This document shows, one piece after another, positions 1 to 64,000 of a DNA stretch of 64,000 nt. The notes below the pieces were generated by a model, which saw only the letters and a list, made by a program, of their open reading frames with translations, was not told where the DNA came from and did no database searches. This DNA is from Cristatella mucedo (lineage: Eukaryota > Bryozoa > Phylactolaemata > Cristatellidae). The stretch spans positions 410,001-474,000 of the forward strand of contig WPIO01000072.1 of assembly GCA_009760855.2 (NCBI GenBank), read 5' to 3'. Every line of letters starts with the position of its first letter. The first letter of the stretch is position 1. Position numbers and translations under genes: made by a program.

Positions 1-160
1 AGCGATTAACAGCCGACTGCGTCTGCGCGTGCGCCCGAGTTACCGAAGCTCGTGCTGGTTGTCGCCGGCCCATCTGGAGCTCCCGTCGCCGAAAGCGAAC
101 GCCCGCCGAGAATCGCGCCAGGACTCGTGCGGCGGCGGTGAGGTGAAGGAGGGTACGTAC

Positions 161-616
161 CTGCTGCACTTGTCCAATCTGAATTTGCGGGCCGACGTAC
201 GGCTGCCCAAGCTGCGCCTGTCCTTGACCGCCGTAGGCAACCGGGCCTCCTTGACCTATAGGCTGCACTTGTCCAATCTGAATTTGCGCGCCGACGTACG
301 GCTGCCCAAGCTGCGTCTGTCCTTGACCGCCGTAGGCAACCGGGCCTCCTTGACCTATAGGCTGCACTTGTCCAATCTGAATTTGCGCGCCGACGTACGG
401 CTGCCCAAGCTGCGTCTGTCCTTGACCGCCGTAGGCAACCGGGCCTCCTTGACCTATAGGCGGTGGCTGAGCGCTCGGCGGAGCGGGGCCGGCGGAGTAA
501 GCTGGTGGACCGCCGTACTGCACCGGCTGTGAGCTGGGTGGCTTGGGGTACGCCACTTGGGAAGTGTAAACTCCACGAACAACAGGCTGCGCGGGTACGC
601 TGCGGCCCGATCCCAT
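161..616 (-). CDS. Internal or first coding exon of an unidentified Pro/Gly/Gln-rich repeat protein
   Basis: On the minus strand a pyrimidine-rich tract ending TTCGTTGCAG is followed at 616 by an open frame of exactly 152 codons. The frame ends CAG at 161 and is followed by a strong donor, GTACGT. Both exon ends are phase 0. The frame starts ATGGGATCGGGC, so the ATG may be the initiator placed just after a 5'-UTR intron, or an internal Met. The first ~50 residues are Pro/Ser/Tyr-rich (QPVQYGGPPAYS is readable). Three 33-residue units follow, each beginning PIGQGGPVAYGG and ending QIQIGQVQ. The composition is low-complexity and disordered, as in many RNA-binding or scaffold proteins. I do not recognise the family. 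The gene continues leftward off the window. Another minus frame (6-761) is also open because 99 bp is a multiple of three, but only this frame gives a sensible composition and matches the splice sites. Confidence 0.6.
164..460 (-). repeat. 99-bp tandem repeat, 3 units, coding
   Basis: Units begin at 164, 263 and 362 and are 99 bp each. Units two and three are almost identical; the first differs at a few bases (for example gcgggcc for gcgcgcc). The period is 33 codons, so copy-number change would not shift the frame of the host exon. Confidence 0.9.
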
Positions 617-1025
617 CTGCAACGAAGAAAGGGCGCGCGCGTTCAACGAGTGGCGGCTGTGGGTTCAAGTGCAGCTGGCTCGCTTTAGCGGCGGCCGCGG
701 CTGGGCAACTTGGGAATCGAAGGTCCGCGGCAGAAGGTCCGAGGCAGGTAAGAAGAGACAAACAATTCCTCCGGCGGCGGGGAAGCGCTCCTGCAATCAG
801 CTAGCTGCTGCGCCGAGACTGCGGCAGAGTAAACGCAAAGATGTCTCTCGCAGCCGTGGCTTTCTCCCATGTCCTTTGCTATAAGCTTATACTAGCAAGG
901 ACCGCTTCGCCTTTGCAGCAGGCTGCTAATAGATCGCATATGAAATAGTAGATGCATTTTAGCCAATGTACTGTGAACCTTATAAGCGAGATAAAGGATG
1001 CGTGAGAGGAAGAGGGAGTAAATAA
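617..1025. other. GC-rich flank, probably intron of the left-edge gene
   Basis: This is GC-rich up to about 880 and then of mixed composition. It lies upstream of the acceptor at 617-618 on the minus strand, so it is probably intron. A plus-strand donor-like CAG|GTAAGA occurs near 746, but I see no plus-strand coding exon to go with it. Confidence 0.3.
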
Positions 1026-1035
1026 AAGAGAGGGA

Positions 1036-1121
<86 letters not shown>

Positions 1122-1157
1122 CAGACATAGAGAGAGAGAGAGAGAGAGAGACACCTT

Positions 1158-1240
<83 letters not shown>

Positions 1241-1285
1241 GAGGGGGAGAAAGTGTCTGAGCGTGAGAGAGAGAGAGAGAAAGAA
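1026..1285. repeat. Compound (GA)n/(GACA)n microsatellite
   Basis: Long GA runs (about 1030-1090 and 1161-1237) are separated by a GACA run (about 1088-1125) and shorter GA blocks. Confidence 0.97.
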
Positions 1286-1383
1286 AAAGAGATATACACG
1301 ATTGCGAGAAAAAGAGCGGGAGAGAAGGCGAGAAAGAGGGGAATAGAAAAGAAAGACTTAGATAGCTAGATAGATAAAGAGCT

Positions 1384-1548
1384 AGCTGTATATATATATA
1401 TATATACAGCTATATATATATATATATACAGCTATATATATATATATAGCTGTATATATATATATATATACAGCTATATATATATATATATATATATAGC
1501 TGTATATATATATATACAGCTATATATATATATATATAGCTGTATACA
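1384..1548. repeat. (TA)n array interrupted by AGCT palindromes
   Basis: TA runs of about 16-30 bp are broken repeatedly by ACAGCT or AGCTGT blocks. Almost every segment is self-complementary, so the tract can form hairpins or cruciforms. GA-rich sequence resumes at about 1550-1590. Confidence 0.95.
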
Positions 1549-1599
1549 TAGAGAGAGAGAAAGAAAGAAAGAGAGATAGAGAGAAAGAAGATAGGATCG

Positions 1600-2290
1600 A
1601 AAGACAGCACTGACGAGCGTGCCATCCTCCCAAAGGCTGACCTCTTGTCCCCAGCACGATGGTGGGGACGCTAAGCAGTGTACGTTGCGACAGTGACGCA
1701 ACGAACACAAAGGATAGTTCGCTTAATTGTTGCTATAGACCCCATTTGATAAGATTTGTATATTTTGTTGACCTTATTATAGATCAAAGACGCGTTTTCT
1801 TAGATCCGGTGGCCTGGGCATGACACTTCCGGGCGACGTATTCAGAGAGCCCCCCCCCCCCCGCGGGGCACCCCGCTTTCGTGTGTGCCGATCAACCAGC
1901 GCAAGATCTTGCTCCAGTACGAGTCTGGGATCTCGTTGTTCCCGATGCTTGACATTGCCCGCCAGCGGGTCGGCGAGACGACTCGCGAGAGCCGCTATAA
2001 CGCCTCAGTTTGTGCTTGTGCTGGGTGTACGACGCCCGAGCGTGCGAGTCCGTCGCCTGAAGGCCATTGCACTTCGATTCCGTCCTGCATATCCGTCGCG
2101 TTCGACACGTTCTGTATCGACGGTAATGAGTTTTCTTGAGCCGATCATCACACCCGTCGGGGCGCTTTACAGAAGGTGAGGGGTAATGCAAGCGGTTCGG
2201 GGAAGTGCAGAGCCAACGGGTCTTGTCCCCCTTCCCGCTTGGGACCCGAAGGGGTTTGCCGGGCCGCTTAGCGACCGACGAACCCCGTTG
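1600..2290. other. Unassigned sequence
   Basis: There is a C homopolymer at about 1851-1862. I see no recognisable coding or repeat signal; short open frames on both strands have no familiar motif. Confidence 0.3.
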
Positions 2291-3417
2291 ACTTTCTTAT
2301 GATAGGCTACCTCGGATAAAGCCTATCGCACCACCCTTCTACGCTTACTGCCGGGACAACGATTTCGGTTAAGGTCGCTCACTAAGCCACACGCGCCAGC
2401 GCAGCAGACGTACAGCTTTCGACCTATTCGCCGCACAGCACGACCTACGTTGCCGCCGTCGAGGCTACGGAACGTCGTCTTCGTCGACGCTACGTCGACG
2501 CTGTCGTCTCCATGAACATTCGCAGCAAAGTAGAAGGGGCCGAGCCACGCGCCAGTCGAGTCTCGGCTCGAGGTTACTTCGGGAAATGCTGGGAACACTT
2601 TGGAAGGCTGTGATCCATCGCCGAGAAAAAACCGAGAAAACGCGACCCATCACCGAGACAAAACGCATGCCGGTCGCATCAGCGACTCGACTCTGGGAGT
2701 CGGCGACCGGGTACCGCTTAGGCTATTCCAACGGCGCCATCCGCAGAGTCCGTCCCTCCTTGATATTGCTGGCGCGAATTTTCCCAACATCTCATTCAGC
2801 TCCTCGGGCGACGTTTGAGCAGTGCCGTCGACGAGCGACAATTACCCGATTTAGCCCGGCCCGTAGCACGCGAAAGTCCTCTCTCGAGGTTCGGTCGCTC
2901 GTTCACTCGGTCCGCCACTTCGCCTGCTCACAATTTTACGCTTCCATTTCGCAAATCCATTTGCACCGCGTGTCGCTGAGTGCCCGCTCCAGTCGGCTCC
3001 CGAACGCTGCCGCTCGGCGTCGGGGCGCACCTTCCAGCCACAGTGCGCTAGATCGCTCGAGAGTGAGCGGCAGCGGCGGCTCGTGCTATGCTCGGCCACA
3101 AGCCGCCGAGAGGGGCGTTCGGAATGGAGAGTCCGCATTTCACCGACGAGTTGCGAATTCCTCGTTGAAAAGCGGCACAGGATTGCCGGTTTCTTGTCAC
3201 GAAAGTGGGGGACCTGCTTGGGTGGACTGTCAAAGGTTAGCGAACGCCTCGGCTGTTACGCAGAGCGCGGGACATTCTACACTTCGCGAGAAGCCGTCGA
3301 AAATCCTCCCCCGACGCCGCGAGGCGTCGGCGGATCGTTTCGGAGTCAAAGCACCCGACATGCCGCGACTGACGCTCTGAGCCCGCCCCGCCCCGTACAC
3401 GCTTCCGACCGAGGGTA

Positions 3418-3655
3418 TCATTATTAATAATAATACTAATACGTGTGATAAAGCGCCCTCAGAGAACTCAATTCTCTTTCTAGGCGCTTTACAATTGCTG
3501 CAAAAAAGCACGATCGAACGGTTAGTGGTAGCACGCTCAATAAACAACAAGAATAACGTGGTTAGGGGTGACACGCACAGCGTCAGCATGCAAGTGTGGT
3601 TAGCGGCAGCATGCAACAGTGTCAGCAAGCGTAAGCACGTAAAGGACGACGGGTA
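3418..3655 (-). mobile_element. L2-like LINE (subfamily 1), 3' UTR and tail
   Basis: Read on the minus strand, it ends in the AAAGCGCC...GGGCGCTTT hairpin followed by ATT/TTA repeats. The preceding sequence carries the GTTAGTGG / GTTAGGGG-type 3' UTR repeats also seen downstream of the intact copy at 55.3-57.05 kb. Confidence 0.85.
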
Positions 3656-4566
3656 GGAGCCATCCAGCGCCAGTGCCAGCGCTGCCGTGCAGCCTCCAGC
3701 CTCCGAGAGCACCTCCGAGTGCGAGCGAGCGCCGAGGCTGCACGGCATTCCGCGGCCCCGTTTCCCATTTAAGCCAAAACGGCCTGCCGAGCGCTCTCTC
3801 TCTCTCCCGCTGCTCCTCAACTCGCCCCGCCGCCGAGATGCGTAGCCGGGCTCACCTTCGCAGTGGCACGCGACGCACGTCGAACGCTCCTTCTCGAAGA
3901 CGCCTGGAGGCTACGGCTGCCGCCCTGACAGACGCTAACGAGATCGCAGCCGGACGCACAGCCGGGCGCTCGTCGTGACGCGAACCAATTCCGGCTGTTT
4001 ACGGAAACAATGGACGGCACCTAGGCAATGCGTCGTCACGTGACGCAAACGTTGCGCACACAAATGCCCTAGAGCTCGCCGGTTGCTTCTGCTTTCGTAG
4101 CCCGACCGCGGCTCTTAGAAAAATGACGTAGCTGCCTCTTGCGTCAGTGAGCTTGATCCGCGGTTACCTAAGCGTCTACACGGGTCTGCTTACCGTCCAA
4201 CGCAGTTGGATTGACCCACGCGACCAGTTGCTGGCGAGATGGCCCCGGGAGAGAGCGCCCCGTTGAAGCTGAGCGAGACAAGTTATACGAAGTAACTCTT
4301 CTGCACTGCCCCACTCAGGTGGAGAATCTGTTGGCCGTGCAGGCTCTTTTTGCTTTCACATTGGCATGGTTTCATGGCACCGTGCAAAAATGTGAGTTCG
4401 GTAAACCGAACTTAGCAGTCGCCGTAAGGCGGTGAGCTCTCTCTAAAAAAGCCAAGGCGATCCGACCGAGCAGACGTCGCAGGAAGTCGGCGCTCGTACG
4501 GCTGGCTGGCGCCAACACAAGTAGCTCCAGTGATTGGAGCGTTGCCACCCCATCAGCCGCCGATCC

Positions 4567-4785
4567 CGACGCTCGGCTGTGCGCTCGTGCCCGAGGCGTA
4601 CAGAGCTAGAGCCTCCGCAAGGAGAGGCCTGGCCGACGCTCGGCTGTGCGCTCGTGCCCGAGGCGTACAGAGCTAGAGCCTCCGCAAGGAGAGGCCTGGC
4701 CGACGCTCGGCTGTGCGCTCGTGTCCGAGGCGTACAGAGCTAGAGCCTCCGCAAGGAGAGGCCTGGCCGACGCTTGGCTGCCGCT
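4567..4785. repeat. 67-bp minisatellite, about 3.3 units
   Basis: Units beginning cgacgctcggctgtg start at 4567, 4634 and 4701, with a partial and diverging unit from 4768. The period of 67 bp is not a multiple of three, which argues against a coding role. Confidence 0.92.
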
Positions 4786-5449
4786 CCGCCACTGCTCAGC
4801 TAGGAAAGCTCGCTGTAGCTGCAAGTTTGTTTGCTCGCTCGATGGACCCGTCGGACGAGTCGCGAGCGATCAGCTCCCTCGCCTCAAGCTCCTCGACGTT
4901 ACCTGACTAGTGCGCTAGATCTGCATTGCCTCCTCCCCCCCCCCGTTCTAGGATAGGCCGTCTTACTAGCAGTGGCCACCTACCACTCGGCGCGTACCTA
5001 GAACCGCAGAGTTAATATAAGTCCGAAATGCCGCGGCCAGGTGACCGGTGGGTGGCGGCGGATAAGCAGTAGCAACTTCAGCTCTCCTTTGCTACTCCTT
5101 CCTACATGGTTGATGCACGCGACACGACGGGATTTCGCTCGGTTGATTTGTACCAGCGGCAGTCCGCCGGAGCCCCGAGCTAAAAGGTCGTCTAAACTCA
5201 AACTCGAGACAGGGTGGACAAGTCAGCGCTTGATGCTGGTGCATACGAGACGGCACGTGGACCCGTCCAACGTGCCGGTTTCGGCCGATCCTCTGAGCGT
5301 CGCGTCGTCTTCGTCGCGCCAGACCGACATCGTCCCAGGCCTCATCGCAGAGCACGATCACGTGCGAGCTCCAGCCAGTACCGCCCTGGTTTGGCTTAGA
5401 GGTCATGGTGCTCGCCTTCGACGACCGAAGTCGTGGGCTCTTCCCTTGG

Positions 5450-6050
5450 GCCGAGTGCAAATGAATTATGTACATTGTTTCATTCTTTTCCATTCCGACT
5501 CCACGTGGCAACTCCTCAATCGAATCACAATTAGTCTGTATTGAACCGTTTGCGTATCTGATGTATGGCTGTCGGAGTGCTGGCGGCTGGCCTCGTGGAC
5601 TACCTTCGGGAGGGGCTTCAGGGTCCCGCTCACACCATGTCGGCGCCTTGGTGATGCCCGGCTAAGTTCGACCCATTAGTGGGATAGGCTGCAGTGACCT
5701 GGCCTTCGTTGTAGCTAAAAGCATCTCTTAGCTTGCTCACATGTCAATAGCATGTTAATTTAATGCCATCTATACCTTTAAGAGCTCTCTTTGTACCTGT
5801 GCAGGCAGGGAGTAATATGCTACTGCTAAGTGCCAAACCTGCTCTACTAGTCGGTAAGCAGACGCGAATTTGCTAGCTACATACGACCCTACCGTGACCT
5901 AGAAGATGTATTTGCTGGATTGGGAAAACAGGATAGAATTCATGCAATTGGCCGCAACTATTAAACCACAGCCGAAGCATCGGGCTGCACCCCTCCTGTT
6001 GGTGTGCAGGCCTTTTGTTAGGCAAGGGGCGGAGTCAGCACATGCCCCCT
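5450..6050. other. Unassigned upstream region of the GMF gene
   Basis: I see no conserved reading frame or repeat. It may contain 5'-UTR or promoter sequence of the GMF gene. Confidence 0.25.
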
Positions 6051-6108
6051 AGGGAACCGGATGTCGTCTGGTTGGTGGATCCTGATCCTCCAACCGCTTT
6101 CTTCGTAC

Positions 6109-6117
6109 CCGGAAGCG
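6109..6117 (+). promoter_or_regulatory. ETS/GABP-like motif upstream of GMF exon 1
   Basis: CCGGAAGCG lies 17 bases before the proposed GMF start codon. It matches the core of ETS-family sites common in housekeeping promoters. A single short match is weak evidence. Confidence 0.25.
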
Positions 6118-6133
6118 TGACTACCTGCTAGCC

Positions 6134-6136
6134 ATG
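6134..6136 (+). CDS. GMF: GMF exon 1 coding part: initiator ATG only
   Basis: GCTAGCC-ATG is followed directly by a strong donor, GTACGT, at 6137. Exon 2 begins with a phase-0 codon and aligns residue for residue with the second residue of other GMF proteins (M-A-Q-N-L-K-V-C against M-S-E-S-L-V-V-C). The start codon must therefore end the previous exon, and this is the best ATG|GT upstream. Other ATG|GT sites nearby (5405, 6904) have weaker donors. Confidence 0.5.
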
Positions 6137-9100
6137 GTACGTCGCGCGTTGCGTTCTGTGCTCCCGCAGCGGTGAATCGGCTAGGTCGGCCGCACCGGTG
6201 CGAAACAGCTCCAACGCTTCGCTGGCCGGTTTCTCATGTAATCGCCGTTCGCGTGTGCTCCGCTGTGTACCATGCTTCCATGCTCGCCGGGCCCTGCTCG
6301 TACTACCCGAGGCTCTCAGTCTTCGCAGTCGGTCCTGAACTCCGTAAGCGGCATTGCGAAGGTCTAAGTAACGTGCGGAGATCTAAGTGGCGGAGTAGAT
6401 TTGTGGTGAACTGCTACTTGCCGGAGAGGACTAGCTGCTTTGGTGTTCATCGTTACCAGAGCGAGCTAGATGTTGATTATACGAAGAATTACGTTCGGTC
6501 GCGGTTAGGCGCCGGTGCGAGCCCCTGTGCAAAGCCCACCCGTGCAGTTAAAATAATAGCTAATGGGGCTGGAAGTATTTTAGCCTGCTAGGGTGGCTGT
6601 GAATTGTGATCAGCCTGTTAGCTGTTAGCCTCTGGGTAGTGCTCTTTCGATGCCCATCGATGACTTATACCTTAGGATGACCTTGAAGGGCCAGTAATGT
6701 CCCCGGTGTTCGTGGAATTCTGTTGTCTAAGCGAGAGCGAACTAGAAGATGCAAAATGCTGCTTACGGCGAGACGCCGTATCGGTCGGCGGTTTAGGCAA
6801 ACGAATGCTGTAATTTTGCGACGAGACATTGGTTTGCTCAACGATAACAGAAATACATTTAAAACCACAGATCGGAGGTGAAAGGCTGCCTACAGCGACG
6901 AGGATGGTGTATCCCTATGGCTGGAAAGTATCTGGCTAGTGAGTCGCCGACAGCACGCTTAATCTGTTCTCAGCCACAGCGAGCTCGGAGAGGCTCTTCG
7001 TTCTTTCTTCTTGGCTGTGGATGTCGGAGGCTCTTCTTTTCGTGCTCGGCGGAAGTGCTGTTCGGGTTAAAGAGCCATCCTTGCAAGGGCCTGCCGTCTA
7101 GTCATTCTGCCTAAGGAGAGGAGTTCAACGCAGACCAAGTGAACAGCTGACCAGACCGAGCGAAAGCAGTGCGATTGGTGGGATGGTAGATAGCATTGTA
7201 ACTGGTGTGTCGGCTGCTTTGGTAGCACTGACCCTCCTGTGCCCTAAGTAGACTTCGTGCTCAAACATTGAGCTCGAACTGTGGTGTATCCGATGAAACA
7301 TCCTGCTCCTAAATGAACCACCTCTAGGCCGAGCTCGCATGCGAAACAATGCTCTGCATGCACACTGTCCTGCCACCAACCTATGCCCCCCACAGGGAGG
7401 TGGCCACTCACCAGAGCCATGCACCGTCACGGCTCGGAGCTGCCGGTTGTTGCTCGTTGTGACCGTGAATGGGCCGCCGCCCACCCCATGCAGCTTCCAG
7501 GGCCTGGTGGCCATTTTGCTCGGGTCAGACACCAGGTTTGGTGGGCGCGGTGCGAGGTTTCTGGGTTGGGAGATGTTGAGCATTGCACGTGGCTCTGCTG
7601 AAGCACACTGGCTGTCAGCTTGGGACCCACGTTGTGTGCCCCCAACTCTGGCCGCTCAGCTCTGGCACGTGACCAGGCTCTGCACACGGTGCCGCGGCTT
7701 TTTCAGGCTCAGAACCTAAAGGTGTGCGAAGTGGATGACGAGCTTAAGTCCAAGCTCAAGTCTTTCCGATTCCGAAAAGCGACCAACAATGCTGCCATCA
7801 TCAGTGAGTCCGCAGCCGCCATATTGCAGCAGCAGTTCGCCAGCTGCCATGGCTTCCTTCACTCTCTGCCGAAGCTGCTATGCACACTAACCACTCGCTT
7901 CGTGCTATTGGCATTACCTGCTTTTTCTTTCTGCTTCAGTGAAAATTGACCGCGAGGCACTGAAAGTTATGGTGGACGAAGAACTCGAGGTCTGGCTATC
8001 TCATTCGTGCCTGTTCAAGCGTGCCAACTTGTGCACAGGCTGATGTAGGGCTAGTAGCTGGGGTGGGGGTCTGGTACCTGTGAGAGGGGAATACACTGCA
8101 GCCACTGTGTCTTACCCATGGATTCATACTCCGACTGACAGTTTCACAAAAGTAGTTGTGAAGCCGAAGTTTGCAGGCCAGCCGTGAGTCTACAAAAGGA
8201 AAACTCTTAAAAAAAAGGCTTTTTTCCCTTACATTGACACAGCTTGAATTAGACACTATATAGGAAATCAGGATTATTCTCGAATCATTGCTTGTCATAT
8301 CGATGGATGCTAGGGTGAGTGAAACATATGAGACACGTCGTCTGTTGTGGCTAGGTTTTGAGGTTGGTGGCATTCTCCCACCGTAAGCAGTAACTCCCAA
8401 GTTTCGCATCTGCTTTATGCATGCTTTGGACCTGGCAACATTTCTGAGGCTATAAGGGCACTGGTAATGACTTGAGATACCTGTTGTTTACGATTAAATT
8501 AGCCAACTCAAGAGCGACATTAACCACTTGGGTATGCCGTGGCTCGAAGTTGGGCTTCTTCGAACTTGCATAGATGTGTGAGGAGTGTTTTTTAGTTACC
8601 ATGCCTCATTTAGCTTATTTCAAGGTATTATAACTTAATGAAAGAAAAAAAAAGCAAAAGATACTCTTGAGCTTGATTAATAGAAAACAGTCAGAAGAAT
8701 GAGCTACATTAGTCATTGGTGGTGCCACACAGCCTCCGAAGCATTGCCGTGTCAAGAACGTACAAACCGGAAGTACCCTGTTCAGAGACACTTGCAGATG
8801 ATACCCAATTCAAATTTTGGCCATTATAGAGGAATACGGGTCTTGCACCCACGTAACCCACCGGTAACCCATCGTTATGGTAAACAACGAACCAGAATAT
8901 CTGACAATTTCTCCTTGGTGTCCAGTTCAGGGTTTGTGATCATGTTTAGGGCAAAATAATGTTACTGTATGTTTCTCCTTCTGTAGACGTCAACGACTGC
9001 TGGGTTGCTTCAGAATTCTTTCATTGTACTATGTGAGGGTCAGGTTACCTAAAGTTTTGTGAAAATCAGTGGGAAACACTGATTCCATAGGTGTGGCATG

Positions 9101-12100
9101 ACTTTGTAGCCTGGTTGTAGGGTGGAGATGGGCAAAACGAAGGAGGGAGCTCAAAATGGCGTGGCACACTTAATTACAGTCGCTTGGCTGCAGCAAAGTG
9201 CATTAAGTAAACTGGCCGCCTCTTTGAGCAGTCCTTGCATCAGCTACCATCGCTGCCAGCTCATTTACTGCTGCAGAGCACCACCTTTTCTGGCATGCTA
9301 TGCTGATCCCTACACTGCCTGGGGCTGGAAATCTCCATTGCTCACTGTGCCTGGCTCATGGCGTCAACTTGAGCAGCGACTTTCGGTGGCCCTGGTGCAG
9401 GGCAATATGCCCTGCTGTCTGCCCACTCGGAGAAGCCTTTAGGCATGCAGCTCGTAGCTCGGCACCTGCCTCCGCCTCGCCGTCTGGCAGGCGATTGCCA
9501 CCACCGCCTCCTCCTCTTACGGTCTCTGCTCGGCTGCTTTTGCAGGACTGCTCCGTCGATGAGCTGGTCGCTGCCCTGCCTGACCACCAGCCTCGCTACG
9601 TTGTGTACAGCTACAAGTACGCCCACGATGACGGCCGCGTGTCTTATCCGATGTGCTTCATTTTTATCAGTCCTCAAGGTAGGCTGCGAGTGTGGCGTTC
9701 GAGCAGAGAGCAGCACTGAGAGGGGTGCACCACCTCTGTACAGCCCCACTGATCTTACCTTTGCGTGCCTTACAGTGAGCGGCTGATAGATGCATGGCCA
9801 GCTCCTCTGCTAAAAGTTTGGAAGTGAGGCAATGGTATGAATTCGACACCGCCGTCTTACCTCATCGGGTGCTCTATAGGCTTCCAGTGCTTTTAGCTGC
9901 ACCACAGTGAATAAAATAAATAGCACACAACCGCAGTCGACCAAAATTATAAAGCTGGCGTTTTAATTGTAATTGCTAGATGGTTATTTCGGTCACTCAT
10001 AACCCGACCACTTGTCGGCGGTCACCGGCGATAGTGCACCCCTCTCGTAGACCGTGCACTACCCGTGACTTTTTCCTGTGAGCAGAGCATTGAAGGTGGC
10101 CGGTGCTAACGGCGAGCCAAAGCCACCAGCCGGTGACAATGCTTTATCCTATCTCATCTTGCCGCTTTGTATGTTTCAATGACAGTAAGCATGCAGCAGC
10201 CGGATATAGCTGACTCGTTAATGTACAGTGATTGCGCAATGCTTAATTTTTTTTTAGTTTTTAGAAAAAAATAAAATGAACATCAAATTAGCGGATTTAT
10301 CAGCCTCATTTGTGTAGCAGCAGAAGAACCTTAACGGCTATCACCACTGCTTGCAGTTGGTAATAGAGGATGGCCCACTGCAGGATTCGAACACATGACC
10401 TCGGCCAGTGAAAAGCGAGCACATTACCTCCCGGGCTATCACGGCCTTGCAGAAAAGGTGCCTCCCTGGCTACTTGGAAAACAACCATCACACCTTACAC
10501 ATATATTACATTTTTTCTAGCCACTGAGCTGACACGAGCCTTTTGTCTATGCCAGCTGGTTTGGCCTCGTGGTTAAGGTGCTCATCTGTAACAACCTAAA
10601 GTCCATGTGAATGTATTTGATGACCGAGGTCGTGGGCTCGAGCCCCGTGGCGTATGTGAAGCGCCTGAATCGAGATTGTTCTCTTAGGGCGTTGTTCACA
10701 CGAATTGCCGATACATTCAACGCTGCCTGCTGGTTGGGGGGGGGTGAGCAAGCTCTTCGAAGGGATATCAACAGTAACTCCTAGGTGGCACAGTCATCGT
10801 TATAAAAGTAGGAGCTGGGTGCGAAAGAGCAATGGAAAGCAGGCGATTCGACCTGGGTGATATTCACCACACCATCTTGTCGGCCCCATTCTTCAGGGCT
10901 GAGACCTACCACAGATGAACCAGCGAGAATTTTGCCTTCCCCTAGAGCAGCTGTTCCCAACCTGTGGGTCATGCCCCCTTTGGGGGTCGAACGACCCTTT
11001 CACAGGGGTCGCATAAGACCATCGGAAAACACGCATTTCCACATTTTGCACAAACAATAATTTTAGTGGCTGGGGATCGCCACAACATGAGGAACTGTAT
11101 TAAAGGCATTAGGAAGGTTGAGAAGAACCACTGCCCAAGAGGAAGCACCGGGTAGGTGGTCGTCACCAGCAGCCCAAGCTTTGGTTTCGCCCGGCACAGG
11201 CAGAGCAGAGCACTTTACCCATTGTCGGGCCTCGGTGGCGGCATCGATTCTTGAACTCGCCTCAGGCTCTCACGTACCAGTCTGTCCATCCAGCGCTTCG
11301 TTCCTCTCGTCTTCTCCCACGACTGCAACCGCAGCCCCATTCACCGACTCACAGGAGGCGTGTCATGGAACACCACAGCAGAGTGCCTGCTGTCCTAATG
11401 CCTTTTTCATGTGGACACGGTTTCTCAACGTCACTTCCTCTGTCGTTGTGCCGGAGGTTCGACCGGTCAGCTGCACTGACTGCTTGCTGCTTTAGGTTGC
11501 AAGCCAGAACAGCAGATGATGTATGCCGGAAGCAAGACCTCCCTCGTTAATGAGACTGGCATGACTAAGGTAAGCTATGCTCTCACTGTGTGTGCGCGGT
11601 GCGCTCTCGACGAGCAGCATGCTGCCTAAGACCTGCAACGGCCCAGCTTAGATTTGGCACAAATACAATCGGTTTCACATGGTAGTAGTAATAATAAGAC
11701 TTCTGTATAGTGCCCATGAGAACTAAATCGCCTTTTAGGCACTTCACATATTCTGTAAAGGAATCACATAGTATATGCACAAATGGCCACACATGCGAAT
11801 GCCTAAAAACTAAAAATTGATTTTTTCATTAACTTAAAGTAAGAAGGCCGATTTGAATGTGCAAACTGCAATCACAACTGCTGTAGCTAAAGTGTGACCA
11901 AGCAATGTGTGACCTTTGCCAGATTACATGGCCTCAGCAATCTATGGCGTTCACATCTGCACGAGCTCAGCGCAAGTGCACACACTTACTACATGGAGGT
12001 TTGACTTTCATTGTGGGCACAAATGTTGTTATGGGTTTACGCTTAAGGCATGTCTACGTTTCACTCATGTCTGTCATCTACTGCAAGTCACTGCACCCCC

Positions 12101-12936
12101 CATTTTTGGAGCCACACTTAGTTATTGCACCTATGCTAAATACCTATGCATTTTCTTCAACCATTTCACTACTCCAATTCAGCATTGCTTTATACTATTG
12201 CGTTCTCGTCAGGTATGGCATCACACTAAGCAAAATACGGTAGCCAGGGGCAAGGAGGGAGGGAGGGAGGGAGGGAGGGGGAGATGCTGGCCTCTTCTCA
12301 TCTTGCCGGCCCGGACCTGGGTGCTTCACATGAGCTACTCGTGTGCATCATGCACCTGTGACGGTTATACTCACTGAGCTGAACCTCAGCCAGGCAGCAG
12401 CTGATGCATAGGATGAACAGCATCTCCCAAAGCTAATGGCCAGAATGTCGGCTCTTTAAGCGCAGCTACGGGGGAGGGGGGCGTGGGTGAAGCAGTGAGC
12501 TAGGCAGCATGCCCCCTTTGGTTTAGCGCTGCCCACTATGGCAAGCTGGCTGGCTCGCCTCAGCACAGCAGCCTATGCCACTGAAACCTACTCAGCCTAC
12601 CCAACAACTCTCAACCGGAATTGTTACTTCGGCATACCATGCCCCAGTTTCCAGACCAACGGTTCCTCTCCCACCGTCAGGCATAAGCTCCATACATCCG
12701 CCCGATGCCACAAATGCCGACTGCAACTACTCCAGCACGCAGGCTTCTTTCTCGGGTGAGCCCCTTGCGACCGATGGTGGTGTGCGTTTGCTCCTAAGTT
12801 GCGTTTCGTCCAACTGCTGTGTGCCACTGATCGCCAGCAGGATGGACGCGGCTGCGCACTGTTTTAGGTTTACGAGCTGCGCAGCCTGGATGAACTCACA
12901 GAGGAGTGGCTCGTCAGTAAACTACAGAAACTCTAA
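6134..12936 (+). CDS. GMF: Glia maturation factor (ADF-homology actin/Arp2/3 regulator), six-exon gene
   Basis: Joining exons 6134-6136, 7707-7803, 7940-7989, 9546-9678, 11496-11569 and 12868-12936 gives 141 aa and a stop, almost exactly the usual GMF length (about 142 aa). All phases agree. Motifs readable in order are [71 protein letters not shown], and a C-terminus [13 protein letters not shown]. These are the hallmark GMF blocks of the ADF-homology fold. Family knowledge: GMF binds the Arp2/3 complex in the cytoplasm, promotes debranching of actin networks and inhibits nucleation; unlike cofilin it does not bind actin strongly. Introns 4 and 5 carry SINE, SPIN-like and LINE insertions. 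The gene converges on the HINT1-like gene at 13884-18002. The weakest points are exon 1 (ATG only) and the poor exon 3 donor. Confidence 0.93.
6137..7706 (+). other. GMF intron 1 (proposed)
   Basis: It is GT...AG bounded, with donor GTACGT and acceptor TTTTTCAG. The open frames inside it on both strands have no recognised motif. It probably carries regulatory sequence, but nothing specific is visible. Confidence 0.45.
7707..7803 (+). CDS. GMF: GMF exon 2
   Basis: The acceptor is CTTTTTCAG|GCT and the donor is ATCA|GTGAGT. It encodes [19 protein letters not shown] followed by the [13 protein letters not shown] block and ends phase 1. Confidence 0.92.
7940..7989 (+). CDS. GMF: GMF exon 3
   Basis: The acceptor is TCTGCTTCAG|TGAAAATTG. 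The split codon A+TG gives Met, so the protein reads AIIM-KIDRE as in other GMFs. It ends at GAG with donor GTCTGG, which is a poor match to GTRAGT but is forced by phase and by the EELE-DCSVDEL continuity. Confidence 0.85.
7990..9545 (+). other. GMF intron 3
   Basis: About 1.56 kb. I see no clear transposon or repeat in it. Confidence 0.7.
9546..9678 (+). CDS. GMF: GMF exon 4 (core of ADF-homology fold)
   Basis: The acceptor is GCTTTTGCAG|GAC and the donor is CAAG|GTAGGC. Its 44 codons hold [15 protein letters not shown] and [13 protein letters not shown], the most conserved GMF segment. Confidence 0.95.
10290..10448 (-). mobile_element. tRNA-derived SINE, family A (in GMF intron 4)
   Basis: The minus strand starts with a tRNA-like head: an A-box-like block around GATAGCCCGGGAGGTAA and a B box, GTGTTCGAATCC. 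A body follows with the family motif GGTGATAGCCGTTAAGG and an end TTCTGCTGCTACACAAATGAGGC. Five other copies in this window share the same order of blocks. Confidence 0.8.
10548..10710 (+). mobile_element. tRNA-derived SINE, family B (L2-tailed; in GMF intron 4)
   Basis: The tRNA-like head has an A box in TTTGGCCTCGTGGTTAAGG and a B box GGGCTCGAGCCCC at 10634. It is followed by the tail GTGAAGCGCCTGAAT...GTTCTCTTAGGGCG, which is the same 3' hairpin as the LINE copies here. The end has decayed. Confidence 0.85.
10948..11133 (+). mobile_element. SPIN-like non-autonomous hAT (Buster group) element, copy 1
   Basis: The element is 186 bp and starts CAGCTGTTCCCAACCTGTGG. It contains TTTGGGGGTCGAACGACCC and AAGACCATCGGAAAACACG, and ends AGGAAGGTTGAGAAGAACCACTG. 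These blocks match my memory of the SPIN consensus ends. It is flanked by ccctagag (10940-10947) and cccaagag (11134-11141), an 8-bp duplication with one mismatch that fits the Buster nnnTAnnn pattern. It has no coding capacity. It lies in GMF intron 4. Confidence 0.88.
11496..11569 (+). CDS. GMF: GMF exon 5
   Basis: The acceptor is TGCTTTAG|GTTGC and the donor is AAG|GTAAGC. It encodes the [13 protein letters not shown] block and a TGMTK end. Confidence 0.95.
11680..11768 (-). mobile_element. L2/SINE 3' tail fragment (GMF intron 5 region)
   Basis: Read on the minus strand: AAGTGCC...GAGAACT-type hairpin then ATTATTACTAC repeats. Only the common LINE/SINE tail is left, so the class cannot be decided. 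Confidence 0.65.
12251..12284. repeat. (GGGA)n microsatellite in GMF intron 5
   Basis: A run of GGGAGGGA units ends in a G-rich tract. Confidence 0.9.
12868..12936 (+). CDS. GMF: GMF exon 6 with stop codon
   Basis: The acceptor is ACTGTTTTAG|GTT. It encodes [19 protein letters not shown] and ends QKL-TAA at 12934-12936. Confidence 0.95.
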   Translation, partial: VYELRSLDELTEEWLVSKLQKL

Positions 12937-13591
12937 GCTGTCTTATTCGGGCTGATCAGCAATGTCTGCTTGCGCTTCTCGCTACTACTCGTGTCCAACA
13001 CCGGCATCCCTAGTAAAACTTGACGGCCATCCACGATCAACTAGCCACTTCTAGTGCAACGTCCGGGCCCACCGTCCGTGGCCGGTTGGCATGTTCTTGG
13101 ACCAAAGAACAAAATGGTGGCTTGACAGACAGTCAGCGGCACCGTGACGTATGGGGACACGCACCGGCTTCATGTCAGTCAGTACGCTTGCTTGTCTTCA
13201 CGAGTGAACAGCCTCCATAGCTTTGCGTAGGCAAGGCATGGCTGTCGTTAATATAATGATCGCTGTGAGCATACAGTGCTTGTCACAGGTCATCATTCAA
13301 ATTTTACACTACACTCAACTTACTGTATTTGTATTAGAAATCTATAGCATCATATCCATGATGAGGGAGAAACAACTGAGGAACCAAGAACGATTGGGCA
13401 AAGCAGGCTTCACTTAGCTCGGCTGGCTGGTGCAAATAGGCTGGCATAGGCTGGTGACAGTTACATGAGATTGCACATTCTAGCACTTCGCTTGGACACG
13501 GGTAGCAGGGTTTCCTTTGATGAGACGCTCACAGTACTGACATACGGTTATCTGCTTCGTCATTCTCAGACAGTCTTTCATTGAAGGTCTG

Positions 13592-13597
13592 TTTATT
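13592..13597 (-). terminator. Candidate polyadenylation signal of the HINT1-like gene
   Basis: TTTATT on plus is AATAAA on minus, 287 bases past the HINT1-like stop codon at 13884. No nearer minus-strand AATAAA was seen. Confidence 0.4.
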
Positions 13598-13792
13598 AAC
13601 TAGCAGGTAATGCAACGTCTAGCTAGGCTTGCTTTACTCAGCACCAACTCGGTCATACAAAGAAGACATGCAGAACGAAGCGGGCAACAAAGCAGCATCT
13701 TGTCGATCCATGCACCTAGGCTCCAGCGATGGTCAATATTAACACAAGCTGTCATAGAATGCGAACTTGCTCTTGATATAAAGATGACATGA

Positions 13793-13798
13793 AATAAA
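13793..13798 (+). terminator. Candidate polyadenylation signal of the GMF gene
   Basis: AATAAA lies 857 bases after the GMF stop and just before the HINT1-like coding end. This places the GMF 3' UTR across the candidate 3' UTR of the opposing gene. Confidence 0.4.
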
Positions 13799-13883
13799 GC
13801 CACTGACTAACCGCGAATGAGCTGAGAAGCATTTACTCCACGCATAATGTCAACCTTAGTCCGGAAGCCATCCTGACAGCCGT

Positions 13884-18002
<4,119 letters not shown>

Positions 18003-18110
18003 CTCCAACTTCACAGCCGCGCACGCCGACCTTGACCGTAATACGCGGTCGGTTTCCGGTGACCGGCGGGTACTCAATTGCGTACATATACTGTAAGCAT
18101 TCCAACACAA

Positions 18111-18955
18111 TTAGGCCCCTTTTCGTAGCTATAGTTATAATAATTTCCTAAAGAATTAAAAAATATATGAAAGCGTAAAGCTAAGTTCCTGTTGCGACAT
18201 TAACAGACTGAGGTACGATCCGTGGGGTACTGCCGCCTGCTAAGCAGACTTGGAAACTTAAGGCGAATCGTTCTCTGAGCATTTCTATGGGTGAGTGTTT
18301 TTTTCTGCTGCTGGTTAGTAAGATGCATACTAATTGCATAGCTTTCCTATTTGCAAACCTTCCTATCGAAATAGTTTCTCTTTACTTTGCACTTTTAACC
18401 GAATGCATTCCGCTCGGACCCGAAAACGTGCAGCGCGGCGTATTCGACGGACGTCGGCTCGAGTGCGCTCGCAAGAACGCTGGCGTGCGTCGAAATAGCG
18501 ATTTTAGCGCACGAGAAGTGATAAAAGGAGCAGCTATATTCTAAGTAGCCTAATAAGATTTTCACATTTTGACGTGAAGTGCAATGTAAGGTATCGATAA
18601 ACACCATTTCAAGTATTTTTGCTGGCATGTTTCCCATTAGTGAAGCCAAATCCGCTTTGGTAATTGCTACTGCTTTTTTATGCTCCCATTTCACCAATAT
18701 TCCACTTCTTCTGCCACGATTCTTAGGTGCGACGACTCTAACGCTGATTGCACTTGGCTTTGTGGAGTTGCACGCGAAGATAAGTTAATGCATAAATGAA
18801 AATAGGAAATCATTTTGTTTTGGTGCACACAGCTTCTGCGCTCTACGAGTCACATCATCATATGTGGGTAAGAGGCATAAATATATCCAGAGCAAACTGG
18901 GTCGCAGGCCAGCTAGCTTAAGTGCCACAGCAGAGCTAAGCAGTGAATACTCTGA
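18111..18955. other. Upstream flank of the HINT1-like gene; no gene seen
   Basis: AT-rich at first, with a small CpG-containing patch around 18410-18500. A promoter is expected just right of 18002, but no specific element is clear. Confidence 0.3.
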
Positions 18956-18957
18956 AA

Positions 18958-18959
<2 letters not shown>

Positions 18960-19036
<77 letters not shown>
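18960..19036. repeat. (TG)n microsatellite
   Basis: About 77 bp of TG with one TGCG interruption. Confidence 0.97.
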
Positions 19037-19037
<1 letters not shown>

Positions 19038-19082
19038 AATGATCTATCACTATCAAGCATTTAATTCTTTAAAAAATATTAG

Positions 19083-19242
19083 CTGATTTTGCATCCTCAT
19101 TTGTATAGCAGCAGAAACAAGTGCCTTAACGGCTATCACCACCTCTTAAAGTTGGCAATACAGGATCGCCCACTGCAGGATTAGAACCCACGACCTCGAT
19201 CGGGAAGAGCGAGCTCCTTACATCCTGGGCCAACACGGCCGA
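19083..19242 (-). mobile_element. SINE family A copy
   Basis: Near full length: CTCATTTGTATAGCAGCAGAA, then CCTTAACGGCTATCACCACC, GATCGCCCACTGCAGGATT, a B box with one change (GGATTAGAACCC), and a head ending GGGCCAACACGGCC. Confidence 0.85.
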
Positions 19243-19904
19243 ATGCTTTCGAGCTTCAACAGACTGGACAAAACCAGGGCGTCTTCCTTGGGTACAACAG
19301 AACCCTACTGAAGCAGCACCCAAGAAGCTTTACTAAAGGCAGCTACTTCCACAGCATCTTTATGTTGTGATACTAGTCGGTTGTGGCTGATTTCTTAATC
19401 TGCCGATTGATAGCTGAGCGTGAGCAAAATTCGAATGGTCTAACAGACGAGTAAAATATTGAGTGTGTATGAATGTGCGTGCACGCTCTCGTGCGTGTAT
19501 GGGCCTGCGAGTGTGCGGGCCTGCGAGTGTGCGGCTAAAGACAACGAAAATAAAATAAGCGAGAGAGGCACTCAGACGCCCAGGCAGGAGAGAAGAAAAG
19601 ACCGGGACAGACAGAGACAGAGATTATGACTTCAAAAGAACAGCAAAGAAGGCACCGAGTTCGGCCTTTAGGTGCCGCGGCCTAGTTGAAATTTGTCGTT
19701 CAGACCACTTGGCGACGGCGAGTGCGTCTAGCTTCGAAATACGTGCAGAGAAGTGAAACTAACGTAGAGAAGAGGCCAGGGTAGAGGCTAAAGGAGGGAT
19801 TGGGCATGAGAGATTCTCTCCTTTCCAGCGATTGGGTAATCCTTTGCGTCTGCAAACAATTCATCTAGGTGATAGCTGTACCCTACTGTGAGTAGGCGCT
19901 TAAT

Positions 19905-20135
19905 GGACCTCCTATAATATGCTTATGCGTGCTGACAATGTGCATGCTACCACTAACCATATTTGCAGTGCTGATCCTGTGCATGTCAACTCTAACCGTG
20001 TTCTGATTGTTATAACTGTTCATGCTACCACTAACCATTCAATCACGCTTCCTTTGCAGAAAATGTAAAGTGCCTAGAAAGAGAGTGTGTTCTCTGGGGT
20101 GCTGTACACGGTATTATTATTATGATTATTCATAA
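19905..20135 (+). mobile_element. L2-like LINE (subfamily 1), 3' UTR and tail only
   Basis: The 3' UTR blocks CTTATGCGTGCTGACA and CATGCTACCACTAACCA are followed by the AAAGTGCCTAGAAAGAG...TTCTCTGGGG hairpin and ATTATTATTATG. It is 5'-truncated, as is usual for target-primed insertion. Confidence 0.85.
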
Positions 20136-20867
20136 TGGCAGTAGCATCGTACATCTGTTATGAAAACGTTCCCATAAGCAACGTTTGCGATAAAAAAGCG
20201 TCGACTGTCATGTCAATGCAACATTCTATCCATGAGTTTGATTCAGTTGGAATGAAGGCATTAGACAGCACTGTGCTAAAGAGAATCGCCAACTTGAGGT
20301 CATCGAATAAGCTGCACCCGCAATTTTTCTTTGACTAAAGTTGACGGTTCCTGCCACTCCTGCAGAAACCAACGATTTAGCCTTCTTCCATACGACACTT
20401 CGATACTAATTTTACATTCGCTCCGATTACTGGTTAAGCTGGCGCTGCAAGTCTGCTCGGGTCAGCTGGAAAAGCCGACGGCCAGCGATTCAACGTTCAC
20501 TCATCACGATGAATTTTAAGGGTCGCAGACACGACTGAATGCAGCGAGGTACAGTTTCCATCTTAGAACTGTTTACCACACAGCCACCAACAACGGGATC
20601 TCTTAAAACTCAGCTCTAGGATTGAGCCGATTCACCTTCCGGAACTAGGAGCCGCTAGGAACGAGGAATGCATCTCATCGCAAGCATATCATATGGGCAC
20701 AAAAGCGAGAGAATGTGTCACATTTTGAATCGGTGATCTACGCTGCCACTTAAAACCGTGAATGAATGAAGGATGCTGAGGAGATTCCTTAAATCATTAG
20801 CCTGCTCCGGCTACATCCAGTCACGGGGGAGGGGGCTAGGGTAGGGACTTGTGGGAAAGGGGATTGC

Positions 20868-21815
20868 TGCAGCAACTGATAAACTGAATGCTTGCCTTGC
20901 CGACATTCGATCCTGGATGTCAAAAATTTCTTGATACTAAATGACGATAAAACTGAACTGCTACTCATTGGACACTCTAAGCGTGTGGCTGGGTTAGAAG
21001 GCTTTGCTCTTCTAATAGGCTATGCTGTTGTGCGACCATCATCACGAGCTCGAAATTTAGGTGTCGTTTTTGACAGCTGCCGAAATTTAACAAGCTTTGT
21101 TCAGCAGACTACTTCTGCAACTAGCCAGCACCTCCGATCCCTATCTAAGATTAGGAGATGTCTTCCACGGCAGCTTGCAAAAATGTAACTAGCTCCTTGT
21201 TTCTGTCTCGACTCGATTATTGTAATTCCCTTTTGGCTGAGCTACCGAAAAAAAGCAACTAGGCCACTGCAAATAGCTCTGAAAATAGCTGCAAGGCTAG
21301 TTTTCAAGTCCAAGAGGTTTGAGCACGTTTCTCCTTTGCTAAACGAGCTAGGATAGCTGCCGGTTGATCAAAGGATACAGAGCAAAGTTCTTACGCTGAC
21401 CCACAAGGCCAGCCACGGCTTGGCTCCTTCGTACCTAGCTGAACTGCTGCACCAGTTTCAGCATGTTCGCGCCCTCAGGTCCTGTGTGGACAATAAATTA
21501 GCTGTCCCATTCCTCCGCTTAAAGACCGTTGGCGAAAGAAGCTGTAGCTCTGCAGGTCTTAGACTGTGGAACTCGCTTCCACAATTCTTACTCAACGACA
21601 ACCACTCTCCTGCTGCCGACTATGGCTAATCCTTTTCAGCGGTCCTGAGCTGCTACTTTCATGCTACTCACTACCTCAACTGCTCTCCTGACTCTGCTAT
21701 GCTTACCACTTTCTCTTTGTGGCATGAGACGAAGTCTGTTGGCTACCGAATGCATACCGAAAGCCGCTTAGGCTATGAGTGCGCTATATGAAACTCTCCT
21801 ACGTAGCGTCCACAT
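20868..21815 (+). mobile_element. L2/CR1-like LINE, subfamily 2, decayed C-terminal RT copy
   Basis: Broken frames encode DDKTELLLIGH, a LRSLSKIR block, APSYLAELLHQF, LRLKTVGERS and LRLWNSLP, the C-terminal signature of L2/CR1 reverse transcriptases. It ends CTTAGGCTATGAGTGCGCTATATGAA. Stops and shifts interrupt it (for example after QLAKM at 21185). This differs from subfamily 1, which lacks the TVGERS version. Confidence 0.85.
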
Positions 21816-22483
21816 AATCTTTGTGAACTAACAGACGGAGGGAGATACATTACGTTAAATTGCACTTAACGATCCAGGTCGTTGGTTTGAGTCGAGCAGC
21901 AGGAAATTCTATATTGCCTACTGCAAGCGGCAGTAACTGACTTCTGGGCTCTTCTGGGGCTAAATATATAAGGCTGCTGAATCAGCTGGCGTTTCCTTTT
22001 TTAGCTATGGTTTGAGAGCAGGCATGTCTAGCTGTCCTGAACCTGGCAGCTTGTGCTGTTCTGCGATTCTAACGTCCAATGTGCAGAGCCCGAGTTCGTT
22101 CAGCCCTGTCTTGGGCTGCTCCTGGCTCACAAACAAGCAGCGGCTCCTGCGGCTGAAAGAGAGTTTCAGTTTTCGTCGTGCCCCCTTCGCTGTTGCAGCC
22201 GACTATATCAAAGTGACGTGTTGCCTTGCAGTTTGCCTTTCACGCTTGTGCCTGGAGGGCGCTTTAAACCATCCATTATTATTATTAGCATTAAACACCC
22301 GTCGGAATAACAGGTGAAACCTTGCTCGTCCGGCAGAATTATAATACGGAATTATGGACTCCAGCTATATTTTAGCACTAACCAACTGGAATCGGGCGAA
22401 TATGGTGGTTGGTAAAACCAAACAGGCAACAGTTTAGGGAGGCCTAAGTCAGTTACAGCTTAAATGAAAACATGAAAATGCTC

Positions 22484-23882
22484 TGTTAATAATAATAATG
22501 CACTAGATAAAGCACCCTCAGAGAACTCAATCTCTATCTAGCCGCTTTACATTTGCTGCAAAGGGAAATGCAATTGAATGGTGAGTAATATCATGCTTGT
22601 TAAACAAACAACATGAATAATATGGTTAGGGGTGACATGCACAGGGTCAGCATGCAAATGTGGTTAGTGGCAGCATGCACAGTATCAGCACGCATAAGCA
22701 CATCAAGGACGAATCACAGGGACCCACTAAATGCTGTCCTAAATAGGTGTTTTTAAGTTCTTTTTAAATGTGGTCAAGTCAGGGGATGTTCTGCCGCAAG
22801 TAGGGAGGGAGTTCCAGGCTTTGGGAGCATACGAACTAAATGCACGGTCTCCAAAGGATTTAAGGTTTGTACGAGGAATTTCTAGACTGTTGGATTCCGA
22901 AAAGCGGGTGGTACGATGCTTGGCCTGGTGGGGGAGTAGATCTGAGAGATAGGCTGGAGCCAAATAATGAAGTGACCTAAAAGTGAGCGACAAAACCTCG
23001 AAGTCAATCTGTTGCTTGACTGGTAGCCAGTGCAGGTTGGCGAGAAGAGGTGTGATGTAGCAACTGCGACGCTCACGACAGACACGCCTAGCTGCAGAGT
23101 TTTGCACCAGCTGCAATCGCCTGATCGCACATGCCGATAGGCCAGGAAGCAGTGAGTTGCAGAAGTCGAGACGGGATGTGACGAATGCATGGACCAACTT
23201 TGACGTGGTATCCTTATCTAAACAAGCCAGAATTTTAGCAATGTTATGTAGCTGAAAGTAGGCAGATTTGACTGTGGAGCTGATGTGGTCGTCTAACGAG
23301 AGGTCACTTTGGAACAAGACACCTAGATTTTGAGCTGATTCAACAGGAGATATGCTGGCAAAGCCAATTTTGAGCGTCAGCCTTTCCAATTTGTGAATCA
23401 CACTGAGTTTGCCCATAACTAGTAAGTTAGTGTTATCATCGTTTAGTTTTAGAAAATTTGCTGCCATCCATGTGCGGATGTCATCAATACATGCAGTAAG
23501 TGAGTTGAGAGAATTTGAGGTGCTCCAAGGCTGGGAGGGATCAAATCAAAGGTGCAACTTAGTGTCATCCGCATAGAAGTGAAAGCCTAGATTGTGCTTG
23601 GCAATCACATCAGCAAGAGGGAGAGTATAAACCGTGAAAAGAACCGGACCCAGCACGGAGCCCTGAAGTACCCCATATTTCAGAGGTATCTCGGATGATC
23701 TTTGTCCATTCACGTCAATACTCCGGAGTCTCCCACTGAGATAGGACCTGAACTATTGCAGAGCAGTGCCAGTGATGCCCAGGCGAGACGAGAGGCGCTC
23801 TAAAAGAACTTTGTGCTCGGTAGTATCAAAAGCTTCGGAAAGATCGAGCAAAACAAGCAGAGCAAGCAAGCACTCTACCCAA
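22484..23882 (-). mobile_element. L2-like LINE, subfamily 1, 5'-truncated and mutated
   Basis: On the minus strand it runs from the LLDLSEAFDTTEHK block (RT motif A, D present) through a 242-residue frame at 23467-22739 to the 3' UTR and tail hairpin ending in TTATTATTA at 22484. The YADD region and flanks contain stops or shifts, so no full RT is made. It is very close in sequence to the intact copy at 55.3-57.05 kb. Confidence 0.92.
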
Positions 23883-24047
23883 TACTCTACTCTAGTCTGT
23901 TCACGAGCACACTTTAAAACAACGAGTAGCAAAATCTGGGGCTCCAATCTAAGCAGCTTTTAGTGCTTCAGTGCTGTGTCCTAATGTCAACTAAATTTCG
24001 CGTAGGGAATATTGCTCTTGACCAAGAGGATTAGTTGCAATAATAAC

Positions 24048-24200
24048 AATAATATTATTCATTTGCATAGCGCCCTAAGAAAACTTAATCTCCATCTAGG
24101 TGCTTTACATACGCCTCAGGGCTCGAGTCCACGATAATGATCGTTCAAGGCGAGCAGTATGCACCTTGGTCAAACCAGGAGGCGATGTAATTGTTTGATC
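24048..24200 (-). mobile_element. SINE family B copy
   Basis: The complement shows the L2-type tail (CATAGCGCCCTAAGAAAACT...AGGTGCTTTACA), a B box (GGGCTCGAGTCC) and a head ending CACCTTGGTCAAACCAG. Confidence 0.8.
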
Positions 24201-24274
24201 GAACTGGCAGGGCAGCATTTATATTAGTAATAATAATAACTTGTAAGAAATTTGTATAGTAACCTCTCTGTCCC

Positions 24275-24489
<215 letters not shown>

Positions 24490-24584
24490 GGCACTTGATA
24501 TGTGGTATAAGGGAGCATGTCTATATGGTTAGTGACAAAATGCACATCGTCAAGACGAGTACTCATCAAAGGAAAATTAACGCG

Positions 24585-24725
24585 GACCCAGTAAATGCTG
24601 CTAGGAACAGGGGTGCTTTTGACCTCTTTTTTAATGTTATCAAGTCAGTGGGTGACGTAACGTCACTCGGGATTGAATATCAGGCTTTGGAGCTTAAGAT
24701 CCGACAATGCGGCCTTGGCGGGACG
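24585..24725 (-). mobile_element. L2-like LINE subfamily 1 fragment (C-terminal)
   Basis: It aligns by eye with 22715-22855: the ACCCA.TAAATGCTG block, GTCAAGTCA.GGG and CAGGCTTTGGAG. It is diverged. Confidence 0.65.
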
Positions 24726-24954
24726 TATTTGAGAAACCGTGTAGATTAAGTCTTACTCAAATAGTCTTCGTAGCCTGGTTATGGTTGATTTCCACTTAGC
24801 GGAGGTAACTCCTACTGCCTGTGGATTTAAACCAGAGCTGCCTAGAATTCAAGATCAGTTGCAGTATTAACTAAGGCGAAGTCGCAGTCGGAAATATAGA
24901 TCAATTGGGTCCCGAATATATGCTTTACTATTATATTAGTAAAGTAATGTTATT

Positions 24955-25038
24955 TTTGGAGCTTATGCAAAGTGCTTGGAAAAGATTACGTTCTCCGAGG
25001 GTGCTATGGAAATGTATTTATATTTTTTATTAGTTACT
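24955..25038 (+). mobile_element. L2/SINE-type tail fragment
   Basis: The AAAGTGCTTGGAAAAGATT...TTCTCCGAGGGTGCT hairpin is followed by AT-rich sequence. It abuts the pogo-like end at 25051. Confidence 0.6.
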
Positions 25039-25050
25039 AGGCTTTTACTA

Positions 25051-26110
25051 CCACATTTCCCCGAAAAAAGACCAGGTAGTATACTAATTTTTGCTCCAAA
25101 AGACGCATTATGACTTATTTTACGATAATGTCTTATTTTTCAGGTACAACAACGATCTAAATTTACTCATTTATTGATGTACAAAAATATGCATTTATTC
25201 ATGCAAGCAAGTCCAACTTTTTTCAAATACAGTCTTCTTTTGGTAGATTATCACACATCTTCAAGCCCTTAATTACATAATGAATTTACAAGCTGTTTTA
25301 TCTTCATTAGATTTTCAATTTAGTAATTGATTTCTATGAGCAAATGATCCTGGAATGGCTTTTTTACTGCAATATCAAGAGTCTAGAGGTAAGCAATCAC
25401 TTCTTCGGAAATCATTATTACATATTTTTTTTTCTTCGAGGAAGTTCTCCATGTCTTTAGCATTGAGTACTGGTTGAATCTCAGACTGGGAGACCTCTTT
25501 GGCCACCTCGAAAAACTAGTGGCATCATTGAATCAACCCACTTACTCATAACTGCTTGTGTGCACCGAGCTTTTTGGGTTTGAAGAACATAAATACCCCG
25601 AAACGCGTTTAATCTTATCTTTATTGCCTTCAGCGGTGATTAGAGGGCTTCCTTTCCATATATATGAATTTAAAAAATAGAGGTAACACGTGCACTTTCG
25701 TGAATAGCGGATAGACTGTAGACTGATGAGGCACTCCTCTGACGAATCGTCGAGATCCAGGGTCCATAAGTACTGCAGTTTCATCCACATGAGTTATTCT
25801 GGAGAGTCGGTATTTAGAAAAGTCAATGCCCTCAACAAAGAATTTAAATACGCCTGCAGTTTTAATAACTTCAGTCTCTTTGAGCTTAACTGGTGTTATC
25901 GATCTTCATAGAGACAATCCATACCGCTGAACAAGCCACCCAGCTAGTGTTGGGATGCTTTGAATTCCGCCCCGTGCATAACCAAAGCCTTTTTTCTGGT
26001 CAGAAATCCAATCACAGACGATGTCGCCCAGCTCAAGAAATAATGGTTGACGAAATGATCTACATTTGCACTTCTTGGCATTTCTCTATTTCACCTGTTA
26101 ACTGATGTTA
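25051..26110 (-). mobile_element. Pogo/Tigger-like Tc1/mariner transposon, copy 1, 5'-truncated
   Basis: After a TA at 25049-25050, the terminus reads CCACATTTCCCCGAAAA, followed by TTTTTGCTCCAAAAGACGCATTA, the 3' end of the element. Broken minus-strand frames then give pieces of a pogo-type transposase: SPLITAEGNKDKIKRVSG (25540-25790), upstream pieces around a DET-like motif, an EFKAS-QH block and a WLVQRYGLS-like block (about 25900-26080). The N-terminal helix-turn-helix end is missing. Many stops and shifts make it a pseudogene. Confidence 0.75.
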
Positions 26111-26242
26111 TCATTATCTTCTCGTCGTTATCAGACCATTTGGGCATCCAATACATTTGCACTATTCTAGATCTTAACACTGGATGGATGAACTGTCAGC
26201 CGGCTTTATAGAGCACTAATAAATCCATAGGATATCACGGAG

Positions 26243-28214
26243 TTTGAAATAGCCAAGAATAAGACCTGAGCGATAATAATCCCTTGCGGGATTATTCAAG
26301 ATGCTCATAATATAAGCCTTATCCCAGAAAAAAAGCCCGGTTAAAAGGAAACGGCAGCAATATGAGTTATCTCCTCTGTCATCTATATGAAGATGTGGAC
26401 AGAAAGCAAACGAATAGACATGGACTTTGGCTCTAGTCACAATTTCTTACCACTAAATTTATAAGGCAAAAAGGAGGAAAAAATTCGCGTGCCATGCTTT
26501 TCATTGAATCATTAAATTCATAAATTATTATTTCCTTAAAATTATTAGTAAAATCATTATTTGAACACTGCGCAAGAAATTTTTTCTCAACTTGATAACT
26601 GTAGATTTAAAGGGAATCCTATTTTGACTCTCAGCCAATAAGATTTGCAAAAAAGAGCCATTTCTTCGAGTACGAGAAAATATCGTGGAGGACTTCCGGG
26701 ACAAGAATCTTTTGGCTTTCTGCAACGAGTAGAGGTTGGATATCCAAACGGTCTGAAAATAGCGAGCAGAATACGATAACCTCAGTCGAAAGGTAGGCCA
26801 GAGATACTGAGGAGCTCAGATGTGGACCAGGTTGGAAACAATTATTTTCTGAGCTGGACGACATTGTCTGTGAATAAATTGCTGACAGGAGAAAAAGATT
26901 TGGTTGTACAGAAGGCACGATATTCAATAGTTTGCACTTGCAATGGCACTATAGTTAGTAATGTCCCAAGAGAATTCAAAGCTTCACGACTCTGGCTGGA
27001 TTGCTTCCTTCAGCGATATGAACTATCTCTACGAAGATCGACAACACTATTTAAGTTCGGAAATACTGACGCTATTTAACGGACAGCCGAATTCGAGTCC
27101 TTTGTTAATGTCGTCAACTTGTGTGAGTACCAAGTCTCCACATTGTTTTCCATGGATGAAACTGTAGCATTTATGGTCCAAGGATCTCAAAATGAAAAGT
27201 GATAAGACGGGTACCTCGTGAATCGACATAATATTAATAATGATAGTAATAATAATTATTATACAATTGTATAGCACCCTCAGAGAGCTGAATCTTTTTC
27301 TAGGCACTTTACATATGCTTTAAAGGAAGCATGATCAAATAGTGGTAACATGCACAATGTCAACAAGCATGACATGGTTTTAGGTGACAAGCACAGTGTC
27401 AACATTCCCTCCACGGATTATGAAAGTGCACGCGTTACCTCTATTTTCGAAATTCACATAGATGGAAAGGAAGCCCCCACCTCTAATCGTCACAAAGAGC
27501 AAGAAAGGTAAGATTAAGCAATAGACATAGTTTTTGTTAGGCATTTATGTTCTTCAAACTAAAAACACCAGGTGCTCGCGAGTAGTTATAGCAAAGTGGG
27601 TCGATTTAATGCAGCCACTTGTTCTTAAAGGTGGCCTAAGAGGTCTGCAAGTCTGGGATTCAGCCAGCACTCATCTCGCTAAAGACAATAGTTACCTTGG
27701 TGTGAGAAGAGTAGATGTAATAATAATTCCGCAGGAATGACTACCTAGCTCGAGACTCGTGATATTGTAATAAATGAGCTATTCAAGGATCATTTGCTCT
27801 TAGAGATCAATGGCTAAATTGAAAATAGAATGAAAGGAGTACAGCTTGGAAAATTTGTACAGCCGAACCTGCAAGAGGTCGTGACTTGTGTGAAGAATTC
27901 ATCTGATAAATTCAATGATAGCTGGGTTGTGTTGCTATTGCAATTCGAACAGGCCACATGGAAATTAAGTGCTCGTTTAACGAGAGCACTATTACAGGAC
28001 ATGGGAGATTGAGGCCAATGGTTATAGAGCAAATGGATTCGCACGAGATTCGGGTCAGAATTTGGGATTTGGAGATTTATGACGACGTTTCGTACGATAA
28101 GGAAATGACTGTGCTTGAACAAGTGTAGATTTGTGTCACGAATAAATGCTGAGAATTGCACAATAAAAATAGGCAACCCCTGAACATAAACCTTAATGTT
28201 TATCTCGGAGAAAC
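26243..28214 (+). mobile_element. Pogo/Tigger-like Tc1/mariner transposon, copy 2, near full length but decayed
   Basis: The left end reads TTTGAAATAGCCAAGAATAAGACC (a mutated TTTCCCCGAAAATAAGACC), then ATGCTCATAATATAAGCC. The right end resembles the complement of copy 1's terminus (CCCCTGAACATAAACC...TCTCGGAGAAACG). In between are a helix-turn-helix block with VEDFRDKNLLAFCNE (about 26690-26735), a CENP-B-like block around SWIASFSDMNYLYEDR-type sequence in a shifted frame, KWVDLMQPLVLKGGLRGLQV and the catalytic WDSASTH (27653-27673), and VKNSSDKFNDSWV (about 27880-27930). It is shifted and stopped many times. An L2 tail is inserted at 27230-27410. Family role: DDD transposase, cut-and-paste at TA. 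Confidence 0.8.
27230..27410 (-). mobile_element. L2-like LINE subfamily 1 tail inserted in the pogo-like copy
   Basis: On minus it ends in the AAAGTGCC...GAGGGTGCT hairpin followed by ATTATTATTA. It interrupts the transposase between the DET-region remnant and the VSGIYVL-like block, so it post-dates the transposon. Confidence 0.8.
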
Positions 28215-28865
28215 GAAATCACGTAAGGCTCAGTCTATTTTCGGGAAATTCAATAATAGCGAAAATGTCGCGTCGTCTTAAGGAGTTTAACCAAGTTTGT
28301 CGAAGGACACATGCTCTAGTGCTGGGTTCGTCATATTAGCGCCACGCAAGTCTAGAGATAATATCAGCCTGGCACTGTCATCTACGTCGACTGCAGCATC
28401 GCGAAGAATGCTTCACTGAAGCTCAAGCTGTTAGTGTTTCTTCACACAAAGGTCTCCGAGAGCTGGAGGCTGGTGAGTATTGCCTTACGGTCTTACGGTC
28501 AGCGCCGCCAGTATTTGCACAGCAGTACGATTGCAGCAGGACAGTCGCGGGAAAGAGTGGGCGTGTTTTGCTTCCACTTTCATTGTGGCCAACCCATCTC
28601 GTAGGAGCTGATAGGATTCGCTTGGCCGCGCTACCTCCAATATGAGACGGAAGTTGCAATTATGCTCTATCGCTGGTATACTTAGCCCACACCTTTACGA
28701 CTGGATATTAGCTGTCAAGCCAGCCACCTTAACCAGGCCACCAACATTCCTTAAAAAATGAGTGACAGTCCGGTTTTAGAGCAAAGATTACTGCGCCGAG
28801 TCTGAACGGCTGCGGATGTACAGGGATCTTCTTCGGATCTCCGCCGTCTCCCTGTTTCGCTGGGT
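28215..28865. other. Unassigned sequence
   Basis: No coding, repeat or regulatory signal that I can support. Confidence 0.3.
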
Positions 28866-28869
28866 CTAT

Positions 28870-30228
28870 TGACAGCGGTTGATACCACTGCCTACAAGGA
28901 ACTTGAGCGCTTGTCGATTCGCCTAGGCATCGCAGAAACTGAATTACAATGGGTTAGGGCTTATCACAAAACCAACTTACTATTTATTGGCAAACCAAGT
29001 GCTACATTGCTGAATCTGAGATGTACATCCAAAAATTCTGATGTCTACGATCAACCGTCTCCTTAACGGCTCCCAGGTTAGCCCTTTACATAGTAATCTT
29101 TGTGGTGATCTTGCTGATAGCTTCTCTAGCTTCTTTGTCAACAAGATAGACAAAATCAGAGAGTTCATCTCTAGGGTGGCAGCATCCCCTCTGGACTCCA
29201 GTCCATAAAGTCTGCACAGCACCTCAATGTCTACCTTCAATGATACCATGATCGACCTCATTCTGAAGTTTTTATTCCAATCAAAGAAGACAACTAGTCC
29301 TCTACATCATATTCTCCCTGTCTTGCTTTTACGATGCGTAGATCTGCTGCTGCAATGCATAACTAAAATTATCATTAGCTTCAGGTCATGCAGTAGCACC
29401 TTTTAAAAAGACTGTAACCAGGTCACGACTTAAGAAACCATCACTTCATCAATAGAACTTAAGCAACTTCCGCCCAATCTCCCTTCTAATGTTCCCATGA
29501 AAGACATCGGAATGAGTTGTGGCAGTCCAGTTAGACTCTTACACTGAAGCTTCAAACCTAGACAGTAAGTTCCAGTAGTCTGGTTTTACAGCTAATCAGT
29601 AAACAGAGTCAGCCTAGCTTCGGATGTATTCGTCTCTACTCCCCCACCAGCCTAGGCATCGTACCACCTGCTTTTCGGAATCTAACTGTGTACATATACC
29701 TCGTAGAAATTTTAAATCCTTTGGAGACCATTCCTTTATCTTGTATGCTCCCAAAGCTGGAAATCACTCCCGACTTGCATCACAACATCTCCTGACTTGT
29801 CCACATTTAAAAAGAAACTAAAATGCATCTATTAATCACAGCATTTAGTGGATCCCAAATATAGAGCATTTAATTCATTTATGTAGCACCCCAAGAGAAC
29901 TTAATCTCTAATTAGGCGCTTCACATATGCCTCAGGGCTCGAGTCCACGACTTCAGCCAGACCTTGGTCGGGGCGAGCATCTTAAGCGCTGGACCAAACC
30001 AGCTCGGCATCCCTGTGATTCCTCCTTTATCTGCTAATGCTTGATTACACTGTGCATGCTGCCACTAACCATACTTCCATGCTGACCCTGTGTATGTCAC
30101 CCTTAACCTAATCCTTGTTGTTAATTGAGCATGCTACCACTAACCATCTGATCGTGCTTCCTTTGCAGCAATTGTAAAGTGCCTAGAAAGAGGTCGAGTT
30201 CTCTGAGGGCGCTACATCAAATGTATTA
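28870..30228 (+). mobile_element. L2-like LINE subfamily 1, rearranged copy split by a SINE
   Basis: The order of blocks is scrambled. An ERLSIRLGIAETELQW RT piece (28910) is followed by a later-protein piece (LLFIGKPSATL), then a 5' piece (LADSFSSFFVNKIDKIREFI) and the RT start (RCVDLLLQCITKI, then NLSNFRPISLL). The C-terminal part follows (HQPRHRTTCFSESN), and the 3' UTR resumes at about 30013 with tail to 30228. Stops and internal deletions abound. A SINE-B sits in the 3' UTR at about 29868-30012. Confidence 0.8.
29868..30012 (-). mobile_element. SINE family B copy inserted in an L2 3' UTR
   Basis: The complement shows the tail (TAGCACCCCAAGAGAACTT...AGGCGCTTCACA), a B box (GGGCTCGAGTCC), the GGTCGGGGCGAGCA arm and a head end CCAAACCAGCTCGGC. 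The L2 3' UTR is continuous on both sides (GCATTTAGTGGATCC | CCCTGTGATTCCTCC) when compared with the intact copy near 56.8 kb. Confidence 0.85.
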
Positions 30229-30235
30229 TTATTAC

Positions 30236-30395
30236 CTTCTTCGGAATACAGACTTAGGTAGAGTCTCTTTGTTTGTTTTGCGTAATTTTTCGGAAGCTTT
30301 TGATACTTTCGACCATCAATTCCTTCTTGAGCGCCTCTCATCTCGCTTTGCCATCACTGGCACAGCACCACCATGATTCAGGTCCTATCTTTCCT
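30236..30395 (+). mobile_element. L2-like LINE subfamily 1 RT fragment
   Basis: It encodes RNTDLGRVSLFVL then EAFDTFDHQFLLERLSS and ITGTAPP, i.e. RT motif A and flanks. It starts directly after the previous copy's tail and stops abruptly at the subfamily 2 sequence. Confidence 0.8.
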
Positions 30396-31490
30396 CCGTG
30401 TAACCAATGACAGCCTATGCAGCAAAAGTGACAGGAATGTCACTGCCCTAGCACTGCTAGATTTATTGGCTGCCTTCGACACTATTGATCCTGATATCCT
30501 ACTTTGACCGATTGAGAACAACGATCGGTGTGGCAGACGAGGCACTGGCGTTGTTTAAATCGTACTTGTCTAATCGTGTTCAATCCGTGTCGTGTGGGGG
30601 TCAGGTCTTATCCTCACAACACGTCAAATGTGGAGTCCCACAAGTGTCCGTCATCGGTGCTTTGCTGTTCTCCATTTATATTTAATCACTGAAAAAGTGA
30701 GTCGGGCCCATAGAATAGTCCATAACTTTTATGCTGACGATACTCAGCTGTATTTGTCCTTTAAACCGTAAGAATCTGTTGCAGCGACTGATAAACTGAA
30801 TACTTGCCATTCAGATATTCAATCCTGCATGTCAAACAATTTCTTGAAACTAAATGACGATACAACTGAACTGCTGCTCATAGGACACCCTAAGCGTGTG
30901 GCTGGGTTAGAAGGCTTTGCTCTTGAAAGAGGTGATGCTATTGTGAGACCGTCACCACGCGCTCGAAATCTAGATGTCGTTTTCGACAGCTGCCACAATT
31001 TTAAAAGCTTCGTTCCGAAGACTGCTTCTACAGCTAGCCATCACGTCCGATCCCTATCTAAGATTAGGAGCTCTCTTCCACGGTGGCCTGAAAAAATTGA
31101 ACTAGCTCCTTATATTTGTCTCGACTTGATTATTGTAGTTCCCTTTTGGCTGGCCGCCTAACGAAAAAGCAACTAGGCCACTGTAAATGGCTCTGAAAAT
31201 GGCTGCAAGGCTAGTTTTCGAGTCCCTGAGATTTGACCACGCGTCTCCTTCGCTAAAAGAGCTAGGATAGATGCCGGTTGATCAAAGGATACAAAGCAAA
31301 GTTCTTAAGCTGACCCCACAAGGCCTGCCACGGCTTGACTCCTTCATACCTAGCTAAACTGCTGCACAAATTTCAGCCTCCTTGTGCCCTCAGGTCCTTT
31401 ATGGGCAATAAATTAGGTGTTCCATTCCTCCGCTTAAAGACCGTTGGAAAAAGAATCTTTTGCTTTGCATATCTTCGACTGCGGAATGCT
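30396..31490 (+). mobile_element. L2/CR1-like LINE, subfamily 2, decayed copy
   Basis: Broken frames encode ALLDLLAAFDTID, LFKSYLSNRVQSVSCGG, KCGVPQVSVIGALLFSIY (RT motif B region), a decayed YADDTQLY block, DDTTELLLIGHPKRVAGLEG, and LRLKTVGKRIF at the 3' side. It is the same subfamily as 20868-21815, with stops, and it ends without a clean tail. Confidence 0.88.
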
Positions 31491-31504
31491 GATGGTTCAT
31501 ATAT

Positions 31505-31855
31505 GTGTGTGCGGACGCGCGTTTCCGGAAGACGTAGTGAGACTCCATAATAAGCTGCCTAGTGAAACAACAGCGAGCTAAATCAGTCAAATTCAAAGAC
31601 AAACAAGACAAACGCAATTGTGCGATTATGCGATAATCTATGATCGAGGCCGTTTAAAAGCTTGCACCAACTGATCGGCAGAGGAATGCAATTCTAGATT
31701 CGGCGTTGACATTGGAGCTGATTTACTCGGGGCTACAGAGTCGGTGGTATACGTGATGGCCACCGCTGAACGCCAGTAACCACTGCTGCTGCCAAATAGA
31801 CTTATGGATAAGTTATGGATACGGAGTTGTTATGTTAAGATATGAGCACTCTTTG
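31505..31855 (+). repeat. Unclassified dispersed repeat U, copy 2
   Basis: It is the partner of 17085-17475, in the same orientation with the same block order. Divergence is roughly one difference in three or four by eye. Confidence 0.6.
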
Positions 31856-31869
31856 TTGCTGTGGCTATT

Positions 31870-34800
31870 TAGAGATTATGACGCTGTCGTTGGATTATGA
31901 GCTGTTGCGATTTATGGCAATGGTAAATAAGCAACGGCGGCAAAGGCCCGGGGGGGGGGAGCTAGGTTGAGGACGCCGGGCGGGCAGTCGTGTACTGGCC
32001 CGCTGCGGCGTCCGTATGAATACAAGTCTTTGAGCTCGCTTCGGTGTTCTGTGTGGTATCGCGTACATGCCGCTTAGAGAATGTCAAGCTATAAGCTATT
32101 TCGGCAGAGGCGGTAGAATAGCCCACGCCAGGGAATGATGCTGGAATACTACTACGTTGGGGAAGACTTCGTAAGCTGGCTGCTCGACTCGAAGCGGAGG
32201 CTTAATGAAAGAGGTTTCGATCCAGCTTTGTGTCACATGTACATATTTGTGTTCCTGGCAGGCGGTGCATTAATATTCGCTGCGACCCTTCCTGACTCGA
32301 TGTACCCTATTCACCGGTGAAATATATCATCGCAATTTTGGCTGATGAATTTTATAGATTTTGTTTAGGTATTATTGAGGCAAAAAATTAGGACACACTC
32401 TCAGATAATGCTAGGGAGACCAGCAAATTGTTGAAAGGCATTAAGAGGTGCCGAAAGCATTAAAAAAGTACTTTAATGCTACACGGTGGCTGTGAAAAAT
32501 TTTAATAATGATTGTATACGGCGGAGATTGCATGTGTTTAGAGTGCATCTTCTAAAATTTGCAGCATCCGCCTCTCTGCTCTGAGTTGAAACTCTGATTG
32601 CTTTCACTTCCGGTACCCGTTCGCTAAGGGCTGGGCCGGGACGCTGGGCGGATTTTCCCGACATTTAACAGATGCAATCTAAAAGCAGTGCCGCAAAACA
32701 CCCAATCATTACCTAAGCTTCCTGCTGCCGAGTTTGAACACCGAACGTAGGTAGGTCTATCGACAATCAGACGTGGTACCAGGGGGCAGGAGACATTTGC
32801 CCCTCAAAGCAGAGGGCAGCGACCTGGATTGCCTTCTATTCCGACGAACTTTGACCTTCATCCATGATAAAGTTATGTCCTACTCCCACTAGATGAGTAC
32901 CACCGAGTTTGTGTAAAAAAACACAGTGGGATTGAAGCTATAATCTAGTTTCGTTACTTGAGTGGAGCGATTTTCCGAAAGGCCAGAATTAATTCTTTGC
33001 ATCGCTGCACGAGTGCCCGTCGGATTGATTGTGTGACACAAGTTGAATGCCGTTGACCTGAAAATAAAATGGGATGTCACGTTATCAAAAGATCGTTCCC
33101 CAAGGGCAGTGCAAATCAAAACAATACCGGCTTCAGCTCAGATCGGACATTTAAATAACAGCAGAATTCAATCCCCTAAAATTATGCCCGTCTACCTGCG
33201 AACTAGCAACCACAGTTTACATATCTGCCGTCACCATAGCACTGAAAAGCGGTGTGCATAATGATTCCGTTACCTAATTTGCACCAGGCATCTCTGAAGA
33301 GGACGGTATTATGCTTAGGAGACACAAACATTCAACTTATATTAAGAAATCGATCAAGGAAAGTGGTTTTAACTATCAGTCGGGCATTTGAAATCATTCT
33401 CCATCTGACGATTTTTTATAATTATACAGAGGTTACACTTACCGGGTGGTTTTCGTGAGATCTACCAAGGTCTGGGGTAGTCCTGTGACTGGTGCAGGTG
33501 ACAAGCCGCGTCTTATAGCTTTCATTATCGCTCTCATAAGAATGAAATTGTTCACCAATGACTGGGAAGGTGGAGATATGCATATACAAGATCGAGTACC
33601 GTGCCATCTCGCAGGAAGATCGTTGTCAGTGTATTAGAGATAGCTTAAGGCACGATGTAGGTCTTCACGATCAAGAAGCGTCAGCTGCGTCAAGGCGTCA
33701 AAGACCCAGGAAAGCCCGGATAGATATTGTAGGGCTTTTTGACATGGCAGCTCCAGCTATTCCTCTCTGAGCCAGCTGAGTGGCCCGTTCATCGAGTCCC
33801 TACCTCTCGCAAGCTGAGCTTCAAGCGGATGCCGGCGAATCGAGGCCCCGCCTCCGCCTACAGCTGGTCGGGCTTTCGCTGCAGCTGCGTTCGCATTCGA
33901 GCTGAGCAAGTGCCCGGCAGCAGCCGGCGGTCCAATTCGACTCTAGCGAGTGCCGTCTTTTAAAACAGCCCTGCAAAATGGCTGCTTCTTGAAAGAAAAT
34001 GAGAATAGTTCCATCTTTGTACACAAGTGAACCTCGTTAAAATCCTAGCAACCACGGACTGGCTGGTTTGAAGTACAGGTCCCAGAGAATTAATGAGTGA
34101 AGAGCTCTCTCGAAGTGAAAGTAGTTTATCTGTCGATTGCGGTCAAAATGAACGATGGCCAGCGAAATTAGATAAACAACGGTGACAACAGCCACTTTTG
34201 GATATTCGAGGGGGCTTGTCCTTTGTCGCCGTTCTCCGTACAAATCCAGTACCTCTCGAGCAAATTTATGCCAATAGCGATGCTTATAAATGTTATGCCT
34301 TTTTCACCCAGCTATACCTATTGTTCACAACAGAATGTGATTAAGTTTAATGCGCACAAGATTAGGATAAATTGTGCTTACTTCAACTCGATTCAAATCG
34401 GATTCCAGTCCATACGTCTCCAGCGACGAACCCATCGGCATGGTATATGGCAATAAACAGAAACCAATAGGATAAGCGAACCAATAGAAGGACTTTGGGA
34501 TAAAGCTCGCATACAGGCTTCTTATTCTCCTAATAATAATAGTGACTCTATATTGCAGGCGATATAATCTGGGACATTTATAACAAGTACCACCTTAACT
34601 GCAGTACCCTTGTCTATCAGCCATTTTAATAGAAAGGTCTTTCAGACCACAGTTCCACTTTTCTTTTAATATATTCTCAGCTTTCGTAGTCTTGAGATTT
34701 GCTTCAGGCAAAAATACCCGACGTTAGTGACATGTATAACAGTATTGACGCTTTTTGCAGGATTGGAGCTATCTCTTAGGCCCAACATGCTTTCCTATGA

Positions 34801-35460
34801 ACTAATTTTTGGTTACACTACTGTCTGACCTATTTCAATAGTACGATGAGGAGTGTGTGAGTAAAACAGCGGCCCGCAATTAAAAGAGCAAGCGGCAATA
34901 CTAAATAAAAGGCCTGCGGCAGTTTAACATCGTCGATTCGCCTTTCCATAGGCGAACGCGAAATTGACTGCAAAAAAGCACGGACTTAATAGCCTCATAC
35001 ATTATATTGCCGAGTAGCATCTAAACGTTGAAGTGTGAGAACAGTTTACATTAATTTCAAAGAAATGCCCTTGTAATCGTTGCAGCAATAAATATCAGTA
35101 TGCTTTGGAAAATCTGTTTACTATTCTATCGTCGGCGAACCAATAAATGCTTTTGGGCGCCATTCGTGCTCAGGCAATACTCTAAATAACTAATAGGAAA
35201 GCACTGTTTTTATTCAAGCTTCTTCGTTAGGCATTACAAGCTCAGTGGAAAAGTCTGTTTTGCATATACTACTCGTCATTGAAGGACACAGCATTGCTTT
35301 TTACCAGCATGTCCTTAAAACCCTATGTGGACGGTGCGCGGCAGCCACCTAGAAGTGGCATAGGGAACAAATTTAAATACCTGTGAAATTCTTGGCTACG
35401 CTGCTGTTTTCCCTTTTTTTTTATTAACTTTCCTTCCTATTCTTTTCTATCTCTCTCATA
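31870..35460. other. Long stretch without recognised gene
   Basis: AT-rich sequence with scattered short open frames. The only frame with some character is 32135-32320 (plus): 61 residues with a hydrophobic segment, MYIFVFLAGGALIFAATL, near its end. I do not recognise it, and there is no supporting splice or family evidence. A G run lies at about 31950-31959. Confidence 0.3.
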
Positions 35461-35469
35461 TCTCTTTAA

Positions 35470-35600
<131 letters not shown>

Positions 35601-37810
35601 CCTTTCCATCTCTATCCCTCTCACATTCGTCCTTCGACTGTTTATCAGACGAGATGTAGCTCTAGTTCCAAGTCCATTTAAACTGGTGCAGGTGGGAAAA
35701 AGCACAGGCGAAAATAAGCTTCGTGGGAATACGTTCGTGCACACCAGCGCTGACGTATCGGCATCATTAGCTGGTGCCCACTTTCCCGATGAGAGCGGAT
35801 GTACCGCTTAAGGAGTTCCGAAAGTCGGTGAGCTAAATCCCAGAAAGGGTCGGCTACGCCTTTCTATTTATAGGCAATTGTTCGATAGCAATGCTGGTCA
35901 TCAATGAAACCAGCATTTCTCAATTAGTGTATTACTCCACTGACCTTCATGGGAACGGAAGGCGGCAACGGTTACACCAACGCGCTTCATTACATACAGC
36001 GACGCCCCTCTGTCATTGACGAGCAGCTGCAGCATGCCGGCCAGTGTAGGACTACGCGTTCGGCTCTTCGTACTTTAGATTTACTGAGCACCGTGTCGTT
36101 CTTTGCGGTATTTAGCCGCAGCGGTCATGTTCTGCAAGTGAGTCTGAATTCATCATGGGGCATGTAAATTAATTTAGATTGTTGTTCTTTTTGGTAGTTC
36201 TTTACTTTATTGCTATTTAATTGTACTACCATCTAGACTCCTGATGTAGCAAAAAAAGCTGTACTTCTCAGGCGATTCTTAGGTACAGGATTCAAAACGC
36301 TAGAAGTTACTCATCTCTTCAAGAAGGAAAAACATGACAATGAACCAGCACTGTTATTGAAAACAGGATGGATCTACACTGGACTTAGCTACAAAGGAAA
36401 GTGTAGGGCAGCAGCATTCGGGCTCTATGGTAGAATAACAATTACGGCTCATCGCAAGTGCTGAGTCAGTGTGAAGTAAGTTAAACTGTTCCACATGGAG
36501 CTGGGCAGAGCTCAATCTGCGTCCTTCCCTTGCTCGCTAAGACGTCAGCAGCGGCCACGAGTTTCACGCGTAATAGGCCGGCTCACCGGGTCCAATAGTC
36601 AAGCGCACGTGAGCTATTCAAGCCATACTTTCGTTGACTTTTAACAGATGGACGCAGCACTTTCTCTCACGAGTCGCTACCACAGCGGTACTAAGATGGC
36701 GTAATTTTTCTCAATGGCGACAAAGAGAGTTTTGAGATTTACGAATTCCACAAATAACTCTACTATTACCGCTATCAAAAACGCATATACATAGCTATGT
36801 GTGTCCCAGAGTTTCCTTCACCTTTTCTTACTGCAGCACACGCGGTGATGGATGATCGAAGTTGTAAAATAATAAGAGATTAATTAGGCAAGAATACCGC
36901 TGCTGACAGCATTAGCCTCATTAGCTTTTGCATCATCCCATCCAAGTTGCTGCCACTCTTTCCTTGCAGGTATTCTCAGCGGTGTGGTGAGGCGCACAAG
37001 CTTTGCAAAATTTGGCAGCGACGTTATTCATTCGCCAACGTTGCAAACCAAATTGCAGAACTTTCTTATTACCTGCATTTACTCTGAATCAAGCAGCGAG
37101 TGAACTTTAAGGTCATGTCGGTCACTTTGAGGGTCTACTTTTCTATTTTGCCGACTTCAATGTTTTGAAATACTTAATCCTCACCCTGGGCTTCCCGCGG
37201 TGGCGGGCCACCCACTCCTCTTTCTCTGGCAGCTCAACTGTGCTTCCGGTAGCCTCCGATCATTAGCAGATAGTGCATTCAGTTCCTTCCATCTACCTAA
37301 TGCAAGAAACTCTTTACTGAATGAAATCACCATAATTTTTGGCAAAACTAAAAAAACTCACCAGCGTCTCTAAAGGGCTTGCTTCATAAATCGGAACTTG
37401 CCCTTTATTTGCTCACTACGCAGTAGTGCATGCGGCTTTTACCAGTCAATTTACAGGTGTGTGTTTCTTTTCAAGCCTACAGGACATGCTTAGGAAGAGA
37501 TAAGTTCAAGTTTGGCCCTAGCACTATGGCATTATTATAATTATTTTTCGAGTTACTCGAAATTAAACCGCAGCCTGAATTTTGCTGAATTAATATATCA
37601 AAAACAAAACGTTCGAGAAGAGTGTGCTAAATACCCGGAATAAGATTTTTGTGAAATCACTGCTGGATTAAAATAGCGTTGGGATTTCTAGAGGAATATC
37701 TTAAGAATAGAAGCGGAGTTAGGTCACTTTTGTCGCACCAGTTGAGGCACGAGCCCTATTCTGTGAGACCTGTATTAATTAATCTCTGGAAAAGGGGCAA
37801 ACGATCCAAC
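35601..37810. other. Stretch without recognised gene
   Basis: Short open frames only. A 72-residue plus-strand frame at 35949-36167 has no familiar motif. Confidence 0.3.
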
Positions 37811-37815
37811 GATAA

Positions 37816-38032
37816 GAGAGAGAGAGAGAGAGAAAGAGAGCGAGAGAAATAGCGAAGGAGAGATATCAGACCAAGCGAGATACAGACAGACAGACAGAAA
37901 TACAGGCAGGCAGACAGATAGACAAGACAGACAGCACAGACAAGATAGATAGATAGATAGATAGACAGACAGATAGACAAGACAGAGCAGATAGATAGAT
38001 AGCTAACTCGATAGATAGATAGATATAGATCA
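37816..38032. repeat. Compound (GA)n/(GACA)n/(GATA)n microsatellite
   Basis: GA at about 37816-37835, then AGACAGAC, AGGCAGGC and GATAGATA blocks. Confidence 0.95.
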
Positions 38033-38039
38033 AGCGAGA

Positions 38040-39250
38040 ACGAGTGAGATGGGGCGAAGAGAGTATTCGCTTTTTGTGAACTACCAGCAGGTGAGGCGAT
38101 CCTTGCAACTGCATGTATGAATCTATCCCGCTAGTCGTATAACTTTGTTGGTAACTTGTTAATCTTGGTCGTGAGATAATTAAGAAAGAAGGGAAGGAAA
38201 GTAGCTGCTCACGTAGAATTAGAGCTTTACCTATTGAAAAGACCAAACGAGTATCACACGACGTAGATGCATACAGGTGCGAACCTATAAATGCACGAGA
38301 TGTTAACAAGCTCTATACACATTGCCGTTAGAATCAATTGTACAAGAAAGCGTATGCTTCACAAGCCAGCCGGTAGACAGCGTGGGCATACTTTACTTAC
38401 CTAACTGCAAAGGCGCCGAAAACAAATCAGAGCATTGTCGGTATCTTGTTCGCTCGCTTCATGTGGTAGAATCTGTAAGTTCTAACTATGGTGACGATAT
38501 GTCATTTATTTGAAATTTAACTGCGCGATCCAAGCTATATTGAAGCCGACTACTGTGTGAGACTACACGGACGTGTTACAAAACGAGGATAGTTAACGAT
38601 TGGCTGAGTCACGGCTCGGGCTTGAATCTGGATCTTAGATCTCTCAGATCGATGATCTAGTCGCTTCGAGTCAGACTAATAGGTCTAGTCGGTGCACCAG
38701 TCCTCAATCCCCAGTAGCGCAGCGTAACAGCCATTTGGTAACAGGTCCTAGCAGAAATATTCTAAGCCATTCTATTTCAAATCTAAGCCCATTAAATGGT
38801 TGCACCACCAATTGAAAAGCTATCACAAGAAAGAATGCTGGCAAGAATTTTAGCAATTACTGTCTGTTCTTACATGCAGGTTTTTTACGGTGACAAATTT
38901 CTTTTCTAATCCACAAGTTTTCGCGCTAAAGGGAAAGAGGAGCATGATTGAGGAACACACTGAGCAATTGAACCAAGAGCGAACTTATGACTCGTGGTCG
39001 ACAAAATTTACTATGGTTTGATTGCACATGGAGGAGAATCTGCAAATCGAAAGGAGAATCAGATCAGAGCAAAGTGCCTTCTTTCTCGTCAGTCAGAATT
39101 ATATCCTTTGTCGAATTTAATGTATTCGGTCTTAACTGAAAGTTATGGCATAACACTCAGCACCTTGACTTAGGATTATTTTGCTTGAGCTACTTTTGAC
39201 CTCAAATACTCTCCTAGCCATTTTCTACCCACTATCGGATGCAGTGTAAG
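38040..39250. other. Stretch without recognised gene
   Basis: The only oddity is a cluster of GATC/AGATCT palindromes at 38628-38665. Confidence 0.3.
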
Positions 39251-39254
39251 TATT

Positions 39255-39375
39255 ACCTTAGTACTTTACCCATTCAATTGTGCTTCCTTTACAGCCAATG
39301 TAAGTTGCCCAGAAAGAGATTGAGTTCTGTGAGGGCGCTATATCGAGTGTGTAATTATTATTATCATTATTCTTA
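39255..39375 (+). mobile_element. L2-like LINE 3' tail
   Basis: CAATTGTGCTTCCTTTACAG then AAGTTGCCCAGAAAGAGATTGAG...TGAGGGCGC hairpin and ATTATTATTATC. Confidence 0.8.
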
Positions 39376-40300
39376 AACTTTAAAATTAAGCCCGCATCAC
39401 AACTTACCTAGATTTTGACCTCTTCTGTATTCGAAACTATCGGGTTGTGTTGAACGTAGCTCTTTAGAAGAGCTGTTTTTTGGATACATGTGACATGTTA
39501 ATTTGAAATACCTCTTGCAAAAATTCTTATACTCAATAAAAATTCTTAACCAAACCTAACTTTTGCCCTATAGAGAGCTTTCAAGTTTTTGTCACTACAG
39601 TCAACAATGTCTAAATGAATATTAGCTCTGGTGAATAATTCGATCATTTAGATAGAATATTAATTATAAACAGTAGCACAGGTCATATAACCAACCACAG
39701 GCACGGTGAATCGACTACTGACCTGTCAGCCACTAGCAGACATAGCAAGTGCAAGTAGCGCTAGAGAATGATACGGGAGGAAACATCGAGCCATCTAAGA
39801 TTCATCCTAAGAAACTTATTGGTTCGTACTAAAAATTAATTTTGAAACATTGTCCCATTACAGGTGATTTTTTCATGGGTTTTGGCCAAGCGCACGATCT
39901 CATTTACCGAGCATGACAGGGCCTTGACGTAACTGAACTTAATGCGTTCGCTATATCTCGGCTGTCGAATTTTCCTTTCTCCACTGGCTTCTTACTTTTG
40001 CCTCAAGGTAGAGCAGTTTCATAGAAGACACTCGGTTTGCAATGCAATTGCCAATGAACAGGGCGTGTGGGTTAACCGCCGAGTCCTGATGCTTTACTCT
40101 GTGAGTAGTGTAGTGCAGGTTCATGAGGGCAATGGATACCTTAATATGAGCTGCATACATTCTTAACCGCTGTCCGACCAATACTTTGTGCAGCAAGATA
40201 ATATATGCATACGCGAAGAGGAACGGGATTCTGTACAGATAATTTCGTGTGCGTTTTAACAGAGTGTTCATTTAATTGAGCAGAATCAATTGCTCGACAA
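39376..40300. other. Stretch without recognised gene
   Basis: AT-rich; opposed short frames at 39942-40271 have no known motif. Confidence 0.3.
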
Positions 40301-40309
40301 AATTTGATC

Positions 40310-40560
40310 CGAGTAGCAGATTTGCTCATAACTAGTAAGTCATTCAATTTGAGAAAGAAAGTTTGCGGCCATCAAAGTAAAAATTTCTGCCGTACAAGGG
40401 CCAAGGTTGTTAAAAATAGTTCGACGTCCTGGAAGGCAAGGAGGGAGCAATGCACAGCTGTGTGCCATCTGCATAAAAATGGAATCCTAGACTGTGCTTG
40501 GCAGGTACACCTGAAAGGGGAAAGTATAAATTGTGAAATGAAGTAGACCGAGCTTAGCTG
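40310..40560 (-). mobile_element. L2-like LINE subfamily 1 internal fragment
   Basis: It aligns by eye with 23415-23650 (CATAACTAGTAAGT, GCCATC, CATCTGCATA.AA.TG, CTAGA.TGTGCTTGGCA), i.e. the YADD-to-middle RT region. It is strongly diverged. Confidence 0.7.
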
Positions 40561-40684
40561 CGCCGGCTCCTCATTTTGTAAAAGCCTCTAGGATGACTGT
40601 TTCGAGTTGAAATCAATCAATGCTTCGACATCTTCAACTGAGACTGGACCATTGCAGTGCGGTGCCAAAATAAAGTAAAAGTTA

Positions 40685-40832
40685 GTTGATTCAGCAGCTT
40701 TATTTATGTAGGGTAGAAGAGGCTTCGCGGCTATCACCCCATCTGCCGAAGACAAGAAAGGATTGTCTGCGACAGAACTTGCAACCATGACCTGGGGCAT
40801 AAAGTGCAAACTAGGCTAAGGTACCCCTAGAC
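40685..40832 (-). mobile_element. SINE family A copy, diverged, abutting a SPIN-like element
   Basis: The blocks TTATTTATGTAGGGTAGAAGAGGC, GGCTATCACCCC and a decayed B box (GAACTTGCAACC) are in family order. Its tRNA-like head appears to continue at 41021 after the SPIN-like insertion. Confidence 0.65.
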
Positions 40833-41020
40833 CAGCGGTTCTCACACTGTGGGTCGCGTCCGCTTTGGGGGTCGAACGACCATTTCACAGGATTCGCCTA
40901 AAACCATCGGAAAACACGCATTTTCACATTTTGCGTACACAATAATTTTATGGTTGGGGTCGCCACAACAAGAGGAACTGTATTAAAGGGTTTCGACATT
41001 AGGAAGGTTGAGAACCGCTG
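40833..41020 (+). mobile_element. SPIN-like non-autonomous hAT (Buster group) element, copy 2
   Basis: 188 bp. The termini form an inverted repeat: CAGCGGTTCTCA at the left and TGAGAACCGCTG at the right. Internal blocks include TTTGGGGGTCGAACGACC, AAAACCATCGGAAAACACG, AATAATTTTATGGTTGGGG and AGGAACTGTATTAAAGGG. It is flanked by ccctagac and ccctaggc, an 8-bp duplication with one mismatch (nnnTAnnn). It shares the same internal structure as copy 1, so both come from one short non-autonomous form. Confidence 0.92.
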
Positions 41021-41029
41021 CCCTAGGCT

Positions 41030-41790
41030 AGGGCAGGTGATTCGTGCTCAATGACTTCATGATCAATTGCGTTAGACTCTGCCCAGATATCTTTCTACAA
41101 AAGCAGAGAAACTCTACCGAAGTTATCTTTTCTGATCAGGTACACTCGCAGTCTTGGAAATTAAATTACGACACGCAAGCACTCTATGAATGTATAGTCG
41201 GCATTAGTAACAGCGATCTTAACACTATGTAGAAATTTCTGTCAGTACAAAAGTGAGTTTTTTGTTACACGCTATTTTTTTTCAAAATGCTAATGCCTAA
41301 GTAAAGGTTTTCAGCTGAAATTAGACGCTTATTTGTCTTTATGGACAGTGAGGGGTTTTCCGCTCTTTAAATACATTAATATTTATGTCCGCGGTGTCGT
41401 AGAGCCTGATCCACCATCACCGGTAGAACTATATCAGCTTAGTGTCTTTCTCTCTATTTTATTAGACTGCCTTTGGAGCCTTGTAGTTTGAAAAAAAATT
41501 GAATATTTTAATAATTAATAAGCAGTATGACAGAAATGTTTTGCTGCTTTACGCACTACCTGGTAGAGCTTGATGAATCGTGTGGCAGAGAGGTGACTGA
41601 TTCAGCTTCAAGTCGTTCTACTCGTTGATAAGCAATGTACATAGGTGTCAGTATGGCGGATCCAGAACATTGGCTTTCCTTGTACTGGCCTCTCGCGATT
41701 GCAGAATCAATATTCTCGCGGATGGAAAAAATAGATCAGCACATGTTGTTCGTTATTGTCCATCTTCTGTGCCGGTAGTCACGTTATGAG
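41030..41790. other. Stretch without recognised gene
   Basis: AT-rich; nothing assigned. Confidence 0.3.
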
Positions 41791-41795
41791 CGCAC

Positions 41796-41862
41796 GTGTA
41801 TGTGTGTTTGTGTGCATGCGTGTGCGTGTGTGCGTGCGTGCGTGCGTGTGTGTGTGTGTGCA
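41796..41862. repeat. (GT/GCGT)n microsatellite
   Basis: Alternating purine-pyrimidine GTGT/GCGT tract, a potential Z-DNA former. Confidence 0.9.
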
Positions 41863-42460
41863 TAGGCAGCGTTTTTACACTAGATCTATGTTCTGGTATT
41901 GGTCACTTAAGAGGGCTAACAATGCTTTTTGTCGAGAAACGCAAGGTGGCGCGCCGGGCCACCCATTGGAAGAACTCCTGATTATTAACCTGTACTTAGT
42001 CATGCGCTGGTAAGCAAAGCAAACAGGAAATAAAGACAAGTTCGCTTGGCTTTATTATATTATAGCACCTCTGTTTGCACATACCACATGGCTACGGTGT
42101 GCACAGTTTCTTAACTCGAAACCATACAAAAAGACAATTCATCCGGAAAGAGCAACGGGTGCGTGTGGTCACCTAAAAGTTTTGCAGCTTCTTCTTCACG
42201 TCAAACATCAGGAGACGACGTGATGCCAGTCAGCAGTGAGTTCCAGTTAAGTTCTCAGCACGTTCTGCTGCTCCACTGCGTAGCTACTAAGTAATAGTAG
42301 CCTCACCTTGTGCTCTTCCTCCTTCGGCATGTGTGCATTTCTCCGCTCTAACTCTACACAGTCGCCGGGATGCAACATTTACCGCATTCAAAAAAAAAGC
42401 TCTCTGTAAGGCATTCTGCAGCCAGCAATGTGCACTGGATGCTAACTGTGATTTTGTGCA

Positions 42461-42659
42461 GAGCAGATCTTAGTCGGGCAAACAGTCGAGGAAGCGTAAA
42501 AAGCAAAGCGCGAGGAAAAGCAGCAGCAGCAGCTGCGAAGGACGGCTAGAAAGCAAGCGCTACAATTAGCAGCAGAAGGACGGGCAGCAGGGGAGTGCCG
42601 GAATGGCGCCACTGTGCAGGATCTGCAGAACGAGAGCATCAGAAGCCTTGAGTTTTAAT
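42461..42659 (+). other. Possible coding exon or gene fragment, Gln/Arg/Glu-rich
   Basis: After an acceptor-like ATTTTGTGCAG, one plus frame reads through a stop (GAAGCG-TAA) into KREEKQQQQLRRTARKQAL and on to a stop after SIRSLEF. The composition resembles a coiled coil. The in-frame stop and absence of a recognised family leave this as a weak candidate or a pseudogene. Confidence 0.2.
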
Positions 42660-42665
42660 AATGCT

Positions 42666-42832
42666 CGCTGATTTAACAGCCTCTTTTGTGCAGAGACAGA
42701 GGAGCCTTTACGGATATCCCCATCGCTTTCAGCGTAGACAAAGAATCACCCACCGTAGGATTCGAACCCACGACCTCGGGACCGAGGTCGTGAAAACCAA
42801 ACGCCTTACCTAGTGTGCCATCATGGCTCACC
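42666..42832 (-). mobile_element. SINE family A copy, best-preserved tRNA-like head
   Basis: On minus: head GCCATGATGGCACACTAGGT, the ACGACCTCGG-TCC-CGAGGTCGT palindrome, a perfect B box GGTTCGAATCC (complement at 42758-42769), and a body ending AGGCTGTTAAATCAGC. Confidence 0.88.
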
Positions 42833-44460
42833 TAATCAACTGAAGGGAATTTTTACTCATCAAAGACGTGGTCATATGGCTGGTCTATCTTCATGGTAAA
42901 CCTCCCCAGCAAGAGTTTTTGGAATATTTGGCGTAATTCAGCGAACTAGTCGCGAGCTAGTGTTGTTAGTTATTGCCGATCTCTGCAATTTAGCGCCTCT
43001 GCAAAACTCTGTCGATGGCTCACTCGGTCTGACACTCCGTTGATGAATTCACACTTAGCAGTTTCAGCCTCGTCGTTGGCTGCTTGTTATTAAGCATCCA
43101 CGACAAACACCAGTCCTGAAACTTTTGCTAGTGCGTAGATGTCTTTTTACGAGTTGTGCAGCTCATGGAAAAAGGCTTCGTTCTCTTTGGGCACTTTGTA
43201 AAAGAGTTATGATTTTAGCTGATATTGAAAAGACTCGCAAAGCTGTCTTTGGAGTAAGCAGTCGGCATATTGAGCATGCGAAGGTATTATACAAATAATA
43301 ATATACAAAAATACATATAAAGTGCCCAGAGTGTCTCGGCACTCGAATACGAAAGAATATCTAGAGTTAAGGTTGCAAACAAGTGAAGCCAGCTTGCATG
43401 ACCAATGAGTCTGACAGCATCTGCATGGGAAGCAGGCTGCCAAGTAGATATGTCGGTGCATGGTACAAGCTTCGTCGGAAGCTGTTCGCGAAAGCTTCGG
43501 ACATGTGTTGATACAGGTCATCTTGGAACATACAGCAAGTATACCACTGTGCGTATGGGTGTGCGTATGCATGCTTAATCGCGTACACATTCATATTCAG
43601 TGTATATACCTGTACTTGAAAATAAAGAGCTACTAACGGCCTCTGTCACAGACCTTTGACAGCAGAAAAGTGTTGCCTCAAGTAGCGAGATGTACATCAA
43701 TTCACGGTCGGCTCCACGGCCACACCTATGTGCACTAACCGTGTACTGCCGGCATGTGGTACCTACTTCAATTGCCGTTGGGCGCCATGCTGCAATCCTT
43801 ACGTCCGACTGCGTTGCTAGGCGAGCGGAGGCGATGCTGGCTCCGTCTCTGCTCACGCTCGGTTCAGGCACGTATATGCATGACAACCACCTCGCTCTCG
43901 TGCTCGTTTGCCAGCATACACACTAGTTTCGCGTGTTGGCGAACGCTTGCAAATATGTACAGCAACGTGGCTCATTAGATAAATGATTCGACTATCACTT
44001 TGCTTGAGCCCTTAATTTTCTAGTGTTTAATTTATTTTCATGCTTCGTTTTGGTCGCAATAAAAATGAGCAGACCACAGTATGGAGCACTTGCTCTCAGA
44101 GACTCGAGCCCAGCCTTATCGCCACTCGCATGTATGCGTTGCACCGCAGCTATTCGTACTACACCTCACCTCGCACGTAAATTGATGCTTTTCAGAGTAC
44201 GGTACAGCGTGTACCATTTTTCCTCTGGTTTTCTTTGTAGTCGTACCCGAATGGCTCCAAGCATTATCAGCATTTCTCCCTTGGCCTTGGGTCAGAGTGT
44301 TGCATGGCCTTACCAATCACTTCTCTAGCTCCACTTGAAAAGTAGGCAGCACGGAGTCTGGTGTCACCGTCTGAAAGCACGGGGCAAGCTCAAATAATCA
44401 GGCTTGAAAAATAAAAGAGGCCTTATGGCTTTCTACTCTGTTGACACCATTGGAGCCTAC
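42833..44460. other. Stretch without recognised gene
   Basis: Short overlapping frames on both strands at 43575-43926 and 44023-44328 show no domain I know. Confidence 0.3.
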
Positions 44461-44462
44461 CA

Positions 44463-44622
44463 CCGAGCTGGTTTGGCCCAGTCGTTAAGGTGCTCGCCCC
44501 GATCAAGGTTGGTTGAGGTCGTGGGCTCGAGCCCCGCGGCAGGCAAATGTGAAGCGCCTGAATAGAGATTAAATTCTCTGATGGCGCTATACAAATGAAT
44601 TATATTATTATACTATTAATGG
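44463..44622 (+). mobile_element. SINE family B copy, best preserved
   Basis: The head GAGCTGGTTTGGCCCAGTCG holds the A box. The B box GGGCTCGAGCCCC lies at 44523-44535. The tail is GTGAAGCGCCTGAATAGAG...CTCTGATGGCGCTATACAA, ending in ATTATATTATTATA. The tail is the L2 LINE 3' hairpin. Confidence 0.92.
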
Positions 44623-47370
44623 ATACCTCGTCCTGCCCCGGTGGACGCAGCAATTTGCAGCGCCTGCTGCACAGAACCCTTGACTCAGCGTCCTGCTTGA
44701 GTTGAGTTCACTTCGAAGCTGAAAGCCGATGGATTAGCGAAATCAGCGGAAATCGAAAAAGGAATTTATAAAAAAAAACAAGAAGATAGAGCGGCACCTG
44801 TTGACCAATCAGCCCGGTTTGAACGCGAGGCTCGAACACCGCACATTGAGCAATCACCGAGAGCTTCGCTCTGACCGGTAGCCAGCCATTCATTTTCTTC
44901 TCCGTAATGATAGACCTAATGGTTTATGGGAACGCCGCGCCCCAGTTTTCCTGTTCCAGTTGTAAGTGGGTTAATCTGCACCAAATCTCTTCTAACGAGA
45001 CTCCTGCTTTAGCAGCACTAGCGTCGACGCAACACTCAGAATAGTGTGAGAGTGCGAAACGCTGGCGACTGGCGCTGATTAGACCGGCCGGCGCTGCCGC
45101 TCACCGAGCTCTACGCTCCGCCATCGGCTCGCCCGCCGCTGCCTCCGGGCGTGGACTCGGCGACGACTGTGCGAACGCCCCAGTGACGTCCGATCGGGAA
45201 CCCGAGAATGTCGGCGCATGCATTTGATGCTCTGAGTCACCTTTTGCCGGGTAAGTAGTCGCACGTGTGTCACCCACTGGGAGTGTGCTGCCAGAGTGAA
45301 GACAGCTCTCAGCTGCCTTCACTCTGACCAGCCGGCTCACGGCTGCCGTGAGCCGGCTGGCGACACTGCCATTGGATTGATGATAGCGATTGGTCGGCAG
45401 CTGTCTTAGCACTATGCAGCAGGCCACTATGGCAACGAGCCCCGACAAATAGATGTATGCATGCATGCATGAGTGCGTTCGCTCAGAGTCGGTGGTGCAC
45501 ACTCACCGATCTGCCGATTGACGGACACCGGGGCCGGGCTTGGAGGGCCGACCGACGTTTGCAGGACCCCGTGAGCATTTCGATTCCATCTCAGCTCTAT
45601 CTTCACTCTATGTGAGCCCGATTGGAAGTTAAAACTTTATGATGCACTATTCAATTTCCAGGGCCAGACTTTACTTATACAGCTATGAACTTGAAAGGTT
45701 TACTATTAGTGTCAAACTTATATCGTGGTCCTATCAAGTTTAGTTCTGAGAATTTCACTGGATTTAGAATGAGCTATTAACAGTGAATTATTCTGCAACT
45801 TCCAAGGTAATTCAATCTTTCATCATAACTGCCCGTGTCGTTTGTGATGGGCGTGGTAAAGTGATAGCTATAGGTAACTTGTTTCTAGCCGGTAAAAACT
45901 GCGGAGGCAGATTTAATGTTGGTTTTCATTGCAATCGGTACAACAAGCAGCTTAAATTTCCTTGCATCTGTTGCTAGTAAACTTGCAGCAAAAAATAAAA
46001 CTTGATGACCAAGTTATTCGTCAGCGTATACTATCAAAAATTTGGGAAGCTGCCCTTGTTCTAGTTTTTTGTTCACGAAGCGGTTAAGTATTTCATTATT
46101 TTTTTTTGAGTCAACATATTACATATAAGTCCAAAGATTGGTTGAAGAAGTTAATTCCTACTTGGTCAAATTGAACGAGCACTTTGACGTATTAACCGCA
46201 ATTATGTACAAAATGTGTGTAAACAACTCACGTGCACAAACGACCGTTGACTAAGGAAGCGCATTAAAAACCACTAGCAGCCGACAGTGCGTCAGTGACC
46301 TGAAAATTTTCGTTTGCATTTTCGCGAAGAAGCGCCAAAATATGCAGCGAGCCAGCTAAGGACTAATTTTGGAAATTATACATCTTTACAATTAACTGCC
46401 ACCACTAAGGAAACGCTTCAAGTAACTTAAAATCCTTCTCGAAAATAACTAACGAGCACTTGTCGATCGAAACGTATGAGTCACACCATTAGCTCTGATT
46501 TGTTTCTTTTGTATCTTAGCATGAAGCTTATCGCAGATTTCACTGCAGCTCTGCACTCAAACGCTCCTAACGTTTTTCGCTACTGCATGACTGGCATCTA
46601 GACAGAGCTCAAGAGACCTTTGCTGTGGAAGTATTTGTATAGATTTCGGTTCAGAAGAATAAATGAAAAGTGCTTCCTTCATTAAGAATAATGAGCAGGA
46701 ACCCTCAAGCGGAGTTTCCCTCTCCTGTACTTCTGCGTCACGTGGTAGGACCCATGCGAGAAAGTTATCCCTCCTGCACTTCGCTGCGCATCGGCGGATG
46801 ACTCTTACAAAAGCAACAAAACAGCCCCCCAAGGCTCTGCGAGGCTCTTGGGTAAAAAATGGAGCAAAATGGTTCCAGGTAGCCAGGTGCTCCACGCATG
46901 CACAGGCGGCAGCTTCCTTCGACGGCTCGACTGGTCACCGTAACTTAACAGCCGATAGTCAATAGTCGAAGCCGTTGAAGCGTGACAGTTGGTGGCGACT
47001 TTTGGAAGCCGCCACCGGCGCGCTTCGCTCGCCAAACGTATCGAATCCAGTTGGTCGAACCAGGCGCTAAGCAGAGCTGATTCTGAGACAGACTCGAACG
47101 CACACGCGGGCGGAGGAGCCGGCGGCACGGGGTCAAAGTGCAACGATCCCAAGCCGCCATCAGTGAAGACTTCAGCACACAGCAGCCACCGTGTGGCCCA
47201 GCGCTGACAGACTCTGACGGCTTCCAAGACTAGCTAGAAATCAATCCTGAGCGACAGTCATGCACGACTCGAAAATGGTGTTGGTATTAATCTTGTAATC
47301 CTTTTGAAAATCATTCATTACACTAGAAGTATTTGAGCAGACCCTCACTAACATATCTACTTGTTATCGG
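44623..47370. other. Stretch without recognised gene, two CpG-rich patches
   Basis: CpG-rich patches at about 45060-45560 and 46900-47220 could be promoters or first exons. No reading frame in them is recognisable. A compound inverted repeat sits at 45291-45408. Confidence 0.3.
45291..45408. repeat. Nested inverted repeats
   Basis: A 15-bp perfect stem with 3-base loop lies at 45328-45360 (CCAGCCGGCTCACGG / CCGTGAGCCGGCTGG). It is preceded by a 10-bp stem, CAGAGTGAAG (45291) with CTTCACTCTG (45317). The outer arms AAGACAGCT and AGCTGTCTT enclose the large hairpin. Confidence 0.85.
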
Positions 47371-47379
47371 GAATATTTA

Positions 47380-47458
47380 ATATTAATAATAAAAATGATA
47401 ACTAGTCGTTTGTATTGCACCTTATGAGAACTAAATCTCTATCAAGGTTATTTGCAAC
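47380..47458 (-). mobile_element. L2/SINE-type tail fragment
   Basis: Complement of TAATAATAAAAATGATAA...TGCACCTTATGAGAACTAAAT...; decayed hairpin. Confidence 0.6.
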
Positions 47459-47827
47459 TCACTGAAAAATAATCGGTGACCAAGGATTAATCGCCGGCAC
47501 GATATTATGCTCTATTTAAGTTGAAAGTTCTCCGAAGCTCTCGCGACACTAAAAAATAATAGATCTTTGAAGCTCTTCGGCAACTTGGAAGTGCTCACGC
47601 ACATAAAAACCTGTATAGGGTTCAATATCTGACCTATCAGGACCAATACTGATTTCTAAACTTATAAGTAGAACGGAAAAACATTCCTTAAGTCTTGTGC
47701 CTAGGCAATCCGGTGAGTTAGTGTCCCAAAGTGCACTGGATGACTAAACAGCGAGTCGGAATCAATCACCCAGCACCATGAATCGAGGTTGGCAGATGCC
47801 AGCAAAATATGCTGCCACAGTTTAATA

Positions 47828-48775
47828 AAAATAATAATAATAGGTCATTTATATAGCGCATGAAGAGAACTTAATCTCCAATCAGGCGCTTTAAAACTCG
47901 CTATTAGAGAATCGATAACCATGGAGTTAGTAAGGTACACATTGTCAAGCATGCAAAAGCAAATAAGTATCATGCTTAAACCATGCCTAAACCTGAAGCC
48001 AGCATAAAGTTAATCCTAGCCACAGGTTTGTAGGAACTCTATTATGTAAAAATCTATTAATTGTGCACGGGTAAGCACGCAAGGCACATTCGGAACAAAA
48101 AAGAAACATTGTCGATGGTACGTGTGGAAAGCTGACAAAAACAGATGTGTTTGCAGCTGAAACTTACAAGTTGCTTGGTCATTGAAGGTAGAGACCGTAG
48201 CCAGAAGTGGATGGCGTGAGGGCATTCTGGACGAATAAGACGTCGGACAGGTAGGCTGGTGCAAGCGCGTGAAGTGACCTATGAGCCAGACCGAGAATCT
48301 TTAATTGATTTGATGCTTGATAGGGAGCCATTGAAGCTCAGATAATAGAAGTGATTATCATGTGGCAGCTACGCCGTTGACAAGCGATCAGACGAGCTGC
48401 TGAGTTTTGCACCAAATGCAGGCGATAAGGGCAGATGCCGCAAGTCCTGAATACAGAGATTTGCAATTATCTAGATACGACGTCGCAAATGCGTAAACCA
48501 GTTTTTGTGTCGTACTCTTATCTAAGCAGGCTCTAATTTTGGCGACCTTCAGCTGAAGGAAGGCCGACTTGAAACAGGAGGAAATGCCCTCGTCTAATAA
48601 CACGTAATTTTGGAATAGTTCAGCCGAATAGAATACGGGCATGTCGTACATCGTATGTCAGTACTATGTCGTTGGAGTGGTATTAGCGGAACCGATCTTG
48701 AGGGTTTAATCTTCCAACTCTCGGGTGATACTAGATTTACTTATAACTCTTAACTTGATCTTATCATCAAATTCA
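47828..48775 (-). mobile_element. L2-like LINE subfamily 1, older copy, 3' half
   Basis: On minus it contains [34 protein letters not shown] and CKSLYSGLAASALI, then a 3' UTR and the tail hairpin at 47835-47895. More diverged than the copies at 22.5 and 55 kb. Confidence 0.82.
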
Positions 48776-50095
48776 AGGCACGCTCTCCAAAGGATTTGAG
48801 GTTCGCACGAGGTGTAGGTGAACGACTCGATTCAGAAAATCGAGTTGTACGATGCTTAGCCTGGTGGGGGAGTAGATCCGATACGGAAGGCTGGAGCCAA
48901 AGAAGGAATGTATCTAAAAATTAGTGACAGAACCTTGAAGTCGGTTCGCTGCGAGAGAGGGAGCTAGTGCAGGTCAGCTAGAATTGGTGTGATGTGGCAA
49001 CTGTGACGCTCACGACAGACAAGCCCAGCTGCAGAGTTTTGCACCATCTGTAAGTGCCTGATTATTGCACAGGCCGATCGACCAGCAAGCAGTGAGTGAC
49101 AGAAGTCGAGACGGGATGTTACCAATGCATGGGCCAATTTATATGTGGTAACCCTGTCTAAGCTAGCCCAAATTTTAGCAATGTTATGTAGCTGGAAGCC
49201 GACAGACTTGACTGCGAAGCTGATGTGATCGTCTAATGAAAGGTCACTTTGGAATAGGATACCTGGATTCCATGCAGATTCACTATGAGATATGCTGGCA
49301 GAACCGATTTTGAGCGTCAACCTTTCCAATTTCTGAATCACACTTGGTTTGCCCATAACTATTAAGTTGGTTTTTATCATCATTCAATTTAAGAAAGTTT
49401 TCTGTCCTCCATGCGCGGATGTCATCAATATATGCCGCAGCGGAGCTGAGAGAATTGGAAGTGCTGCAGGGCTGCGAGCGATCAAAGCGAGAAGCCGCAG
49501 TGCTGAGTGCCTGCGTCCGCATGGACGTAGAAGCTATGCCGAGAAATCGCATCGGCGTGTGCGAGAGCAATGTCATGTAATGTATCTCCGTCTGTAACCC
49601 CCGCAAAGCCATAAAGACAATGAGGGTGTTGGGCAGGAGAAAGTTTTGTATAGAGCACTCACTGCCTAAGAGGCTTTCGGTACGCATTCGGTAGCCAGCA
49701 GTATAAACCAGACCAAGCGCAGAGCCCTGCGGTACCCCATACTTCAGTAATTTTTCGGATGATCTCTGTCCGTTCTCGTCAATACTCTAGAATCTCTCAC
49801 TGAGATAGGACCTGAACAATAGCAGTGCAGTACCAGTGATGCCCAGGCGAGATGAGAGACGCTCCGGAATAGGATCTTAAGGATCGATAGTATGAAAAGC
49901 TGCCGAAGCAACCGAGCAAAACAAGCAGAGACACTCTACCCTGAGTCTGAATTCCTAAGTAGGTCGTTATACACACGAAGCAATGCTGACTCTCTGGACA
50001 GATTAGCTTTAAAACCAAACTGGAACTTACTAGCAATGTTTGAAGTTTCAATATATGAGTTCAGCTGGTATGCCACACTGAGGCGTATGGAGGGG
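48776..50095 (-). mobile_element. L2-like LINE subfamily 1, second copy
   Basis: On minus it runs from the RT 5' side (ADQLNSY / SESALLR-type remnants at about 50000) through a decayed YADD region to [31 protein letters not shown] and a C-terminal block at about 48780-48870. It stops abruptly at the older copy without its own tail. Frame breaks occur at about 49380 and 49700. Confidence 0.85.
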
Positions 50096-50099
50096 CGCT

Positions 50100-51230
50100 C
50101 GTGAAGGATCTGGTAGTCAGATAGTGTCGGATGATCCGATCCTGGAGTTCCGGCAGCGAGGAGCTACCCTTATCAGTATTGTTAAGAGGGTCATTGGAAG
50201 ACCGAACTAAAGCGGTTTCCACGGAATGGTCAGCTATAAATATTAATTAGAACTTGCTGAAAGATACGGTGAATTAATGAAATTATTTATTCGCAGTGCC
50301 ATCACTTGTTCAAGCGTCTTGATACAAATCTCAGAAAGGAGACTGTACGAAAGTTACTCACATTATAATTGTCTAGGTAGGCTTTTAAATAAGCAGCTTG
50401 ATAATTTCCGTTTTAAGAGGGGAAGATACTTCACAGGTAACCGGGTACATATTTACAGTATTAGTTACGGTGGGCAGCAACAGACCTCTGCATCTCCAAA
50501 AGAAACTGGTTGACACAGGATCTTGAGGACTAGTTTCTGCTTAATTCGGGAGACGAGCGAATCTGTATTATCTTGACTGCAAAAATCAGCTTCTAAAAAG
50601 TGCTCTCAGTCAATGACAATGCACCATTTCTGATTTAAATGTCTAATTACCTGTATATGGGCTTAGGCGGTCAGTTTTGCAGCTACTTTCTTGATTGATG
50701 AAATTGTTTTAAACCACGGGCAATCTTTACACACGAACGCTATCTTTTTAGGCATTGTAAATAGGAGTACCTGGTTGAATCCGACTAAAGAAAAGAGTCT
50801 CAGATCGATACTCTTATTCAGCTCTCACGACTGACCAATGCGGAAAAAGGACGAGGTTCAGCCCCTTGAAGTACTCCTCGCTGTGAAGTCCTCGCTGTGC
50901 CAGGTGATTTGTGGAGCACCGGTGAGAAAATGGCCCCGTTTCACTGACATGCCGGCCTAAAAAAACCACGGCTTCCAACCGCTAGAGGGTAGCAGCCCAT
51001 GCTCCATAGGCTAGGTCTCAGGGCTGGCCACCTGATACGATGTAACGGTAATTCTTAATTTGCTGCTGCTAGATTAACAATGCTGGAACATAAATTTTCG
51101 ACACGTTTCAAGTCCATTTTGACCGAGTACCAGTAATTGCAACACCCAGCATGCTGCACAGGGTAATATCGATCCTGTTAATCGATGGTGTAGCTTTGCA
51201 GTACAACTCTGCAGTTCTTAATTGGTCAAC
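50100..51230. other. Stretch without recognised gene
   Basis: Nothing assigned. It may contain diverged 5' LINE sequence near 50100-50250. Confidence 0.25.
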
Positions 51231-51274
51231 GGATCTTGCTACCGGAGACGTGAGTGTGCTGCTGACTTCGCGGG

Positions 51275-51450
51275 AGGAGAGTGAAAGGAGGGTGAAGGTG
51301 AATAAGGGAAGCCTCTGGCGCTCTGGCGCTCTGGTGCACGCTTCGCACTCCGAAAGCATCTCCGCGTCGCTGGCTGTGAATTGAAGGGAAAGGAGGGTGA
51401 AGGTGAATAAGGGAAGCCTGAGCTCGGGCACTCGGGTGCACGCTGCGCGC
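51275..51450. repeat. Two-unit direct repeat, about 105 bp period
   Basis: AAAGGAGGGTGAAGGTGAAT and the following AAGGGAAGCCT occur at 51284 and 51389. The rest of the unit (GGTGCACGCT.CGC) is also shared, with differences. Confidence 0.8.
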
Positions 51451-51949
51451 TGGTTGTGATTGGTCACCCTGCGACTTCGACCTCGCTGACATCGCTCACT
51501 GCTCGCAATGCTCACTACTCTGCTTTGCAGCGACACAGTGAAGTGTCAGGTGACGATTTAAATATATCAGCACGTCACCTTATGTGTGGACGGATCTAGT
51601 GCCTGAGCTGGCCGCGAGTGCGAATTTCTGTTGCTGGTAAGAACAACTTGTACATCGGTTCGACTGCCTTGGTCCTATATCTGCTGTATGGCGCTCTAGC
51701 GTTGCTGAAGAGGAGGATAAGAAGTGGTGACCCTCTTTAGCATCGACCTGGTGAGCTTCAATATGTGCATGCAACATAATTTCAGTGCATATATGTAAAG
51801 ATAATTCATATGCGTTCAAGCGGATGCGTGCTCCAGTTGTTAAGCATGTCGCAGCTTATGAGCTTCTGGGGAATGGAGTAGAACCTTCCTCTGCATGCAG
51901 AAGCTCTCTGCTCGCAGAATATATAAAATATATAATTCATTTATATAGA

Positions 51950-52005
51950 AAGATATCACATACTAAAACAAAGATATCACATACTAAAAAAAAGATATCA
52001 CGCAC
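51950..52005. repeat. Short tandem repeat, about 22 bp period
   Basis: AGATATCACATACTAAAA occurs twice with a third partial AGATATCACGCACC. Confidence 0.8.
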
Positions 52006-53450
52006 CAGCTCGGTGCCCTCAATCTAATCTCCTCCATCCTCCGTTAGTATAAAAGACAAGCACAACAAGAAGGATGTACTACATTTTTTTTTCGTGCAAG
52101 CACTGAACAAACTGGATGTAGCAAGTTAAATTATTCACCAGCATTTATTTAGGCAGCATTCTGGCTGATTTTTTCCGTGCTATTGGAACTCCATCAATTG
52201 AACTAGATACAATTTAGTTAAGAAAATATCCAGCATACGTGTTTGACAAAATAAAGGCTGTTAATGCCAGCTTTCGTGTACTCGTATAGAATCGAATGCT
52301 TGCGCCGTGGTTGGGCTGTGAGCTTCAAAGGAAGCGCTCACCTGGCGCTCAGCTGCATAGCCTCTGCTTCCATCCGCCAAGTACCTAGCGATCGTCGGGC
52401 TTTTCTTTTATGTCACCTTTCCTTTTTTCGTGGCAATGAGGTACCAGGAAGTATTTAAAGAATTCCCGGCGGCCTGCTGTACAAAACAGCTTCTCTTGGT
52501 GCTCTTCTATCATGGAAGTGGCTTCGCTTTGTAGATTTCATATGCGTCTGCCGAAATATTGGAGTTGTTAGGACGCACGCCTCGGCTTTGGAGGCGATGC
52601 GTCAACTCCCCAGGAAAACCCATGACTTCCTTAACATTTTTTCCCTTTAGGGCTAAGATATCTCTCGGTGGTGTTTGTCGTCGAGTCTACCCAGCTGTAG
52701 ACTCAGTTAGCATCTACTTAATTATTTAAACGCTGCGTAAGGTATCACATCATAAATCATGATCGGTTGCTACATACAGGCCTGTTTGATGCCAGACATT
52801 CGACCGAGAAATCTGCTAGAGAGCCCTTCTAGAGAGAGAGCTCGTATTTTACTTATTTTATATATCCACATACTTTATAATATCCTATTACGGAAACTGT
52901 TTAGCTCAAACTTCTGTCAGATTTGAAAAGTGATGGGGAGCTTCTCAGTCTTATGAAGATGTGCATCGTATCTATCTCTGTATCAGCACTAGCTGAGCCA
53001 GCATGCTAAGTTGCTGGAAAAAGGAATCCGGCATAATCTCGCGGTCACCTAGGTCCTGTGGCGTAGCAGTATTTCTTTATCCGCACACCGTCGGCATCTT
53101 TCCGACATTAAATGGAAATGCGGGTCGGCCCTAATCGGTCCGGCTCGGCATTCCTTGCTGCTTATGTAGCACAGCAGCCCCAGTGTATTAGAGCATCGAT
53201 GTACTCTCGGATCGACAACCAAGCTTCTACTCACCCCGTATCTTTTTAGTATCAAACGATAGGATAGCCCTCGTCGATAAGTTGCTGTTGCAGTTTCGCT
53301 CAAGAGGCGGCCACTGGTGTTTCCTTGGTAGATGGGCAGCTCTGGCACCGATTTCAGCTATTGCCTTTGGGCAGCATTGCAACAGGCGCGGCCATTCCAC
53401 AAGGAGTCAATGAGGTGCTTGCCATAGGACCACTGGTGCTAGCACTGGGC
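52006..53450. other. Stretch without recognised gene
   Basis: Nothing assigned. Confidence 0.3.
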
Positions 53451-53454
53451 AGGA

Positions 53455-53625
53455 TTAAAGGGCAAGAACTAAAGCTCCAGCAACAGTAAAGAGCTGGTCC
53501 TTCCAGTGCCATGCAAACAAGAGCTCGTGCAAAAGGTGAAAACCGCTCTTCCGGGCAGAAGCAGTTGCCTCGATGGTAGCCATGCTCAATAGCTCAATGC
53601 ACTTGGATGCTGTTGTCTCGAAAAG
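53455..53625 (-). CDS. Possible terminal exon of an unidentified gene
   Basis: On minus, a pyrimidine-rich acceptor TATTCTTTCCTTGCAG is followed at 53625 by 56 open codons and TAA at 53455-53457. The residues (ETTASKCIELLSMATIEATA, FHLLHELLFAWHWKDQL) have protein-like composition and a probable helical repeat character. I do not recognise a family, and upstream exons are not identified; an open minus frame at about 53690-53890 could be one. The signal is modest. Confidence 0.3.
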   Translation of the reverse strand, partial: LFETTASKCIELLSMATIEATASARKSGFHLLHELLFAWHWKDQLFTVAGALVLAL

Positions 53626-54202
53626 CTGCAAGGAAAGAATAGGCACAAGATAGAAATAGAAAGAAAGAATAGGCACAATTGGCGAAGAAGAAGTTGAAAC
53701 TGCCAGCGGAGCCTGTAATCAGGAATAATACGGAGATGCCCAGAGTTGGAGCAAAGCAGTGCGATGATGCAGCATGGGTGAGCAGGAGCTCCGGTGGGAT
53801 GCTGACTGGCATGACAGTGTCGGGCAAAAGTCCCCTCGACCGGCTTAGCGGCCGTCGAAGGCCGAGCCACAGAGACAGCCGTAGCACAAATTAACTAACG
53901 GACTATCGCTTTGAGATTGAGGCGGCGTTGGCATTAATGTGTCAAAGTAATATTACCGGAGGATTGCCATACAAAAGTACCAGTTGAACGGAATAGAAAA
54001 AAGGCGTGCGTTCTGAAATGTTCAAGTGGGACGGCGAAAAGGCATTATTTCTGTAATATTAGGACTCCTGGTTCAAACCGTAATACTTATAATGGTAAGA
54101 TGGCGCATGGTGCTGTATACATGCGCATGCTCATACTAATGATAAAAGGGCATTTTGATCCAAGTCTGATGGATAAATCTTTTTCTACGCATTTTGCATG
54201 TA

Positions 54203-54873
54203 CAGTCGTCCCTCATTGATCACGGTTAACCAGTACCAGAATCTACCACGATAAGTGAATTTCCGCGAAGTAAGATTCTTTATTTAGAAATCGAATATTT
54301 TCGTAATTTGAGCACAGAAAATCTGTTCGACACTCTAAATGCGGTTTTTAACATTATTAGAGCCCTCTGGATATGAAATAGCACCGCTTTAATCACCAAT
54401 ACCCCCGTATTACTCAATACATTAGACACAATAAGAGAAAATAGGACATCTTAAACGTTAAAAATATCATATAATTATTATTATACATTAAATTGAGTCT
54501 GAGACAATCAGTGTCCAGGATAGGAAGAGGATAGGATAGATAATCAGTGAACAGCGTGCTCTGATTGGTTTTGTTTCATCATACCAGATGTTTAGTCACA
54601 AATTTCTAGCCCACACGCTAGGAGTGGTCAACCGGCTGTAGCTGGCGTTAAAGGATTTGTGGGAGCGCTTGAATATATGGGCCGCAAGTCTATAAGTCAA
54701 GTAATTTTAATTTTAATTTTATTACAGGTGTGTATAGTTAAATCTGACAACTGAGCGAGCGCTGTATCATTTTCGCTACGCCAATCTACTTTTTAATGAA
54801 TGTACGTGTATTGAAAAAATGCTACAGAATGAAGCCACGAAAGTCGAAGCGCGAAGTGGCGAAAGACAACTGT
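54203..54873. mobile_element. Non-autonomous Tc1/mariner-superfamily element, 671 bp, TA duplications
   Basis: It starts CAGTCGTCCCTCATTGATCA and ends GAAGTGGCGAAAGACAACTG, an imperfect inverted repeat, with TA at 54201-54202 and 54874-54875. Internal blocks AAGTGAATTTCCGCGAAGTA and TTTTTAACATTATTAGAGCC match, from memory, a mariner/Tigger-type repeat widespread in vertebrates. No transposase frame is present. Confidence 0.85.
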
Positions 54874-54959
54874 ATTGGGAAAAAAGCATACCAATTTGTT
54901 AGCAATGCAGAGTTTCTGTGCATGCAACAATGGACAATTCACATGAACGCAGCAAATAC

Positions 54960-55245
54960 TGTGAAGAAGAGATGAAATTTAAGCTTCTTTTTTAGATCTT
55001 TGTAAGTCAGAGGCTTTTATTTTTACGTCAGTAGTGAGCGAGTTTAAGGCTTTGCGAGCGTATGAACGCTTTTTAAACGGTTCAAGACGGTTTTCACCGG
55101 ATTTAAGGTTAGGTATAGGCAAGGCTAAGCGAGTTGAATCAGAAGAGCATGTGGCGCGCTGTCTTGCCTGGTTGGGAAGTAGTTCAGATAGGTAGGACGG
55201 AGCAAGAGAATGATGAGACCTAAAAGTGAATGACAACACTTTTAC
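54960..55245 (-). mobile_element. L2-like LINE subfamily 1 C-terminal fragment
   Basis: On minus it encodes [20 protein letters not shown] and LPNQARQRAT, and a decayed AWNSL-like block (ALNSL). It lies head to head against the intact plus-strand copy. Confidence 0.82.
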
Positions 55246-56809
55246 AATAATGATAAGACATTCGCACGACTTCGTGGTGCATAATGGAAACTTGAGAGAC
55301 TGTGGGCTACTGCTCCTACGTTGCATTGATCTGCTGCTGCCATGCATAACCAACATCATTAATATGTCACTAGCCTCAGGTCAGGTCCCAGCACCTTTCA
55401 AAAAAGCTGTAGTCAGGCCACTTCTCAAGAAAGCTACACTAGACCAAGAGAACTTAAGCAACTACCGCCCAGTCTCCCTTCTACCATTCCTATCAAAGAC
55501 ACTGGTACGGGTCGTGGCAGACCAGCTGAACTCGTATATCGAAACCTCACACCTTGCTAGTAAGTTCCAGTCTGGCTTTAGAGCTAATCACTCCACAGAG
55601 TCAGCATTGCTTCGGGTGTACAACGACCTACTTAGGAATGCAGACATGGGTAGAGTGTCTCTTCTTGTCTTGCTCGATCTTTCGGCAGCTTTTGATACCA
55701 TCGATCACAAAGTACTTCTAGAGCGCCTCTCATCTCGCCTGGGCATCACTGGCACTGCTCTGCAGTGGTTCAGGTCCTATCTCAGTGGGAGACTCCAGAG
55801 TGTTGACGTGAATGGACAAAGATCATCTGAAGTACCTCTAAAATATGGAGTACCTCAGGGCTCTGTGCTAGGTCCGGTCCTTTTCACCGTTTATACTCTC
55901 CCTCTCGCTGATGTGATTGCCAAGCACAATCTAGGCTTTCACTTCTATGCGGATGACACTCAGTTGTACCTTTGCTTTGATCCCTCCCAGCCTTCGAGCA
56001 CCTCAAATTCTCTCAACTCATTTGCTGCATGCATTGATGACATCCGATCATGGATGGCAGCAAATTTTCTAAAACTAAACGATGATAAAACTAACTTACT
56101 AGTTATGGGCAAACCTAGTGTTATTCAGAAATTGGAAAGGCTGACTTTCAAAATTGGCTCTGCCAGCATATCTCCAGTTGCATCAGCTCGAAATCTAGGT
56201 GTCATATTCCAAAGCGACCTCTCGTTAGACGACCACATCAGCTCCACAGTCAAATCAGCCTATTTTCAGCTTCATAACATTGCTAAAATTAGGGCTTGTT
56301 TAGATAAGGATACCACGTCCAAGTTGGTCCATGCATTCGTGACATCTCGTCTCGACTTCTGCAACTCACTGCTTACTGGCCTACCAGCATGTGCGATCAG
56401 GCGATTGCAGCTGGTGCAAAACTCTGCAGCTAGGCTTGTCTGTCGTGAGCGTCGCAGTTGCCACATTACTCCACTTCTCGCCGACCTGCACTGGTTACCA
56501 GTCAAGCAACGGATTGACTTCAAGGTTTTGTCGCTCACTTTTAGGTCTCTTCATTCTATGGCTCCAGCCTATCTTTCAGATATACTACCCCATCAGGCAA
56601 AGCATCGTACCACTCGCTTTTCGGAATCCAACAGTCTAGAAATACCTCGTACAAACCTTAAATCCTTTGGAGACCGTGCATTTAGCTCGTATGCTCCCAC
56701 AGCCTGGAACTCCCTCCCGACCTGCATCAGAACATCCCCTGACCTGACCACATTTAAAGGAAACTTAAAAACATACCTATGTAGGACAGCATTTAGTGGG
56801 TCCTTGTGA
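55226..56809 (+). CDS. LINE ORF2 reverse transcriptase, 5'-truncated but open (527 codons)
   Basis: The frame opens at 55226; LINE homology starts near 55310 ([15 protein letters not shown]), so the first ~28 residues are probably fortuitous. RT blocks in order: [11 protein letters not shown] (~59), [13 protein letters not shown] (~80), [13 protein letters not shown] (~117), [13 protein letters not shown] (motif A, ~148), [11 protein letters not shown] (motif B, ~207), [10 protein letters not shown] (catalytic motif C, ~238), then the [14 protein letters not shown] and [20 protein letters not shown] blocks and a C-terminal [15 protein letters not shown]. The N-terminal apurinic-type endonuclease of a full L2/CR1 ORF2 is missing. 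Family role: target-primed reverse transcription. The absence of stops suggests recent insertion. Confidence 0.93.
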
Positions 56810-57045
56810 TTCGTCCTCGATGTGCTTATGCGTGCTGACACTGTTCATGCTGCCACTAACCACATTTGCATGATGACCCAGTGCATGTAACCCCTAACCA
56901 TGTTATTCATTTTGTTTGTTTTTCAAGCATGATTTTACTTACTATTCTATTGCGTATCACTTTGCAGCAAATGTAAAGCGCCTAGAAAGAGATTAAGTTC
57001 TCTGAGGGCGCTTTATCAAGTGCAATATTATTATATTATTATTAT
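55300..57045 (+). mobile_element. L2-like LINE subfamily 1, youngest copy with 3' UTR and tail
   Basis: 5'-truncated inside the ORF2 protein just before the reverse transcriptase. It then runs without interruption to the stop at 56809, a ~190-bp 3' UTR and the 3' hairpin and TTATTA tail. It is the best reference for the other copies in the window. Confidence 0.93.
56975..57014 (+). other. L2 3'-end hairpin (RT recognition structure)
   Basis: AAAGCGCC (56975-56982) pairs with GGCGCTTT (57007-57014). An inner AGAG...CTCT pairing lies in the loop. It is followed by ATTATTATATTATT. The same structure ends SINE family B. Confidence 0.85.
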
Positions 57046-61514
<4,469 letters not shown>

Positions 61515-63138
61515 CAGAGGCATAGCATGGCATGGGTGGGGGGGACAGGTGTCCCCCGGCGCCAAGACCGAGGGGGTGCCAAAACCGCAATGGATTGTGC
61601 ATAATTTCTAAAACTTTTTCATGTGAGAATACCAATCTTGATTTCACGAAATTCCTCGTTTCAATGGACTCGACTATTGCTGGCTGAGCTAGCTAGCAAG
61701 TTTACAGACTTAGATAAGCTGTAGCTTGATGCTCTCACGGCACACGCCCGACGACACGCCCGACGATGTGTGCAGCCGTTCACCCCTCCGTCCGCGTTCC
61801 AAATGCCCTACCCGTCCGCTCGCCCTATCCTGCCTGTCACAGGTGAGCTGCGTCGTGCCAAGGGCGAGCCCGGCCTGCTATGTTGGGTCAAGGGCGAGCG
61901 AGTGTACCGCGGCCGAGCACCGACACGCTATTAGACAACATCAGCCAGGCTTGCCAAACTGGCTATGCTACGACAACGCAGCTCTCATGGCTGGCCACTG
62001 TCAGGTGTCTAAAAGAGAATACTGTCCAGAAATGAGAAGGCAACTTTTGTAAACTTTGATAGCCACAGCTTGAACCTGGCAGGAGTTCATGCTGCAAGTC
62101 AAGATTCTGTTGTCATTACCTTTTTCAGGACAATAGAGAATACTTAATTACTCTTTTGAAGATCAAATCTGAGGTGGGAAGTACTGAAAACAGCCTTAGC
62201 CATCACTGTTAAGGATGTCTCTTGTGACCTTCACTCTCTTGAGATTGAGTTGTCAAGACTTCGAGAAGACCTGTGCCAAGAATTGCTAATATGTGCCAAA
62301 AGGAGATGTGAATTGCGGGGAGTTGCAGATGAGTGGAGAGTTCGCCGAAGGACATGGATGCCTGGGGAACTCTCTCAAGATGTCGGTCTCACGACAGACG
62401 GGGAGATTTTAAGAATCTTGAAAGATAGCATAGACTATCTCCGACAAGAAATTCCATCTAGGTTTTCCCGGCTCACGGGTCTTGATGCCAAATTTGGTTT
62501 CTTGTTGGAAGTTACGCTTTTTTAAGACACTTTACCGGAGCAATTTCTGCCAGCAACGTCTCGATCTTGGAGGCTTCTATTGTTAAGAAGTTGATGGAAC
62601 ACAACTGTACAACAAAATATGTGACTTTAAAATTGTTCTTGCCACACGTATAGACTCGGCACTAAAGACGCCTCTGGAACTCGTGTGTTTCATTGTTATG
62701 TATGGAGACGTAATTCCTAATTTTATATTTGCCTTGCAAGTTCTTCTCACCGTAGCTGTATCAGTTGTCAGCTGTGAACGTTTCCTGTAGAAAGCTGAAG
62801 ATAATCTTGTCTTATCTGAGAGCATCAATGGGGTAAGGTTGACTCTTCGATTTGGCCTTGTTAAGCACAGAGAAAGAAACTGTGGAAAATATTGACTTTC
62901 AAACTGTAATAGACCAGCTTTCCATGTTCAAGGCCAGATAATTCCCCCGAGTTAAAGCTGTGATAGCTACCTTGTACCTGCACTACGGTGAATAAAGCTT
63001 TATCGATTTGATATGCCTGCTAGTGTGTATTTTTAACATTTTTTCTGTGGTGGAGCTATTTTGCAGCAGTTTTTGACAAGATGAGGCACGCTATTCGTAG
63101 CTTTGTCCCGGGCGCCGAAAGGTTTCATTACACCTTTG
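61515..63138 (+). mobile_element. hAT-superfamily transposon, ZMYM1-like, decayed
   Basis: The left end CAGAGGCATAGC... has a typical hAT G/C-rich subterminal (GGGGGGGACAGGTGTCCCCC, GGCGCC). A right end ...GGGCGCC...ATTACACCTTTG is a weak inverted match. No convincing 8-bp duplication is seen, so the edges are provisional. The transposase remnants inside fix the class. Confidence 0.6.
61945..62940 (+). pseudogene. hAT / ZMYM1-like transposase pseudogene
   Basis: Blocks in order across frame breaks: CYDNAALMAGH (about 61960, the D/N-rich block after the first catalytic Asp region), SHSLNLAGVHAASQDSVV (about 62063; the HSLNL motif is diagnostic), RWEVLKTALAITVK (62173), a 91-residue open segment 62250-62525 with RTWMPGELSQDVGL and LTGLDAKFGFLL, and a C-terminal dimerisation-domain remnant (CERFL..KLKIILSYLR, then FQTVIDQLSMFKAR, about 62775-62937). 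Several frameshifts and stops. The N-terminal BED/TTF zinc finger and first catalytic region are not recognisable, so there is a 5' deletion. Confidence 0.8.
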
Positions 63139-63139
63139 T

Positions 63140-63292
63140 TCATGCTACGTCACTTCCTCGACTATCCTCTTGACTAAGCTACGGTTCTCACTTTCTCTTT
63201 ACTGCTCTAGATAGAGTAAGGTGGCTACCATATGCTTACCGAAAACCGCCTAGGCTTTGAGGGTGCCATCGAAAACTCCCAAGAGGAAAACT
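63140..63292 (+). mobile_element. L2/CR1-like LINE subfamily 2, 3' end
   Basis: It matches 21660-21815: CATGCTAC.TCACT.CCTC, CTTTCTCTTT, GTTGGCTACC/GTGGCTACC, and the CCGAAA.CCGC.TAGGCT end. Directly right of the hAT end. Confidence 0.7.
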
Positions 63293-63434
63293 ATTAGTCC
63301 CCTTGGCTTTGTTGAGTAGCATACTAAGATCCATTGTAATTACGTATCCGGTGTCTGCATGCACAAGCGCACAAACGACAATTCACACGGAGGGAATGAA
63401 TGCTGCGATGAACAGGTTCGCGTCTAGCTTGTTT

Positions 63435-63815
63435 TACATGCTGTCAAGTCGTCAGGGGATGTCATAGCGTCAGTTGAGAGTGAGTTCCGGGCTTTGGGAG
63501 CGTACGAACTAAAGGCATGGTCTTCAAAGAACTTTAGGTCGACTGCAGGCACAGCTAAACGACTTGAGTCAGAAGAGCAGCGGGTGGTGCGGCGCCTAGC
63601 GCGACTCGGAAGTATTCAGATATATGTAGGCTGGAGCAAGAGAATGAAGGCACCGAGATGTGAGTGGCAGTGACCTTGAACTCGATGACCCGATTTATGG
63701 GGAGCCGGTACAGGTCATGAGAGATTTGGTATACTGCGGCCGTTGCGATTTTCTCTTCGGACTTGCCTAGATGCAGAGTTCTCCACCAGCTGTGTCTTAT
63801 TGCACAGGCAGGAGG
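63435..63815 (-). mobile_element. L2-like LINE subfamily 1, C-terminal fragment, diverged
   Basis: It aligns by eye with 22765-23150: GTCAGGGGATGT, GAGTTCC.GGCTTTGGGAGC.TACGAACTAAA, GGCTGGAGC, and CACCAGCTG..T at the far end. The remaining bases to 64000 were not assigned. Confidence 0.78.
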
Positions 63816-64000
63816 ACCTTCGAGTTAGTGCTCGTCGACTGATCAAGTGTGATCATGTCCTCGACCTTGGCAATTAGCTGCCGATATCTCTCGACTGACA
63901 GCCTGGCTTAAGTCAGTGAAAATAATGCAACGAAAATCAGAATGCTGATGAAGAAGGAAAAGATGACGCCCAGGCTCCGGAGGTCCAGGGCAGCCATGTA

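What the first reader, a model, noticed from the sequence alone, without database searches (positions are those of the whole stretch)
40833..41020. SPIN-like (Space Invader) hAT element in an invertebrate-type genome
Perfect 12-bp terminal inverted repeat CAGCGGTTCTCA, internal blocks GGGGGTCGAACGACC and CCATCGGAAAACAC, and an 8-bp duplication ccctagac/ccctaggc of the Buster type. From memory these match SPIN, a family known for horizontal transfer among tetrapods and to a few invertebrates (Rhodnius, Lymnaea, planarian). If the host lineage is new for SPIN, this is a new transfer event.
Basis: partly seen in the sequence, partly recalled or inferred. Interest (0 to 1): 0.82.

Follow-up and report, generated by a model that had tools for sequence, protein, structure and literature searches.

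The report
SPIN transposon relic in a lophotrochozoan
A short, non-coding jumping-gene relic of the SPIN family, best known for hopping between vertebrates and a few invertebrates, is present in over a thousand copies in what appears to be a lophotrochozoan (mollusc-like) animal genome, which points to another cross-species transfer whose host remains to be named.

Summary
Window 40833-41020 is a 188-bp non-coding hAT element: perfect 12-bp inverted ends and an 8-bp target duplication (7/8) of the nnnTAnnn type. The window's own genome (572 Mb) holds over 1,000 copies: an internal 20-mer matches 1,118 times, a 3' 20-mer 1,520 times, reversed controls 2 each. A consensus of 29 copies agrees over its ends with sequences I recalled earlier: 155/157 positions with mouse URR1A, 158/159 with a tetrapod SPIN MITE. 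The recall also predicted inner sequence found later in longer copies. So this is SPIN, not merely a hAT with similar tips. The host is not a vertebrate; its mitochondrial gene order, read by eye, looks lophotrochozoan and unlike that recalled for heterobranch snails. Near-identity of non-coding DNA between such distant animals is best explained by horizontal transfer. SPIN is already reported from Rhodnius and Biomphalaria, so this is a new member of a known kind; whether it is a new transfer depends on naming the host. No SPIN transposase was found. Caveat: no repeat database was available, so the reference sequences are recalled.

The parts
40833..41020 (+). Copy A: non-autonomous SPIN-type hAT element, 188 bp, non-coding
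   Evidence: differs from the consensus at 15 of 186 positions
40833..40844 (+). Left terminal inverted repeat of copy A
   Evidence: 12/12 complementary
41009..41020 (-). Right terminal inverted repeat of copy A
40825..40832 (.). Target-site duplication, left (CCCTAGAC)
41021..41028 (.). Target-site duplication, right (CCCTAGGC; 7/8)
10948..11133 (+).
   Evidence: differs from the consensus at 12 of 180 positions
10940..10947 (.). Target-site duplication of copy B, left (CCCTAGAG)
11134..11141 (.). Target-site duplication of copy B, right (CCCAAGAG; 7/8)
7707..12924 (+). Context: GMF-like gene (exon matches 7707-7802, 7939-7989, 9540-9680, 11492-11572 and a last one ending at 12924); copy B lies between the third and fourth
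   Evidence: tblastn with recalled human GMFB; Pfam Cofilin_ADF for 9540-9680

Best explanation
The element is a miniature, non-coding derivative (MITE) of the SPIN family of hAT transposons (Buster group). It kept the two ends that a SPIN transposase would recognise. Transposase made by full-length SPIN copies cut it out by its ends and inserted it at sites of the form nnnTAnnn, duplicating 8 bp (mechanism inferred from what is known of hAT elements; ends and duplications are shown here). SPIN reached this lophotrochozoan lineage horizontally, multiplied to more than 1,000 copies as a 187-bp MITE plus longer non-autonomous forms (320-642 bp in six read), and then decayed: the copies examined differ by 3-8% from their consensus. 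Direction, donor, vector and date of the transfer are unknown.
For: Second copy with its own duplication. Own genome: 40 scored matches of 2,116 candidates, on 27 contigs, the 39 besides copy A at 87-89%; inner MITE 20-mer 1,118 and 3' 20-mer 1,520 matches at up to 2 mismatches, against 2 each for the patterns read backwards. 29 copies give a 187-bp consensus. By model boundaries 20 of 29 have flanks matching at 7 or 8 of 8, against 15 of 812 cross pairs; 20 of 29 have TA at the centre of both flanks. Consensus ends against recalled sequences: URR1A 76/76 and 79/81, SPIN MITE 84/84 and 74/75, against at most 55/157 in 1,000 shuffles of URR1A and 54/157 for recalled MER5A. Of 24 sites where A and B differ, the consensus has the recalled SPIN base at 24 and the URR1A base at 22; at 3 positions where neither window copy has the consensus base (copy B is gapped at two of them) both recalled sequences have it. 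A 70-mer of consensus plus recalled inner SPIN sequence gave 43 matches (40 of 566 candidates scored), 17 of them over 66 or more bases, best 97%. All 7 such loci that were read match recalled URR1A on both sides, best 92.6% over 135 nt.
Against: The SPIN and URR1A references are recalled, and were typed after copies A and B had been seen. The end spans compared stop where agreement stops: beyond them it falls (URR1A 77/84 at the 5' side, SPIN 74/81 at the 3' side), because the middle of the 187-bp form is its own. 9 of 29 copies have flanks below 7/8 by model boundaries (one of them copy B, 7/8 by eye), and 2 of 6 longer copies do too. No SPIN transposase was found: 0 of 30 hAT loci and 0 of 12 Buster-type loci checked bear SPIN ends. 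Host species and neutral rate are unknown.
Confidence: 0.9

Rival explanations
1. An unrelated hAT-Charlie/Buster family that merely shares the common ends CAGNGGTTCTCAA.
For: Such ends are widespread in hAT elements (recalled); recalled MER5A agrees with the consensus at 13 of the first 15 bases.
Against: Agreement continues through 76-84 bases at the 5' side and 75-81 at the 3' side and into inner blocks of longer copies; MER5A agrees at only 54 of 157 positions.
Confidence: 0.04
2. A SPIN-type family inherited vertically in lophotrochozoans since before the split from vertebrates.
For: A SPIN-like hAT of about 1,000 copies is reported in another lophotrochozoan, Biomphalaria glabrata (PMC5440852, passages).
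Against: Non-coding ends agree at about 99% with recalled rodent and tetrapod sequences, while copies in this genome are already 3-8% from their consensus; neutral DNA would not stay that similar for more than 500 million years (general knowledge). No related genome could be searched.
Confidence: 0.04
3. Contamination of the assembly by vertebrate DNA.
For: SPIN is abundant in some tetrapods (recalled); read depth could not be checked.
Against: 40 scored matches lie on 27 contigs and the 20-mers match more than 1,000 times; copy B lies in an intron of a GMF-like gene of the window; the longer copy L084 is followed by an L2-like frame like those of the window (by eye); COX1 of the assembly excludes the vertebrate code.
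Confidence: 0.01

Closest known systems
SPIN (SPACE INVADERS) non-autonomous elements of tetrapods (recalled sequence); also reported in Rhodnius (PMC11614815, passages)
   Same: Both ends (84/84 and 74/75), 8-bp duplication with central TA, inner block GATGGTCTTAGGAACCGAGACACCGCTCCTCT in longer copies.
   Different: The 187-bp form has its own deletion junction (GCATTTCCACATTTTGCACACAATAATTTTATGG); the host looks lophotrochozoan.
URR1A of murid rodents (recalled sequence; SPIN-related)
   Same: 76/76 at the 5' end and 79/81 at the 3' end; the block CATTACGATTCATA...GTAGCAAAATTACAGTTATGAAGTAGC occurs in longer copies here, up to 92.6% over 135 nt.
   Different: The 187-bp MITE lacks that block.
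SPIN-like hAT of Biomphalaria glabrata (PMC5440852, passages read)
   Same: Lophotrochozoan host, about 1,000 copies; that paper reports no intact transposases in its assembly.

Membership tests
hAT superfamily | 8-bp target-site duplication | tested here: met
   20 of 29 copies at 7/8 or better by model boundaries (plus copy B by eye), against 15 of 812 cross pairs
hAT superfamily | Short terminal inverted repeats beginning CAG | tested here: met
   12/12 in copy A; 15 of the first 16 consensus bases complementary
hAT superfamily | hAT transposase encoded by an autonomous partner | tested here: inconclusive
   hAT and Buster-type transposases exist in the genome, but none checked bears SPIN ends: 0 of 30 loci L010-L039, 0 of 12 loci L066-L077 (12 of 69 matches)
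Buster group | Target preference nnnTAnnn (definition recalled) | tested here: met
   TA central in both flanks of 20 of 29 copies
SPIN | High identity to a SPIN consensus | tested here: inconclusive
   Met at 158/159 and 155/157 end positions against recalled sequences, and the recall predicted unseen sequence; a database consensus (Dfam/Repbase) was not available
SPIN | Transposase in the SPIN branch of a phylogeny | not testable with these tools
   No SPIN coding copy found; no reference protein at hand
SPIN | Discontinuous distribution consistent with horizontal transfer | tested here: inconclusive

The most novel reading that the evidence does not exclude
A separate horizontal invasion of SPIN into a lophotrochozoan lineage from which it has not been reported (possibly a class or phylum new for SPIN), carrying the same inner blocks as rodent URR1A, so that invertebrate and mammalian SPIN MITEs descend from one recent common source.
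Probability: 0.5. Interest if true: 0.6.

Novelty: new member of a known kind. Interest (0 to 1): 0.47.

Why it matters
SPIN is a textbook case of DNA transposons crossing between animal phyla. An abundant SPIN population in a lophotrochozoan outside the snails named so far would widen the host range and give a datable invertebrate branch for asking which animals were sources or go-betweens. It also shows that inner blocks recalled from rodent URR1A and tetrapod SPIN occur together in this animal's longer copies.

Tried and rejected
Tick origin: considered from GC content and a tRNA-like SINE; dropped because a recalled tick SINE matched only at its tRNA-like part, with weak E-values, the cuticle family PF00379 gave no match (its control rang nowhere, so this is weak), and the mitochondrial gene order is not the one recalled for arthropods. 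Vertebrate host: table 2 gives 8 stops in COX1. Haemocyanin PF14830 (control rang nowhere) and hemerythrin PF01814 (control rang in 7 of 14 prokaryotes) gave no match and do not fix the phylum.

Other collections: SPIN patterns in viral contigs, 4 scans, 0 matches; genome contigs, 0 matches and 1 match to a degenerate pattern (L001), which extended to no more than 25 nt and is taken as chance; blastn of copy A against phages and of copy B against plasmids, no match. Four SPIN sequence strings in paper text: 0 papers. Two original SPIN papers are not held. Rfam: no match in the window.

SPIN transposase: recalled TcBuster protein led to another family. The young hAT family is not SPIN.

Full report
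1. The observation. Window 40833-41020 reads CAGCGGTTCTCA...TGAGAACCGCTG, 188 bp, with a perfect 12-bp terminal inverted repeat and flanks CCCTAGAC / CCCTAGGC. The 12-bp pair alone could be chance (mean 1.5 per simulated window), but pair plus a 7/8 duplication appeared 0 times in 100 simulated windows. The strand folds better than its shuffles (z -3.9), as inverted ends would make it; this says nothing about function.

2. A second copy. Reading the window for host genes showed another copy, 10948-11133 on the + strand, with duplication CCCTAGAG / CCCAAGAG. A profile of the two finds no third in the window (next hit E = 5.7). The two agree at 158 of 181 aligned positions (11 transitions, 12 transversions, K2P 0.14). 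Copy B lies in an intron of a GMF-like gene (exon matches to recalled human GMFB; Pfam Cofilin_ADF for one exon).

3. The genome. The window is G000:C657:410001-474000 of an assembly of 572 Mb in 688 contigs. Copy A matched at 40 scored places of 2,116 first-look candidates, on 27 contigs, the 39 others at 87-89%. A 20-mer of the 3' end matched 1,520 times and a 20-mer of the MITE's inner part 1,118 times at up to 2 mismatches, against 2 each for the patterns read backwards. Each counts copies that keep that 20-mer, so more decayed copies are missed.

4. Consensus and insertion marks. I aligned 28 of the 40 scored matches (copy A, L003-L009, L046-L065; 12 not fetched) plus copy B, 29 in all. 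The ends of the 187-bp consensus are complementary at 15 of the first 16 bases. By model boundaries 20 of 29 copies have flanks matching at 7 or 8 of 8, 7 of 29 at 8 of 8 and 23 of 29 at 6 or more; cross pairs reach 7 in 15 of 812 and 6 in 61 of 812. TA is central in both flanks of 20 of 29. Copy B was scored 2/8 there because the model stopped short of its end; by its visible end it is 7/8. L006 and L061 share their left flank (79/80) and are one duplicated locus. Leaving L061 out, 28 copies differ from the consensus by 5.6% on average (3.2-8.1%). These were the best matches to copy A, so the figure leans low; A and B are at 8.1% and 6.7%.

5. Is it SPIN? No repeat database was at hand. Against these single copies score modestly: gapped BLAST 79.0% (A) and 76.8% (B) to SPIN, 72.0% and 70.7% to URR1A; in ungapped columns of the alignment 147/172 and 146/166 to SPIN, 153/188 and 152/182 to URR1A. 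The later consensus agrees with URR1A at 76/76 (5') and 79/81 (3'), and with the SPIN MITE at 84/84 and 74/75. These spans end where agreement ends; further in it drops (77/84 and 74/81), since the middle of the 187-bp form is its own. Shuffled URR1A reached at most 55/157 in 1,000 trials, MER5A 54/157. The recall was not simply copied from the window: where A and B differ (24 sites in that alignment), the consensus has the recalled SPIN base at 24 and the URR1A base at 22; at the 3 positions where neither window copy has the consensus base (B gapped at two), both recalled sequences do.

6. A further prediction. The recalled SPIN sequence continues inward where the 187-bp MITE is deleted. A 70-mer with that continuation gave 43 matches (40 of 566 candidates scored), 17 of them over 66 bases or more, the best at 97%. 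I read 7 of these loci. Six are bounded elements of 320, 321, 482, 484, 573 and 642 bp; their flanks match at 7 or 8 of 8 in four, and at 5 (L079) and 3 (L084) in two. L082 looks like broken pieces. All seven match recalled URR1A on both sides: 76-94% at the 5' side and 80-93% at the 3' side, including the inner block recalled from mouse, best 92.6% over 135 nt in L078. The bounded ones are too short to code for a transposase.

7. Autonomous partner. The hAT dimerisation domain PF05699 gave 138 matches (150 of 766 candidates scored); 63 score 69-78 bits and the next 45. The 30 of these that were fetched (L010-L039) are 98.8-99.8% alike in their main DNA alignments, bar one piece of L030 and one of L036, and have no SPIN end within 1,500 bases; the 8 printed have the right end ...GGTACAGCCCTA. 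That is another, young hAT family. Recalled TcBuster protein gave 69 matches at 28-34%, 65 of 69 with stops; in 12 of 12 checked the downstream end is ...AAAAAGGTTGGACACCCCTG or a close variant, and none has a SPIN end (57 not checked). So no SPIN transposase was found; the mover is inferred.

8. Host. COX1 on contig C688 reads without stops under tables 4, 5, 9, 13, 14 and 24 but with 8 stops under the vertebrate table 2. Naming the other mitochondrial frames by eye, one strand carries cox3, atp6, cox1, nad3 and then nad1, nad6, cob, nad4L, nad4, nad5, the other nad2 and cox2; trnT and probably trnP lie opposite to the nad1-nad5 block (ARAGORN in a permissive mode). From memory this block is typical of molluscs, nemerteans, brachiopods and phoronids and not of arthropods or annelids, and heterobranch snails such as Biomphalaria and Lymnaea differ. 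PF14830, PF01814 and PF00379 gave no match, which is weak evidence. I conclude: a lophotrochozoan, phylum open.

9. Reading. Non-coding ends this close to recalled rodent and tetrapod SPIN are not expected after descent from the bilaterian ancestor; horizontal transfer, direct or through other species, is the best account (inference). Copy divergence suggests that the burst is over, not when it happened.

10. What is known. SPIN, OC1, hAT1 and ET are reported in Rhodnius (PMC11614815, passages). A hAT of about 1,000 copies with significant identity to SPIN is reported in Biomphalaria (PMC5440852, passages). Squamates are named as SPIN hosts in PMC11008031 (passages). Lymnaea and planarian hosts are recalled only. 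Seven paper searches showed no other invertebrate SPIN host in the listed titles and abstract beginnings; several lists were capped, and most subscription papers are not held, so this does not show absence. Verdict: SPIN, a new member of a known kind; a new transfer event is plausible but unproven until the host is named.

Noticed in passing
G000 loci L010-L039: 63 of 138 hAT-domain matches form one high-scoring group with open frames mostly 148-642 aa; the 30 fetched are about 99% identical, right end ...GGTACAGCCCTA in the 8 printed: a recently active hAT family other than SPIN.
   Followed up: partly
G000 loci L066-L077: A decayed Buster-type family with right end ...GGTTGGACACCCCTG; 69 matches to recalled TcBuster, 65 with stops.
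   Followed up: partly
window 22489-23862, 48770-49869, 55217-57040: L2-like LINE copies (RVT_1 in the frame 55220-56797), about 80-92% alike over shared stretches.
   Followed up: no
window 42768 and 14236 (- strand): tRNA-like SINE pieces with a GGTTCGAATCC B box and a similar downstream part.
   Followed up: no
window 25545-27076: Possible remnants of a pogo/Tigger-type transposon (HTH_Tnp_Tc5 match below its cut-off; a DDE-like piece on the other strand by eye, no Pfam match).
   Followed up: no
window 13896-17981 (- strand): HINT-like gene in at least three exons (HIT domain in two of them).
   Followed up: partly
G000:C688 (L044, L045): 21-kb mitochondrial contig with a block present at about 11.6 and 13.7 kb and again inverted at about 3.1 kb.
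   Followed up: no
G000:C653:10034886 and 10088810: Two SPIN copies (L061, L006) with 79/80 identical left flanks, 54 kb apart: a duplicated segment.
   Followed up: no
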